Source: Pseudomonadales bacterium (GTDB lineage: Bacteria; Pseudomonadota; Gammaproteobacteria; Pseudomonadales; Pseudohongiellaceae). From it: a DNA stretch of 56,165 nt. The position numbers and the translations under genes were made by a program. The notes under the pieces are model-generated. The model made no database searches. It saw only the letters and a program-made list of their open reading frames with translations, and was not told the DNA's origin. Where the stretch lies: positions 1 to 56,165 of the forward strand of contig JAJDYJ010000074.1 in the NCBI GenBank assembly GCA_022822865.1, given 5' to 3'. Below, piece by piece: positions 1 to 56,165 of this stretch; position 1 is the first letter of the stretch, and each line of letters begins with the position of its first letter.

Positions 1-99
1 GTGCGCCCGCGAACCGCGAAAAGGGACGGGAACCTGTGTTTCGGGCCGATTTTCGGGCGCTGGAACGGCGCCGGAGCGGTCGGAAGGCCGGCGAACCAC

Positions 100-130
100 C
101 TGAACAAGCGCCAAATCGGGCCTTGTTCAG
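100..130. repeat. 9-bp inverted repeat upstream of STAS gene
   Basis: CTGAACAAG (100-108) and CTTGTTCAG (122-130) form a perfect 9-bp inverted repeat around 13 bases. It lies about 60 bases before the STAS gene. No T-run follows, so it is not a convincing terminator. It could be an operator or the end of an upstream transcription unit. The remaining bases of 1-191 show no gene I can support. Confidence 0.35.
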
Positions 131-191
131 ACCTTCCTTAGCGGATGATTTGTCCGGCCGGTTTCGGCAAGCCTGAATTGGAGCAAAAGTA

Positions 192-536
192 ATGATCGAG
201 GTTAATGTAGAAAGGCAGGATGGCGTCTTGTCGGCCATGGTTACCGGGCGGATCGATGGCTCGAACGTGATGCAGTTCGAGGAGTCCGTGAAAGGGGCCA
301 TTGAGGATGGGGATCGTGCGGTTGTACTCGATATGGAAAACCTCACCTATATCAGTTCAGCGGGATTGCGCGCGATTCTGATGACGGCCAAGCTGTTGCA
401 GAACCGGAACGCGAAGTTCATGCTTTGCTCCCTGTCAAAATCCATCCGTGAAGTCTTCGAAGTCAGCGGCTTCGACAAGATCATCAATATCCAGCCGGAC
501 AGAACCCAGGCGCTGGCCACTATCGGCAGCGAGTAA
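192..536 (+). CDS. STAS-domain anti-sigma factor antagonist
   Basis: This 114-residue protein is a single STAS domain of the SpoIIAA/RsbV type. Such proteins bind an anti-sigma or effector kinase when unphosphorylated and are released when phosphorylated on a conserved serine. The phosphorylation-site region is visible as YISSAGLRAIL at about residues 53-63, where the second serine is the expected phospho-site. The length is the usual one for a stand-alone STAS protein. The start ATG at 192 follows GGAGCAAAAGTA. The gene faces an RsbW-like ATPase (629-1063) and a receiver-PP2C phosphatase (5792-6964) lies nearby, so all three parts of a partner-switching system are present. Assignment to the family is firm; the downstream target (sigma factor or other output) is not visible. 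Confidence 0.93.
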   Translation: MIEVNVERQDGVLSAMVTGRIDGSNVMQFEESVKGAIEDGDRAVVLDMENLTYISSAGLRAILMTAKLLQNRNAKFMLCSLSKSIREVFEVSGFDKIINIQPDRTQALATIGSE

Positions 537-628
537 GCAATTTCATTTCTGAAAGGCGAGACCGGGGGTAATCGAAGCCTCAATAGCTGCGCCAGGGACG
601 GCATGCACTAGCCCGCGGAAATTCAAAC

Positions 629-1063
629 TCAATCTTCGGTTTCGAGCTTCTTGCCCAGCAACACCACGTTCCTGTTGTTTTCGCGACGGTAACTGACCGT
701 GTCCATCATCTGGTGGACGAGAAATATACCAAGGCCGCCGGGCATCCTTTCATCGAGGCCGGAATCGGTGTCCGCCCTGTTCGGGTCGGTGTCGGTGAGA
801 TCGAACTGCCTGGCGTCGTCTTCGATGCGGATTATCAGCCGGTCGCCGTCAATACTGAGATCGATCCGGATTTCGCGCCGGGCGCCGTCCTCGTACCCGT
901 AATTTATGGTGTTGGTCAGCAATTCGTCGAGCGAAAGATTGATTTGATAGGCAACGGCCGGGGCGATTTCCCGCTGACCGCAAAACTCATCGACCTGTTC
1001 GGCAATTACCGCCAGTTCCTTGAGATCGTTCGCAACGCGGATGCTCAGGTCGGGTTCGCTCAC
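629..1063 (-). CDS. RsbW/SpoIIAB-like ATP-binding anti-sigma kinase
   Basis: A 144-residue GHKL ATPase domain without a dimerisation domain, as in RsbW/SpoIIAB anti-sigma kinases. The N-box is visible as DELLTNTINYG (about residues 46-56) and the G2 box as GGLGIFLVHQ (about 109-118). In the family these proteins phosphorylate a STAS antagonist and sequester a sigma factor or other partner. The start is GTG at 1063, preceded by GAGGAG at good spacing. It is the last gene of the minus-strand group that begins with the PP2C phosphatase and converges on the STAS gene. Its likely substrate is the 114-residue STAS protein (inference). The 81 bases separating it from the porin gene show no clear terminator. 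Confidence 0.88.
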   Translation of the reverse strand: MSEPDLSIRVANDLKELAVIAEQVDEFCGQREIAPAVAYQINLSLDELLTNTINYGYEDGARREIRIDLSIDGDRLIIRIEDDARQFDLTDTDPNRADTDSGLDERMPGGLGIFLVHQMMDTVSYRRENNRNVVLLGKKLETED

Positions 1064-1144
1064 GATTCCAGTCTCCTCTGGCCTGTTTTCAGTTTGCCTG
1101 ATTCCAAGCGAAATTGATATTACCGCGAACCTGGTGCATTTACT

Positions 1145-2374
1145 CTAGAAAGTCGCCGTAAACTGTATCCATGCCTTGTCGACGTCCGTGGCGTGAGTAT
1201 CGGGGTCATAGGTCGCATATTTCAGCAGCAGAGTGTAGTTGTCGCCGATGGCGTACTGCCAGGAGACATCCCATTCGCTGCCGTAATGCGCTGAACCGGC
1301 TTCCGAATTGAAATCGTGCCAGGTGAGCGTCAACCCTCCGGTCGTCAAGGTAACGTAAGTGTCCTTGACGCCCGCTTGCGGGATGGTCAGGAATCGGTCG
1401 GTCCAACCCTGGAACTTGTGCAAGGTCGCCATCGGCATGCGGAACATCTTTTGCGGTTCGCTCTCGTCGCCCCCGAAAGTCTCGTAACCGAGCAAAACCC
1501 GCAAATCTCCCGTGTCGACCCCGCCTTCGAGCAGAAAATAGTCGGACTCGTAAGGCAAGGGATTGTCGCCGTAGTCGCTCTGCCTGGCGTATTCCAGATT
1601 TAGCGGGAAATTCAGGTCTTCGCCTTCCACGGTATGACTGAATCGCACGCCGGTGGATTGATTGGAAAGCGCCGCGCCGTTCTCCAGGTCCATGGCGTAA
1701 TGATAAAGAACAACCCTGCCTCCCACGGCCAGATCGATGCCCGCATTGAGCAGATGCGTGTCGCTGTCGAAATAATCCGTCGGCATGCCGTTTTCCGGAC
1801 CCCAAATCCGGGAAACGCCATGTACGTAGCTGTAACTCAGACTGACGTTGGGCAAGGCGTTGCTGACCACGGTGAGAGCGTCCATGGTCTGTTCGTTCTG
1901 CCGCCAGGCCACTCCGCCGACAAAGCGCTGCTCGTCAAGATTGATCCGCTGCCGGCCAAGCCGGACATAGCCGCTGTCGTTCTTGAAATCCACGTATGCC
2001 TGATTGACATGAGTACCGTCGGGGTCTCCAATCAGTGGAAGATCGGTCTTGCCGTTCCGGGTGTTGTTGAACTCGTCGTCGCCGACGTAGGACACATCGT
2101 CGAGTTCGATGAAGAATCCCAGATTGCCGATGTCCAGCGGTCGAAAGCTTATGCGGGATTTCAGTACGGACGCCAGGGCATCTTCGTCGAAGCCGGCCTG
2201 ATCGACGGTTTCCATGCGATAGCGGAATTCAAGGGCGACATCGCCGCCCGCGATCGCATCGCGTACACTCGACGCGGATTCCTGCCCCAATGCATCCAGG
2301 CTGCCGAAAACCAATGCCAGGGGCAGAATCGTCCTCCCAGCGCCCCTTGCCATGTCCGAGAATTGTAAGACCAT
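1145..2374 (-). CDS. alginate-export-type outer-membrane beta-barrel porin
   Basis: The product is a roughly 409-residue outer-membrane barrel resembling the alginate_exp porin family. It has an N-terminal signal peptide, alternating amphipathic strands, the family-like segment VRLGRQRINLDEQRF and a C-terminal phenylalanine (QFTATF), the usual BAM recognition end. An upstream TTG at 2416 would overlap the histidine kinase stop (TTGA). I prefer the ATG at 2374 because AGGAG sits 7 bases before it and the signal peptide then has normal length. The barrel probably admits the ligand sensed by the neighbouring binding protein and kinase; this is inferred from operon position only. Substrate is unknown. 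Confidence 0.8.
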   Translation of the reverse strand: MVLQFSDMARGAGRTILPLALVFGSLDALGQESASSVRDAIAGGDVALEFRYRMETVDQAGFDEDALASVLKSRISFRPLDIGNLGFFIELDDVSYVGDDEFNNTRNGKTDLPLIGDPDGTHVNQAYVDFKNDSGYVRLGRQRINLDEQRFVGGVAWRQNEQTMDALTVVSNALPNVSLSYSYVHGVSRIWGPENGMPTDYFDSDTHLLNAGIDLAVGGRVVLYHYAMDLENGAALSNQSTGVRFSHTVEGEDLNFPLNLEYARQSDYGDNPLPYESDYFLLEGGVDTGDLRVLLGYETFGGDESEPQKMFRMPMATLHKFQGWTDRFLTIPQAGVKDTYVTLTTGGLTLTWHDFNSEAGSAHYGSEWDVSWQYAIGDNYTLLLKYATYDPDTHATDVDKAWIQFTATF

Positions 2375-2412
2375 GACGCGACTCCTTTGATCCGTTTTCA
2401 TGTTCATCTTGC

Positions 2413-4626
2413 TCAAATTGCCTCCTGCCCGGCTTCTTCGTCCTTGCGCGCCGATACCAGCGGCAGACGAATTCGCATCTCCGTAAACTCCCCTTCTTCC
2501 GAGTCCACGCTGATCGAACCGCCATGGCGCACCAGAATATCGGTCGTCAGGGACAGGCCGAGGCCGGTGCCCTTGGTGCCTTCCTTGGTGGTGAAGAACG
2601 GTTCGAATATTCTGTCGCGAATCTTCTTCGGAATGCCCGGCCCATTATCACGCAACACGAATTCGGCGTCATTTTCCAGCTTTTTGCTGGAAATGGAGAT
2701 CACCGGTTCGAAGCCTTCCTCCTTGTTGCGCTTGTCGTCCAATGCCTGACAGGCATTGGTGGCCAGATTGAGAAATACCCTTGAGATGTCCTGAGGGACC
2801 ACCTCGAGCGGCCCGATATCGGGATCGAAATCGGTTACCAGATCCATATTGAAGCCGGTATTGAGGGCCCGCATTGAATGATAGGCCAGTTCCACATATT
2901 GCTTGAGAGTGGCGTTCAGGTCGGTTTCGCGCCATTCGCCTTCTCCGCCACGGGAATGTTCGAGCATGCTGCGCACGATATTGTCGGCGCGCTTGCTATG
3001 GTCGCGAATCTTGTTCAGGCTCTTGCCCAGATCTTCCGTGATCTCGCGGATGTCTTCCCTGGCGTCCGATTCCTCGATTTCCTCGAGCAGTTCCTCGATT
3101 TCCTTGCCGAACTCCATGGCTATTTCGGAGAAGTTGCCGATGAAATTGAGCGGATTCTTGATTTCGTGGGCAATACCCGCCGCCAGTTGACCCAAGGATG
3201 CCAGCTTCTCTTCGGCTATGATCTGCTGTTGCGCCTTTTCCAGTTCCTTCAGAGTCGCTTCCAGACTTTCGTTCTTGGCGTCGAGTTCCTGCGCCAGTTT
3301 TTCCACCAGGTTGAGCCGTTGCACTTCCAGGGCATACTCGCGGAATTTTTCCAGCGCTTCGGCCATGTCGGTAACCTCGTCGTTGCCGCCAATGTCTACA
3401 GCGACTTCAAGATCGCCCCGGGACATCTCGCGCATCGCGCCGGAAAGCGCCGTCAGACGCCGCGCCAGTGACTTCCAGACGAAGAAATAGCCGAAGATCA
3501 GCGCACCAACGGCGCTGATCAGATTGATCGTGAACAGCAGGAAGATGCCATTGGCGGCGGATTCCCGCGCCGCTTCGCTGGAAGCCAGGGCATTGCCGCT
3601 GATAAGCGCTCCCAGATTGCTGATTTCCGCATCGAGCAGCGCCGAAGCGTCCCTTGCCATGACCAGCGAGTCCTGCTCCTGTTCCTGCCGCAACAGCGCT
3701 TCGCGGCGAAGTTCGATGATGCCCTGATTGCCGGTGCCGACGCGCTCGAGTTGCTGCAGGCTGGCGCCGAGCGTTACGAGTTGGGCGAATGCCGGCAGAT
3801 TGGAATATGCCCTTTGCGCATTGCCCAGGGCGCTGAAGAACCGCTCCTCGATCGGCGGCATGAACTGACGGTCGTTCAGCACCAGCATCTCGTCGAGCAA
3901 CAGCACCGCCAGGTTAGCCTGCTGATTGACAACCGTCAGATTTCGGTAAACGGTAAATTCTCCCTCCGACGCCCGCACTTCCAGCGGGACAGGAGACTCA
4001 TCCAGATCTCGCAGACCTTCCACGAGATAGAATCCCTGATCGTCGATCGCCTGGGCCAGGTCGGATTCGATTCCGCGATTGATTTCCGCGAGTTCCGCCG
4101 TCAGCAGGGACAGTGATTCCCCGATCTGCAGACGCCTGAAGGCCGAGTCCTGGATCGACGCGAGATGCGCGCTCAAGTCGGTCAGCAGCAACCTGATCTG
4201 TTGCGTATATTCGTCAAGTTCGGAGCGGGAATCCAGTTCCTCGATGATGTCTTCGAGCGCGTCCCGTTCCTGTTCCACCGCCGCGACTTCAACTTGGTGT
4301 TCCTGCCGTGTCTGCGCCGAAATGATGCGGAAGGCGCCATTTACCAGGTTGGTGCTCTGGCGCGCGATCTGCACCGAATCGACGATATTGGGCATATCGA
4401 CATCCGCCATGCGGGACTGGTAATTGAGCGTTACCTGCAACGCGAAATAGGCCACCAGACTTGCCGTGGCGATCAGCACCACGCTGCCGAGCAGGATCAG
4501 CGACAGGCGCGCGGCTATCTTCCCCAGAAAATTGCGCTGCTGCGCATCCGGCCCGTCGTTCGCGGGAATCTCAGGCACCTCTATCTGGGATGCCGGGCCC
4601 GCGTCGTGTTTTTCCGATTCACTCAT
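2413..4626 (-). CDS. membrane sensor histidine kinase with HAMP domain
   Basis: A 737-residue hybrid-free histidine kinase. Residues 42-64 and 361-383 are membrane segments that enclose a helical periplasmic sensor of about 300 residues. A HAMP domain follows (about 384-440), then a coiled coil, then HisKA with the H-box AGIAHEIKNPLNF (phospho-acceptor His487). The ATPase domain shows the N-box NLATNACQAL (about 620-629), DNGPGIP (660-666) and GTKGTGLGLSL (about 683-693). Start ATG 4626 overlaps the stop of the binding-protein gene by ATGA, indicating translational coupling. The receiver-PP2C protein two genes upstream in the operon is the obvious phosphotransfer partner. Ligand is unknown; the co-encoded periplasmic binding protein is the likely receptor. 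Confidence 0.93.
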   Translation of the reverse strand: MSESEKHDAGPASQIEVPEIPANDGPDAQQRNFLGKIAARLSLILLGSVVLIATASLVAYFALQVTLNYQSRMADVDMPNIVDSVQIARQSTNLVNGAFRIISAQTRQEHQVEVAAVEQERDALEDIIEELDSRSELDEYTQQIRLLLTDLSAHLASIQDSAFRRLQIGESLSLLTAELAEINRGIESDLAQAIDDQGFYLVEGLRDLDESPVPLEVRASEGEFTVYRNLTVVNQQANLAVLLLDEMLVLNDRQFMPPIEERFFSALGNAQRAYSNLPAFAQLVTLGASLQQLERVGTGNQGIIELRREALLRQEQEQDSLVMARDASALLDAEISNLGALISGNALASSEAARESAANGIFLLFTINLISAVGALIFGYFFVWKSLARRLTALSGAMREMSRGDLEVAVDIGGNDEVTDMAEALEKFREYALEVQRLNLVEKLAQELDAKNESLEATLKELEKAQQQIIAEEKLASLGQLAAGIAHEIKNPLNFIGNFSEIAMEFGKEIEELLEEIEESDAREDIREITEDLGKSLNKIRDHSKRADNIVRSMLEHSRGGEGEWRETDLNATLKQYVELAYHSMRALNTGFNMDLVTDFDPDIGPLEVVPQDISRVFLNLATNACQALDDKRNKEEGFEPVISISSKKLENDAEFVLRDNGPGIPKKIRDRIFEPFFTTKEGTKGTGLGLSLTTDILVRHGGSISVDSEEGEFTEMRIRLPLVSARKDEEAGQEAI

Positions 4627-5795
4627 CTGGGCTCGATAGCGTTCACCGAGGCGAAGTCTCCGTTCTCGTCGATCACCGTCAGATAGACCTGGTCCGATCC
4701 CTGGTTGTCGTTCATTCCATAGGTAAGGCTGAATCCGGAAAGATCGATCTCCCCCGAAGTCTTCAGCGAGCGCAGGAATCCTTCGCGGGTCGGCTCGGGG
4801 CCGGCCAGCCGCAGGCCTTCGGCCGCCAGGCGGCCGGCGAGATATCCTTCGAGACTTACGAAACTCGGCGTCGCGCCTGAATCTACCCGGCGCAAGGCGG
4901 CCTGATATTCAGCCACGACAGGCAGACCGGCGTCTTCCGGGAAGGGCACAACCTGGGTGACGTAGACGCCTTCTCCGTCCTCGCCCAGGGTGCGCGCGAG
5001 CGCTTCGCTGCCGATGAAGGAGATATTGACGAAATAAGGGGAGTAGTCGAGCTTGCGCGCCCAGCGGATCATCGTCGATGCCGGCTGGTAGGCGCCGATG
5101 ATCACCACGGCCTCGGCGCCGGCCCGGCGCAGATCGAGCAGCGCCAGCTTCACCGCCTCGGTATTGCGCGGATAGGAAACTTCCGCGCCTATCTCCATGC
5201 CATAGATATCGACCGCCCGGCGCAACCCGGCCAGGCCAGCGCGGCCGTAGGAATCGTCCTGGTAAAAGATGCTTACCGTATCGAAGCCAAGATCTTCGCT
5301 GAGCCGGGCGGCCATCTCCTCGGTTTCCTGGAAATACGAAGCGCGCACATTGATCACGTTGGGCAGAGCCTCGGCGTCGCGCAGGAACTCGGCGCCGGTG
5401 AAAGCGCCGATATAGGGCACGCCCGCTTCCGTGGCGATCGGCTGGGCCGCGGTCGAGGTCGGCGTGCCTACCGGCCCGATCAAGGCGAATACCTGTTCTT
5501 CCTCGATCAGCCTGCGCGTATTCACGATGGCGGCTTCGGGCTCGTAGCCATCGTCGAGCGAAGTCAGGCCAAGCCGATAGCCGTGAATGCCGCCGTTGGC
5601 ATTGATCTCGTTGAAGGCGGCGTCGAGCCCCAGTTTCATCCCCGTCCCCAGTTCGCTCGTGGGACCTGTAAGCGCGGCGGATTGTCCGAACAGGATCACC
5701 GGTTCATCGGCGGCCGGCAGGGCCGCCGGAAAAAACAGCAAGGCGACAAGAAACAGGATGCGGGCCGGAGCTGCGTACTGTCTGTGTCTGCTCAT
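4623..5795 (-). CDS. periplasmic Leu/Ile/Val-type binding protein, probable sensor
   Basis: This 390-residue protein is a type-I periplasmic binding protein of the branched-chain amino acid/amide family. It has a Sec signal peptide (hydrophobic core about 14-27) and the family opening ILFGQSAALTGPTSELG. The chosen ATG at 5795 overlaps the PP2C stop by ATGA; a longer start at 5831 would overlap by 40 bases. No permease or ATPase gene accompanies it. It sits between a receiver-PP2C gene and a membrane histidine kinase, each overlapping by 4 bases. That context suggests it loads ligand onto the kinase sensor domain, in the manner of LuxP with LuxQ, rather than serving transport. Family is firm, role inferred. 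Confidence 0.88.
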   Translation of the reverse strand: MSRHRQYAAPARILFLVALLFFPAALPAADEPVILFGQSAALTGPTSELGTGMKLGLDAAFNEINANGGIHGYRLGLTSLDDGYEPEAAIVNTRRLIEEEQVFALIGPVGTPTSTAAQPIATEAGVPYIGAFTGAEFLRDAEALPNVINVRASYFQETEEMAARLSEDLGFDTVSIFYQDDSYGRAGLAGLRRAVDIYGMEIGAEVSYPRNTEAVKLALLDLRRAGAEAVVIIGAYQPASTMIRWARKLDYSPYFVNISFIGSEALARTLGEDGEGVYVTQVVPFPEDAGLPVVAEYQAALRRVDSGATPSFVSLEGYLAGRLAAEGLRLAGPEPTREGFLRSLKTSGEIDLSGFSLTYGMNDNQGSDQVYLTVIDENGDFASVNAIEPR

Positions 5796-6964
5796 GGATT
5801 CTGTCTCGCCAGAAAACGCGACACCACGCAAGTGATGTCATCGGATTGTTCGGCCTCTCCGGCGTATTCCCTGACCGACGCGACTATGTCGTCGACGATC
5901 TTCCTGGAATCGTCGGAAGCCATGCCGGGCAGCAACTCGTCCAGCCTCGGCTCGCCGTATTCCTCTTCCTGCACGTTCTCCGCCTCGGTGACCCCGTCGG
6001 TATACAGAACGAGCGTATCGCCCGGAAAGAGCTGGACCTCGGCATTACCGTACTTCTGTTCGGGATCGATCCCGAGAACCAGGTTTCCGGTCGGGGCCAC
6101 CACGTCGATGCCGCCGTCCTTCCGCACGACTCGCGGTGGATTGTGTCCGGCGTTGGAATACAGGAAGCCGCCGGAACGCGTGTCGAGTACGCCGAAAAAC
6201 ATGGTGATGAACACGCAACTGTCGTTGCCGTCGCACAGTTGCGCGTTGACGGCATCGAGCGCGGTCGCCGGACTTTCGTAATTGCTGACCATGGATTTGA
6301 GCAATGCCCGCGTGACCATGGCGAACAGCGCGGCGGGAATGCCCTTGCCGGCCACGTCGGCGATCGCCAGCGCCAGCCGGTTTTCGTCGATCTGGAAGTA
6401 ATCGTAGAAATCGCCGCCGACTTCCTTGGCGGGATAGATCAGCGCCTTGACGTCGTAATGCGGATTATCCGGCAATTCGTCCGGCAGCGCCGACATCTGC
6501 ACCTGGCTGGCCACTTCGAGCTCCCGCTTGATCGAAACCAGCTTGTCCCGCGTCTCCAGCGAGGCCTGCAATTCCCGCACATGGGCGATGCCTTTCTCCA
6601 GCGTGATCTCGAGATCCGCGAAATCGATCGGCTTGGTCAGGAAGTCGAAGGCCCCGCGATTCATCGCGGTGCGGATATTGCCCATATCGCCATAGGCGGA
6701 AACGATCACGGCCTGCACGTCGAGGTCCGCTTCCGCGAGTTGGTGCAACATCGTAAGGCCATCCATGACCGGCATGTTGATGTCGGAGAAAACCAGATGA
6801 ATATCGCGGTTTTGCGCCAGCTTCAACAGCCCTTCCCTGCCATTGTGGGCAAACATGAATTCCAGTTCGCCGCTACGGATGCGGCGGCGAAACTTCTGCT
6901 TGATCAGTAACTCCAGATCTTCTTCATCATCGACTACGAGAACTTTGACGGTGGTTTCCTTCAT
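5792..6964 (-). CDS. response regulator with PP2C-type (RsbU/SpoIIE) phosphatase
   Basis: About 390 residues. An N-terminal receiver domain carries the acidic pair VVDDEED, the phospho-acceptor in FSDINMPVMDG (Asp61 from this start) and the conserved lysine in FLTKPI. A short coiled linker leads to a SpoIIE/PP2C phosphatase with metal-binding motifs GGDFYDYF and IADVAGKGIPAAL. Such proteins dephosphorylate STAS antagonists when their receiver is phosphorylated. The start ATG at 6964 begins right before the receiver; an upstream GTG at 6985 adds seven unconserved residues and neither has a clear Shine-Dalgarno site. It is the first gene of the signalling operon and probably acts on the STAS protein encoded at 192-536. 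Confidence 0.93.
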   Translation of the reverse strand: MKETTVKVLVVDDEEDLELLIKQKFRRRIRSGELEFMFAHNGREGLLKLAQNRDIHLVFSDINMPVMDGLTMLHQLAEADLDVQAVIVSAYGDMGNIRTAMNRGAFDFLTKPIDFADLEITLEKGIAHVRELQASLETRDKLVSIKRELEVASQVQMSALPDELPDNPHYDVKALIYPAKEVGGDFYDYFQIDENRLALAIADVAGKGIPAALFAMVTRALLKSMVSNYESPATALDAVNAQLCDGNDSCVFITMFFGVLDTRSGGFLYSNAGHNPPRVVRKDGGIDVVAPTGNLVLGIDPEQKYGNAEVQLFPGDTLVLYTDGVTEAENVQEEEYGEPRLDELLPGMASDDSRKIVDDIVASVREYAGEAEQSDDITCVVSRFLARQNP

Positions 6965-7209
6965 GGTTTGTGTCCGCAATCCCACTCGGTTCAGTGGATT
7001 TTCCAGTTTGTTTTTGACCGCCCCGAGTGACGGTCCGAACGCTGTGAATGGTACTCCACCAGTCAGTTCTTTACCAACACGGGGAGTTTGCTTTTGGTAT
7101 CGGCGAAAGGTAGCTTATGTACATCTCAACCAAGCCGGATCGCTCGTCGACAATCGCCGTTTCCGGAGGTTCGACTTGCATCCGGCCGATCCCGCGGAGG
7201 AAACTTACG

Positions 7210-7794
7210 GTGGATATCCGGCTTTCCCGAAGACGATTCATCAAGGGGGTCATCTTCTCCAGCGCTGCGGCGGCCTCGGGCGCCTATATCGCCGGCGCCC
7301 AGCAATTGCGCCCCGGCGCGGTCATGGATCGGCTGCTGACCCTGAACATCAACGGCAGGCCGCGTCCGGTGGAGGCGGGTCCGTCCGAGACCCTGGCGTT
7401 CACCTTGCGCACCAAGCTCGGCCTGACCGGAACCAAGGTCGCCTGCAATCGCGGGGAATGCGGCGCCTGCACGGTCCTGCTCGACGACACTCCCTACTAT
7501 AGCTGCTCACTGCTGACCCACACCGTCAAGCAACGCGCCATCACGACGGTGGAAGGCCTGCGCCTGGCAGACGGGAGTCTCAGCGCGGTGCAACGGGGTT
7601 TTATCGAGGAACTCGCGCCCCAATGCGGCTTTTGCACGCCGGGACAGGTGATGTCGGCGGAAGGCCTGTTGCGGGCCAACCCCACGCCAACGCGGGAACA
7701 GGCGAGACAGGCGCTGGCCGGGAATCTGTGCCGCTGCGGCGCTTATGATCACTATCTTAACGGCGTCATGCGCGCCGCGGAGTTGCTGTCATGA
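7210..7794 (+). CDS. (2Fe-2S) subunit of xanthine dehydrogenase-family oxidase, Tat-exported
   Basis: The 194-residue product has a twin-arginine signal (SRRRFIKG followed by an alanine-rich hydrophobic stretch) and then the two [2Fe-2S] domains of molybdenum hydroxylases: CNRGECGACTVL with a further cysteine at YYSCSLL, and CGFCTPGQ with LCRCGAYDH. It passes electrons from the Mo centre to an acceptor. I chose GTG 7210 because GGAGG lies 9 bases upstream and the Tat motif is then N-terminal; the ATG at 7117 adds 31 unsupported residues. It overlaps the catalytic subunit by 4 bases. No FAD subunit is present, so a periplasmic cytochrome or quinone-linked acceptor is likely (inference). Confidence 0.93.
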   Translation: MDIRLSRRRFIKGVIFSSAAAASGAYIAGAQQLRPGAVMDRLLTLNINGRPRPVEAGPSETLAFTLRTKLGLTGTKVACNRGECGACTVLLDDTPYYSCSLLTHTVKQRAITTVEGLRLADGSLSAVQRGFIEELAPQCGFCTPGQVMSAEGLLRANPTPTREQARQALAGNLCRCGAYDHYLNGVMRAAELLS

Positions 7795-10229
7795 CTTTCA
7801 AGCATATTGGCCGGGATTTCACTCCTCCCGATGTCGAAGGCAAGGTGACCGGCGCCGCGAGATACGTGGAAGACTTTCAGCCCGAAGGCCTGGTTTACGC
7901 CAGACTCTACACCAGCCCGATGCCAAGCGGCCGGGTGGTCAATATCGACGCCCGTCAGGCCCTGCGCATGGATGGGGTGCTCGGCATCATTACCGCCGCC
8001 GACCTGCCGCCGTCGAGCGCGCCGGACAACCCCATGCTCGCGTCCGAAGACGTCACCTACATCGGCCAGCCGATCCTGGCGGTGGCCGCGACGACCGACG
8101 CCATCGCGGAAGAGGCCCTGGGCAGAATCCGGGTGGATTTCGAGCGCCGTGACTTCGTCACCGACCCGCTGGAATCGCTTGCCGAAGGCGGTCCCGACGC
8201 CTATCCGGACGGCAATGTGTTGCGGCAGGCGGCGCCGCTGGCGGACGAGAACGCGACGATTCGCGGCGGCATTTCCCGCATCAAGTGGCCCGCCGCCGAG
8301 GTGGAGAAATTCCGTCGCGGCGAGGAACCCCAAGGCGTGGAATTCGCCGACGGCTGGACCTATGGCGAACTCGAGGCCGGATTCGCCGAAAGCGAGGTCA
8401 TCGTCGAGGAATCCTTCGTTACCGCCGGTACGCCGCATCATTGCCTCGAACCGCGCAGCAGCATGGCGTACTGGGAAAACGGCAAGTGCTATTTCTACGG
8501 CTCCCTGCAAAGCCAGAGCGCGGTCAACGAAGGCCTGGCGGAAATGCTGGGAATCGAACCGGAAAATCTCTGTGTCATCGCCGAGAACGCCGGCGGTGGC
8601 TTCGGCTCCAAGGCCCGCGCCTATCCCGTCATGGGCGTTTGCGGACATTTCGCCCGCATGCTCAACCGTCCGGTGCAATTGCGCGTTACCCGCGAGGAAG
8701 AGTTCTACATCGGTGTCGGCCGGCCAGGCATGCAAGGCTGGATCAAGGCCGGCGTACGCGCCGACGGCACGGTAGCCGCCATGGACGTGATCATCATCAG
8801 CGACGGCGGGCCGACCGGCCGCAACAGCGCGTCGGCGTCGGCCCAGCACCTGTCCGTGGTCTATACGCCAACCGCCATGCGGCTGCGCAATATACCCGTG
8901 TTTACCAACACGGCGCCGAGAGGCGCGCAACGCGGCCCCGGCCAGAACGAAATGTCGGCGGCGATCGCGCCGATCATGGACAAGGCCGCGCGCGGATTGG
9001 GCATGGACCGCGTCGCTCTGCGCCGGATCAATGCTCCCCATAGCGAATCGCCCGTCTACGAGAATCGCGGACCCGTGACGAGCGCCTTCCTCGGCGAAGC
9101 GCTGGACATGGCCTCGGAAATGTTCGACTGGGAAGGCCGCCAGGCCCGCTCGGGGCAGCGCAACGGCAGCAAGGTGCGCGGCCTCGGCGTGGGACTCGGC
9201 TACCATTCCGCCGGCAACAACGGCTATGACGGCCTGGTTCGCATCGCCCCCGACGGCAGGGTTTACCTGCATAGCGGCGTCGGTAATCTGGGGACCTACT
9301 CCTACGCGGCTACTACCCGCGCCGCGGCGGAAGTGCTGCAGGTTCCCTGGGAGAACTGCGAGATCGTGTGCGGCAATACCGACCTGCATCTGCCGAACAG
9401 TTCGGTCCAGGGCGGCAGCAACACGATTTTCACCCATACCCGGGCCAACTGGGTGGCGGCGGAAGACGCCGTGGCCAAGTTGAAGGAAATCGCCGCCATG
9501 CAATTCGGCGGCGAAGCGGCGGAGTACGAAATCGACGGCGCGCGGGTATTCCGGGCGGACAACGCCGACCAGGAATTGACCTATGGCGAGGCGGCGGCGC
9601 TGGCGATCGAGGCCGGCGGCAGATACAGCGGCGAGGAATATCCCGACGATATCCATCCGATCACCCGGCGCGCCGTGCAGGGTGTGGCGGGCAGCGGTCT
9701 GATCGGCGTCGCCAGGGACAACCTGCCCAAGCGCGGCATTGCGCCCGGATTATGCGTCGGCATGGTCGAGATCGACGTCGACCTGGAAACCGGCAAGATC
9801 GACCTGCTCGATTTCGCCGCGGTGGCGGATTGCGGCACCATCGTGCATCCCAAGGGATTGTCGCAGCAAATCAACGGCGGCGCCGTCTGGGGATTCGGCA
9901 TGGCCGCCAGCGAACGCCATGTCTATGATCCGCAAAACGCGCTGCCGGCTGGGGTCGGTTTCTATCAGGCCAAGTTGCCGACGATCCTGGACGTGCCTTC
10001 GGTAATGCACAACGGCGCCGTGGACATCCCTGATCCGGACAATCCGGCGGGCGCCAGAGGCGTCGGCGAACCGTCACAGGGCTGTGCGGTGGCGGCAGTC
10101 GCCAGCGCCATTTCCGATGCATTGGGCGGACACCTGTTCAATCGTGTGCCGGTCACTCCCGACATGATCGTCAACCATGCGCACGGCAGCGAACAGGAAG
10201 CGCGTCTGCTCGCGTTGAACACATTCTGA
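7791..10229 (+). CDS. xanthine dehydrogenase-family molybdopterin-binding subunit
   Basis: An 812-residue catalytic subunit of the aldehyde oxidase/xanthine dehydrogenase family. It would hydroxylate an aldehyde or N-heterocycle at a molybdenum cofactor. Visible motifs include GGGFGSKARAYP (Moco domain glycine-rich loop), APRGAQRGPGQNE and, near the C terminus, GVGEPSQG with the conserved catalytic glutamate. It lacks its own signal peptide, which fits export by hitch-hiking on the Tat signal of the Fe-S subunit. The CO dehydrogenase active-site loop AYRGAGR is not present, so it is not a classical CoxL. Substrate cannot be told from sequence; isoquinoline 1-oxidoreductase-like or aldehyde dehydrogenase activity are options. 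Confidence 0.92.
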   Translation: MTFKHIGRDFTPPDVEGKVTGAARYVEDFQPEGLVYARLYTSPMPSGRVVNIDARQALRMDGVLGIITAADLPPSSAPDNPMLASEDVTYIGQPILAVAATTDAIAEEALGRIRVDFERRDFVTDPLESLAEGGPDAYPDGNVLRQAAPLADENATIRGGISRIKWPAAEVEKFRRGEEPQGVEFADGWTYGELEAGFAESEVIVEESFVTAGTPHHCLEPRSSMAYWENGKCYFYGSLQSQSAVNEGLAEMLGIEPENLCVIAENAGGGFGSKARAYPVMGVCGHFARMLNRPVQLRVTREEEFYIGVGRPGMQGWIKAGVRADGTVAAMDVIIISDGGPTGRNSASASAQHLSVVYTPTAMRLRNIPVFTNTAPRGAQRGPGQNEMSAAIAPIMDKAARGLGMDRVALRRINAPHSESPVYENRGPVTSAFLGEALDMASEMFDWEGRQARSGQRNGSKVRGLGVGLGYHSAGNNGYDGLVRIAPDGRVYLHSGVGNLGTYSYAATTRAAAEVLQVPWENCEIVCGNTDLHLPNSSVQGGSNTIFTHTRANWVAAEDAVAKLKEIAAMQFGGEAAEYEIDGARVFRADNADQELTYGEAAALAIEAGGRYSGEEYPDDIHPITRRAVQGVAGSGLIGVARDNLPKRGIAPGLCVGMVEIDVDLETGKIDLLDFAAVADCGTIVHPKGLSQQINGGAVWGFGMAASERHVYDPQNALPAGVGFYQAKLPTILDVPSVMHNGAVDIPDPDNPAGARGVGEPSQGCAVAAVASAISDALGGHLFNRVPVTPDMIVNHAHGSEQEARLLALNTF

Positions 10230-10243
10230 TAAGGAGCGTTTGC

Positions 10244-10684
10244 ATGCCCTACTGGCTTTGGATGTCCGCCGGCATCGCGCTGATGATAGTCGAGGTTTTC
10301 ATCGGCAGCTTTTTCGTATTCTGGTTCGGTCTCGCCGCGGTGCTGGTCGGCTTCGTCGTGCTGCTCGTTCCCCAACTCGCGGTCGCGGCGCAGATCACGA
10401 TCTGGGCATTGTTGTCCGGCGCGCTTGCGCTGAGCTGGTTCAGGTATATCAAACCGCTCTCAAGGGACAGGACCAAGGCGGGCCTGTCCCGCGAGGCATT
10501 GATCGGCCAGGTCGGCCAGGTATTGAAGCCGCCCACCGGCGCGGCCCGCGGCACGATCCGTTTTCCGGCGCCGGTTCTCGGCTCGGACGAGTGGCAGATC
10601 CTGTCCGAAGACCCTCTCGCCATGGGCGATCGGGCCCATGTAACCGATCTGTCGGGCAACGCCCTGATCGTAAGGAAAATGTAA
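10244..10684 (+). CDS. NfeD-like membrane protein
   Basis: A 146-residue protein with three N-terminal hydrophobic segments (about 5-25, 28-45 and 48-66) followed by a small OB-fold domain containing LIGQVGQVLKPPTGAARG. This is the short NfeD type that is almost always paired with an SPFH (stomatin/slipin) gene. AAGGAG sits well before the ATG. It lies 14 bases after the molybdenum hydroxylase gene and 13 before the SPFH gene. In the family these pairs form large membrane scaffolds that affect membrane-protein quality and fluidity; the cargo here is unknown. Confidence 0.9.
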   Translation: MPYWLWMSAGIALMIVEVFIGSFFVFWFGLAAVLVGFVVLLVPQLAVAAQITIWALLSGALALSWFRYIKPLSRDRTKAGLSREALIGQVGQVLKPPTGAARGTIRFPAPVLGSDEWQILSEDPLAMGDRAHVTDLSGNALIVRKM

Positions 10685-10697
10685 GGAGATTTTGCAC

Positions 10698-11570
10698 GTG
10701 AATATTTCACCGGGATTGATTCTTTCGATAGTCGTACTCCTGTTCCTGCTGGTTACGCTGGCCCAGGGCGTGAGGCAGGTGCCCCAGGGCTACAAATGGG
10801 TCGTGCAGCGGCTCGGCAAGTATCACAGTTCGCTCATGCCGGGACTGAATTTCATCATCCCGTATATCGACGCCGTCGCCTTCCGGGTCACTACCAAGGA
10901 CATCGTGCTCGACATTCCCTCCCAGGAAGTCATCACCAAGGACAACGCGGTGCTGATAACCAACGCCGTGGCATACATCAATATCGTCAATCCCGAAAAA
11001 GCGGTATACGGCGTCGAGAACTACGAAATCGCCATCCAGACCCTGGTGCAGACATCGCTGCGCTCGATCATCGGTGAAATGAGCCTCGACGACGCGCTGT
11101 CCTCGCGCGACCACATCAAGGCCAAGTTGAAGGCCGCGATTTCCGACGACATCGCCGACTGGGGCATCACGCTCAAGACCGTCGAGATCCAGGACATCAA
11201 TCCCTCCCCGACCATGCAGCAGGCAATGGAAGAGCAGGCCGCGGCGGAGCGCGCCCGGCGGGCGACGGTGACTCGCGCCGACGGCGAGAAGCAGGCGGCG
11301 ATCCTGCAGGCCGAAGGCGAACTCGAAGCGTCCAAGCGCGAGGCGGAAGCCCAGGTCATTCTGGCGGAAGCGAGCAAGAAAGCGATCACCCTGGTTACCG
11401 AGGCGATCGGCGAGAAGGAAATGCCCGTGGTCTACCTGCTTGGTGAACGCTACATCAATTCGCTGCAACAGCTCTCCGGATCCGAGAACGCCAAGTTTCT
11501 CGTCTTCCCGGCCGACGTTCCCAATGCCTTGCGCGGCCTGATGGGCAGCGGCAAGCCGGGCGCATCCTGA
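10698..11570 (+). CDS. SPFH/band 7 (slipin, QmcA-like) membrane scaffold protein
   Basis: 290 residues. An N-terminal membrane anchor (about 5-20) is followed by an SPFH domain with VPQGYKWVVQRLGKYH, PGLNFIIP and the conserved NAVAYINIVNPEKAVYGVENY region (split here by the usual family spacing). A long helical tail rich in Ala and Glu follows (about 185-240), typical of oligomerising slipins. GTG 10698 is preferred: AAGGAGA lies 8 bases upstream, whereas the TTG at 10692 is too close. It is tightly linked to the NfeD gene, its usual partner. Its place between a molybdenum hydroxylase and a selenoprotein module is unusual. Confidence 0.9.
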   Translation: MNISPGLILSIVVLLFLLVTLAQGVRQVPQGYKWVVQRLGKYHSSLMPGLNFIIPYIDAVAFRVTTKDIVLDIPSQEVITKDNAVLITNAVAYINIVNPEKAVYGVENYEIAIQTLVQTSLRSIIGEMSLDDALSSRDHIKAKLKAAISDDIADWGITLKTVEIQDINPSPTMQQAMEEQAAAERARRATVTRADGEKQAAILQAEGELEASKREAEAQVILAEASKKAITLVTEAIGEKEMPVVYLLGERYINSLQQLSGSENAKFLVFPADVPNALRGLMGSGKPGAS

Positions 11571-11581
11571 AGCGGAGCCTG

Positions 11582-11908
11582 ATGCCGGCACAGGCAAGCA
11601 TAGAGGACAGATCGTTCCTTGCCCGGCTGCTGGCCGGGGAATACGGTCTCGCGATCACCTATTGGGCCTTGTATTTTCTCGGCGCGGGACTATTCTTCGT
11701 GTTCGGCAGCCGCGCCGTGGACCGGGACGAATGGCTGTTCTATTTCATCGAACTGTTCGCCCAACTGGGTTATACCGTCGTGCTGATCGTCGCGATCCGC
11801 GCGGCATACAAGGGTCCGCAATTGTGGAAAGTGGTATCGCGCACCTCGTCGGTATTCATGATCATCAACATCCTGACAGGCATTTGCACCCTGGGATTCA
11901 TTTACTGA
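11582..11908 (+). CDS. small three-segment membrane protein of unknown function
   Basis: A 108-residue protein that I do not recognise. It has three hydrophobic stretches (about 22-42, 52-72 and 88-107) with charged connecting loops, so it is probably an inner-membrane protein. It starts 11 bases after the SPFH gene and ends 40 bases before the next gene, within the same run of co-directional genes. No catalytic motif is visible. By position it may belong to the NfeD/SPFH scaffold or anchor the downstream redox proteins. Confidence 0.65.
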   Translation: MPAQASIEDRSFLARLLAGEYGLAITYWALYFLGAGLFFVFGSRAVDRDEWLFYFIELFAQLGYTVVLIVAIRAAYKGPQLWKVVSRTSSVFMIINILTGICTLGFIY

Positions 11909-11948
11909 ACAATCCCGCCATCGAACAGCTTCCGTTACGGAGAACGCA

Positions 11949-13367
11949 TTGACCACACGTTATGCGCTGGTAGTCAAGAAGGACTGCCCCACATGTACCT
12001 TGATCGAACCGCTCGTTCCAACGCTCGCGCGGCAGCTCGACGGCGGCCTGTCGGTTTACGTCCAGGACGACCCGGCTTTTCCGGGCAACTTCGACGCCAT
12101 CGATGACCGCGATCTGGATTTCTCCTGGCGCAACGAAATCGAGATCGTTCCGACCTTGCTCCGCGGCGATGGCGGCGGCAGCGAGCGAGTCATCGGCTGG
12201 GACCGGGCCGAATGGCGGGAGTTTACCGGCATCGGCGCCCTGGGCGAGGAACTCGCGCCGCACCGGCCGGGCTGCGGTTCGCGCACGCTCGATCCGGGCA
12301 TGCCGGAAAAACTGGCTGCGCGTCATGCCGAATTCGGCGCGCGCAAGGTCGGTCTCGCAGCAGCCGAAGACGACATGGAGACTTGCTTCGAGCGCGGCTG
12401 GACCGACGGCCTTCCGGTCGTGCCGCCCACGCCGGAACGCGTCCTGCGCATGCTTGGCGGTTCGGGTCGCCAGGCCGGCGAAGTCATCGGCGAAATTCCG
12501 CCGGACCGGGTTCCCTGCACGATCGAGAAACTGGCGATCAACGCGGTCATGGCCGGCTGCAAGCCGGAGTATTTCCCGCTGGTCATCGCCGCGGTGGAAG
12601 CCGCGCTCGACGATGTTTTCTGTATGCACGGCCTGCTTTGCACGACCTATTTTTCTTCGCCGGTAGTCATCGTCAACGGCCCGGCAGCGACCCAGACCAA
12701 CATGAATTCCGGCGTCAACGCCCTCGGCCAGGGCAATCGCGCCAACGCCACCATCGGCCGCGCGCTGCAATTGATTATCCGCAACGTCGGCGGCGGTGTT
12801 CCCGGCGGCATCGACCGCGCGGCGATGGGCAATCCCGGCAAGTACACCTATTGTTTCGCCGAAGACGAATCCGATGCGGACTGGCCAAGTCTGGCCATGG
12901 ACCGCGGCTTCGCGCGGGAAGATTCGGTGGTGAGCCTGTTTGCCGGAGAAGGCCTTCAGGGGATCGTCGACCAGCAGTCGCGCGCGCCCGAATCGCTGGC
13001 AGGCAGCTTCGCCGCGAGCCTGCGCACGCTGGTGCATTACAAGCTGTTCGGCATGGCGGACGCAATCCTGGTAGTCAGCCCGGAACATCGCCGGGTGTTG
13101 CGCGAAGGCGGCTGGTCCAAGGCCGATTTGCGCGAGGCCTTGTATGATCGCTTGCAGGCGCCGGGGCGTGAGATCATGCGCGGCGCCGACGGCATAGCCG
13201 AAGGCATGCCCGAACGTTTCCGCGAAAAAACGCTGCACAAATTTCGCGACGGTGGTCTGCATATCGTCAGCCTCGGCGGCACGGCGGGCATGTTTTCGGC
13301 GATAATCGGCGGCTGGGTGGCCTCCGGCGAAAGAGGGAGCCAAATGGTTTCCCGCAGAATAGAATGA
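11949..13367 (+). CDS. thioredoxin-like CxxC protein linked to the UGSC selenoprotein
   Basis: 472 residues, no signal peptide. Residues 1 to about 105 look like a thioredoxin fold: CPTC at residues 13-16 after a short strand and a cis-proline candidate in IEIVPTLLR (Pro68). The larger C-terminal part (about 135-472) contains conserved-looking patches such as LGQGNRANATIGRA, GGGVPGGIDR and NPGKYTYC, and many cysteines (109, 146, 190, 204, 225, 231, 302); I cannot assign it to a named enzyme family. The start is TTG 11949 with GGAGA five bases upstream. It ends 25 bases before the UGSC selenoprotein gene. I infer that it is its redox partner, with CPTC reducing the Sec/Cys centre. Confidence 0.75.
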   Translation: MTTRYALVVKKDCPTCTLIEPLVPTLARQLDGGLSVYVQDDPAFPGNFDAIDDRDLDFSWRNEIEIVPTLLRGDGGGSERVIGWDRAEWREFTGIGALGEELAPHRPGCGSRTLDPGMPEKLAARHAEFGARKVGLAAAEDDMETCFERGWTDGLPVVPPTPERVLRMLGGSGRQAGEVIGEIPPDRVPCTIEKLAINAVMAGCKPEYFPLVIAAVEAALDDVFCMHGLLCTTYFSSPVVIVNGPAATQTNMNSGVNALGQGNRANATIGRALQLIIRNVGGGVPGGIDRAAMGNPGKYTYCFAEDESDADWPSLAMDRGFAREDSVVSLFAGEGLQGIVDQQSRAPESLAGSFAASLRTLVHYKLFGMADAILVVSPEHRRVLREGGWSKADLREALYDRLQAPGREIMRGADGIAEGMPERFREKTLHKFRDGGLHIVSLGGTAGMFSAIIGGWVASGERGSQMVSRRIE

Positions 13368-13392
13368 GTTTCCCCGAGACGGAGAGGCAATC

Positions 13393-13911
13393 ATGAACCA
13401 GACGACATTGCTCGACCCCACGGCAGAATTGCGGCCGGTGGAGCGCCAGTTGAGACCGAGGCTCGCAAGCCTGGCGGGCGCCACCGTCGGCCTGCTCGAT
13501 ATTTCCAAGCCGCGGGGCAAGGTATTCCTCGACGAAGTGGAATCCTTGCTCGCGGAACAGGGAGCGACAGTCAAACGTTACGCCAAGCCCACTTTTGCCC
13601 GGGTCGCGCCGGCCTCGCTGATGCAGCAAATCGGCGCCGAATGCGACGCGGTGGTCGAAGGATTAGCAGACTGAGGCTCCTGCACGTCGTGCAGTTTGCA
13701 TGACATGCTCGACCTCGAAAGCCGGGGCTTGCCGGCGGGATTTGTCGCATCCTGCGAATTCGAAGGCGCCGCCGCGGCCCAGGGCAGATCGCTCGGCATC
13801 GCGCCGAAAAGCGTGTTCGTGCCGCATCCGATCCAGGACCGGACCGATGCCGAAATGGCCGAACTGGCCCGCGCCGCGATCGACGACATTCGCGCCCTGA
13901 TCGCCGAATAA
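13393..13911 (+). CDS. UGSC-family selenoprotein (in-frame TGA = selenocysteine)
   Basis: The reading frame from ATG 13393 meets TGA at 13672-13674 and continues in the same frame to TAA at 13909-13911. Reading the TGA as selenocysteine gives 172 residues with Sec94 in the motif U-G-S-C-T-S-C (94-100), which defines the UGSC family of (seleno)proteins. Both halves match that family: the DPTAELRPVE opening, LLDISKPRGKVFLDE, ECDAVVEGLAD before Sec, and LESRGLPAGFV and VPHPIQD after it. The motif also resembles the U-G-T-C-T-R-C site of glycine reductase GrdB. GGAGAGG precedes the start. Function is unknown; a Sec-based reductase or redox enzyme is inferred. A stop plus a second gene starting near 13696 is a poorer reading because it splits the motif. 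Confidence 0.9.
13675..13723 (+). promoter_or_regulatory. candidate bacterial SECIS element
   Basis: Two hairpins follow the TGA codon inside the coding sequence. The first is CTGCAC-GTC-GTGCAG (13680-13694) with a 3-base loop starting 11 bases after the TGA. The second is GCAT-GAC-ATGC (13698-13708) with its loop 27 bases after the TGA, a more usual distance for bacterial SECIS loops. Both loops begin with G, as bacterial SECIS loops usually need. A basal stem of GGCT (13675-13678) with AGCC (13720-13723) could enclose them. Which fold is used cannot be told without structure prediction. Confidence 0.5.
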
Positions 13912-13944
13912 ATTTTTTTAATCACAATCCAGACGGAGTACAGC

Positions 13945-15129
13945 ATGACAACCGAGGCAGTAATCGTATCCACCGCCAGAACCCCCATCGGCAAGGCCTA
14001 CCGGGGCGCATTCAATGACACCGACGCGCCGTCCATGGCCGGCCACGCCATTGCGGCGGCGGTGGAACGGGCCGGAATCGAACCCGGCGAGGTGGACGAT
14101 GTAATCATGGGCTGCGCCATGCAGCAGGGATCGACCGGGCAGAACATCGGCCGCACGGCGGGAGTGGCCGCCGGCCTGCCTTCCTCCGTCGCCGGCATGA
14201 GCATCGACCGCCAATGCGCTTCCGGCATGATGGCGATCGCCACCGCCGCCAAGCAGATCGTGAACGACGGCATGCCGATCATGGTGGGCGGCGGAGTCGA
14301 ATCGATCAGCCTCGTGCAGAACGAACATCGCAACGGCTACCGGGCCCAGGACCCGCAAGTTCTCTCCCGTTCGGAACACGCATACATGTCCATGCTGGAA
14401 ACCGCCGAAGTCGTTTCGAAGCGCTACGGCGTCAGCCGCGAACAGCAGGACGAATTCGCCCTGCAAAGCCAGCAGCGCACCGCCGCCGCCCAGCAGGCGG
14501 GCAGGTTCGACGACGAGATCGTGCCGCTGCCGTCCACCATGTTGTACACGGACAAGGAAACCAAACAGCAGAGCAAGCATGAGGTCATGCTGGAAAAGGA
14601 CGAAGGCAACCGGCCCACGACCACGCTGGATGGGCTTACCGGCCTGCGCACGGTCTTTGAAGGCGGCGTCATAACCGCCGGCAACGCCAGCCAGTTATCC
14701 GACGGCGCCTCGGCATCGGTGCTGATGGACGCCAGGGTCGCCGAACGCAAGGGCCTGACCCCGCTTGGCGCCTATCGCGGCATGGCCGCCGCCGGTCTCG
14801 ACCCGGATGAAATGGGCATCGGCCCGATCTACGCCGTGCCCAAGTTGCTTGAGCGCTTCAATCTGAAAATGAACGACATCGACCTGTGGGAACTGAACGA
14901 GGCCTTCGCCGTGCAGGTCGTCTATTGCCGCGATCATCTCGGCATTCCCAACGAGTTGCTCAACGTCAACGGCGGCGCCATTTCCGTCGGTCACCCCTAT
15001 GGCATGAGCGGCGCCCGCCTCGTCGGCCACGCCCTCATCGAAGGCAAACGCCGCGGCGCGAAATACGTCGTCTGCACCATGTGCGTCGGCGGCGGCATGG
15101 GAGCCGCGGGACTGTTCGAGGTTTACTGA
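13945..15129 (+). CDS. thiolase (acetyl-CoA C-acyltransferase)
   Basis: A 394-residue thiolase of normal length. The N-terminal catalytic cysteine lies in [12 protein letters not shown] (Cys91 region), and the C-terminal motifs are [19 protein letters not shown] with the catalytic histidine and [13 protein letters not shown] with the second active-site cysteine. It cleaves 3-ketoacyl-CoA with CoA, or runs the reverse condensation. CGGAG precedes the ATG. It is the last of the eight co-directional genes starting at 7210, 33 bases after the selenoprotein. It would complete the acyl-CoA catabolic genes encoded at 39-56 kb, or act on the product of its own operon. Confidence 0.93.
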
Positions 15130-15147
15130 TCGAGAGGGGAAACGACA

Positions 15148-16020
15148 GTGGAAGTCTTTTCCCCGGATCGGTTCAAGATTCTCTTCAACAAGAAGTGGGA
15201 CACGACAGGTCTCGCGGAGGCAACCGCACAGATTGACCGTGAGTTGCTGTTGCGTGAATTTACAGAACTGAGAAGAACTGCTCCACGAAGGGGGGAAAGA
15301 GAGAAGACGTACTTTAGCGACAAGAGAAACGGTTCGATTTCAACGCCCCAGCGCAAAGACGATTCACCCGCCGGAGACCGCAATCGGTTCGAGGAACACC
15401 TGGCGATGGCGCTATGGGGTCTCAATGCAAGTTGGCCCTGTGGCGGAGGTGAATCGTTTCGGCTCCTTGACTATCAATTTCCTCTCAAGTCGGCACAGGG
15501 CGATAAAGGGATCGGAAAGATCGATCTGCTGGGCCTGACCAACCGGGGAAGACTCATTGTCATCGAGCTGAAGGTTGCCTCACGTTCTCCCACCAACCGT
15601 GGGGAAACACCTGTTTCCACCCTTTTGCAGGGCTTGCGCTATGCCGCCATTGTTTACGCGAACCTGACATCCATTGCTTGTGAAATCCGGCAACGATTCG
15701 ACAATTCAATACTTGACGTCCCTCCGACTGTGCAGATTCTCGCCCCGAAATTATGGTGGGAAAGGTGGACCAATCTCGCTGATTCAACTCGCAGGAACGC
15801 AGGGGCATGGGAACCGGAGTTTATACGGCTAATCCGAGATATTGAGGAGCAAATCGGAATCACAATTGAATGTCTGGCGCTCGATGTCGATTACGGGGAC
15901 TTGGAGTATGGCACTGACTACCGCAGTCCGTGCCTTGCCAGAGCTCATGCAATTTTCCCCGTCTTACTGGATCAGGCGCAATTGTTTGGCCCGGCGCTTA
16001 TCCCGGTTGAGCAGGGTTGA
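15148..16020 (+). CDS. PD-(D/E)XK nuclease-like protein A
   Basis: 290 residues starting at GTG 15148. A PD-(D/E)XK core is visible: GKIDLLGL (Asp126), then IVIELK (Glu140, Lys142), then QGLRYAAIVYAN (Gln161 and a tyrosine), in the order and spacing seen in restriction-type nucleases. Glu82/Glu83 in a preceding helix may complete the metal site. I cannot name a family. The next gene, also nuclease-like, starts 6 bases after its stop, so the two are one unit. Codon use is less GC-biased than in the flanking thiolase, which points to transfer. Role in defence is inferred from island context. Confidence 0.7.
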   Translation: MEVFSPDRFKILFNKKWDTTGLAEATAQIDRELLLREFTELRRTAPRRGEREKTYFSDKRNGSISTPQRKDDSPAGDRNRFEEHLAMALWGLNASWPCGGGESFRLLDYQFPLKSAQGDKGIGKIDLLGLTNRGRLIVIELKVASRSPTNRGETPVSTLLQGLRYAAIVYANLTSIACEIRQRFDNSILDVPPTVQILAPKLWWERWTNLADSTRRNAGAWEPEFIRLIRDIEEQIGITIECLALDVDYGDLEYGTDYRSPCLARAHAIFPVLLDQAQLFGPALIPVEQG

Positions 16021-16026
16021 TCATCA

Positions 16027-16986
16027 ATGGGCGCCTACAATGAATTCGAAGCGGAAATTCGGGACTTACTATGGGCCTGGGCCGATCAATACCATCGCGG
16101 TCAACTTGACGGCGGCAAGCGACTCGATCGTCCACCGGTTCTTGCGAAGCAATTCGCTGCCGAAGGTATCCTGGTTCCGCCGCATGGGCGCGAAATCACT
16201 GAAATCAGGGCGGCGATTCCCGCCAGCAGCCGGCATCGGTGGTTCCGCAGTCTGAAAAGTTCGCAAGCGCTGACCCAAAGCGTGTTCGGCGCGATTCGCG
16301 CTTTCGATTGTCTCAACCTGCTTCACGACGTGCCTGCGGAATGCGGCAGACCCGCGTTTTTCGAAAGCCTGTCCGGCTGGTCGATTGAATTCGAACATGA
16401 GATAACCGCTCTTTGCGAACCCAGACCGACAAATATAGATGTTTTTTTGTGTGGCCCAGGTAAACGGGTTGCTGTCGAATGCAAATTCATGGAGCGGGAG
16501 TTCGGAACTTGTTCGCGCCCGTGGCTGCGGCCTGAAGATCCGATCTACAATCGACAATTTTGCGATGGGAATTATCGGATTCAGCGCGGTCGTTCGGAAC
16601 GCTGCGCATTGACCGAGATCGGCATCCGGTACTGGGAGTTCTTGCCTCACCTGTTTGATTGGCCCGCAGATCGCGATCTCCTCCCTTGTCGATTCGGAGA
16701 AGTGTACCAATTGGCGCGAAACGCACTGGCGGCGACAGTCGGGCCAGACGGAAAGCTGAACGCCGCAAGCGGCCATGCCCTTTTACTTTACGACGCCAGG
16801 AATCCCGAGTTTCAGTCAGGAGGAAAAGCCGAATTGCAATGGCAAGCCGCCATCGCAGCGTGTCGCGTTCCCGGGCTACTCCGACGCCTCAGCTGGCAAC
16901 AACTACTGAAGACATTGTCGAGTTCATCGAATCTTGCATACTTAGTCGAAGGTGTAGAACGCAAGTATGGGTTGAAACCCGAGTAA
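16027..16986 (+). CDS. PD-(D/E)XK nuclease-like protein B
   Basis: 319 residues. A PD-(D/E)XK-like site is present: TNIDVFLCG (Asp138) and RVAVECKF (Glu151, Lys153). The upstream segment SLKSSQALTQSVFGAI is reminiscent of the PGN_0703-type putative restriction endonucleases, a match made from memory and not tested. It follows nuclease-like protein A by 6 bases. The two may form a two-subunit nuclease or a restriction pair without an obvious methyltransferase. After its stop, 63 bases separate it from the converging RES toxin gene. Confidence 0.7.
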   Translation: MGAYNEFEAEIRDLLWAWADQYHRGQLDGGKRLDRPPVLAKQFAAEGILVPPHGREITEIRAAIPASSRHRWFRSLKSSQALTQSVFGAIRAFDCLNLLHDVPAECGRPAFFESLSGWSIEFEHEITALCEPRPTNIDVFLCGPGKRVAVECKFMEREFGTCSRPWLRPEDPIYNRQFCDGNYRIQRGRSERCALTEIGIRYWEFLPHLFDWPADRDLLPCRFGEVYQLARNALAATVGPDGKLNAASGHALLLYDARNPEFQSGGKAELQWQAAIAACRVPGLLRRLSWQQLLKTLSSSSNLAYLVEGVERKYGLKPE

Positions 16987-17049
16987 ATCCGTCATTGCAT
17001 TCGGGAGGATCGTCGACGGCTATAGTCGGACTCCAAAATTTCAGGAAAA

Positions 17050-17658
17050 CTAGAACGGCAAGAGTTCAAAATCGTAGCGGTCAAGCAGGGCGAAAAGCTG
17101 GTCGTTGTCCAGATGCTCGCCCAATGTGCCGCAAGATTGGTTCCTCCAGATCGATTCAGTGCGGCTAAATATGGCGGCGAGTTCCTGTTCCGGGTCATGA
17201 CGGGATCGATATAACACGCCGTCGGGGCGTTCGGGATGGTTGTAGAAGGCTTGCGTCCAGAGTTGGGCAATGGAATAGTCGCCGCTTGTCAGCCGAGCGT
17301 CGCCGAGACCCATCCTTACCGAGCCGGGCCCCGTCAGGTCAACCAGGGTCAAAGTACGTTCGGCATTGAATTTTGCCAAATGGAACGAATTCAGCCATTT
17401 CCCGGTGGCCGCGCGTACGGCTTGGCGGCAGAACACTTCAACGAAGGCTCCGGCAAGATCTCTGGCCAAGTAAAGTGTGCCAAACGCGGAATTCGGGGAA
17501 TCGAACCGCCCCTCGCCGGTTCGTCCGAAGTAAACAGGTGAAAATTCCGCCTTGTGCAATCGGAACCAATTCGATTCCGGCGCAAAGTGTGCAAGCGTCA
17601 ATTCTTGCCGGCTGAAATCATCATTCGGCGGTTGAGATGTGGGAGGCCGCTTCTCCAT
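17050..17658 (-). CDS. RES-domain toxin
   Basis: 202 residues containing a RES domain, the toxin of type II RES-Xre systems, which consume NAD+ in characterised members. The family residues are visible: an arginine in WFRLHK (Arg33), RFDSPNSAFGTLYLA (51-65) and a glutamate in AFVEVF (Glu74), with a serine in VLYRSRHDP further on. It lies 71 bases downstream of the antitoxin gene on the same strand, so toxin follows antitoxin as expected. Typical length is 150-230 residues, so it seems intact. Confidence 0.88.
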   Translation of the reverse strand: MEKRPPTSQPPNDDFSRQELTLAHFAPESNWFRLHKAEFSPVYFGRTGEGRFDSPNSAFGTLYLARDLAGAFVEVFCRQAVRAATGKWLNSFHLAKFNAERTLTLVDLTGPGSVRMGLGDARLTSGDYSIAQLWTQAFYNHPERPDGVLYRSRHDPEQELAAIFSRTESIWRNQSCGTLGEHLDNDQLFALLDRYDFELLPF

Positions 17659-17729
17659 GGATTTCCCGAGTCAGTTGTCGGATTCTTACTGAAGGACAGA
17701 ATCTGGCTCTAAAATCTTTCATCGCGCAC

Positions 17730-18335
17730 CTAGACCGCATCCTGGGTGCCGTGAAGTCGCGCCGCCCTGAGCGCCGGCTCGACCGAACCGCCCGTCAAGG
17801 CATCGATGGGCGCCACGCCATCAAGCGCATCCTGTCCGCTAACGAGGAACACAAACTTTGTCCAGGGGTCAACGTCGCCCAGAGTGTTAAGCGTCTGGGC
17901 CAAACCGGGAAGAATGGCCGTGCCGCCGGCGTTCAACTGGCATCGGGGATAAAGGAAGCGCCGCCCATCCGGCAATCCCAGCAGGGTTCCGGCCAGCCGC
18001 CGTTGATTGACGCCTTGCCTGCTGATTCCAAGCGATTGAGCGATTTCCTGGGCCGTCAGACAACCGCCCCGCTCTTCCAGCAATTGTCTGGCACGAATGG
18101 CGCCGCGTAAACGCACGCGCTTCTCCGGGCTTGAAACCTGCGCCGGAGACAGGGTCAGCGTGGTCAGCAATGTCCAGAAGTCATCCGGCGCCGACAGCGC
18201 CGTGACCCGGTCCTCCCGGCTCATCGATTCGAAAGCCTGGTCGAAATAGCGGTCTATCCGCGAGCGCCAGGCACGATAAAGGTCATGCTGTCCACGAGAC
18301 AATTCGGCGTGGGTCGATTCGGGACGAGTAGTCAT
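17730..18335 (-). CDS. Xre/MbcA/ParS-type antitoxin
   Basis: 201 residues with a helix-turn-helix at about 94-116 (AQEIAQSLGISRQGVNQRR) and a C-terminal segment (about 155-185, WTKFVFL then LDGVAPIDAL) like the toxin-binding domain of RES partners. In the family the C terminus blocks the toxin active site and the HTH represses the operon. The first 70 residues are an N-terminal extension not usual in short Xre antitoxins. ATG 18335 is the start. Its promoter region contains the 18376-18406 inverted repeat, a likely autoregulatory operator. Confidence 0.8.
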   Translation of the reverse strand: MTTRPESTHAELSRGQHDLYRAWRSRIDRYFDQAFESMSREDRVTALSAPDDFWTLLTTLTLSPAQVSSPEKRVRLRGAIRARQLLEERGGCLTAQEIAQSLGISRQGVNQRRLAGTLLGLPDGRRFLYPRCQLNAGGTAILPGLAQTLNTLGDVDPWTKFVFLVSGQDALDGVAPIDALTGGSVEPALRAARLHGTQDAV

Positions 18336-18375
18336 GGCTGCCAGGTTAGCTCACCGCGTTGCAAAGGCGATCATG

Positions 18376-18406
18376 TTTACGAAGCCATTTTGACAATCTT
18401 CGTAAA
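18376..18406. promoter_or_regulatory. 9-bp inverted-repeat operator between two toxin-antitoxin modules
   Basis: TTTACGAAG (18376-18384) and CTTCGTAAA (18398-18406) are a perfect inverted repeat with a 13-base centre. It lies 40 bases upstream of the Xre antitoxin gene and about 110 bases upstream of the AbrB-type antitoxin gene. ATTTTGACA occurs at 18387-18395 and again at 18418-18426. A plus-strand TTGACA (18390-18395) with AACAAT 18 bases later is a candidate promoter that overlaps the repeat. Most likely bound by the Xre antitoxin; binding by the AbrB protein is possible. Confidence 0.5.
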
Positions 18407-18517
18407 GCTGGTCAACAATTTTGACAGCATACTGATATCTAGGTGCTGCCCATTTACTTGCGTTTATTGAAAGAATTACTTACTTTTCGGGAAATAAGTA
18501 CATCTGAGCAGCAGACT

Positions 18518-18742
18518 ATGGAATTGGCGAAAGTTACTTCCCGTGGACAAACGACTATTCCCAAGCGGATTCGCGAGGCTATTGATTTGCGTGAGGGCGA
18601 CGTAATCTCCTTTGAAGTGGAAGGCGATCATTTGCTCGTACACAAGCTGCAATCGGGGCGGGACGAGTATCTCAAGGGAATCGGCGACGGCTTGAGCGAG
18701 TGGGATTCGCCGGAAGACGAGAAGGCCTGGCGTGATCTTTGA
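18518..18742 (+). CDS. AbrB/MazE-family antitoxin
   Basis: A 74-residue protein with the swapped-hairpin AbrB fold: AKVTSRGQTTIPKRIREAI near the N terminus and LREGDVISFEVEGDHLLVHK. The C-terminal 25 residues are acidic and would wrap the toxin. I take ATG 18518 because the AbrB motif starts immediately after it; an ATG-less upstream extension to 18443 adds 25 unconserved residues. It overlaps the PemK toxin gene by 11 bases, the usual antitoxin-toxin arrangement. Confidence 0.88.
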   Translation: MELAKVTSRGQTTIPKRIREAIDLREGDVISFEVEGDHLLVHKLQSGRDEYLKGIGDGLSEWDSPEDEKAWRDL

Positions 18743-19067
18743 TCCGTTTGACGTGGTAGCCGTCCCGTTTCCGTTCACAGACCGCCAGGCATTCAAGCGG
18801 CGCCCGGCTTTGGTTCTGTCGTCGAACCGGTTCAACCGCGCCCACGATCAAGCCATCCTGGCCATGATTACTTCAACGACGGGAAGCTGGCCGAGCGACG
18901 TTACGGTCGATGACTGGCGAGAAGCCGGCTTGAGCTTTCCATGCAAAGTCCGATTCAAGCTCTTTACCCTCGACAATTCCCTGGTCATCAGGAAGATCGG
19001 AAGCTTGTCCGACAAAGACTCACGAGTTGCGCGAAGTGCGCTGTCGCAGCATCTCGGTCTCGGCTGA
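18732..19067 (+). CDS. PemK/MazF-family endoribonuclease toxin
   Basis: 111 residues of the PemK/MazF (CcdB-like) fold. FDVVAVPFPFTDRQAFKRRPALVLS carries the usual first strand and the conserved Arg-Pro-Ala-Leu-Val strand; ILAMITST is the second core motif. Family members cut mRNA at short sites when released from the antitoxin. The start ATG at 18732 lies inside the antitoxin gene, so translation is coupled. Length is typical and no disruption is seen. Confidence 0.88.
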   Translation: MIFDPFDVVAVPFPFTDRQAFKRRPALVLSSNRFNRAHDQAILAMITSTTGSWPSDVTVDDWREAGLSFPCKVRFKLFTLDNSLVIRKIGSLSDKDSRVARSALSQHLGLG

Positions 19068-19135
19068 ACATACCTCTTCAGCCCCAACCCGGCTCCATCG
19101 ATGGTTTCAAGTCCGCGTCAGTGTTTTCTGACTGC

Positions 19136-20167
19136 CTAACGCCACTCGCTGGCCGGCTGGGCAGGGTCGGACTCCAGGAATCTGATCAGGTCGCCGTGAA
19201 ACCGATCGGAAATCTCGATGTGGGGGTTGTGACCCACGTCGGGATACAGCAGCAGCGCGGAGTTCCGCAGCTCATTGTGCACGTGAGTGGCGCGGGCGAC
19301 GAAGTCGTCTATCAGCAAATCGTCTTCGCCGCCGATGACCAGCGCCTTGGTTGCGATATGCTGCCAGTCATAAACCACCGGATCGTTGTACATCATGGCC
19401 GAAACCATGCGGCGCACCCGGGCGTAGTGGGGGTAGCCGCCGGAGAGCGTCTGGCCGTAGGACCGTCTTACGAACTCCAACTGTTGCGGCGGCCAGTAGT
19501 CGGTGTAGTAGCGCTGGTGACCACGCAAGATTGACTGGTAGGTCGGCACGCCGGGCTCGCCCGCCATGGGGTCGCTCCATGGCCTGGACTGGCGGGAATC
19601 GACCAGACCGATCTGGTTCACCATGGCGACATGACTGACGCTGTCCGGGTATTGCATGGAGAATCGGCTTACCACCATGCCGCCCATTGAGTGACCGACC
19701 GCCGCCACCTTGTCGATGCCCAACTCATCCAGCAGTGCCTGCATGTTGGCCGCCACGAAATTCAAGTTGTAGGGAATCAGGGCCTTCGACGACTTTCCGT
19801 AGCCGATGCGATCCACGGCGATGACGCGAAACCCCGCTTCGGACAAGATCCGGAAAGTCGGCGAGTAGGCTTCCGAATAGAAGTTTCCGCCGTGTTGCCA
19901 GAAAACCGTTTGGCCGTTTGCCTGGCCGGTTGGCGGAATGTCCATGTAGGCCATGCGCATTTTCTCGCCGTAGCGATCGAACTCCAGGAACTCGACCGGC
20001 CAGGGGTAGTCGATCTCCTCGAAGTTGATTGACACGGGACCCCAGTGGTCGGGCGCCTCGGCCGGCGGCTGCGCGGGCCATTCGTCTTCGGCAAAAACCG
20101 CGGGGATGGCGAGTATTGCGCTGACGACTGGAAACAACGCCAGCCGTTGGATTTTGATTCTGTTCAT
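19136..20167 (-). CDS. exported alpha/beta hydrolase
   Basis: 343 residues. A Sec signal peptide covers about residues 1-26 (ending IPAVFA). The alpha/beta hydrolase fold follows, with the oxyanion region FWQHGGNF, the nucleophile elbow VGHSMGGMV, an acid candidate in IGGEDDLLIDD and a histidine candidate in DVGHNPHIEI. It acts in the periplasm or outside. The substrate cannot be told; epoxide, haloalkane or ester hydrolysis are all possible. It converges with the PemK toxin gene and marks the end of the accessory island. Confidence 0.88.
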   Translation of the reverse strand: MNRIKIQRLALFPVVSAILAIPAVFAEDEWPAQPPAEAPDHWGPVSINFEEIDYPWPVEFLEFDRYGEKMRMAYMDIPPTGQANGQTVFWQHGGNFYSEAYSPTFRILSEAGFRVIAVDRIGYGKSSKALIPYNLNFVAANMQALLDELGIDKVAAVGHSMGGMVVSRFSMQYPDSVSHVAMVNQIGLVDSRQSRPWSDPMAGEPGVPTYQSILRGHQRYYTDYWPPQQLEFVRRSYGQTLSGGYPHYARVRRMVSAMMYNDPVVYDWQHIATKALVIGGEDDLLIDDFVARATHVHNELRNSALLLYPDVGHNPHIEISDRFHGDLIRFLESDPAQPASEWR

Positions 20168-20215
20168 GGCGTTTCCTCCTGGATGTTCTTCATTGCGCCT
20201 TGGTTGAGACTCTTC

Positions 20216-20962
20216 TCAATTCCCCGGCGAAAGTTCATAGACGACAAGGACGTTGACGCGAATTTCGCGTTCAGTGAGTTGTATGGCGGGCGCCACGAAA
20301 CTGGGTCCGGCGTCGACCGCGGCGGCGGTGGCGGACTGGAACATGATTTCCCGGCCTTCCGCGAACGGTCCCCATTGCGACGGTTCCTCGATCATCGACT
20401 GCACCGCGCCAACTTCGGCGTCCGCCGCGGCGGCCATTGTTTCGGCCTTTTGCCTGGCGACCCGCACGGCTTCGCGCAAAGCTTCGAGTTCGAGTTGTTC
20501 GCGGTTGCTGTGGGTGAATTCGGGCGCATCGATGCGATGCAGCCGCAAGCCGGAAACCCGCCCGAGAATCTCGCCGTAGGCGTCGATAGATTGTGAGCGC
20601 AACTCGATCACGCGCTCAACGGTTTCGCCGAGATAGCGTCCGTTGCCCCGGCTCCAATCGTATTCCGGGCCGCTCCAAAAGTGCGAAGAATCAATACTGT
20701 CCTCTTCAACGCCCGCTTCAAGCAATGCGGCGACGGCCTCCTCCACGATCTCATCGGCCCGCTGACTGGCCAGCGCCAGCGACTCGGCGGTTTGCCGCAC
20801 GACCAGCCGCAATTCGAGCGTGTCCGGCGCCGCCGTCACAGTCCCGGAAGCCCTGACCTGGATGATCCCAGCGTCCGCCGCCCATGCTGGATTCGGCGAA
20901 ATAAGCGCCGCCAGCGTGATCGCTCCAAAGCTTGCGATACCCGCCAACCAACCTGCCTTCAT
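20216..20962 (-). CDS. SIMPL-domain (DUF541) periplasmic protein
   Basis: 248 residues from ATG 20962, which has GGGGAG six bases upstream and gives a clean signal peptide (cleavage near AWAADA). The body is one SIMPL domain (IQVRASGTVTAAPDTLELRL, then repeated helical and strand segments and a C-terminal IRVNVLVVYEL strand). The family forms periplasmic or outer-membrane oligomers with poorly known roles in stress resistance. The reading frame is open for 61 more codons upstream but these lack conservation features. It is 48 bases upstream of the alpha/beta hydrolase on the same strand. Confidence 0.88.
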   Translation of the reverse strand: MKAGWLAGIASFGAITLAALISPNPAWAADAGIIQVRASGTVTAAPDTLELRLVVRQTAESLALASQRADEIVEEAVAALLEAGVEEDSIDSSHFWSGPEYDWSRGNGRYLGETVERVIELRSQSIDAYGEILGRVSGLRLHRIDAPEFTHSNREQLELEALREAVRVARQKAETMAAAADAEVGAVQSMIEEPSQWGPFAEGREIMFQSATAAAVDAGPSFVAPAIQLTEREIRVNVLVVYELSPGN

Positions 20963-21185
20963 CTCATGCTCCCCGACGTTCCCGACGTTACCCACGAACT
21001 CCTTCGCGAATCGCCGATTGTAGCAGTGTCGATGATGCCCCGCTCGGAAAAAGCGAGTTCTCGGGCGAGACGGTAACAGGCAATGGTTATCGTGGTAACT
21101 CCGTTGCCCGGCTGGTGATCGCCGGGTAACATTTCCTCCGCGCATCCGTATCCCTTGCCAAGCACCAATAACCGGCTAACAACAA

Positions 21186-21653
21186 ATGAACACAGCACCC
21201 CACCGCCCGAAACGAATCGTTATTCCACCGATCTGGTTTGCGCTCGGCCTGACCGCCGTTTTCCTGCTTGACCGGTTTTTTCCGCCATCGGGTTTTTCGG
21301 GACCGGTGGCAGTTGGCCTTGGCGCGATTCTCATCCTGCTCGGTCTGGCTTCGGCGATTTCCGCCGCCGGGCTGTTCAGGAAGGCCGATACCGGGATAGT
21401 CCCCTTCTCGGAAGCGACCGCCCTGGTTACATCCGGCGCCTTTCGCTTCAGCCGCAATCCGATGTACCTGGGCATGGTGTTCGTGCTGTTGGGTACGGCC
21501 CTGATCGTCGGCACTGGCGCGGGCTTGCTGGTGGCGCCGGTTTTCATGCTGATCATCCAGTATCGATTCATTCTCGATGAAGAACGCATGATGCGTGACG
21601 TATTCGGCGAAGAGTTCGAGGAATATCGCCGTCGGGTCAGACGCTGGCTTTAA
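21186..21653 (+). CDS. isoprenylcysteine carboxyl methyltransferase-like membrane protein
   Basis: 155 residues with four hydrophobic segments and the PEMT/ICMT-family signature: SGAFRFSRNPMYLGMV in the middle and YRFILDEERMM...EEYRRRVRRWL at the C terminus. These proteins are small SAM-dependent methyltransferases of the inner membrane; bacterial members mostly have unknown substrates. It starts 41 bases after the start region of the divergent SIMPL gene and ends 76 bases before the ABC importer operon. Confidence 0.85.
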   Translation: MNTAPHRPKRIVIPPIWFALGLTAVFLLDRFFPPSGFSGPVAVGLGAILILLGLASAISAAGLFRKADTGIVPFSEATALVTSGAFRFSRNPMYLGMVFVLLGTALIVGTGAGLLVAPVFMLIIQYRFILDEERMMRDVFGEEFEEYRRRVRRWL

Positions 21654-21729
21654 CTGGAACCGACTTCCTGCCACTTGCAAGCCAATTGCCCGCTAGGGTA
21701 ATGTCGGAACTTTCGCGGCTCCGGCCGCC

Positions 21730-23013
21730 ATGCCAGGTGAATCCAAAGTGCATCCGAAACCCGCCGCGCGATTCCTGACGCGCCTGTTGCCAGTCTTGTT
21801 GATTTTTCTTGCCGTTTCGGCGTCGGCGCAGGAACGCGAACCGGTGCGAATCGGCTTCATGGATCCGCTGTCCGGCCCGTTCGCTTCCATCGGCACCAGC
21901 GGGCTGCTGCAACTCCATTTCGCCGCGGACTACCTGTTCAATTCAAAGGGTGGAATTCTGGACGGCCGCATGATCGAAATCGTGCCCCTGGACAATATGC
22001 AGAGTCCAACCGAAACGCAGATCCAGTTCCGCCGCGCGGTAAGCGAGGAGTTGCGCTACATCTTCCAGGGCAACAGTTCGGCCGTGGCAAACGCGCTGAA
22101 CACGGCGGTTCTCCGGCACAACCGCCGCAATCCCGGCCAGGAGATCCTGCAGATCAACTACTCCGCCGTGGACCCGATCCTGACCGAGGAGAACTGCAGT
22201 TTCTGGCACTTCCGCTTCGACGCTCACGCGGTGATGAAACTCAATGTCCTGACCGATTTCATCGCGCTCAACGAAGAGATTCAACGCGTTTACGTCATCG
22301 GCCAGGACTATTCGTTCGGCCACGTTGTCGCCGAAACCTCGGAACGAATGCTCAACGAGAAGCGGCCCGATATCGAGATTGTCGGCAACGAGTTCCACCC
22401 CATCGGCCAGGTCAAGGATTTCACGCCGTACGTGACCAAGATCGTCGCCTCGGGCGCCGATGCCGTCATCACCGGCAATTTCGGCGCCGACATGGTTTCG
22501 CTTGCGCGATCGATCATCGATTCCGGGCTCGACATTCCCATCTATACGTTTTACGCGGCTTATGACGGTATCACCGCAACGCTCGGCGCGGACGGCAAGA
22601 ATCGGATCCGCCTCGTGCACAACGATTCCGGCAATCCCATTCCCACCGAAGAGCGCAAGCAGTTCTACCGGGACTTCAAGGCGGCGCATCCGGACCGGGA
22701 CGTAACCCAGCCGCGCCTGATGAACGCGCTTTCCATGCTCGTTCAGGCCATGGAAGAGACCGGCGGAGACGACCCTTACGAAGTCGCGCTTGCGCTGGAA
22801 GACATGCGGTTCACGACGCTCAGCGGCGAGGAAATCTGGATGCGGGGCAGCGATCACCAGATCATTCAGGCCCTGCACATTTCCGTGATGACCGACGAAA
22901 ACATCGAGTTCGACGCGGACAACTCCGGATTCGGGCTGTACACCGAACACTTCGTGCCGGCGGAACAGACCGTGATGGAAACGAGTTGCGAGATGAGGCG
23001 TCCGCAACGCTGA
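21730..23013 (+). CDS. ABC importer substrate-binding protein (branched-chain amino acid/amide type)
   Basis: 427 residues. A signal peptide (hydrophobic core LLPVLLIFLAVSASA) precedes the mature type-I binding protein, opening with IGFMDPLSGPFASIGT. The sequence YVIGQDYSFGH and GNEFHPIGQVKDFTPYV are typical of the amide/branched-chain group. It starts the five-gene importer, 19 bases before the first permease. The ligand cannot be told; the short-chain amide, urea, amino-acid and aromatic-acid groups all use this fold. Confidence 0.9.
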   Translation: MPGESKVHPKPAARFLTRLLPVLLIFLAVSASAQEREPVRIGFMDPLSGPFASIGTSGLLQLHFAADYLFNSKGGILDGRMIEIVPLDNMQSPTETQIQFRRAVSEELRYIFQGNSSAVANALNTAVLRHNRRNPGQEILQINYSAVDPILTEENCSFWHFRFDAHAVMKLNVLTDFIALNEEIQRVYVIGQDYSFGHVVAETSERMLNEKRPDIEIVGNEFHPIGQVKDFTPYVTKIVASGADAVITGNFGADMVSLARSIIDSGLDIPIYTFYAAYDGITATLGADGKNRIRLVHNDSGNPIPTEERKQFYRDFKAAHPDRDVTQPRLMNALSMLVQAMEETGGDDPYEVALALEDMRFTTLSGEEIWMRGSDHQIIQALHISVMTDENIEFDADNSGFGLYTEHFVPAEQTVMETSCEMRRPQR

Positions 23014-23032
23014 TTAAGGAAGATCGCGGCTT

Positions 23033-23983
23033 ATGCCGGAAGTTCTGGTTTTTGCCACCCTGAACGGCCTGGTCACCGGGCTGTTGCTGTTCATGCTGGC
23101 GAGCGGTCTCACCGTAATCTTCAGCATGATGGGCGTACTCAATTTCGCCCATGCCAGCTTCTACATGCTCGGCGCCTATTTCGCCTATTCTATCAGCCTT
23201 TACTTTGGCTACTGGACCGGGCTGATCCTCGCGCCGCTGATCGTCGGCGTACTCGGCGCCCTGGTCGAGCGCTACGGGCTGCGGCGCGTACACCAGCACG
23301 GCCATGTGGCCGAACTGGTGTTCACTTTCGGCCTCGCCTTTCTGATCGAGGAGGCGGTGCAGTTCTTCTGGGGCCAGGACACCAAGAACTATCAGACGCC
23401 CGACCTGCTCGACTTTCCCTTGTTCACCTTGTTCGGCCAGGAGTTTTCGGCATACCGCGGCTTCATGCTGGCGATTTCGATCGGTATTTTCATCGGCCTC
23501 TACCAGGTGCTTACCCGTTCGCGCGTCGGCCTGATCATCCAGGCCGCGATTTCCCACCCGCACATGGTGGCGAATCTCGGCCACAACGTGCCCCTGATTT
23601 TCACGGCGGTATTCGGCGTCGGCACGGCGCTGGCGGGCCTGGCGGGCGTCATTGCCGGGCCGGTGCTGACGACTTTTCCCGGCATGGCGCTCGTACTCGG
23701 CAGCATCGTCTTTGTCATCGTGGTGATCGGTGGCCTCGGCTCGCTGCCGGGCGCCTTTCTGGCTTCGCTGCTGATCGGCTTGTTGCAGTCCTACGCCATC
23801 GCCGCCAATGTCGGCATGCCGGACCTGCTTGCCCTGCTCGGCCTGGAGTTTCCGCGCAGCCATCCGCTTGACGATCTGTGGACGCTGAACCTGGCCCAGA
23901 TCGCGCCGATCCTGCCTTTCCTGCTGCTCGTGCTCGTGTTGATCTTCCGCCCCACCGGCCTGATGGGCAAGCGCGAACAATGA
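23033..23983 (+). CDS. livH: branched-chain amino acid-type ABC permease LivH
   Basis: 316 residues with about eight membrane segments. The LivH signature is clear: NGLVTGLLLFMLASGLTVIF at the start, VLNFAHASFYMLGAYFA, and GLAGVIAGPVLTTFPGMAL and GGLGSLPGAFLASLLIG near the ABC-contact EAA-like loop. Together with LivM it forms the channel for the substrate delivered by the upstream binding protein. Its stop overlaps the livM start by ATGA. The symbol denotes family only; leucine specificity is not shown. Confidence 0.9.
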   Translation: MPEVLVFATLNGLVTGLLLFMLASGLTVIFSMMGVLNFAHASFYMLGAYFAYSISLYFGYWTGLILAPLIVGVLGALVERYGLRRVHQHGHVAELVFTFGLAFLIEEAVQFFWGQDTKNYQTPDLLDFPLFTLFGQEFSAYRGFMLAISIGIFIGLYQVLTRSRVGLIIQAAISHPHMVANLGHNVPLIFTAVFGVGTALAGLAGVIAGPVLTTFPGMALVLGSIVFVIVVIGGLGSLPGAFLASLLIGLLQSYAIAANVGMPDLLALLGLEFPRSHPLDDLWTLNLAQIAPILPFLLLVLVLIFRPTGLMGKREQ

Positions 23984-25227
23984 AAGCCCTGGCGGCAAAA
24001 TCGGGAGTCTGGGCCGGCTACCTGGCGGTATTGTTGCTGTTGCCGCTGATCTTCGATTCGATCCTGGCGATTTCCATCTTCAACCAGATGGCCATCGCCA
24101 TCGTGTTCGCGCTCAGTTACAACATGCTGCTCGGCCAGGGCGGCATGCTGTCTTTCGGGCACGCGGTCTATTTCGGGCTCGGCGGCTTTCTCGCCGTGCA
24201 TGCGCTGCTGATGATGGAGAACGAAGCCGTCTACTTCTCCATCGCCTTCATTCCCCTCATCGGCGGCCTGACCGGCTTGCTCGCCGGCGTCTTTGTCGGC
24301 AGTTTCTCCACGCGCAAGGCGGGCACGGTGTTCGCGATGATCTCGCTCGGCATAGGCGAACTCGTGGCGGCCTCCTCGCTGATCTTCACCGGCTTCTTCG
24401 GCGGCGAAGCCGGCGTCAGCGGCGACCGCACTTTCGGCCCGCCCCTGTTCGGCATGGATTTCTTCAGCGATGTCGATGTCTATTACCTGGCGGCTTTCTG
24501 GGTCTTCGTTTCCACCGTGTTCATGTACCTGTTCACCCGGACGCCGGCCGGACGCATGGCCAACGCCGTGCGCGACAATCCCGAACGCGCCGAGTTCATC
24601 GGCTATAGCGCGCGCTGGGTGCGTTTCATCTCGTTCTGCGCTTCCGGCATGTTCGCCGGCATCGCCGGCGGCCTGTTCGCGCTCAACTACGAATTTCTCA
24701 CCGACGAGAATCTCAACCTCGTGACTTCAGGCCGGGTGCTGCTGATGGCCTACATCGGCGGACTCGGATTCTTCATCGGGCCGATCATCGGCGCGATCAT
24801 TCTGACCCTGATGAACTTCCTGCTCAGCAATTACACTGAATTGTGGCTGTTGTACCTCGGCATCATGTTCGTCCTGACCGTGCTGTTCCTGCCGCGCGGA
24901 TTCGCCGGCTTCATCATGATGCACCGGCTGGCCTGGCTGCGCGGCAGGTTGCACACCCTGGCGCTGCCGTATCTGCTGACCGGCCTGCCGGCGCTGCTGT
25001 TCGTCCTCTGTGCGGTCTGCCTGCTCGAATTGTCCCATGCCGCCGAGCCCGATCTGCACTTCCTGGGGCTGAGCCTGGCGCGCGACTCGGTGACCGTCTG
25101 GGCGGCGCTGTTGCTGCTGGCCACGCTCGGCTGGTACCTGACGCGCAAATCGGTTCCGGGCCTGCGCAGGGCCTGGGAAGCGGCCAACGCGCCCGATGCG
25201 GAAGCCGCGCGGGAGCAGGCGACATGA
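23980..25227 (+). CDS. livM: branched-chain amino acid-type ABC permease LivM with C-terminal extension
   Basis: 415 residues from ATG 23980, which overlaps the livH stop. The core resembles LivM: AISIFNQMAIAIVFALSYNM, LLGQGGMLSFGHAVYFGLG, and GGLGFFIGPIIGAIILTL. Typical LivM proteins end soon after the helix beginning LPRGFAGF. Here about 85 more residues follow, with two further hydrophobic segments (about 325-345 and 358-375) and a charged tail. The added part is not recognised. It overlaps livG by 4 bases. Confidence 0.9.
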   Translation: MKALAAKSGVWAGYLAVLLLLPLIFDSILAISIFNQMAIAIVFALSYNMLLGQGGMLSFGHAVYFGLGGFLAVHALLMMENEAVYFSIAFIPLIGGLTGLLAGVFVGSFSTRKAGTVFAMISLGIGELVAASSLIFTGFFGGEAGVSGDRTFGPPLFGMDFFSDVDVYYLAAFWVFVSTVFMYLFTRTPAGRMANAVRDNPERAEFIGYSARWVRFISFCASGMFAGIAGGLFALNYEFLTDENLNLVTSGRVLLMAYIGGLGFFIGPIIGAIILTLMNFLLSNYTELWLLYLGIMFVLTVLFLPRGFAGFIMMHRLAWLRGRLHTLALPYLLTGLPALLFVLCAVCLLELSHAAEPDLHFLGLSLARDSVTVWAALLLLATLGWYLTRKSVPGLRRAWEAANAPDAEAAREQAT

Positions 25228-25976
25228 GCATCCTCTCCATGCAGGATCTGCGCAAGAATTTCGGCGCGACCGAAATCATTCGCGGCGTCGACCTCGACAT
25301 CGAGACCGGCGAGAAACACGCCATCATCGGCCCCAACGGCGCAGGCAAATCGACCCTGTTCCACCTGATCAGCGGCAAGTACGCGCCGACCGCCGGCTCG
25401 ATCCGGTTCAAGAATCAGCCGATCGAGAATCTCAGCCCTTACCAGATCAACCGGCTCGGGGTCGCCCGCAGCTTTCAGGTCACCAACATCTTCCCGCGCC
25501 TGAGCGTTTTCGAGAACATCCGCTGCGCCCTGCTCTGGACTTCCGGTTACGGCTATTCCTTCCGGCATCTGCTCGACCGCCAGCGCGCGCTGAACGAGAA
25601 CGCCGGGGAAGTGCTGGAGAAAATCGGCCTCGCCGGCAAGGCGCAGATTCCCGCCGGCGAGATCGCCTATTCCGAGCAGCGCGCGCTGGAACTCGGCATG
25701 GCCATCGCCGGCGGCGCCGAACTGATCCTGCTCGACGAGCCGGTCGCTGGCATGAGCCATAGCGAAGCGGACAACGCGGTGCGGCTGATCCGCAAGGTCA
25801 CCGAAGGCAAGACCCTGGTCATGGTCGAACACGACATGAATATCGTCTTCGATCTCGCCGACCGCATCAGCGTACTGGTGTACGGCGAGGTCATCGCCTG
25901 CGGCGCGCCGGCGGAAATCCGCGCCAATGCGCAAGTGCAGGAAGCCTATCTCGGCGAGGCTCAGGCCCATGCTTGA
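25224..25976 (+). CDS. livG: branched-chain amino acid-type ABC ATPase LivG
   Basis: 250 residues. The Walker A motif GPNGAGKST, the LivG-typical VARSFQVTNIFPRLSV, YSEQRALELGMAI (a signature variant that lacks the classical LSGGQ), the Walker B LILLDEP and the H-loop MVEHDM are present. LivG proteins commonly carry such relaxed signature motifs. Start ATG 25224 overlaps the livM stop by 4 bases. It is one of two ATPases that power the importer. Confidence 0.9.
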   Translation: MSILSMQDLRKNFGATEIIRGVDLDIETGEKHAIIGPNGAGKSTLFHLISGKYAPTAGSIRFKNQPIENLSPYQINRLGVARSFQVTNIFPRLSVFENIRCALLWTSGYGYSFRHLLDRQRALNENAGEVLEKIGLAGKAQIPAGEIAYSEQRALELGMAIAGGAELILLDEPVAGMSHSEADNAVRLIRKVTEGKTLVMVEHDMNIVFDLADRISVLVYGEVIACGAPAEIRANAQVQEAYLGEAQAHA

Positions 25977-26664
25977 AGTAAGCGGCCTGAACGCCTGGTA
26001 CGGCAAGAGCCATGTACTTCAGGGCGTCAGCTTCCAGGTGGCCGAGGGCGAGATCGTCAGCCTGCTCGGGCGCAACGGCGTCGGCCGCTCCACTACCGTG
26101 AAAGCAATCATGGGCGAGGTGGAACGCCAGGGCTCGATCCTGTTCAAGGGTGAACAGATTGTCGGCCGCAAGAGTTATGAAATCGCCCGCCGCGGCCTCG
26201 GCTATGTACCGGAGAACCGCGAAGTCTTCCCCACTCTCACCGTGCGCCAGAACCTGCTGCTCGGCATGAAATCGACCACCCCTTCCGGCCGCTGGAGCAT
26301 CGAGGAAGTATTCGCCATGTTTCCGCTGCTCGCCGAACGCGCCGACGTGCCGGGCGGCGCGCTCAGCGGCGGCGAGCAGCAATTGCTCAGCATGTGCCGC
26401 ACCCTGATGGGCGACCCCGACATGGTCATGATCGACGAGCCCACCGAGGGGCTCGCGCCGAAGATCGTCGAACAGGTCGGCAACCTGCTGACGGAAATCG
26501 CCGGCCGCGGCGTTTCCATCCTGCTCGTGGAGCAGAAACTCAATATCGCCATGCGTATCTCGAAAAGGCTTTACATCATGGGTCACGGCCAGGTCGTCTG
26601 GGAAGGCACGCCGGAATCGCTGAACGAAGCCGGCGACGTGCGGGCGGAGTGGCTTGAGGTATAG
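25969..26664 (+). CDS. livF: branched-chain amino acid-type ABC ATPase LivF with Walker A K-to-R change
   Basis: 231 residues from ATG 25969, overlapping the livG end. LSGGEQQLLSMCRTL, VMIDEP and LLVEQKL are normal. The Walker A motif reads GRNGVGRST, so the nucleotide-binding lysine is arginine at residue 40; the codon is CGC and no sequencing ambiguity is visible. I recall arginine at this place in some LivF homologs, so it may be a subfamily trait and not a defect. The rest of the protein is full length. A nuclease gene starts 5 bases after its stop. Confidence 0.9.
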   Translation: MLEVSGLNAWYGKSHVLQGVSFQVAEGEIVSLLGRNGVGRSTTVKAIMGEVERQGSILFKGEQIVGRKSYEIARRGLGYVPENREVFPTLTVRQNLLLGMKSTTPSGRWSIEEVFAMFPLLAERADVPGGALSGGEQQLLSMCRTLMGDPDMVMIDEPTEGLAPKIVEQVGNLLTEIAGRGVSILLVEQKLNIAMRISKRLYIMGHGQVVWEGTPESLNEAGDVRAEWLEV

Positions 26665-26668
26665 ATTC

Positions 26669-27667
26669 GTGAGATTTTTCTCGTCCTTACTGATCGCCGT
26701 TTCCATTGCCGTCACTGTTCCGGCCCTGGCCTGGGATTCGGTCGGCCATCGCGTCAGCGCTGCGGTTGCGGTGGAATATCTCGAACCCGAAGTCCGCGAA
26801 CGGCTCGTGGCTATCCTGCGAGCGCATCCGCGATTCGCCGAAGACTTCATGGAACAGGTTCCGGACTTCATCGATACCGGCGACGAACTGGAATTCGATA
26901 CCTGGCTGCTCGGCCAGGCGGCGTTCTGGCCGGATATCGCCCGCGGGCTGCCGCGGGCCGAACGGGCTCGATATCATCGCGGCAACTGGCATTACATCGA
27001 CGGCGCCTGGCTGCGCGGAGCGGCCACGGTGCAGGGCAATGTTTATGTCGGCATCGATCCCTTTCCCGATATTGCAGGTCCGGCCGGCGAGACGATTCGC
27101 AGCGAGTCCGCCGTGGACAATGTAGTCGTGGCGCTGGATTACAACATGCGTCTGCTGGCCGACCCGGCTACCGAAGCGGGACGGCGCGCGGTGGCCCTGT
27201 GCTGGGTGCTGCACCTGGCCGGGGACATTCACCAGCCGCTGCATACGGGCTCGCTGTTTTCGGCGCGATTGTTCGAGTCCGGCGACGCGGGCGGCAATGG
27301 CATAGACACGAGCGGCGGCAACTTGCACGCGGTCTGGGACCGGGCCTTGCGCGAACAGGGCATCCTCGACAGCGTCAGCGCCATCGGAGAATGGCTGCAA
27401 TCGATCGACCGGGACGCGATCGAATCGGAACCGCTCGACTGGACGGCATGGATGGACGAAAGCCGCCGCCTGATGACCAGCGTGGTCTACCCGGAAGCCG
27501 TCGAGCGCGAAATTCTCGCTGCCGAGAGCGCGGGTCGCGACATGCGGGAATTCGAGCTGTCCGAAGACTATCTCACTGCAATGCGCCGCCTGTCCGAACA
27601 ACGCCTCGGCCTGGCGGGCATACGCATCGCCCTCCTCTTCAATTCGTGGCTTCGAACGGGGCCGTGA
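26669..27667 (+). CDS. exported S1/P1-family nuclease
   Basis: 332 residues from GTG 26669; GAGG lies 9 bases before it and the signal peptide then ends exactly before a tryptophan (PALA|WDSVGHR). In S1/P1 nucleases this mature N-terminal Trp and the following His ligate the trinuclear zinc site. Further ligands are visible in YHRGNWHYID, HLAGDIHQPLH and GGNLHAVWD. The enzyme degrades single-stranded DNA or RNA and removes 3'-phosphate from nucleotides outside the inner membrane. It follows livF by 4 bases, so it is co-expressed with the importer. The last bases lie inside the 27658-27799 inverted repeat. Confidence 0.92.
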   Translation: MRFFSSLLIAVSIAVTVPALAWDSVGHRVSAAVAVEYLEPEVRERLVAILRAHPRFAEDFMEQVPDFIDTGDELEFDTWLLGQAAFWPDIARGLPRAERARYHRGNWHYIDGAWLRGAATVQGNVYVGIDPFPDIAGPAGETIRSESAVDNVVVALDYNMRLLADPATEAGRRAVALCWVLHLAGDIHQPLHTGSLFSARLFESGDAGGNGIDTSGGNLHAVWDRALREQGILDSVSAIGEWLQSIDRDAIESEPLDWTAWMDESRRLMTSVVYPEAVEREILAAESAGRDMREFELSEDYLTAMRRLSEQRLGLAGIRIALLFNSWLRTGP

Positions 27668-27799
27668 GGCGGAACACCTGTTCGCTTAATCTCACCTTGA
27701 CATCCATGTCAAGGCTCGAATCGGGTCGCCGCCGCTTTAGGCCATCCATGGCACGCGACGGCTCCCACGACGCGAACAGGTGTTCAGCCTCACGGCCCC
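27658..27799. repeat. 28-bp inverted repeat spanning the S1/P1-trpEG gap
   Basis: The arm 27658-27685 and the reverse complement of 27772-27799 match at 27 of 28 bases; their inner 14 bases (GAACACCTGTTCGC) are perfect. They enclose 86 bases that contain a second perfect hairpin, CCTTGACA-TCCA-TGTCAAGG (27704-27723 region). The outer edges touch the stop codons of both converging genes. It could be a bidirectional terminator, a REP-like element or a small MITE. No T-run flanks the outer arms. Confidence 0.75.
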
Positions 27800-30022
27800 T
27801 TACGCACTGCAAATCTCTGTGGATTGGCAGCTTGAAGTCATTATCAGCAGGTTACGGATCAAGTGCGGGCCGTGGCCGTTTTGCAGGCTCATGATGGACT
27901 CGGGGTGGAATTGCACGGCCCAGACGGGTAATTCGTCGTGCTCCACGGCCATGACTACCTCATCCTCCGTTTGTGCCGTGATCCGCAGGCAATCGGGCAC
28001 GGCGGCGGCTACCAGGGAGTGGTAGCGGCCGGCCGGGAAGGATTCGGGGAGGCCGGTGAACAAGTCGCTGTCCTCGCGGAGAACTTCGGACTGTTTGCCA
28101 TGCATGGGCATGGGCAGTTGCCGCAATTTGCCGCCGAAGTATTCGACGATGCCTTGCAGGCCGAGACAGACGCCGAAAATCGGGATGTTTCTTTCCAGCG
28201 CGCAGGCGATCGTTGCCGCGACGTCGAATCGCTTCGGTTCGGATGGCCCCGGGGATAACACCAGCAAGTCGACGTTTTCCTGCTTCAGGTAGGCGCGGGC
28301 GGCTTCGGGACGCAAGGTCAGCAATACCGCGCCAAGCCGACGGAAGCAGTCGCCGAGGCTGTGCACAAAGGAATCCTCGTGATCGACCATGAGTACGCGC
28401 ATCTGCGCGAACTCGGGCCGAGCCTCGGAATCCACCGGCGCCGCGATCGGTTTTACGTCCACTCCCAGGGCCTGCATCAGGGCTCGCGCCTTGAGCCGCG
28501 TTTCCTGTTCCTCGGTTTCCGGGTCCGAGTCCGTCAGCAAGGTCGCTCCGGCCCGCACTTCCGCCACGCCGTCCCTGATGCGGATCGTGCGCAGAGTCAG
28601 GCCGGTATTGAGATTGCCGTTGAAGCCGATGTGGCCGATGGCGCCGCCGTACCAGCGCCGGGGAGATTTCTCGTATTTCTCCAGGTATTGCATGGCCGAC
28701 AACTTGGGCGCGCCGGTGACGGTGACCGCCCAGGTATGGGAGAGGAAACCGTCGAGTGCGTCGAATCCCGCTTTCAGCGTGCCCTTGACGTGATCGACGG
28801 TGTGAATGAGCCGTGAATACATCTCGATCTGGCGCCGGCCGACGACCTCGACCGAGCCTGGCTCGCAGACTCGGGCCTTGTCGTTGCGGTCCACGTCGGT
28901 ACACATGGAAAGTTCGGACTCTTCCTTGGTCGAATTGAGCAGCCGCCGCACCTGTTCCGCATCGCTCAAGGCGTCGCCGCCGCGGGCGATCGTCCCGGAA
29001 ATCGGGCAGGTTTCGATGCAATTCCCTTCGACCCGAACGAACATTTCCGGCGAGGCGGCAACGAGATATTCCCGCTCGCCGAGATTCATCAGCGCGCCAT
29101 AAGGCGCGGGATTGGTCTCCGCCAGACGTTTGAACACTTGCGCCGGGCTGTCCTTGCAAGGCGCGGAAAATGTCTGGCCCGGCACGACCTCGAACAGGTC
29201 GCCGCGGCTGAAGTGTTCCTTGGCGCGTTTCACGCCGGTCGCGTATTCGCCGGGCTCGTGATCGCTTTGCCATTCCACGCCGGTCGCGGGCTGGAATTTC
29301 GTCGCGGGGCCGTTCCGCTTGAGCCCGCCCGTGGTTTCTCCATGATGTTCGCGGCCCGGCGCGCGGCAGATGAATTCGTAATTGTAGGCCCGGGCGTGCT
29401 CCAGGCGATGGTCGGCCACGAGAATCCGGTCCGGCAGATAGAGCACGAGATCGCGGTCGTCCGGACTTCGTTGCTGATGCCGTTCGATGTCCTCGAACTG
29501 GAAGGTCAGGTCGTAACCGAATGCGCCGTAGAGTCCGAGAAACGGGTCCTCGGGGCTATGGAACCAGTCCACCAGCGCGCGCAGCGCGGAGAACACGCTA
29601 TGCTGGCGGCTGCGGTCTTCCTCGCTGAAGCCGGCATCGGCTTCGCGGATATCGGCATGAATTGCCAACTCGTCACGATGCAGCTCGCGCACTGACTCGC
29701 AGCCGGCCAACGCCCGTTCGACTTCAGCGAGCAGGATCACGCCGCGGCGATTGAGCGCCTCGACCGTTATCTTGCGTCCGCGCCCGGTCAGGCGCAAAGG
29801 CGGATTGACAAAGCCGATGTCCCAGCGCGTATAGCGCCCCGGATACTCGAAGCCGGAACGCAGCAACACGCCGGGCGAGCCATCGAGCGAATCGACGAGT
29901 GCGTCCATCGCCGTCGCGTCATAATCGAGTTCTTCGACCGACAAGTGCACGCGAATGCCGCCGCCGGTCTCGTGCCGGTATTGTCTGCCCGGCTCCAGTC
30001 TGGTGTTTCCATTCTTGCCCAT
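27800..30022 (-). CDS. trpEG: fused anthranilate synthase components I and II (TrpE-TrpG)
   Basis: 740 residues from ATG 30022, which has GGAGG 8 bases upstream. The TrpE part (about 1-500) shows the chorismate-binding core: PISGTIARGGD, LSMCTDVDRNDKARVC, HTWAVTVTGAPK and RRWYGGAIGHIGFNG. The TrpG glutaminase (about 530-735) has LVLSPGPSEP, the catalytic cysteine in IFGVCLGLQGI and the catalytic histidine-glutamate in VQFHPESIMS. The fusion makes anthranilate from chorismate and glutamine, the first step of tryptophan synthesis. Fused forms are known in rhizobia, Azospirillum and a few others. No other trp gene is adjacent. The upstream leader suggests control by aromatic amino acids. PhzE has the same layout but no phenazine genes are present. 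Confidence 0.93.
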   Translation of the reverse strand: MGKNGNTRLEPGRQYRHETGGGIRVHLSVEELDYDATAMDALVDSLDGSPGVLLRSGFEYPGRYTRWDIGFVNPPLRLTGRGRKITVEALNRRGVILLAEVERALAGCESVRELHRDELAIHADIREADAGFSEEDRSRQHSVFSALRALVDWFHSPEDPFLGLYGAFGYDLTFQFEDIERHQQRSPDDRDLVLYLPDRILVADHRLEHARAYNYEFICRAPGREHHGETTGGLKRNGPATKFQPATGVEWQSDHEPGEYATGVKRAKEHFSRGDLFEVVPGQTFSAPCKDSPAQVFKRLAETNPAPYGALMNLGEREYLVAASPEMFVRVEGNCIETCPISGTIARGGDALSDAEQVRRLLNSTKEESELSMCTDVDRNDKARVCEPGSVEVVGRRQIEMYSRLIHTVDHVKGTLKAGFDALDGFLSHTWAVTVTGAPKLSAMQYLEKYEKSPRRWYGGAIGHIGFNGNLNTGLTLRTIRIRDGVAEVRAGATLLTDSDPETEEQETRLKARALMQALGVDVKPIAAPVDSEARPEFAQMRVLMVDHEDSFVHSLGDCFRRLGAVLLTLRPEAARAYLKQENVDLLVLSPGPSEPKRFDVAATIACALERNIPIFGVCLGLQGIVEYFGGKLRQLPMPMHGKQSEVLREDSDLFTGLPESFPAGRYHSLVAAAVPDCLRITAQTEDEVVMAVEHDELPVWAVQFHPESIMSLQNGHGPHLIRNLLIMTSSCQSTEICSA

Positions 30023-30030
30023 CACGGGTT

Positions 30031-30144
30031 CCTCCGCTTGGCCTGCCGGAGCCGTGACTGGAACGATTACTGGAAAGAAACAGAACGACCGCCACAACTC
30101 CGGGCGGCCGGTGAAGAATTACTCAGGATTCTTCCGGCTGCCCG
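30031..30144 (-). promoter_or_regulatory. candidate attenuator with competing stems before trpEG
   Basis: On the minus strand three stems compete. Stem 1:2 joins 30134-30144 with 30101-30111 (10 of 11 pairs) and continues with AAGAAT/ATTCTT. Stem 2:3 joins 30098-30108 with 30041-30051 (9 of 11 pairs). Stem 3:4 joins CTCCG (30051-30047) with CGGAG (30036-30032) and would cover the trpEG Shine-Dalgarno GGAGG. Arm 1 lies within the leader peptide codons. No U-run is seen, so the logic would be translational. Confidence 0.5.
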
Positions 30145-30181
30145 CGTTGGGAAACCAGAAGTAAAAGCGCATACTGTTCAT
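30119..30181 (-). CDS. candidate aromatic-rich leader peptide for trpEG
   Basis: A 20-codon ORF (ATG 30181 to TAA 30119) that encodes the cluster Arg-Phe-Tyr-Phe-Trp-Phe-Pro at codons 5-11. It has no Shine-Dalgarno site, but a candidate -10 box ends 8 bases before the ATG, so the message may be leaderless, as reported for trpL of Sinorhizobium. The ORF ends inside the loop of the 1:2 stem, so ribosome position would decide the fold. Only one Trp codon is present, fewer than in classical trpL, so sensing of Phe/Tyr or of general aromatic supply is possible. Confidence 0.55.
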   Translation of the reverse strand: MNSMRFYFWFPNAGSRKNPE

Positions 30182-30189
30182 GGGCGGCA

Positions 30190-30218
30190 ATCTTGCACCC
30201 ATCGTCTGCAGTTGTCAA
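30190..30218 (-). promoter_or_regulatory. candidate sigma-70 promoter of the trpEG leader
   Basis: On the minus strand a consensus -35 TTGACA (30218-30213) is followed after 17 bases by CAAGAT (30195-30190) as -10. The predicted start of transcription falls at about 30181-30183, at the leader ATG. The -35 is perfect; the -10 matches only three of six. Confidence 0.45.
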
Positions 30219-30310
30219 CGCGCGAACGCATTCTTCGCGCCCGCATTCCAGAAATCGCTTTATGCTGCTAAGCTTGGGCGCCATCGGACAGCAACTTAGA
30301 GAAACAGATC

Positions 30311-31576
30311 ATGGCAATTCCGCATCGTGTTTTGGCCGGCGTACTGGTACTCGTTTTTGCGGGCGCGGCGCTGGGCCAGGAGTTCGTCAAGGCCGACCCG
30401 GAACGGCTCGGCATGTCCGCCGAGCGGCTCGAAACGCTCGATGCGGGCCTGAAAGCCTATGTGGACGAAGACCGCATCGCCGGCCAGGTCGTACTCGTGC
30501 TGCGTGATGGCCAGGTGGCCTATTCCGCCGCCAACGGCTGGCGCGACAAGGAAGACGGCGCGGCGATGACCGACGACACCATCTTCCGCATCGCTTCCCA
30601 GACCAAGGCCATCGTCAGCACCGGCATCATGATCCTGCAGGAGCAGGGCAGGCTTTCCATCGGCGACCCGCTCGGGCGCCATATTCCCGAATGGAGCGAC
30701 ATGCAGGTCGCCGTGCCCGACGGCAGCGGCGGCTACACGCTCGAAGACGCGGCCAGGCCGATCACGATTCGCCATTTGCTGACCCATACCGCGGGCGTCA
30801 GCTACGGCAGCGGGCCGGCCCGGGACCGCTGGGCCGAGGCAGGCTTCCAGGGCTGGTATTTCGCCAATCGCGACGAGCCGATCGCCGAAACCATCGCCCG
30901 CATGGGTTCGCTGCCGCTCGATGACCATCCCGGCGAAAGCTGGATCTACGGATACAGCACCGACATTCTCGGCGTCGTGATCGAGAAGGCCAGCGGCATG
31001 GACCTGCAAAGCTTCCTGCAACAGGAGATTTTCGACCCGCTCGACATGCGCGACACGCATTTCTTTCTGCCCGAAGCCAAGCGCGACCGCCTGGCGACGG
31101 TTTACCGCCCCGGCGCCGATGGCGTCGAGGCGATTCCGGCGACGGACGGCATGCAAAGCCAGGGCATGTACGTGGACGGCCCCCGCACCAGCTTCTCCGG
31201 CGGCGCTGGCTTGCTGTCCACGGCGCGGGACTACGCCCGCTTCCTGCAAATGACGCTGAACGGCGGCGAACTCCATGGCGCGCGCATCCTCTCGCCCAAG
31301 TCGATCGAGTTGATGACGGTCAGCCACCTGGGCGATATCCCCTTCCGCGGCGGCCAGGGCTTCGGCCTCGGCTACTACGTCCTCGAAGACCTCGGCGCCA
31401 ACGGCAGCCTGGGAACCGAAGGCGAATACGGCTGGGGCGGCGCCTATCATTCAACCTACTGGGTCGACCCGGAGGAAGAACTCGTGGTCGTCTACCTGAC
31501 CCAGATCATCCCCGCCACCGGCCTGAACGACTACAGCACCCTCCGCAACGGTATCTACCAGGCGATTGTGGAATAA
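30311..31576 (+). CDS. exported beta-lactamase-family serine hydrolase
   Basis: 421 residues with a signal peptide (about 1-22, ending ALGQ). The class C beta-lactamase/esterase fold has SQTK at 96-99 (S-x-x-K nucleophile) and YGYSTDILG, with Tyr215-Ser-Thr217 at the place of the usual Y-x-N. GWGGAYHSTYWVDP near the C terminus is the strand that normally carries the third motif. This group (EstB-like, class C family) usually hydrolyses esters or peptides rather than antibiotics. It diverges from the trpEG leader and runs with the following oxygenase gene. Confidence 0.9.
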   Translation: MAIPHRVLAGVLVLVFAGAALGQEFVKADPERLGMSAERLETLDAGLKAYVDEDRIAGQVVLVLRDGQVAYSAANGWRDKEDGAAMTDDTIFRIASQTKAIVSTGIMILQEQGRLSIGDPLGRHIPEWSDMQVAVPDGSGGYTLEDAARPITIRHLLTHTAGVSYGSGPARDRWAEAGFQGWYFANRDEPIAETIARMGSLPLDDHPGESWIYGYSTDILGVVIEKASGMDLQSFLQQEIFDPLDMRDTHFFLPEAKRDRLATVYRPGADGVEAIPATDGMQSQGMYVDGPRTSFSGGAGLLSTARDYARFLQMTLNGGELHGARILSPKSIELMTVSHLGDIPFRGGQGFGLGYYVLEDLGANGSLGTEGEYGWGGAYHSTYWVDPEEELVVVYLTQIIPATGLNDYSTLRNGIYQAIVE

Positions 31577-31611
31577 AGGAAGGGAAAGCGCCCGGGGCCT
31601 GAGACCAGGAA

Positions 31612-32250
31612 ATGCCAGAACAGCCGAAAATGATCCTGCGGGCGCTGTTTCCCACCTTCTTGCACGAAGCCAGGTATCCCGACTTCGCCGACGAAAAGGA
31701 ACAACTGATCCGGCGCATCCGCGAAATCCGCGAAGAAGACCAGGCGGGCCGGGAGTACTCCGCCCAACATTACCCCTACGGCTTCACGTCCTTCCGCAGC
31801 CGCGACCGGCTTTATACCGACCCCGCCTTCCGCAACCTTGTCGATTTCATGTTCCAGGTCGCCTACGACTACGGCCACAAGCAATACTGGGACCTGGAAA
31901 ACTTCGAACTCGCCATGACCCAGCTCTGGTGCAACATCAATTCACGCTACAACTACCATCGCGACCACGTGCATCCCTACTCCCAGATCAGCGGCGTGTT
32001 CTACATCCAGTGCGAGAGCGGCGCCGCCCCGATCAGCCTGAAGGACCCGCGCCCCGCCCGCTGGATGGTGCCCGCCCCGCTGCGAGAGAATCGCGCCGAG
32101 AACACGCTGATCACCACCCTCCCTCCGGAAGAAGGCAAGTTGCTGATGTTCCCCGCCTGGCTTGATCACGGCGTGGCGCAGCACCACGAAGACACCGACC
32201 GCATCAGCATGTCCTACAATTTCGAGTTGCGGCAGAAAAACCCCGGCTGA
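31612..32250 (+). CDS. TIGR02466-type putative 2-oxoglutarate/Fe(II) oxygenase
   Basis: 212 residues, without signal peptide. The pattern matches the TIGR02466 family of putative 2OG-Fe(II) oxygenases: an N-terminal LFPTFLHEARYPD, the iron-binding region NYHRDHVHPYSQISGVFYI, then LLMFPAWLDHGVAQHH with the distal histidine and DRISMSYNF with the arginine that would bind 2-oxoglutarate. Substrate is unknown. It begins 35 bases after the serine hydrolase and ends just before a strong terminator. Confidence 0.85.
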   Translation: MPEQPKMILRALFPTFLHEARYPDFADEKEQLIRRIREIREEDQAGREYSAQHYPYGFTSFRSRDRLYTDPAFRNLVDFMFQVAYDYGHKQYWDLENFELAMTQLWCNINSRYNYHRDHVHPYSQISGVFYIQCESGAAPISLKDPRPARWMVPAPLRENRAENTLITTLPPEEGKLLMFPAWLDHGVAQHHEDTDRISMSYNFELRQKNPG

Positions 32251-32254
32251 GTTC

Positions 32255-32291
32255 AAAAAAAAACGGCGGTGGATTGCCCACCGCCGTTTTT
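32255..32291. terminator. bidirectional intrinsic terminator
   Basis: A perfect 10-bp stem, ACGGCGGTGG (32263-32272) with CCACCGCCGT (32278-32287), loop ATTGC, is flanked by nine A on the left and five T on the right. It therefore works for both strands: it ends the oxygenase transcript and the converging TonB-dependent receptor transcript. Confidence 0.93.
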
Positions 32292-32314
32292 GGTTCGATT
32301 GCCTTGCGGCGAGA

Positions 32315-35300
32315 TCAGAAGTTCCAGTTGAACCTGGCGTAGATTCTGCGTCCGCGCGGGTCGAATACCAGAGCGTCGTAGTTTCCGGCGCTGACTTCGC
32401 GATAGGGCAGATCCTGGTCCAGCAGGTCCAATACGCCGACAGTGAACAAGGTGCTACCCCATGCGGGATTGTCCCAATCGTGGGTGTATCGAAATTGAGC
32501 GTCCCAGGTTTGATAACTGTCGACCTTGCGGCGCAACAGCGAACGAACCAGGTCGTTTCCTGTCTCGTAGGCGAAATCGTAGGACAAATCCTGGTAGGAA
32601 CCGATATGCCTGTTGATCACCGTCAGACCATATTGATCGCGCTGCCATGAGAACGTGATATTGCCCTTGTTATCCGGCAGCGAGCGCACATGATTTCCGT
32701 TGCCTGTATTTCCGGTTGTGCCGGCAGCATCGAAAATGCCGGTGTCAACCAATCCAAGTTCCAGTCCGGGCACACCGATCAACTTGTATTGCCGCACGTG
32801 CGTATAGTCGGAGCTGACTCGAAACTGGCCCAACTCATTGTTCCAGTTGTATGCGATCTTGACGTCGGCTCCATCAGCCTCGATCTGGCCGGCGTTAATG
32901 GCCGCCAGGGTCAGGGTAATCAGGTTGGCGCTCTCACCTCGCGTAACCCGGCTGATACCCCATCCTTCCGCGGGGGGCTCATACAACGCGGGATTGACCA
33001 CGCAATTCAACCGTTCCGGGGATTCGCGGCCAAACTCGGCCTCAAGCGCATTTGGATCGCAGGGCACATCCAGCACGGGCGAATCGGCCGATATGCTGTC
33101 GTTCAGGATGTAGTTGTCCGGATTGTCGCGCACTTGGAGAAACCGTTCAATTTCAGGTTGCACAGCGGAAATACCAGGCTCCGGCAGCACTCTGTCGCTA
33201 ACTTCGAAGCGCCAGAAATCGGCCTGCACGTGCAGTCCGTCCAGGTTGCCGGCAGGCGTCCAGATGAAACCGACCGAATAGGTGTCGGCATACTCGTTGC
33301 CTACGTACGGCGCCGGGCCGCCCAAGGTAAAGGTTTGCTCTACTTCACCGTTTTCCGGCGTCGGATCGATGAGACCGGCGCGCACCCGCTGATTCGATAT
33401 CGGATCCCTGAATACGAGACTGCTCGCTTCGAGACCCTCTTCGACGATGCCGATGTTGGGCGCGCGGAAGGACTGCGACCAGGAACCGCGCAGCAACAAG
33501 TCTTCGATCGGCCGCCAACTCAGGGCGACTTTTGGCGACAGTTCGCTGCCGATATTGCCGCCGTAGTCTTCCCAACGCAGGGCAATCTGGGTCTCGACAT
33601 TTTCCATGAAGGGCAGAGATAGCTCGCCGAACACCGAATTCGTGGAGCGAATATTGTTGTAATTGAAGATACAGTTGGAGCACTCGTAGTTGTTTGCTAC
33701 GTAATGGAACTGGTTGGGAACGCCGTTTTCGTCGTATCCCAGAATGCGATCCTGGAGACCGGGAAAGTTCAGATCGGGCGCGATGGAATGCGCGGTGCGT
33801 TCACGATATTGTGCGCCGATAGCGACCGCTGCCTCACCGCCGGCCATATCGAACAGGCCACCGCTGACCACCCCGTCAAACACACGCAGTTTATTGCGTT
33901 TGTCCGCTCGCAACACAGTCTGATTCATCCAGTCCATCAATTCCGGATTGTTGGCCACGTTCGGATTCGTGAATTGCGTCAGGAACGGATTGTAGAACAT
34001 GCAGCCGTCCCTGCCGTGATTGTTGCTGGTCAGTGCGTAGGACAAGCTCTCCCGGGTCGTGAACACATAACCGGGGAAGAATGTCTGGGTGAGGCCCGCG
34101 TAAAAGTCCCAGGCCTGAGGCACGGCGCCGCCCAACGGACCAGGGGCGCCTATGAAATCGAAATCCGGTCGGCCGTTCGGTGTGCAATTGGGTCCGCCGA
34201 GCCCATTGGCCGCCAGCTCGGTTCGCTCGCGATTGAAAACCTGATAGGACTGCTCATTGCTCGTACTCGACCAGGACAGGCCCACATCGTAGTTCCAGTC
34301 ACGGTCATTAAACTGGAAATCTCCGCGAAAGCCCGTCTGTATCAGGTCCGCTGCCGTATTGGTAAAGTTCTGTCGCTGTCCGTCTCTGGGGATGTTGTCC
34401 CGAGGATTCGCCCAGATCGCGATATTCGGGCCTCCGTTGGCCATTGAAATCGGCGCGTTGGGAATGTCGGTGGGGCGTTCCAATCCGGCTTGCGGGGCGA
34501 AAAATCCCAACTCCATTGTCTGGCCAATGGAATTATTCAACCACGCGGGATTGCGAATGTAGGCACCAGGCTGGGCGAGAAACACCGTAGGTCCGCGGGT
34601 GGTACTGGAACCGCCGGTATTGTTCAAGCCGCCGCCCTGAAGGGTTACCTCTTGCTCGGAGTGGGATGCGAACAGGTAAAACTCCGCCGACTCGCTGAAC
34701 GTATGATCGAACGAGAGGGCAACGCTGCTGCGCTCGGTCTGGTTCTCGAGAAAGTTGAAGCGGGCGACATCCTCCCGACATGCGCCGCCGCGTTCCCCGC
34801 GCTGCTCGCGCAAGGTGCCGAACTGGAACGGGATGCCGGTTGTTCCCGTCATGGTTTCACATAACGGGTCGCTGTAAATTGCCTCGTCTTCTCCGCCCTG
34901 GGAAACGTTGTACGCTCTGATTTCCTCATTGACGTAGGCGGGGTTGACGTTAGCGCCGAACGCCGGAGAGGAAACTGCGCCGCCTATTGTTGAAACAGGC
35001 TGCAGAAACTGGGAGTTTTCATCGATATGGTTGCCATACAAAACGTTGAGCGGGTCGCGCTCGAACACCTCGCCGGAGATGACGAAATGCGTGTCGCCGT
35101 CGTCGCTGGCCCAGCCCCAGATCGCGCTAACGGTCTGGTCGAAGGCATCGCCGGCAGCTTCCACACCTTGAATATCGCCATAGAGTTCGAAACCTTCGAA
35201 TTCGGTGCGCATGATGACGTTGACCACGCCGGCCACGGCGTCCGCGCCATATAGCGCCGAGCCGCCGTCAGTGAGAACTTCGATGCGATCGGTCATCACG

Positions 35301-35719
35301 ATCGGAATCGCGTTGATGTTGACGAACTCGCCGCCGGTGTTTGTCTCACCCGCGTGTGGCGCCATGCGCTTGCCGTTGATCAGGGTCAAGGTGGAGTTCT
35401 CGCCCAGGTTCCGCAAGTTGACCACCGCGGTTCCCTCGGTCTGGGAGCGTTCGCCCGAACCCTGATTGGTAAACGAGCCGGAATTCACTTCCAGATTCTT
35501 GATAACGTCCCAGACGACCGCGGCGCCTTGCGCCTCGATGCTGTTCCGGTCGATCAATTGCACGGGCGACGGCGCGTCCAGCGGGGTTCCGCGGATGAAA
35601 GAGCCGGTTACCACGACTTCTTCGATTTCATCGTCCTGTTGCGCTGCAACGGGCATGGAAAGGCCGGCCAGTACGGCCAGGGTGATCGCTTTGCGGGCAC
35701 CCGGAAAATTGGTTTGCAT
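32315..35719 (-). CDS. TonB-dependent outer-membrane receptor
   Basis: 1134 residues, long for the family but within the range of Gammaproteobacterial CirA/SusC-unrelated receptors. It has a signal peptide (ending PVAAQQ), a TonB-box-like EIEEVVVTGSFIRG, a plug domain (SPVQLIDRNSIEAQG, NLRNLGENSTLTLINGKR, DRIEVLTDGGSALYG) and a long beta-barrel ending in RIYARFNWNF with C-terminal Phe. Several cysteines lie in predicted loops. It imports a large ligand such as a peptide, glycan fragment or metal chelate; specificity is not visible. It is single in its transcription unit, bounded by the 32255-32291 terminator. Confidence 0.95.
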   Translation of the reverse strand: MQTNFPGARKAITLAVLAGLSMPVAAQQDDEIEEVVVTGSFIRGTPLDAPSPVQLIDRNSIEAQGAAVVWDVIKNLEVNSGSFTNQGSGERSQTEGTAVVNLRNLGENSTLTLINGKRMAPHAGETNTGGEFVNINAIPIVMTDRIEVLTDGGSALYGADAVAGVVNVIMRTEFEGFELYGDIQGVEAAGDAFDQTVSAIWGWASDDGDTHFVISGEVFERDPLNVLYGNHIDENSQFLQPVSTIGGAVSSPAFGANVNPAYVNEEIRAYNVSQGGEDEAIYSDPLCETMTGTTGIPFQFGTLREQRGERGGACREDVARFNFLENQTERSSVALSFDHTFSESAEFYLFASHSEQEVTLQGGGLNNTGGSSTTRGPTVFLAQPGAYIRNPAWLNNSIGQTMELGFFAPQAGLERPTDIPNAPISMANGGPNIAIWANPRDNIPRDGQRQNFTNTAADLIQTGFRGDFQFNDRDWNYDVGLSWSSTSNEQSYQVFNRERTELAANGLGGPNCTPNGRPDFDFIGAPGPLGGAVPQAWDFYAGLTQTFFPGYVFTTRESLSYALTSNNHGRDGCMFYNPFLTQFTNPNVANNPELMDWMNQTVLRADKRNKLRVFDGVVSGGLFDMAGGEAAVAIGAQYRERTAHSIAPDLNFPGLQDRILGYDENGVPNQFHYVANNYECSNCIFNYNNIRSTNSVFGELSLPFMENVETQIALRWEDYGGNIGSELSPKVALSWRPIEDLLLRGSWSQSFRAPNIGIVEEGLEASSLVFRDPISNQRVRAGLIDPTPENGEVEQTFTLGGPAPYVGNEYADTYSVGFIWTPAGNLDGLHVQADFWRFEVSDRVLPEPGISAVQPEIERFLQVRDNPDNYILNDSISADSPVLDVPCDPNALEAEFGRESPERLNCVVNPALYEPPAEGWGISRVTRGESANLITLTLAAINAGQIEADGADVKIAYNWNNELGQFRVSSDYTHVRQYKLIGVPGLELGLVDTGIFDAAGTTGNTGNGNHVRSLPDNKGNITFSWQRDQYGLTVINRHIGSYQDLSYDFAYETGNDLVRSLLRRKVDSYQTWDAQFRYTHDWDNPAWGSTLFTVGVLDLLDQDLPYREVSAGNYDALVFDPRGRRIYARFNWNF

Positions 35720-36054
35720 CTTGGTTTCCCCTTGATTCCGAAAATTCTGAGGTCTTGTCGATAGCGTTTCAGTCTTGCCGCCGAAACCACTTAGACCGCT
35801 AGTCTACTGAATTTTTCTTCGAGATAAAGGGACTTGTTTACCAACATTCCGATTTTTTACAAATGTGTTACCAATCTTCCCAGACAATTCGCGGACTCGT
35901 GAATTCGCAATGAAATTTGAAACAGTATGTAATCTTGCTGGCAAGCTGGCGAACGTGGAATTAACCTTGCCGTCTCGAATTGGTTTTCGCGGCCGGGGTT
36001 CGCGGCCGGTCTGGTTTCCCGAACCGGATTGCGGTTCCGGGAGGAGAATAATCA
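35720..36054. promoter_or_regulatory. 335-base divergent regulatory gap with direct repeats and a hairpin at the VOC gene RBS
   Basis: No gene is seen in this gap. TTACCAACATTCC (35838-35850) and TTACCAATCTTCC (35868-35880) are direct repeats (11 of 13) 30 bases apart, a spacing that puts them on one face of DNA. TTCGCGGCCGG occurs twice with period 13 (35986-35996, 35999-36009). CCCGAACCG (36018-36026) pairs with CGGTT-C-CGGG (32-41 of the same hundred, one bulged C) and its end runs into the GGGAGGAG ribosome binding site of the VOC gene. Confidence 0.45.
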
Positions 36055-36855
36055 ATGAAGAATCTGGTGTTTTCCATATTCATGCTTGCGCTTGCAACGC
36101 CCGCGCTGGGGCAACTGGCAACGCCCAATCCCGCCGGTCTCACCTATGGCCATGTCCATCTCAATGTCTCGGACTTGGAATTGCACAAGCGGATCTGGGT
36201 GGAACATTTCGGCGGTGTGGTGGTGGAAAAAGGTCCGCTGACGGCGGTGCGTCTGCCCAATATGCTGGTCGCACTAAGCGAGCGCGAACCGACCATGGGT
36301 TCCCGTGAAACCGTCATGGACCATTTCGGCTTCAAGGTTCGCGATATCGAGCGGTTCCTGCAAAAGTGGGCCGCCGCGGGGTATGAAGTCGGACGCGTCT
36401 TTACCGGCGCGGAAGGTCAGACCAACGCCTATGTGATGTTGCCCGACGACGTCTATGTCGAATTGCAGGAAGATCAGTCATTGCACGTGGAAATCATGGG
36501 CTATCACGTGCATTTCATCACCCCGGGGCACGACGACCTGCTGAAATGGTACACGCAGGTGTTCGGCCTGGAAATCCGCCCGCGCGGCTCCATCGCCACG
36601 ACCACGAACGCGCCCGGAATGAATCTGAGCTTCGGCGCCACCGACCAGGAACGCGCGGCGACCCAGGGCGCGGCGATCGATCATATCGGCTTCGAATTCG
36701 AAGACCTCGAAGCCTTCTGCCGTGAACTCGAAGCGAAGGGCATCGAGTTCGATGTGCCCTACCGCGAAATCCCGGCCATCGAACTCAAGATCGCCTTCAT
36801 CACCGACCCCGCCGGCGTCCGCATCGAACTGACCGAAGGCTACGACGAGTACTGA
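36055..36855 (+). CDS. exported protein with two VOC (glyoxalase/dioxygenase) modules
   Basis: 266 residues with a signal peptide (LALATPALGQ). Two vicinal-oxygen-chelate modules follow: LTYGHVHLNVSDLELH to YVELQED, and IMGYHVHFITP to RIELTEGYDEY. Metal ligand candidates are the histidines in YGHVHLNV and YHVHFI, and the glutamates in VELQED and RIELTE. Members include glyoxalases and extradiol dioxygenases; an exported double-module protein is less usual. A hairpin overlaps its ribosome binding site. Function unassigned. Confidence 0.85.
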   Translation: MKNLVFSIFMLALATPALGQLATPNPAGLTYGHVHLNVSDLELHKRIWVEHFGGVVVEKGPLTAVRLPNMLVALSEREPTMGSRETVMDHFGFKVRDIERFLQKWAAAGYEVGRVFTGAEGQTNAYVMLPDDVYVELQEDQSLHVEIMGYHVHFITPGHDDLLKWYTQVFGLEIRPRGSIATTTNAPGMNLSFGATDQERAATQGAAIDHIGFEFEDLEAFCRELEAKGIEFDVPYREIPAIELKIAFITDPAGVRIELTEGYDEY

Positions 36856-36862
36856 TCCGCGC

Positions 36863-37573
36863 TCAATGCAGCGTTTCGTGCCTGGCTTCCCGCGGCATCA
36901 GGGCGGCGCGGATCGTGCTGCCCCAGATCAGGTTGCCCAGCGTATTGAAGTGCAGATTGTCTTCGACGAAGATGTCGGTCATCACCGTGCCGTCCGCTTT
37001 CATGAACGGCGTAACCGCATCGACGTAATGCACCAGCGGGTCGGCCGCCGCGATCGCTTTCAGTTCCCCGTTCACTTTCTGCGCGGCCGGCCAGACATCC
37101 ACTCGCGCGACGCTCGGCTTGACCGACATCACGTAGATGCGCGTTTCCGGCAATTCTTCGTGGACCCTGGCGACGATCTGTTTGAAATTGCCGACGATCT
37201 CCTCTTCCGGAATCCGGCCCCAGGTGTCGTTGTCGCCTTCGTAGATAAGGATGGCGCGGGGCTTGTAACGCAACGCGACCCGGTCCAGATGATATAGCGC
37301 ATCCTGCATGGTGCTGCCCCCGAAGCCGCGGGCGATCACGGTCAGCGGCGCCAGCGCGGCGGCGGCCTGGTCGTTCCAGCGCGCGATGCTTGAGCTTCCG
37401 GTCAATACGATGGCGCCTTCGGGCGGGGGCGAAGCCCGGTCCTGTTCATCGAAGGCCTGCATCGCCGATTCCCATCGGGTCGGATCGATTTCCTGCTGGG
37501 CGAAGCCGGTCTGACCGGCGAACAGCAGCAGGACGACGGCTGCCAGTGACGCGATTCCGTGAAAGCTATGCAT
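36863..37573 (-). CDS. exported SGNH/GDSL-family hydrolase
   Basis: 236 residues from ATG 37573 (GGGAGGA upstream), with a signal peptide ending GQTGFA. The four SGNH blocks are visible: VLTGSSSIARW (Ser), ARGFGGSTM (Gly), YEGDNDTWG (Asn) and VEDNLHFNTLG (Asp-His). Such enzymes hydrolyse esters, often acetyl groups on glycans. It follows the beta-propeller gene by 94 bases on the same strand and converges with the VOC gene. The frame is open upstream to 37678, without conserved content. Confidence 0.9.
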   Translation of the reverse strand: MHSFHGIASLAAVVLLLFAGQTGFAQQEIDPTRWESAMQAFDEQDRASPPPEGAIVLTGSSSIARWNDQAAAALAPLTVIARGFGGSTMQDALYHLDRVALRYKPRAILIYEGDNDTWGRIPEEEIVGNFKQIVARVHEELPETRIYVMSVKPSVARVDVWPAAQKVNGELKAIAAADPLVHYVDAVTPFMKADGTVMTDIFVEDNLHFNTLGNLIWGSTIRAALMPREARHETLH

Positions 37574-37667
37574 TGTTTCCTCCCGGATTAATTGAGGCGA
37601 GTCGTATTCGGCCGAGCGGCCAGTGTATACCAGAATTCGTAGTTCGCTATCTTTCTGACTCTCAAGT

Positions 37668-39050
37668 CTACCTCTCAACCAGGGCCAGATTGTAGGGATC
37701 GTTTCCCACGCCGGTCACCGTGCCCACGACTTCGCGCGATTGCAGATCGATCACGTACACGTAACCGGACTCCCCGGAATAGGGCTGCGTGGCAGCCCCG
37801 CCGCTGATCACGGCGAAGCGGCCGTCGGCGGTGATCGCCGAACCCTTGGGGCGGGCGGGAAGCCCATCCGACCTGATCAGCGGGATGCGTGCGACTTCGG
37901 CGTCGGGGTCGCCGGCCAGCGCCAGTTCCAGGTCCACGATGGATACGTTGTTTGCCCGATAGTTCGGAACGATGATCTCGCGACCGTCCGGAGTGATCGA
38001 CGGTATGAAAGGATGTGTCTGCTCTCCGGGATCGTCCGTTCCTGTCAGGATGCGCGCGACTTCGACGTCTTCCGCGCCTTCACTTGCCCGATCTACATCG
38101 AAAATTGAAATGGCGTTGCCCGTCCGATCCTCTCGCTGGCTTCTGCCGTTGGCCACGATAACGTAGCGCCCGTCGGGCGTGGCGGTGATTCCCCAGGGGC
38201 CGACCTGCGCCGGTATTCGGCCGATCTCGGCAAGCCGGTTTCCTTCCATGGCGCTGGCAAGGTCGATCACGGACACATCGTCCGTACCCCCATTGGCGGT
38301 GAACACGAACGCGTTGCCGTCGCTGGAGCGGCCCAGCGCCAGGCCGTTCGAGTTCGGGAAACATCCCCAGGTGGGATCCGGCGAAAGCACGGCCAGATTC
38401 CTCGGCGGCCCATGGGGGGATGCATAGGGCACCGGGTAATCTCCGCATTCGAATCCCGGCGATCCCAGCGCCAGTTCCACCATACCGCGCAGACTGCCGG
38501 TTCGCCGGTCGACGAAAGTGATGCGATTGCCGCCGTCCTCGGTCAGATTGTTTTCGGCGTTGGCGATGATGAGCATGTCCTGCCATAGCAATACGCCGAC
38601 GGCTCCGAAGGCGCCCGAATCCAGGTGGCGCCGCAGCGCGTTCGCGGTCCTGTCGTTTGCGGGATCGAGGACCGCGTCCACGTCGAGCACCGCGATCTGC
38701 CCGCGCCCGCCGTGCTGAGCGAATTCCGCGTTATCGATGGCGCCGTGGTGGTTCACCACGTATACCGTGGCGCCGTCCTCGCTCACGACAAGATTGGCGG
38801 GATCGCCGAGCAGTTGGCCGTCCAATCGATCCAGTGCCACCTTGCCGCGGCTGACGATCGCATTCGCCGTGTTGTCGTTGTCGGGAGCGACAGCGTCGCC
38901 GAAGGAAATCGCGTAGAGGTACGGCAGCCTGCGCCCCGTCGCGAGAATGTAAGTACTCTGGGCCGCGGCCTCGTACACGCTGCCTGCTGCCGCCGCCACG
39001 GCGGCCATCGCAAGCGTCATGCGCCGGAGCAACAAATTCGGGACAGCCAT
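37668..39050 (-). CDS. exported YncE/lactonase-like beta-propeller protein
   Basis: 460 residues with a signal peptide (ending YEAAAQ). The body has repeated beta-propeller blades, each with a phrase such as SEDGATVYVVNHHG, TPDGRYVIVANG, TPDGREIIVPNYRAN and TADGRFAVISGG, as in YncE and 6-phosphogluconolactonase-like proteins. GGAGGG precedes the ATG. No catalytic residues can be asserted. It may bind a polymer or cofactor outside the cell. Confidence 0.85.
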   Translation of the reverse strand: MAVPNLLLRRMTLAMAAVAAAAGSVYEAAAQSTYILATGRRLPYLYAISFGDAVAPDNDNTANAIVSRGKVALDRLDGQLLGDPANLVVSEDGATVYVVNHHGAIDNAEFAQHGGRGQIAVLDVDAVLDPANDRTANALRRHLDSGAFGAVGVLLWQDMLIIANAENNLTEDGGNRITFVDRRTGSLRGMVELALGSPGFECGDYPVPYASPHGPPRNLAVLSPDPTWGCFPNSNGLALGRSSDGNAFVFTANGGTDDVSVIDLASAMEGNRLAEIGRIPAQVGPWGITATPDGRYVIVANGRSQREDRTGNAISIFDVDRASEGAEDVEVARILTGTDDPGEQTHPFIPSITPDGREIIVPNYRANNVSIVDLELALAGDPDAEVARIPLIRSDGLPARPKGSAITADGRFAVISGGAATQPYSGESGYVYVIDLQSREVVGTVTGVGNDPYNLALVER

Positions 39051-39071
39051 CGCTTTCCCTCCTGCCTGCCT

Positions 39072-40226
39072 TCAGAACGAATGTAAAGTGGCGTAGCGGT
39101 CGCGGTGAAAGCCGGCGTCGCCGAGAAACTGCTGGGCGACGCGGGCGCGCTTGAGAAAGAAGCCTATGTCGAATTCGTCCGTCATGCCAATACCGCCGTG
39201 CATCTGGATGCCTTCGTTACTGACCAGGAAGAACACTTCGGACAACTTCGCCTTGGCGGCGCTGGCGAGGCGCGCGATCCGCGTGGCGCCGCTCGCCGGG
39301 TCGTCCAGCGCCGCGAGCGCGGCGCGGACCAGAGACTTGCCCAGTTCGATTTCGCCGTACATCTCCGCGGCGCGATGTTGCAGCGCCTGGAACGCGCCGA
39401 TGGGTACGCCGAACTGTTCGCGCTGGCGCAGGTAATCCAGCGTGCGCTCGAACACTTCCTCGATGCTGCCGAGCATTTCGGCCGCCAGGCCGATGCGGGC
39501 GATGTCGAGTACGCGGTCGAGAGCTTCAGGCGTCACCGCCGAGCCGCCAAGCAAGGCGCCGGCGTCCACGGCGACATCGTTCAGGACGATATTGGCGCAA
39601 TTGCGGCCGTCGACCATGATCGTGCGCGTGATCTCCAGGCCGGGCGCGGCGGCATCGACCAGGAACAGGCCGATGTTCTCCGGGTCCCCGGACCCGCCGC
39701 CAATGCGCGCGGCAACGACGATCCGGTCCGCGACATGGCCGTCGAGCACGAAGGTCTTGCTGCCGTTGAGTACGAATCCGCCGTTTCGGGGAACAGCCGC
39801 TGTTTCGATCCGGCCTGGGTCGTGCACGATATGTTCGTCCAGCGCAAAGGCCAGCAGCAATTCGCCGGCGACGATCCGCGGCAGCAACTCCGCCTTCTGC
39901 GCTTCGTTGCCCGTTTCCAGGATCGCATTCGCTCCCAGCAGAACCGTGGCGACAAGCGGCGAATCCGCCAGCGTACGGCCCGTCTCCTCCAGCACGAGGC
40001 CAAGACCGGTATGACCGAAACCATAGCCGCCGCAAGTTTCCGGGATGGCCATGCCGGCCCAGCCGAGTTCGACCATCTGCCGCCACAAATCGCGGTCGAA
40101 GCCATCGGGATTCCGGCTGTCGCGCAATTTGCGATGCAGGGAAAGCGGCGCCCGCTCGCTGCAGAATCCGCGAGCCGATTCGCGCAGCAGTTCCTGTTCT
40201 TCGTTGAGCAGCAATGAGTCGGCCAT
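39072..40226 (-). CDS. acyl-CoA dehydrogenase (partner subunit type)
   Basis: 384 residues from ATG 40226; an open frame that continues upstream to 41081 is only a shadow of the next gene. The acyl-CoA dehydrogenase fold shows MVELGWAGMAIPETCGGYG, LLAFALDEHIVHDPGR, FVLNGSKTFVLDG and, near the end, GIQMHGGIGMTDEFDI. The FAD-binding REQFGVPIGAFQALQH is present, but the usual YEGT catalytic-glutamate segment is lacking at the C terminus. This is typical of one subunit of heteromeric acyl-CoA dehydrogenases of steroid and branched-acid pathways. It lies 11 bases after its likely partner gene. Confidence 0.9.
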   Translation of the reverse strand: MADSLLLNEEQELLRESARGFCSERAPLSLHRKLRDSRNPDGFDRDLWRQMVELGWAGMAIPETCGGYGFGHTGLGLVLEETGRTLADSPLVATVLLGANAILETGNEAQKAELLPRIVAGELLLAFALDEHIVHDPGRIETAAVPRNGGFVLNGSKTFVLDGHVADRIVVAARIGGGSGDPENIGLFLVDAAAPGLEITRTIMVDGRNCANIVLNDVAVDAGALLGGSAVTPEALDRVLDIARIGLAAEMLGSIEEVFERTLDYLRQREQFGVPIGAFQALQHRAAEMYGEIELGKSLVRAALAALDDPASGATRIARLASAAKAKLSEVFFLVSNEGIQMHGGIGMTDEFDIGFFLKRARVAQQFLGDAGFHRDRYATLHSF

Positions 40227-40237
40227 AGGATCAGGAA

Positions 40238-41467
40238 CTAGCGTTTCCCGCGCAGAATGCCGGTCAGGTCGGGCAGGTCGAGCACCCGGCGGGCAATCAC
40301 GTTGAGCTGGATTTCGGCGGTGCCGCCTTCGATGGAGTTGGCCTTGGAACGAAGCCATTCCCGCGCCAGCGAGAGTTCGTCCGCGTCGAAGCCTTCGCCT
40401 TCCCAGCCCAGCGCACGGTTGCCGGCGGCTTCGAGCAGCAGTTCGCAGCGGCGCTTGTTCAACTCGCAGCCGTAATACTTGAGCATCGAGGATATATGGT
40501 TCGGCCCGCCTCCCTCGGACTCCTCGGCGCTGCGCCGTGAAGTCAGCGCGAAGGCTTCGGAGTCGATCCTGAATCGGGCGATGCGGTCGCGCAGCAGTGG
40601 ATCGGAAAGTTTGTCCGTATCGCCCCGGTAGCGCATGGCGATGCTTTCCACGGTGGTTTCCGAAGCGCCGCCGCCTTCTGCCTGGCCGCCGGCAAGGCCG
40701 AAACCGGAAATCATCGTGCGTTCGTGTTGCAGCAGGCGCTTGGCGATGGACCAGCCGTCGTTGAGACGGCCGACGATATTGCCGGCGGGAACTTTCACAT
40801 CGTCGAAAAAAGTCTCGCAGAAAGGCGAAGAACCGCTGATGAGCTTGATCGGTTTGGTGCTGACGCCTTCGCTGGCCATGTCGAAGAGAATGAAACTGAT
40901 ACCCTGGTGCTTGGGCGCTTCGAAATCGGTGCGCACCAGGCAGAAGATCCAGTCGGCCTTGTCGGCGTATGAAGTCCAGATCTTGGAACCGTTGATGACG
41001 TAGTGGTCGCCATGGAGTTCGGCGCGCGTGTTGAGGCTGGCGAGGTCGGAGCCCGACCCGGGTTCGGAATAACCCTGGCACCAGCGGATTTCGCCGCGCA
41101 CGATCTTCGGCAGATGCTCAAGTCTTTGTTCGTGAGAGCCGTATTCGAGCAGAACCGGGCCAAGCATGCTGATGCCGAAACTCGTCAATGCGGGACGCGC
41201 ATGGATGCGCGCGAGTTCCCCGGCGAGAACTTCCGCCCGGGCAGAATCCAGCCCGCCGCCGCCATATTCCGCCGGCCATAGCGGGCAGGTCCAGCCCTTC
41301 GCGGCCATCCGCTCCAGCCAGAGCTTGCTGTCGGGATTCGCGTATTCGGCATCGCGGCCGCCCCAGACCACCTCTTCCGGCGGCATCGGCGTGCGCATCG
41401 AAGCCGGACAGTTTTCTTCCAGCCAGTCCCGCGTTTCCGCCCGAAATTGTTCGAGTGCGCCGCTCAT
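40238..41467 (-). CDS. acyl-CoA dehydrogenase (catalytic-glutamate subunit type)
   Basis: 409 residues from ATG 41467, which overlaps the alcohol dehydrogenase stop by ATGA. Typical motifs are WPAEYGGGGLD, WCQGYSEPGSGSDLASL, DHYVINGSKIWTSYAD and, at the C terminus, ANSIEGGTAEIQLNVIARR, which retains a glutamate at the catalytic position. With the following 384-residue protein it probably forms an alpha2beta2 acyl-CoA dehydrogenase. Substrate may be a sterol side chain, cyclic or branched acyl-CoA (inference). Confidence 0.9.
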   Translation of the reverse strand: MSGALEQFRAETRDWLEENCPASMRTPMPPEEVVWGGRDAEYANPDSKLWLERMAAKGWTCPLWPAEYGGGGLDSARAEVLAGELARIHARPALTSFGISMLGPVLLEYGSHEQRLEHLPKIVRGEIRWCQGYSEPGSGSDLASLNTRAELHGDHYVINGSKIWTSYADKADWIFCLVRTDFEAPKHQGISFILFDMASEGVSTKPIKLISGSSPFCETFFDDVKVPAGNIVGRLNDGWSIAKRLLQHERTMISGFGLAGGQAEGGGASETTVESIAMRYRGDTDKLSDPLLRDRIARFRIDSEAFALTSRRSAEESEGGGPNHISSMLKYYGCELNKRRCELLLEAAGNRALGWEGEGFDADELSLAREWLRSKANSIEGGTAEIQLNVIARRVLDLPDLTGILRGKR

Positions 41468-42510
41468 GCCGGTTCCGTGACGAGAACTTGTCGGCCCTCC
41501 ACCTTGCCGGCTTTCAGGTCCGCCAACGCCGCGCTCACTTCCGACAAGGGCCGCTCGGTGATGCGGATCGGATCGATTTTGCCGGCGCGCACGAGTTCCA
41601 TCAATTCGGAGAAGTCCTGCAAGCTGCCGACATAGCTGCCCTGGATGATGCGGGCGTTCATGGGCAGGAAGGGGATGGGCATGTTCAGGGCGCCGCCATA
41701 CAGGCCGACCACCACGAGCGCGCCGCCCTTGCGCAGACAGCCGAGGCCGAAATTGACGGTCGCTTCGTTGCCGACGAAATCGAGTGCGGCAAACGCGCCG
41801 CCGGTCGCCTTGCGGATTTCCTTCGCCGCCCGGGGTTCGCCGGAATTCCACGTACGGCTTACGCCCAGGTCCCGGGCTGCCTGCAACTTCGCGTCGTCGA
41901 TATCGACCACGATGGGATCGATCCCCATGGCCGAGCGGGCGATCTGGATCGCCATCATGCCGACGCCGCCGGCGCCGACGATGACCACTTCGTCGCCGGG
42001 ACGGGTTTCTCCGATTCTCTTCAAGGCGCCGTAAGCGGTAAGGCCGGAACAGGCATAGGTCGCGGCCAGCGAGCCGGGGACGCCGCCGCAGTCAAACAGA
42101 TAACGCGGATGCGGCGCGAGCACATGATCGGCGAAGCCGCCGGGAGCGACGATGCCGAGCGCGCGGCCTGGCGTGCAAAGCTGTTCCTCGCCGCGCGCGC
42201 AGGTCGGACAATCGCCGCAACCGATCCACGGAAACACTACCCGGCGGTCGCCGACTGAAACGCCTTCAGCCTCCGGACCCACGGCAACCACTTCGCCATA
42301 GATTTCATGACCCAGCACCTGCCCCTGCCGGCCCACTTCGAGTTGCTTGCCATGGCCGAGTTCGAATACGCCTTCGTGCAGATGAATATCGGAATGACAA
42401 ACGCCGCAGGCAAGCGTCTTCAACAGCACTTCCGAGCCTTGCGGCTCGGGCGTCTCGACGGACACTTCCGCCAACGGAGCGCCCGGGGCCGTGGTCTGAT
42501 ACGAAATCAT
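41464..42510 (-). CDS. zinc-dependent alcohol dehydrogenase
   Basis: 348 residues of the medium-chain dehydrogenase family. Catalytic zinc ligands appear in ACGVCHSDIH and LGHEIYGEV; the structural zinc site is GCGDCPTCARGEEQLC; and the nucleotide-binding turn is VGAGGVGMMAI. It would oxidise an alcohol or reduce an aldehyde with NAD(P). It starts two bases after the bifunctional hydratase gene stop and overlaps the acyl-CoA dehydrogenase gene, so the four genes at 39.1-44.6 kb are one operon. Confidence 0.93.
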   Translation of the reverse strand: MISYQTTAPGAPLAEVSVETPEPQGSEVLLKTLACGVCHSDIHLHEGVFELGHGKQLEVGRQGQVLGHEIYGEVVAVGPEAEGVSVGDRRVVFPWIGCGDCPTCARGEEQLCTPGRALGIVAPGGFADHVLAPHPRYLFDCGGVPGSLAATYACSGLTAYGALKRIGETRPGDEVVIVGAGGVGMMAIQIARSAMGIDPIVVDIDDAKLQAARDLGVSRTWNSGEPRAAKEIRKATGGAFAALDFVGNEATVNFGLGCLRKGGALVVVGLYGGALNMPIPFLPMNARIIQGSYVGSLQDFSELMELVRAGKIDPIRITERPLSEVSAALADLKAGKVEGRQVLVTEPA

Positions 42511-42512
42511 AG

Positions 42513-44615
42513 TCAGGCTTGCTGCTTGTCCCAAGCGGCGAAGCTGCCGTCGCTTTCGGCGAGTTCGCGCAACAGGTTCGCGGGTTGCCAGTTCTTTTCG
42601 CCGTGGTCGCGCTGGAATTCGAGTATCTTCTCGTACACGTCCTTCAGTCCCACCTGATCGGCATAGCACATCGGGCCGCCTTTCGCTGCCGGAAAGGCGT
42701 AGCCGTAGACGTAGACGATGTCGATATCGGATGCGCGCTGGGCGATCCCCTCTTCGAGAATCTTCGCGCCTTCGTTGACCAGCGGATACATGCATCGCGC
42801 GATGATTTCTTCCTCGCTGATCTCGCGTTGCCCGATGCCGAACTTTTCGGCTTCCTCGCGGATCATGGCTTCGACTTCGGGGTCGGAGATGCGCGCCCTG
42901 GTCTCGCTGTCGTATTTGTAATAGCCGGCGCCGGACTTCTGGCCAAGGCGGCCGGATTCCACCAGCCGGGTGCTGACGGCATACGGGCGCGGGTCGTCGC
43001 CTTCGGTCTTGCGCGACTGCCGCGCCTTGTAGCCGACGTCGAGACCGGCCAGATCGCCCATGGCGACCGGCCCCATGGCCATGCCGAATTTCTCCAGCGT
43101 CGAATCGACCTGCTGCGGCGTGCAGCCTTCAAGCAAGAGCAATTGCGCCTCGCGGCCATAGCCGGTAAGCATGCGGTTGCCGATGAAACCGTAGCAGACG
43201 CCGGACAAGGCGCAGACCTTGCCGATGCGCTTGCCCAGGCCCATGGTCGTGGCGAGCACATCGTCCGCGGTTTTCTCGCCACGCACGACTTCGAGCAGCC
43301 GCATGACGTTGGCGGGGCTGAAGAAATGCGTGCCGACCACATCCTGCGGCCTGGAAGTTGCGGCGGCGATGGCGTCCACGTCCTGGTAGGAAGTGTTGGT
43401 GGCGAGAATCGCGCCGGCTTTGCAGGTCTCGTCGAGTTTGGCGAAGATTTCCTTTTTCAGTTCAAGATTTTCGAACACCGCTTCGATCACGATGTCGGCT
43501 CCAGCGATGTCCGCGTAATCCGTCGTGCCCGTGATCAGCGCCATGCGCTGTTTTACGTCGGTTTCCCTCAGTTTGCCGCGCTTGACCGTGATCCCGTAGT
43601 TCTTGCGGATGATCTTGAGTCCGCGGTCGAGCGCTTCGTCGTTGACTTCAAGCAGCGTCACCGGAATGCCAACATTGGCGAAACACATGGCGATGCCGCC
43701 GCCCATGGTGCCGCCGCCGATGATCGCCGCCTGTCTGACCTCCCGCACCGGAGTCTCGCGCGGCAGGCCCTTGATCTTCGCAGCCTGACGTTCGGCGAAG
43801 AAGATATGCCGCATCGCGGCCGATTCAGGCGAGGTAACGAGTTCACGGAACAGCTCCCGCTCGCGCTCGATGGCTTTATCGAAAGGCAGATTGACCGCGG
43901 CTTCCAGGCAACTGACGATGCGGTCCGGAGCGATCTGGCCGCGGGCGCGGGCATTGACCCGTTTCCGCGCCTGTTCGAAGAAGCCGGGTTCGATGGTGGC
44001 CGGATCGATATTGATGTCGCGAATGCGCTTGAGCGGCGCGCCGGAATCGACCAGGTCCCGCGCGTAACCGATTGCGCCTTCGAGCAGGTCGCCTTCGATG
44101 ATTTCGTTGACCAGGCCCATATCGTGAGCCTTCTTCGCCGGGACCGGGTTACCCGAAGTGATGATGTCGAGCGCGGCCTTTACTCCGGCCACCCGGGGCA
44201 GCCGCTGGGTGCCCCCGGCGCCGGGCAGCAACCCCAGTTTTACCTCGGGCAGACCGACTTTCGCGCTGGCGATCGCGCAGCGGTAATGACAGGCCAGCGC
44301 AACCTCGAAACCGCCGCCGAGAGCCGTGCCGTGGATCGCGGCGATAACGGGTTTGCTCGAGTTTTCCAGCGCGCTGAGAACTTCAGGCAGGCCGGGTTCC
44401 ATTGGCGGCTTGCCGAATTCGGTGATGTCGGCGCCGGCGATGAAGGTTCTGCCTTCGCAGCACAGCACGACAGCTTCCGATTTGTCTTTCTGCGCCTTCC
44501 TTATTGCGTCCAGAATGCCTTCGCGCACTCGTTGCGCGAGGGCGTTAACCGGTGGATTGTCGACGCTGATGACGCCGATCTTGCCCTGTTTCGAATAACT
44601 GACTGCCTGTGACAT
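42513..44615 (-). CDS. bifunctional enoyl-CoA hydratase/3-hydroxyacyl-CoA dehydrogenase
   Basis: 700 residues from ATG 44615 (GGGAG five bases upstream). The crotonase half (about 1-200) has GRTFIAGADITEFG and ALGGGFEVALACHYR and KLGLLPGAGGTQR with the catalytic glutamates. The dehydrogenase half (about 290-690) has AAIIGGGTMGGGIAMCFA (NAD-binding), ATNTSYQDVDAIA, GTHFFSPANVM (catalytic His) and GFIGNRML. This order is that of FadB/FadJ and peroxisomal bifunctional enzymes. It does two middle steps of beta-oxidation and heads the operon. Confidence 0.94.
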   Translation of the reverse strand: MSQAVSYSKQGKIGVISVDNPPVNALAQRVREGILDAIRKAQKDKSEAVVLCCEGRTFIAGADITEFGKPPMEPGLPEVLSALENSSKPVIAAIHGTALGGGFEVALACHYRCAIASAKVGLPEVKLGLLPGAGGTQRLPRVAGVKAALDIITSGNPVPAKKAHDMGLVNEIIEGDLLEGAIGYARDLVDSGAPLKRIRDINIDPATIEPGFFEQARKRVNARARGQIAPDRIVSCLEAAVNLPFDKAIERERELFRELVTSPESAAMRHIFFAERQAAKIKGLPRETPVREVRQAAIIGGGTMGGGIAMCFANVGIPVTLLEVNDEALDRGLKIIRKNYGITVKRGKLRETDVKQRMALITGTTDYADIAGADIVIEAVFENLELKKEIFAKLDETCKAGAILATNTSYQDVDAIAAATSRPQDVVGTHFFSPANVMRLLEVVRGEKTADDVLATTMGLGKRIGKVCALSGVCYGFIGNRMLTGYGREAQLLLLEGCTPQQVDSTLEKFGMAMGPVAMGDLAGLDVGYKARQSRKTEGDDPRPYAVSTRLVESGRLGQKSGAGYYKYDSETRARISDPEVEAMIREEAEKFGIGQREISEEEIIARCMYPLVNEGAKILEEGIAQRASDIDIVYVYGYAFPAAKGGPMCYADQVGLKDVYEKILEFQRDHGEKNWQPANLLRELAESDGSFAAWDKQQA

Positions 44616-44814
44616 ATTGACTCCCGTGAATCTGTGACCGGCTACGGCAAGGTTCTGCTGAAGTGTCTGGAGAAGTAGATGAATCTTGCGCCGGACGGCT
44701 GAGGCGGGCGCCATAATATCATAGCGGAAGGAGTGGTAAACCCTGCCGGACCGGCTACTCCAAAAGCACTTCCGCCTGTGCTAACTTGCTGCCCTTTTCA
44801 AGGGTTGTACAGAA

Positions 44815-45960
44815 ATGATCAGAGACCAGGAAACCCTGAACCAGTTGCTCGCGTTGATCGAGCGATTCGTCCGCGAACGGCTGGTTCCGGCGGAAAACCG
44901 TCTGGCGGAAGAAGAGAGCGTGCCAGAGGGAATCGTGCGCGAAATGAAGGAACTCGGCCTCTTCGGACTGACCGTTCCGGAAGAATACGGCGGCCTCGGT
45001 CTGACCATGGAAGAGGAAATCCTCGTTGCCTTCGAACTCGGCAGGACCTCGCCGGCCTTCCGCTCGCTGATCGGCACCAACAACGGCATCGGTTCTGCCG
45101 CGATCGTGTTCAACGGTACCGAGGAGCAGAAACGCAAGTACCTGCCGAAATACGCCAGCGGCGAATGGGTAAGCTGCTTCTGCCTTACCGAACCCGAGGC
45201 AGGCTCGGACGCGGCCTCGCTGCGGACCACGGCGGTTCGCGAGGGCGATCACTACGTGCTCAATGGCTCCAAGCGCTTCATCACGAACGCGCCGGTCGCG
45301 CATACCTACAATGTCATGGCGCGAACCGATCCGTCCAACAAGGGCGCCCGCGGCATCTCCTCGTTCATCGTCGAACGCGGCACGCCGGGAATCACGCTCG
45401 GGTCGGTCGACAGGAAAATGGGCCAGGCGGGTTCGCTTACCTGTGACGTGATCTTCGAAGACTGCCGGGTGCCCGCGGAAAACATCATCGGCGAGGAAGG
45501 CGAAGGGTTCGTCACCGCGATGAAGGTGCTCGACCGCGGAAGACTGCATATTTCCGGCGTCGCCGTCGGCCTGGCCGAACGTCTGATCGCCGACGCGCTG
45601 GATTACGCCATGCAGCGCAAGCAGTTCGGCAAGCCGATCGCCGAGCAGCAACTCGTGCAGGCCATGCTCGCCGATTCCCGCACCGAAACCTGGGCGGCAC
45701 GCTGCATGGCGCTGGAAACCGCGCGCAAGCGCGACGCCGGCGAAAACGTCACGCTGGAATCCGCCGCCTGCAAATTGTTTTGTACCGAAATGGTGGGCCG
45801 CGTCGCCGACCGCGCCGTGCAGATTCACGGCGGCTCGGGCTACATGTCCGAGTTCGCGGTCGAACGCTTCTACCGCGACGTCAGATTGCTGCGCCTCTAC
45901 GAAGGCACCAGCCAGATCCTGCAACTCGTCGTCGCCAGGAACATGATCAGGAACGCCTGA
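44815..45960 (+). CDS. acyl-CoA dehydrogenase (homotetrameric type)
   Basis: 381 residues. All classical motifs are present: GLTVPEEYGGLGLT, CLTEPEAGSDAASL, YVLNGSKRFITNAP, AVQIHGGSGYMSEF and the catalytic-glutamate region RLYEGTSQILQLVVARNMI. Unlike the paired proteins in this window it holds every active-site element and needs no partner. It diverges from the bifunctional enzyme gene across 199 bases in which I see no further gene. Confidence 0.94.
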   Translation: MIRDQETLNQLLALIERFVRERLVPAENRLAEEESVPEGIVREMKELGLFGLTVPEEYGGLGLTMEEEILVAFELGRTSPAFRSLIGTNNGIGSAAIVFNGTEEQKRKYLPKYASGEWVSCFCLTEPEAGSDAASLRTTAVREGDHYVLNGSKRFITNAPVAHTYNVMARTDPSNKGARGISSFIVERGTPGITLGSVDRKMGQAGSLTCDVIFEDCRVPAENIIGEEGEGFVTAMKVLDRGRLHISGVAVGLAERLIADALDYAMQRKQFGKPIAEQQLVQAMLADSRTETWAARCMALETARKRDAGENVTLESAACKLFCTEMVGRVADRAVQIHGGSGYMSEFAVERFYRDVRLLRLYEGTSQILQLVVARNMIRNA

Positions 45961-45985
45961 CGGGCTCCGTCCCCTGTTCTACAAT
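45957..45985 (+). promoter_or_regulatory. candidate promoter of the universal stress protein gene
   Basis: CTGACG (45957-45962) and TACAAT (45980-45985) are separated by 17 bases and lie about 40 bases before the universal stress protein ATG. The -10 matches five of six and the -35 four of six consensus bases. An overlapping inverted repeat, CCTGTT (45973-45978) with AACAGG (45986-45991), surrounds the -10 and could be an operator. Confidence 0.4.
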
Positions 45986-46026
45986 AACAGGCAAATTACG
46001 GCCCTTTCCAAACGGAGACGAGCTCG

Positions 46027-46458
46027 ATGTACAACAAGATTCTGGTGGCGATAGACCTTTCCGACGATTCACACAAGGTGATCACTACCGCGGTCCGGCT
46101 GACCGAAGACCCGGCCAAATTGCACCTGGTGCACGTCGTCGAACCCGTTGCCGCGGCCTACAGCATGGATTTGTACGCGGTCAACATCAACGAACTGCAT
46201 GAGGAGGCCATCGCTTTCGCCGCCGAGCGCCTGAAGGCCATTGCCCGGGAAGAAGGCCTGCGGGAAGACCAGATCCATACCCTGCCCGGCTCACCCGCCG
46301 CTGAGGTGCCCAATCTGGCGATGGAAATGGAAGCCGACGCCATTGTCATCGGCAGCCACGGCCACTCGGGCTGGAAAGCGCTGATCGGCTCCACGGCGAT
46401 GAAACTGCTGCACCACGCCAGATGCGACGTGCTTACGGTTCACGTCTGCTGCGATTGA
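46027..46458 (+). CDS. universal stress protein (UspA family)
   Basis: 143 residues, single Usp domain. The start KILVAIDLSDDSHKVI and the ATP-binding pattern IVIGSHGHSGWKALIGSTAMKLLHHARCDVL (split G-x2-G-x9-G-[ST]) are typical of the ATP-binding UspFG-like group. Such proteins respond to starvation and stress. GGAGACGAGCTCG lies before the ATG. A promoter candidate precedes it and no operon partner follows. Confidence 0.93.
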   Translation: MYNKILVAIDLSDDSHKVITTAVRLTEDPAKLHLVHVVEPVAAAYSMDLYAVNINELHEEAIAFAAERLKAIAREEGLREDQIHTLPGSPAAEVPNLAMEMEADAIVIGSHGHSGWKALIGSTAMKLLHHARCDVLTVHVCCD

Positions 46459-46492
46459 TCCATATCAGGCAGCGGGAACCCGCCGCCAAACG

Positions 46493-47326
46493 CTAGTTCA
46501 GATACTCCTGAAACCATTCCAGGCGGAGTTGGTCCGCCTTGACCGCGTTTTCGCCGCGGAAGCCGTGCTGGCCGCCGGGGATGGTTACGAACTCCGCTTC
46601 CACGCCCTGCTGCTGAAACTCCGCGTACAAGTCTTCCGACTCGCTGATGGGCACGAGATCGTCGGCGTCGCCGTGGATCAGCAGCGTCGGCGGATCACCG
46701 GCGTCCGCGTGCAGTATCGGAGAAATCGATTCCGACAACTCGGGCGAAAAATCGAGCGCCGGGAAACGGTCGTTGGGACCGGTAATCGGACGCAGGTCCA
46801 CCGGCGGAAAATAGGCGACCACGGTGGCGACGCGGTTATCTCCGCGCATGACCGGGTCCCTGGCTTCGGGGTCGCCGGAATCCGCGTCTAGGCCGATCAT
46901 CAGCGAGAGGTGGCCGCCGGCGCTGCCGCCGGTCACGCCGAGCCGGCCGGGATCGAACCCATGCTCCGCGGCGTGGAGTTTGATGTGGCGGATCGCCCGG
47001 CTGACGTCGGCATAGGCTTCCGGCACCTTGTAGCGCGGCGCACTGCCGTGATAGACCGGAATCATCGTGAAGCCCGCGTCGAGCATATCGCTGAAAAAGC
47101 CTTCGGCAAGCGTTTCCGGGGGCGACCAGCGCGAGAACCAGCCGCCGCTCATCATGAAGGCGACAGCCGCGCCATTGGGATTCTCGGGCCGAATCACGTC
47201 GTAGACGAGCGCCATGCCGTCCTTGTGGCCGTACGCCACGTCACGCTTGATTTCGACGTCGGCCAGAACGGTCTTCGCCAGCGTCAGGCAGCCAAGCAGC
47301 AGTACTGCCGGGATGATTCTTTGCAT
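46493..47326 (-). CDS. exported alpha/beta hydrolase (esterase/lipase type)
   Basis: 277 residues with a signal peptide (LAKTVLA). The fold is that of the BD-FAE/hormone-sensitive-lipase-like group: FMMSGGWFSRW near the oxyanion hole, VTGGSAGGHLSL (nucleophile serine), LLIHGDADDLVPISES (acid) and PGGQHGFRG (histidine). It acts outside the cytoplasm on an ester or carbohydrate ester. The next gene upstream on this strand ends 28 bases before it. Confidence 0.9.
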   Translation of the reverse strand: MQRIIPAVLLLGCLTLAKTVLADVEIKRDVAYGHKDGMALVYDVIRPENPNGAAVAFMMSGGWFSRWSPPETLAEGFFSDMLDAGFTMIPVYHGSAPRYKVPEAYADVSRAIRHIKLHAAEHGFDPGRLGVTGGSAGGHLSLMIGLDADSGDPEARDPVMRGDNRVATVVAYFPPVDLRPITGPNDRFPALDFSPELSESISPILHADAGDPPTLLIHGDADDLVPISESEDLYAEFQQQGVEAEFVTIPGGQHGFRGENAVKADQLRLEWFQEYLN

Positions 47327-47354
47327 GATCTTTCTCCGGTTGATCCGGCGCCCG

Positions 47355-48236
47355 CTAGTCGCGCAGCAGGTTGCCGGGTGAATATTGGTCGGTCAGTATG
47401 CGCCGGCTCATGTCCCAATCGACCCGGGTCGACATGCGGGCGGGATATTCGAGCAGCGGAATGTCGTATTTTTCGACGCGCTCCGCGAGCCGCCGCGCCG
47501 CGCCGGTGAGATCGCCGCGGGGCGGCAGGGCGCCGATCCTCGTGATGATGATGCGATTGCCCGAGGTCGGCAACTTGAAATTGTAAAACTCGTTCCACAC
47601 CCGCTGGTAAGTGACCGATTCGTGGTCGTAGAGGCGGCTGGTGGAAAAGGTATTGGCGACAAGTACGCCCTCCGGATTCAGGATCTGTCTGACCTCTTCG
47701 AGAAACTCGCGGGTAAGCAGGTGTTCCGGAATGTAGTCGCCGGTGAACGCGTCGAGCACGATGTAGTCGTATTTCCTGCCTTCGAGCCCGGCGCGCTTGA
47801 TGAATACCCGGGCGTCGTTGACATACACCCGCATGTTCGCCGTTTCCTCGAACAGGAAGAAGTCCTTCGCCACGCTGACCACCGCGGGGTCGATTTCGAT
47901 CACGTCGATCCGCGCATCGGGGAAGAGATCGCTGAAAGTCATCGGAATCGAGCCGCCGCCGAGCCCGGCGACCAGAATCGATTCGGGCTCGGAATTCAGC
48001 AACAGCCCCGCGAAACTCATGCGCGTATAGCTGAACACCAGGCGTTCGGGTTCGTTGAGATCGATGCAGGTCTGATTGCGGTCGCCGCGATGCACGTTGA
48101 AGATCAGGCAACGCCGCGGCCCGTTCTGCTCGACGGTGATATCGCGGTACAGCGAGCGCTCCTGATGAATGACCTCGCCCGCCGCCGGCGCCGCCAGCGC
48201 CAGCAATAGCAAGCCCAACATAAGTCTAGATTTCAT
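47355..48236 (-). CDS. spermidine synthase-like protein with N-terminal membrane/signal segment
   Basis: 293 residues. After a hydrophobic N terminus (about 4-20, ending AAPAAG) comes a spermidine-synthase-like methyltransferase fold: ILVAGLGGGSIPMTF, VIEIDPAVVSVAK, YVNDARVFI and VLDAFTGDYIPEHLLT. It starts 11 bases inside the end of the upstream membrane gene. In many proteobacteria the two parts are one polypeptide; here they are two overlapping frames. The hydrophobic start may act as the last membrane helix rather than as a cleaved signal, so the side on which the enzyme domain lies is unclear. Confidence 0.82.
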   Translation of the reverse strand: MKSRLMLGLLLLALAAPAAGEVIHQERSLYRDITVEQNGPRRCLIFNVHRGDRNQTCIDLNEPERLVFSYTRMSFAGLLLNSEPESILVAGLGGGSIPMTFSDLFPDARIDVIEIDPAVVSVAKDFFLFEETANMRVYVNDARVFIKRAGLEGRKYDYIVLDAFTGDYIPEHLLTREFLEEVRQILNPEGVLVANTFSTSRLYDHESVTYQRVWNEFYNFKLPTSGNRIIITRIGALPPRGDLTGAARRLAERVEKYDIPLLEYPARMSTRVDWDMSRRILTDQYSPGNLLRD

Positions 48237-48876
48237 GACCGCGCACCCGCAGGCCGAGAGAACCGCGCATGTATCCTGCCAGGAGGATTATAGCCGCCGC
48301 GATCAGCAAGGCGGTAACCGCGCCCCAGAGAATCCGGTTCACCTCGAACCAGAGCACGAAATAGAAGGAAGTGCCGAGCGTGCCCGCGGCGCTGCCGATG
48401 GTCGAGACGAAGAACAGCAGCCCCGCCATCTGCCCGCTATGCTCCTCGCGTTCCACCAGCAGCCGCACCGAATACGGCGAGATCATGCCGAGCAAGGTAG
48501 TCGGCACCGAAAACATGACGACCGAAGCCAGCAGGGAGCCATAGCGGGCGTCTTCGACGGCAAGAAAGATCGGCTGCATGATCGCGTCCGCGAACAATAT
48601 GATCGGCAGCGAAAACAGCGCCGCGCTGACATAGAAACTCGCGAACACCAGCGCGTTGGGACTGCGCATCGAAAGCCGCCCCCCGAGCAGGTAACCGAGC
48701 GCGAGAGCCAGCATGAAAACCGTGATGATGCTGCCCCAGACCGACACCGAACCGCCGAAATAAGGCGCCATGATGCGCGCGCCCAGCATCTCCACCGTCA
48801 TGATGCAAAAGCCGCTGACAAAAGCCACCGAGGCCACAACGGGCCGAGGCAGCGGAGAAGTCACAGCGGCTTTCAC
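48226..48876 (-). CDS. multi-pass membrane half of a spermidine synthase-like system
   Basis: 216 residues with about six hydrophobic segments. It matches the N-terminal membrane part of fused spermidine-synthase-like proteins: SGFCIMTVEMLGARIMAPYFG and SVWGSIITVFMLALALGYLLGG, then TTLLGMISPYSVRLLVE and STIGSAAGTLGTSFYFV. It ends with an 11-base overlap with the synthase-domain gene. Transport or anchoring role is unknown. Confidence 0.82.
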   Translation of the reverse strand: MKAAVTSPLPRPVVASVAFVSGFCIMTVEMLGARIMAPYFGGSVSVWGSIITVFMLALALGYLLGGRLSMRSPNALVFASFYVSAALFSLPIILFADAIMQPIFLAVEDARYGSLLASVVMFSVPTTLLGMISPYSVRLLVEREEHSGQMAGLLFFVSTIGSAAGTLGTSFYFVLWFEVNRILWGAVTALLIAAAIILLAGYMRGSLGLRVRGHEI

Positions 48877-48905
48877 AATAAAATTACGGCGGCCCCAAGC
48901 TGGCT

Positions 48906-50672
48906 TCAGAACGGCCAGGCCGGCATTGAGACTACTTCCTGCTCGATCGTCCCGAGATCTTCAACCACGACTTCGACGACATCCCCCACCTCCATGTTGC
49001 GCCGCATTCCCGGGACCACGGGCATCGCGCCGGTGTAGATCAGGTCGCCGGGCTTGAGCGTCATGTAGCGGGAAAGATAGCTCACGAGCCGGGCGGGGCG
49101 ATTGATCATCGTCGACGTTCGGCCTTCGGAGAGAAGCTCGCCGTTGACCCGCACGCTGATCTCGAGGTCGCTGTAGTCGAGGCCTCTGACGATCGTGTTG
49201 CCAAGGCCCGCCCAGGTATCGGTCGCCTTGCCCACGAGCTTGAGCGGCCTGACTCCCCGATCGGATGCGACCCAGGAAAGTTCGGTCCAGTCGTTGCCCG
49301 CGGCGACACCGAAAATGTAATCGAGCGCCTCGCTCTCGGGAATGTGGCGGCCCTCGCGGCCGATGACGAGCACGAGTTCTCCCTCGGGAATCATCATCTC
49401 GGCCTCGGGCGGCTTCTGGACCTCGCCGCCGTCGGCGCTGAGTCCGGAGGAGGCCTTGTTGAAATAGCGCGGATGCGGCACCTGCCTGGGCATGCCGTCG
49501 ACGGGATGGTAATTGGCCGCCGCGGCCAGCACCTTGCGTCCCGGCTGCTCAGGATCGACCGGCAAGCCCAACTCGACATCCGAAAGATCGAAGCTGCGTC
49601 CGGTCGATGCGGCTCCGCCCGCCACCGGATCGCCATCAAGTTCGCGCACCTGATCCCCTTCCAGCATGCCGAAGGACCAGCCATCCTCGTGCTGGAAGCG
49701 CACATACGCGCTCACACCGTCGGGCTCGGGGAGCGCGGGGCCCGAGACCGTTTGCCGCGTGACGCGCACGAGTTGATTGCTCACCATGCCGATGCCTTCG
49801 ATCTCGACCTCGACGACGTCGTCCTGCCAGAGTTGGCGCCGCGTGCCGGGGAGTTGGGGAGGCGCAACCGTCCCCGTGTGAATGATGTCGCCGCGCTTGA
49901 GAGTGATGTAGTGGCTCAGCTTGCTGATCAGCGCGGCGGGATCGTTGCGGAAGTCAGCGGTCGTGCCCTGGGCGGCGACCACGCCGTCGAGCCTGACGGT
50001 GAGTTCGAGATCGCTCAGGTCGAGCCCGGTGACCACATGGTCGCCCAGCGTGGCGAAAGTATCGCCGGCTTTACAGAAGACATGGCTCGGCTCCTCGATG
50101 CCCCGGCCTTCGCCGCACCAGTCGTTCTCGCTCCAGTCGTTGCTGACAGCCACGCCGAAGAGATGGTCCATCGCCTCGGACTCGGGGATGTTCCGGCCTT
50201 CGCGCCCGATGATAAGCGCGAGCTCACCCTCGAAATTGAAGTTCGTTGCGCCGAACGGGACTTCGACCGGATCGCCGTTGCGCGCCAGCGAAGTCGTCGC
50301 CTTGCCGAACCAGGAGGGATGCTCGACCTCGACCGGGTTGCCGTTCGGATTGTTCGAATTACCCGCGACGCCAAAGACGCGCGGCACCCTGTCCGGGTCC
50401 ATGGGAATCTCGAGTTCGACGTCGCCCAGCGCGACTGTCCGGCCCGTCGGGCTTACTCCGTCATCGAAGACCGGATCGCCGTCGAGCACGCTGATCGCAT
50501 CTCCTTCAATGACGCCGCTATGGGTGCCGGTGTCGTCCGTGAAGCGCACATAGCGGGTAACCTCGTTCTCGGCGGCGGCAGCTTCATTGGCGAAGCCTTG
50601 CCAGGCGAAAACCGCCAGGGGGACCAGCAGGAATCTTCCAAAGCATTGCTTGATCTGGAATTGTGCGTGCAT
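48906..50672 (-). CDS. exported protein with two fumarylacetoacetate hydrolase-like domains
   Basis: 588 residues. A signal peptide (about 1-34, ending NEAAAA) is followed by two tandem FAH-fold domains of about 270 residues each, similar to one another: NFEGELALIIGREGRNIPESEA and MIPEGELVLVIGREGRHIPESEA (shortened), and later THVMTGLDLSDLE-like and NTIVRGLDYSDLEISVRVNG repeats, each ending in a GDIIHTGTVAP or GDLIYTGAMPV loop. The family normally works in the cytoplasm as a dimer of single domains on acylpyruvates or hydroxypentadienoates. Here a covalent dimer is exported. The two E-x-E metal sites appear partly retained in each half. Confidence 0.88.
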   Translation of the reverse strand: MHAQFQIKQCFGRFLLVPLAVFAWQGFANEAAAAENEVTRYVRFTDDTGTHSGVIEGDAISVLDGDPVFDDGVSPTGRTVALGDVELEIPMDPDRVPRVFGVAGNSNNPNGNPVEVEHPSWFGKATTSLARNGDPVEVPFGATNFNFEGELALIIGREGRNIPESEAMDHLFGVAVSNDWSENDWCGEGRGIEEPSHVFCKAGDTFATLGDHVVTGLDLSDLELTVRLDGVVAAQGTTADFRNDPAALISKLSHYITLKRGDIIHTGTVAPPQLPGTRRQLWQDDVVEVEIEGIGMVSNQLVRVTRQTVSGPALPEPDGVSAYVRFQHEDGWSFGMLEGDQVRELDGDPVAGGAASTGRSFDLSDVELGLPVDPEQPGRKVLAAAANYHPVDGMPRQVPHPRYFNKASSGLSADGGEVQKPPEAEMMIPEGELVLVIGREGRHIPESEALDYIFGVAAGNDWTELSWVASDRGVRPLKLVGKATDTWAGLGNTIVRGLDYSDLEISVRVNGELLSEGRTSTMINRPARLVSYLSRYMTLKPGDLIYTGAMPVVPGMRRNMEVGDVVEVVVEDLGTIEQEVVSMPAWPF

Positions 50673-50789
50673 GATTTACGGGTTCCTGTGAAGTTATTGA
50701 GTTACGGTCGGATTCGGTGTATCAAGAGACCGCAGTCCGGGGTCGGCCGGGTTGGCGGTCGGCAAGCACATTAGCACAAGGTGATTTCC

Positions 50790-51707
50790 ATGTTAAATCG
50801 ACGCGAGTTTATCTTCTCATCCCTTGCCGCCCCAATTGTGTTATCGAGCGGGAATTCCCTGGCCCAGACGGCGCCGCCGGGAAAAATGTTGCTCGCAATG
50901 CATCAGAACACTTCACGCGCCGCCGGATTTCGCGGGTCATTGGAAGGCTGGGCCCGGGCAGGCATCGAGTACGTTGAACTGAACGACGGATTGCTCGACG
51001 GTTTTCTCGAAAACGATACCTTGAGCGGCGCCCGGGCATTACTCGACGATCTTGGCATGACGCCGGTCTGCGCCGCGACGGCCTTGCCGGATCTCTGGAT
51101 TCCAGGTCCCGCGAGAGAGGCGTCGCTGGAGTCATGGAGAATGCGCTGCGATCAATTCGCGAGCCTCGGCCTGGACAAGATCTATTCGCCGTCCGTCACG
51201 AATCGTCCGGTCACCGCCGAAGATTTCGCGGCAACGCCCGAAGCCATTCGTGAAGCCGCGGTTATCGCCAGCGAGTACGATCTCACTTGCATGATCGAGT
51301 TCCTTCGCACTTCGACGCACCTCGCCACCCTGAGTTCCTCGCTAAACGTGATTCGCGCGGCGGATCATCCGAATATCAGGCCGATGATCGACTTTTTCCA
51401 TTTCTGGTCGGGGCTTGGCAAATTGGCAGATCTGGAATTGCTTGAACCGGGCGAACTGGCCCATTGCCACTTCCAGGATTTGCTCGATGCGCCCAGGGAA
51501 CTGACCGACAACAGTTATCGTGTCATTCCAGGCGACGGCATAGCTCCGCTGAACGCCATCATTCGCAAACTCGCGGAAAAGGAATTCAACGGAGCGCTTT
51601 CGGTGGAATTGTTCCGGCAGGAGTTGGTGAACGGCGATCCTTTCGAAGTGGCGACGGAAATCAAGCGCAAATCCGAAGCGGTAATGAGCGAGGCGCGGGT
51701 TTTATGA
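50790..51707 (+). CDS. Tat-exported TIM-barrel sugar isomerase/epimerase-like protein
   Basis: 305 residues from ATG 50790. The N terminus MLNRREFIFSSLAAPIVL is a twin-arginine signal. The xylose-isomerase-like TIM barrel follows, with metal-ligand candidates in YVELNDG, CMIEFLRT, MIDFFHFW, AHCHFQD and GALSVELFRQE. Similar secreted or periplasmic proteins are annotated as sugar phosphate isomerases/epimerases without known substrate. It diverges from the FAH-domain gene across 117 bases and converges with the phosphotransferase gene. Confidence 0.85.
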   Translation: MLNRREFIFSSLAAPIVLSSGNSLAQTAPPGKMLLAMHQNTSRAAGFRGSLEGWARAGIEYVELNDGLLDGFLENDTLSGARALLDDLGMTPVCAATALPDLWIPGPAREASLESWRMRCDQFASLGLDKIYSPSVTNRPVTAEDFAATPEAIREAAVIASEYDLTCMIEFLRTSTHLATLSSSLNVIRAADHPNIRPMIDFFHFWSGLGKLADLELLEPGELAHCHFQDLLDAPRELTDNSYRVIPGDGIAPLNAIIRKLAEKEFNGALSVELFRQELVNGDPFEVATEIKRKSEAVMSEARVL

Positions 51708-51729
51708 ACTGCTCTTGTGAACTGCCGGG

Positions 51730-52809
51730 TCAGTGCTCGATTTTGCCGCTGACGATCATTTCGCACATTTTCTGCAGCACGAAGGCCTTTTGCAGAAATC
51801 CCGCGAAGCGTTCGTCGCGCGTGTGGCCGTGATAGTAGCGATAGTAGATCTGCTGGCCGATCACAAGCAGGCGAAACAGGGCGAAACAGAACCAGAAAGG
51901 GAAATTGTCGACCGCGATTCCGGTGCGTTCCTGGAAGCGGCTGACGATTTCGGCGCGGCTCGGGGCGCCCGGCACGTCGGAAGGCATCGTGCGCGCCTCG
52001 CGGTACCAGTCCGGGTCGCTCGTCTGTACCCAATAGCCCAGGGTGTACGCCAGATCCATCACCGGATCGCCCACCGTCGCCATTTCCCAGTCGAGGACGC
52101 CGATCACCGTGAGCGGGTCGTCGAGCGAAAAAATCACGTTGTCCAGCTTGTAGTCGTTGTGGATGACGCTCGCGCGTCCGCTCTCGGGCGGCAGGTGGTC
52201 GCCCAGCCACTTGACGATCGCGTCGCAGTTGACGGTATCGTCGGTGACCGCGTTTTCCCAGCGCAGGATCCAGCCTTCGACCTGGCGTTGCGCGTAACCC
52301 GCGGGACGGCCGAAGTCTTCAAGCCCGGCCTCGGCCAGATCCACTGAATGCAGTTCGCCGAGTACATCGAAGAAATTGAACAGTTGCCGGCGCGTCCGGT
52401 CCGGGCCCAGGTTCAGTTCCGGCGGGTATTCACGCCGGATGACCAGGCCGCGGATATAGTTCATGAGGTAGAAATCGCAGCCGATGACGTCGTGATCGCC
52501 GCAGAAATGCGCCGGCACGGGTCCATAGGGGAAGACGTCTTTCAACGCCGAGAGAATGCGATATTCGCGCGACATGTCGTGGGCCGATTTCACCTTGCTG
52601 CCGAAAGGCGGCCGGCGCAGCACCCATTGCTCGTCGCCGCTGCCGAGCAGATAGGTGAGGTTGGAATGCCCTCCCGGAAACTGCCTTGCCTCCAGCGCTC
52701 CGGCTGTCGCGCCGAGCACCGGGCGCAAATAGTCCCGCAGCCGTTCCAGCGGCAGTTCTTCGCCGGGCCTGATGCGGCCCGCCCTGTCTTCGAGGTCGGC
52801 TCCGGTCAT
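51730..52809 (-). CDS. ACAD10/11-like phosphotransferase
   Basis: 359 residues of the aminoglycoside phosphotransferase/choline kinase fold. FPGGHSNLTYLLG and WVLRRPP form the nucleotide loop and lysine-replacement strand, VIHNDYKLDNVIF is the catalytic loop and LDWEMATVGDPVMDLAY carries the metal-binding aspartate. In mammals the related ACAD10/11 kinase domain phosphorylates 4-hydroxyacyl-CoA. Its neighbours here are acyl-CoA dehydrogenases, so the same role is likely (inference). I take ATG 52809; an upstream TTG at 52827 adds six residues. Confidence 0.9.
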   Translation of the reverse strand: MTGADLEDRAGRIRPGEELPLERLRDYLRPVLGATAGALEARQFPGGHSNLTYLLGSGDEQWVLRRPPFGSKVKSAHDMSREYRILSALKDVFPYGPVPAHFCGDHDVIGCDFYLMNYIRGLVIRREYPPELNLGPDRTRRQLFNFFDVLGELHSVDLAEAGLEDFGRPAGYAQRQVEGWILRWENAVTDDTVNCDAIVKWLGDHLPPESGRASVIHNDYKLDNVIFSLDDPLTVIGVLDWEMATVGDPVMDLAYTLGYWVQTSDPDWYREARTMPSDVPGAPSRAEIVSRFQERTGIAVDNFPFWFCFALFRLLVIGQQIYYRYYHGHTRDERFAGFLQKAFVLQKMCEMIVSGKIEH

Positions 52810-52857
52810 GGCGATTTTCCGCGACAATTATTCAGCGCATGTACTTAACGCATGTAC

Positions 52858-53568
52858 TTAACGATAGGTAATCATCGATTGCGTTTCGGCCCCTTCCAGG
52901 TGCGGCAGGGCGTTGAATTGCATGAGCGAGATTCTGCCATTGCCGTACTTGATCCGGGTAATCGAACTGTTCTGCACCATCCAGTTGGTGGCGATGGCCT
53001 CGGTGTCCGGGTAACGCAGCACGCGCTGCAGGGCCAGGGCGATGACGCCGCCGGATGTCGAGATCAGCACCCGGCTGCCGCGCAGGTGGCGCGACATGAT
53101 GCGATCGAGCGCCTGATGCACGCGCAACTGGAAATCGGGCCAACGCTCGAAGGCCGCGTCGCCGTCCGCCGGGGCAAGGCGGCCGGCGATCCATTTGGCG
53201 GCCGCCGCCTCGAACAGGCGCTGAAACAGCGTACGGTCGCGCACCGGCCAATCCGGTACGGGGTCGAATCCTTCTTCCTGGGCGAAATCCCGCAGATAGG
53301 ACCGGATCAGCGGGTCGCCATCGTATTCGTTCAGCGCCGGATCCTCGTTCGGGCCCGCACTGCCGCCGGACACCAGGCCGATCAGTTCCCCGGCAGTCTC
53401 GCGCTGCCGCCGCAAACTGCCGCAATAGAGGCAATCGAAAGTCTCGCCCGTCTCGCGCCAATGCTCCGCCAGCTTGCGCACCTGCTCGCGCCCCAGCGAA
53501 CTGAGTTTGTCGTAGGACTCCGCGCCGAAAGTCGCCTGCCCGTGGCGAACCAGGATCAGTTCGCTCAT
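52858..53568 (-). CDS. histidine phosphatase family protein
   Basis: 236 residues. The RHG motif is at the start (LILVRHGQATFG), the second conserved region is SSLGREQVRKLAEHW, and the C-terminal histidine motif is replaced by VLISTSGGVIALALQRVL, with Ser-Thr-Ser where many members have S-H-G; thus the second catalytic histidine seems absent. The start codon shares one base with the stop of the preceding acyl-CoA dehydrogenase gene. Substrate unknown; placement suggests a CoA-ester or phospho-intermediate. Confidence 0.87.
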   Translation of the reverse strand: MSELILVRHGQATFGAESYDKLSSLGREQVRKLAEHWRETGETFDCLYCGSLRRQRETAGELIGLVSGGSAGPNEDPALNEYDGDPLIRSYLRDFAQEEGFDPVPDWPVRDRTLFQRLFEAAAAKWIAGRLAPADGDAAFERWPDFQLRVHQALDRIMSRHLRGSRVLISTSGGVIALALQRVLRYPDTEAIATNWMVQNSSITRIKYGNGRISLMQFNALPHLEGAETQSMITYR

Positions 53569-54710
53569 CAGGCGGCTTGCAGGCGGGCGAATCGGCCGGT
53601 GTGGAAATCGGCGTCGCCGAACAGCAATTCGAGTCCGGTGACCTGGCGGAACAAGTGCGAGACGTCGAGTTCGTCGGTCATGCCGATGCCGCCGTGAATC
53701 TGTATCGCTTCCTGGCCGACCCTGCGGATCGCCTTGCCGACGCGGCTCTTGGCGGCGCTGACCGCGGCGGCCTTGTCCGTCGCGGAGTCGTCCGAATCGA
53801 GTTGCATCGCGGCCATCACCGTGATCGAGCGTGCGAGCTGGCATTCCATGAACATGTCCGCCATGCGATGCTGCAACGCCTGGAAGCTGCCGATAGGCAC
53901 GCCGAACTGCTTGCGGGTCTTGCTGTATTCGACGGTCTTCTGCAGCAATGAATCGAGCGCTCCCACCGCCTGGGCGCAAACCGCGACGGTGGCGTGATCG
54001 ACCACTTGTGCAAGCGCCTTCAGCGCGCCGCCGGCCTCGCCGAGCCGGGCCGAAGCGGGTATTTCCACTTCGCTGAAAGTGATCTTCGCGGCCTTGCCGC
54101 CATCGATGTTGGCGTAATCCTGCACATGAACGCCGTCCGCTTCCCGGTCGACCAGAAACACGCTGACCCCCTCACCGTCGGTAGCGCCGCCGCTTTCGCG
54201 GGCGGTGACCAGCAGCTTGTTCGCGTTGGGTCCGTTCAAAACGTTGACCTTGGTTCCGTCAAGAATGAAACTCTCGCCTTCGCTTCTCGCGCTGAGGCGG
54301 ACATTGGCCAGGTTGTAGCGCGATCCGGTCTCCGCCCAGGCCAATGCGAGTTGCAGATTGCCCGCCATCAGCGAAGGCAGCAATTCGGCCTTCTGTTCTT
54401 CGCTGCCGAGCGCCGCCAGCAGCCTGCCCGCGAGCACCACCGAAGCCAGGTACGGTTCGACCAGCATGGCCTTGCCGAACTCTTCCATCATCACCATCAG
54501 GTCCACCGCCGAATCGCCGAAACCGCCATCGGCTTCGCTGAACGGCACCGTAAGCCAGCCGAGTTCGGCGAACAGCTTCCAGTTGTCTTCGCTGTAACCG
54601 GAATCGCTTGCGGCGATCCGATTGCGGGAATCGAAGTCGTATTGCTGTTGCACGAACTTGCCGACGCTTTCCTTCAGCATCTGCTGTTCTTCGGAATAGG
54701 AAAAATCCAC
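53568..54710 (-). CDS. acyl-CoA dehydrogenase (partner subunit type)
   Basis: 380 residues. It has LGWLTVPFSEADGGFGDS, LALAWAETGSRYN, FILDGTKVNVLNG, RKQFGVPIGSFQALQH and IQIHGGIGMTDELDVSH, but no YEGT-like catalytic-glutamate segment at the C terminus. It resembles the 384-residue protein at 39072-40226 closely in layout. It follows the 399-residue dehydrogenase gene by 55 bases on the same strand and probably forms a heteromer with it. Stop and next start overlap by one base. Confidence 0.9.
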   Translation of the reverse strand: MDFSYSEEQQMLKESVGKFVQQQYDFDSRNRIAASDSGYSEDNWKLFAELGWLTVPFSEADGGFGDSAVDLMVMMEEFGKAMLVEPYLASVVLAGRLLAALGSEEQKAELLPSLMAGNLQLALAWAETGSRYNLANVRLSARSEGESFILDGTKVNVLNGPNANKLLVTARESGGATDGEGVSVFLVDREADGVHVQDYANIDGGKAAKITFSEVEIPASARLGEAGGALKALAQVVDHATVAVCAQAVGALDSLLQKTVEYSKTRKQFGVPIGSFQALQHRMADMFMECQLARSITVMAAMQLDSDDSATDKAAAVSAAKSRVGKAIRRVGQEAIQIHGGIGMTDELDVSHLFRQVTGLELLFGDADFHTGRFARLQAA

Positions 54711-54765
54711 TTTCTGACCTCTTGTGAAACCTTTCGTTTGAAACCTTTTTTGAAATCTCTTGCGA

Positions 54766-55965
54766 TTACAGGCCGAGCACGGCCTTGCAGATGATGTTGC
54801 GCTGGATTTCGTTGGAGCCGCCGAAAATCGACAGCTTGCGATCGTTGAGATAGACCAGGCCCTGCCCCGCCGGAACGCCCGGCTCCAGCGGCGCGCCCTG
54901 GAATCCTTCGTCGAACTGTTCGGGCAGATACGGCAGGCTGTGGTAAGCCGCGATTTCGACGAACATCTCGTCGATGCGCTGGGCGAGTTCGGTGCCGACG
55001 ACCTTCAGGATCGAGGATTCCGGGCCCGGCGACTTGCCTGTGCTCAGGGAGGCCAGGGTGCGCAACTCGGTGTATTCGAGGGCTTTCAATTCGATTTCCA
55101 GTTCGGCGAGCCGGTGGCTGAAAACCGGATCTTCGAGCATGCTGCCGCCGTAACCGTCGTCGAGGCTCGCCGCGGCCCGGCGCAAGGCGCGCAGGCGGCG
55201 GGTGCTGCGCGGCACCAGGGCGATATTGGTGCGTTCGTGGGTCAGCAGCACCTTGGCATAGGTCCAGCCCTTGTTTTCCTCGCCGATGAGATTCGCCGCC
55301 GGGACGCGCACATCGTCGAAGAAAATCTCGTTGACCTCGACATGGCCGTCCATGAGCACGATGGGCTTGAGCGAAACGCCCGGCGACTTCATGTCGATGA
55401 GCAGAAAGCTGATGCCTTCCTGCTTTTTCACCGTCGTGTCGGTGCGCACGAGGCAGAAAATCCAGTCGGCGTGTTGTCCGTAGGTGTTCCAGGTCTTGCT
55501 GCCGTTGACGATGTATTCGTCGCCGTCGCGCACGGCGGAAGTCTTGAGCGAGGCGAGATCGGAACCGGAATTCGGTTCGGAATAGCCCTGGCACCACCAG
55601 ACGTTGCTTTGCAGGATATCGGGCAGGAAGCGCTGCTGCTGTTCCTCGTTGCCATAGGCCATGAGCACCGGCGCCACCATCTTCATGCCGAAAGCCACCG
55701 GCTCGGGCGCGCCGATCAGGCCCATCTCCATGGCGAAAATGTGTTTCTGCGTGGCGGTCCAGCCGGTGCCGCCGAATTCGACGGGCCAGTTCGGGGCGGC
55801 CCAGCCCTTCTCGTAGAGAATCTTCTGCCAGCGGACGATTTCGTCCTTGCCCAGGCGGATGCCGGCGTCGACTTTCTCTCGCATTTCCGCCGGAAATCCG
55901 TTTTGCAGGAACTCCCGCACTTCATCCCGAAAGGCAAGATCTTCGGGCGTAAAATCCGCATTCAC
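54766..55965 (-). CDS. acyl-CoA dehydrogenase (large partner subunit type)
   Basis: 399 residues from GTG 55965, which has GGGAGA six bases upstream; the open frame continues to 56025 without conserved content. Motifs are APNWPVEFGGTGW, WCQGYSEPNSGSDLASL, EYIVNGSKTWNTYG and the C-terminal KLSIFGGSNEIQRNIICKAV. The catalytic-glutamate position of YEGT enzymes reads Phe-Gly-Gly here, unlike the related 40238-41467 protein, which keeps a glutamate. It heads the operon 55965-51730 (two dehydrogenases, histidine phosphatase, phosphotransferase). Confidence 0.9.
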   Translation of the reverse strand: MNADFTPEDLAFRDEVREFLQNGFPAEMREKVDAGIRLGKDEIVRWQKILYEKGWAAPNWPVEFGGTGWTATQKHIFAMEMGLIGAPEPVAFGMKMVAPVLMAYGNEEQQQRFLPDILQSNVWWCQGYSEPNSGSDLASLKTSAVRDGDEYIVNGSKTWNTYGQHADWIFCLVRTDTTVKKQEGISFLLIDMKSPGVSLKPIVLMDGHVEVNEIFFDDVRVPAANLIGEENKGWTYAKVLLTHERTNIALVPRSTRRLRALRRAAASLDDGYGGSMLEDPVFSHRLAELEIELKALEYTELRTLASLSTGKSPGPESSILKVVGTELAQRIDEMFVEIAAYHSLPYLPEQFDEGFQGAPLEPGVPAGQGLVYLNDRKLSIFGGSNEIQRNIICKAVLGL

Positions 55966-56094
55966 TTCGATTCTCCCAAACTGGATTTTCCGGAGTTGAG
56001 TTGGCGCTCGGGACGGCCCCTGCAACGCCCGCTCCGGGGCGCAAGAGTATCACGAGCGCCGGCCCCGCGCGAGGCGCAGAGTTGCTGTGTCAAA

Positions 56095-56140
56095 CCAAAG
56101 TAGAAATGTCCCCTTTTCTCCAAAGTTGAAATGTCCCCTT
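56095..56140. repeat. two 21-bp direct repeats at the window edge
   Basis: CCAAAGTAGAAATGTCCCCTT (21 bases, given once as two blocks: CCAAAGTAG and AAATGTCCCCTT) at 56095-56115 is repeated with one change at 56120-56140, period 25. Repeated ATGTCCCC motifs of this kind remind me of insertion-sequence ends (IS21/IS481-like), but no transposase is inside the window. The stretch 55966-56094 holds no gene that I can support. Confidence 0.4.
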
Positions 56141-56165
56141 CGGTCTTGCGCGGAGGGAGCGTAGC

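Follow-up and report, generated by a model that had tools for sequence, protein, structure and literature searches.

UGSC proteins rank among the most numerous selenoproteins of ocean metagenomes, the GOS data, in the passages devoted to this family, holding 255 Sec and 21 Cys UGSC sequences, and the corresponding passage on a later set puts them at 8.2% of selenoprotein genes. A 2026 review, in its passage on UGSC, still lists them among the selenoproteins of largely uncharacterised function, and the main-text passages of openly accessible papers that count UGSC make no mention of a function or a partner gene. A thioredoxin-like fold was suggested for UGSC in a passage of PMC2398784. For GrdB-type proteins, a passage of PMC10838667 proposes that Sec acts as the nucleophile attacking a C-N or C-F bond. 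Here we analysed a window of 56,165 nucleotides from a Pseudomonadales bacterium (assembly GCA_022822865.1, contig JAJDYJ010000074.1, positions 1 to 56,165). An earlier note, made from the letters alone, had read one of its frames as a UGSC selenoprotein gene with an in-frame TGA and the product as a stand-alone Sec-based reductase or redox enzyme. The features on which our comparison draws are as follows:

11582..11908, + strand: small protein of 108 residues, encoded upstream of the partner, found in 11/80 loci, no Pfam match
11949..13367, + strand: partner protein of 472 residues, the upstream neighbour paired with UGSC, comprising a predicted thioredoxin-like domain and a conserved core
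11949..12233, + strand: predicted thioredoxin-like domain (partner residues 1-95), with CPTC at 11985-11996
12303..13364, + strand: conserved partner core, matching no Pfam or NCBIfam family
13393..13911, + strand: gene of a UGSC-family selenoprotein (172 residues, Sec as U94), matching NF041046 and PF24696
13672..13674, + strand: UGA codon, well supported as Sec (U94 of U-G-S-C-T-S-C) by the site codon in relatives and by Cys homologues
13672..13717, + strand: bSECIS-like hairpin, apical loop at 13694-13696, the loop beginning 20 nt past the UGA
13945..15129, + strand: thiolase (PF00108/PF02803), next gene downstream of UGSC, found in 12/80 loci
21730..26661, + strand: Liv-type ABC transporter genes (PF13458 for 21730-23007)

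Starting at ATG 13393, the UGSC frame meets its in-frame TGA at 13672-13674, continues into G-S-C-T-S-C and closes at TAA 13909-13911, giving 172 residues if the TGA is read through and 93 if it is a stop. The joined protein scored 139.1 bits against NF041046 (curated cut-off 125; a full-length profile match) and 138.8 bits against PF24696 (curated cut-off 25), and it carries the U/C-G-S-C motif of the family as U94-G-S-C. Either half was also recognised alone, the piece before the TGA matching positions 2-68 of NF041046 (53.8 bits) and the piece after it positions 70-145 (64.3 bits), with register kept between the two; on PF24696 as well, the two pieces fell on adjoining halves. The frame and the family named in the earlier note are thereby confirmed, as is its remark that gene calling would deliver a truncated protein; the 93-residue fragment should be called as a 172-residue selenoprotein. 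Comparison with eight related genes gave pN/pS values under 0.5 in 8/8 cases for the part before the TGA and for the part after it, and purifying selection acts both before and after TGA 13672. We take 13393-13911 to be a genuine UGSC-family selenoprotein gene, the family itself being already known.

The site was then compared across genomes. In a survey of 194 genomes of the order, UGSC exceeded the Pfam cut-off at 21 places in 15 genomes, 20 places having exactly one in-frame TGA and one (L021) having none, with Cys at the site; sub-threshold matches to the UGSC profile in G069, G092, G115 and at a second place in G159 had no partner and were excluded from the counts. Among 80 loci fetched by way of the partner protein, the Sec site was visible in 78, as TGA in 77 and TAG in one; in the other two the contig ends before the site, and one of the 77 (L036) has a frameshift upstream of it in its contig. 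Cultured carriers among the fetched loci include Pseudohongiella sp. O18 and Halopseudomonas pachastrellae. TAG occupies the UGSC Sec site at L098:8641-8643, in Candidatus Blastococcus massiliensis; UAG-encoded Sec in Geodermatophilaceae, UGSC included, had already been reported in a passage of PMC5330540. The contig of L074 bears a second UGSC-like Sec gene (L074:9047-9403), which is cut by the contig end.

With 3.2 Mb in 105 contigs and a completeness of 96%, the window's genome encodes the selenocysteine system that the earlier note had anticipated, namely selA (C71, 578.8 bits; cut-off 267.9), selB (C5, 346.3 bits; cut-off 242.25), selD (C98, 249.5 bits; cut-off 125) and tRNA-Sec (C5, 66.4 bits; gathering score 47), the last likewise called by ARAGORN as tRNA-Sec(UCA), anticodon TCA. 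Since the tRNA-Sec model also passes its score in 5/14 control genomes, we put weight on the four sel genes together. With the joined translation matching UGSC and the Sec machinery in the genome, neither of the outcomes that the earlier note had named as speaking against its reading was observed. The selD of this genome (G000:C98:25753-26649, L131) sits inside an open frame of 773 residues that may encode a fused SelD.

The 48 nt that begin with the TGA folded with an MFE of -23.1 kcal/mol (z -4.3), and 0/200 dinucleotide shuffles were as low. Among relatives (89 distinct sites), the loop starts 19 or 20 nt past the UGA in 81/95 predicted hairpin loops. With synonymous recoding as the control, the median z was -1.83 and 61/89 sites fell below -1; in the main group (79 sites), the mean energy was -17.3 compared with -16.0 (sd 0.21) when synonymous codons were shuffled within columns, and 0/60 such shuffles were as low as the observed mean, these folding statistics over relatives being inflated by the kinship of the sequences. 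The alignment consensus of the stem retains only 5 pairs, few of them varying, and the observed pairing was reached by 2/500 shuffles; with so little compensatory change, it is the folding energy and the loop position that carry the argument for a bSECIS element. Four of the 10 sites not in the main group (L015, L016, L028, L029) lacked the usual hairpin with its loop in the usual place.

Presence of SelB followed the Sec form. SelB exceeded its cut-off in 14/15 UGSC genomes of the order and in 0/20 other tested genomes (Fisher p 6.5e-9), and the sole UGSC genome of the order without it is that of the Cys form L021, which is 75% complete. A survey of 398 genomes of the phylum found UGSC in five, the window's genome among them; of the other four, the two Sec-form genomes passed the SelB cut-off (G481 narrowly, over part of the model), and the two Cys-form genomes (L134, L135) fell below it, L134 having a TGA elsewhere in its UGSC match. 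Pooled, SelB was found in 16/16 Sec-type genomes, 0/3 Cys-only genomes and 0/24 genomes without UGSC over the cut-off. Cys homologues at the Sec position exist (L021, L134, L135). Because of the sel genes, the hairpin, the selection on both sides and the Cys forms in genomes without SelB over the cut-off, Sec insertion at UGA 13672 is well supported. Truncation by a nonsense mutation or a sequencing error, leaving no selenoprotein, would agree with the fact that gene callers end the protein at residue 93, and with that only; it was rejected as scarcely credible, given the sel genes, the hairpin, the selection past the TGA and a TGA at the same place in 77/78 loci from many phyla.

The earlier note had pictured a stand-alone enzyme, a reading that is not supported: a conserved second protein accompanies UGSC in every over-cut-off place examined. 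In the order survey the partner occurred with UGSC at 21/21 places over the cut-off, matched place by place; UGSC over the cut-off and the partner were found in the same 15 of the 194 genomes, at 21 places each, and the other 179 have no partner. The phylum survey added the partner with UGSC at 5/5 further places in four other genomes, and UGSC was present at 80/80 of the fetched partner loci. In one locus (L027, G076:C2) UGSC and the partner core are naturally fused in a single 552-residue open frame with one TGA. This is strong sequence evidence that the pairing is obligate, and the family, the Sec insertion machinery with its element, and the pairing are all established at that level. The window's genome also has a second, divergent UGSC selenoprotein gene (G000:C80:10973-11467; L001, L127) with G-D-U-G-S-C-S-S-C, whose partner, 3.9 kb off, has a CVDC tail and lacks the thioredoxin-like domain; this distance counts against the two-protein reading given below.

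Structure prediction supports a thioredoxin-like domain in the partner, and the partner's CxTC was found in 79/80 loci, the remaining one being unreadable owing to an ambiguous base; a second Sec in this CxxC is ruled out by the same count. The N-terminal CxxC is missing from at least 13 partners, of which just 4 carry a CxxC at the C-terminus; therefore, a built-in thiol donor is not universal, and the C-terminal CxxC, considered as a general substitute for the thioredoxin-like domain, is confined to one subfamily. The core has 19 invariant columns among 19 diverse members. A Pfam and NCBIfam search of the window's partner core returned no family at E 0.1, Foldseek gave nothing for the core at E 0.001 or better, with thioredoxins at the top of the list, and a second partner fold comparison spanned mainly residues 1-95. 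A likeness of the core to class I fumarase (two entries, probability 0.44-0.51, TM 0.24) was distrusted and set aside, and PDB peptide relatives of the partner included none that convinced (best E 0.37). The core being without a confident fold match, the role that we assign to it below is a guess.

Gene order in the window's lineage runs from the small protein through partner, UGSC and thiolase to, farther on, the Liv-type transporter (raw counts of 8 to 12/80 loci, depending on the gene), homologous transporter genes lying a few kb 3' of UGSC in 8 related loci. Thiolase and transporter are kept as neighbours only in this lineage, and the small protein is likewise lineage-specific; in other lineages, selA and/or selB lie within the fetched flanks of 11/80 loci. 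The Liv-type transporter is a possible route of substrate uptake. Reading the substrate off the neighbours was rejected, as thiolase and transporter are conserved in the window's lineage only. Between these two the window carries an inserted island (15148-19067) with REase-ARP (16027), RES (17053) and MazE/PemK-like toxin-antitoxin (18443-19067) genes; L042 has its thiolase and transporter genes a short distance apart.

The structure model of UGSC has a b-a-b-a-b-a-b-a-b-a order, and prediction supports a Rossmann/flavodoxin-like domain. In the model, Sec94 lies at the end of the third strand, adjoining C97 and C100, and the ends of the other strands bear invariant polar residues that surround it. 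The thioredoxin-like fold of PMC2398784 is not borne out by this model, whose order of strands and helices differs, and PDB peptide relatives of UGSC included none that convinced (best E 0.49). The fold bears on whether the pair might instead be a thiol peroxidase, or a general disulfide- or peroxide-detoxifying pair, in which Sec reduces and the thioredoxin-like domain recycles it. Such a reading could draw on the UxxC site with a CxTC thioredoxin-like domain in the partner, on passages of selenoprotein reviews that place UGSC beside Prx/Trx-like proteins, and on the passage of the GOS paper that calls UGSC likely Trx-like; we nevertheless consider it unlikely, as the predicted order is unlike thioredoxin, no thioredoxin or peroxiredoxin was among the first 50 matches listed, and the large conserved partner core is hard to account for in a simple peroxidase. 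A redox or metal-cofactor assembly pair, related in architecture to McrC/Mmp7, in which Sec and Cys would bind a metal centre or pass it on, seems to us improbable: the common fold is all that is shown for it, and no McrC or Mmp family was among the NCBIfam matches.

The likeness to GrdB that the earlier note had seen at the Sec site survived in part, as weak, in-register profile matches among UGSC members, with none for the window's own protein. GrdB and GrdF profiles were among the matches of 41/48 and 38/48 UGSC members, respectively, at E up to 10 (best 4.3e-5 and 8.8e-6), and the longest alignment to a GrdB-type profile joined UGSC 80-170 to positions 333-424, in the C-terminal region. 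In profile-profile comparison, PrdB-like proteins outscored 30 controls and their Sec/Cys-x-x-Cys sites aligned in register, at an hhalign probability of only 9.9% and E 0.0032. The window's UGSC protein gave no match to GrdB profiles at E up to 10, a GrdB match was absent in 5/10 UGSC members examined singly (including all 4 divergent ones), no GrdB-type family was among the 20 Pfam families examined, and the core of the neighbouring partner gave no match to family models. UGSC relatives, where examined, scored ~10-21 bits against GrdB-type models (best 20.9), with cut-offs of 602-800. Together these comparisons hint weakly at a relationship between UGSC and the GrdB-type C-terminal region. 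Matches to GrdB, GrdF and GrdH profiles round the Sec site would also suit a GrdB/PrdB reductase strictly speaking, one that supplies a glycine-reductase-type route to acetyl phosphate; this we disfavour as very unlikely, considering the length of 172 rather than about 430 residues, scores so far from the cut-offs, and a constant partner that resembles no family model. The window's genome likewise has a PrdB-like protein (G000:C18:118459-118815; L124, L128) with an in-frame TGA at U-P-V-C, likely its third selenoprotein. Pseudomonadota PrdB-like proteins with C/U-P-V/I-C motifs, under the GrdB-type cut-off, were collected as L113-L126; most have Cys, and L119 and L124 have TGA.

The association of UGSC with a partner bearing a thioredoxin-like domain suggests that the two act as one redox enzyme. 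Taken as a whole, the reading in which UGSC serves as catalytic subunit, within a thioredoxin-linked Sec reductase that consists of two proteins and acts on a small substrate, has, in our judgement, slightly better than even chances. We infer complex formation, the class of substrate and a reductive chemistry, the last as in the earlier note's term reductase. UGA 13672 would be decoded as Sec through the hairpin directly behind it and the SelA, SelB, SelC and SelD of the genome; the product of 13393-13911 would be the small catalytic subunit and that of 11949-13367 the other subunit. By analogy with GrdB/PrdB, the partner core may help to position a small substrate, which is probably imported, over the Sec94 site, where the selenolate would attack an activated carbon-heteroatom bond and bring about reductive cleavage. 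Sec and C97 would end as a selenenylsulfide, and the CPTC of the partner's thioredoxin-like domain might reduce this and restore the selenol. An obligate partner, a predicted fold and a possible GrdB link turn an 'unknown redox protein' into a testable two-gene enzyme.

Set against the described systems, the window protein shares with the NF041046/PF24696 UGSC family a full-length match, the U-G-S-C motif and the Sec codon, with nothing in it that speaks against membership, whereas the constant partner is absent from the description given for the family. The Mmp7/McrC domain of the methyl-coenzyme M reductase activation complex (8S7V) has 11% identity to UGSC and no sequence-profile match, and unlike UGSC it is an archaeal metal-cluster protein. 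With GrdB/GrdF/GrdH and PrdB (TIGR01917, NF040794, NF040795, TIGR01918, TIGR04483) there is weak profile similarity round Sec-x-x-Cys, in register, but the GrdB models have 431-435 residues, UGSC scores lie far under the cut-offs, and the UGSC partner differs. FarB/FarE, described in passages of PMC10838667 as GrdB-type and proposed for fluoroacetate reduction in anaerobic Synergistota, has a two-subunit substrate-binding unit and extends proposed GrdB-type Sec chemistry beyond C-N bonds, its likeness to UGSC being one of description only. A more specific version of the two-protein reductase, to which we give clearly less than even chances, would join a GrdB-like minimal catalytic domain to a new substrate-binding subunit with its own thioredoxin-like donor, acting on an imported small organic substrate. 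If this is true, the pair would be an undescribed two-component selenoenzyme carrying GrdB-like reductive cleavage into marine and soil bacteria of many phyla.
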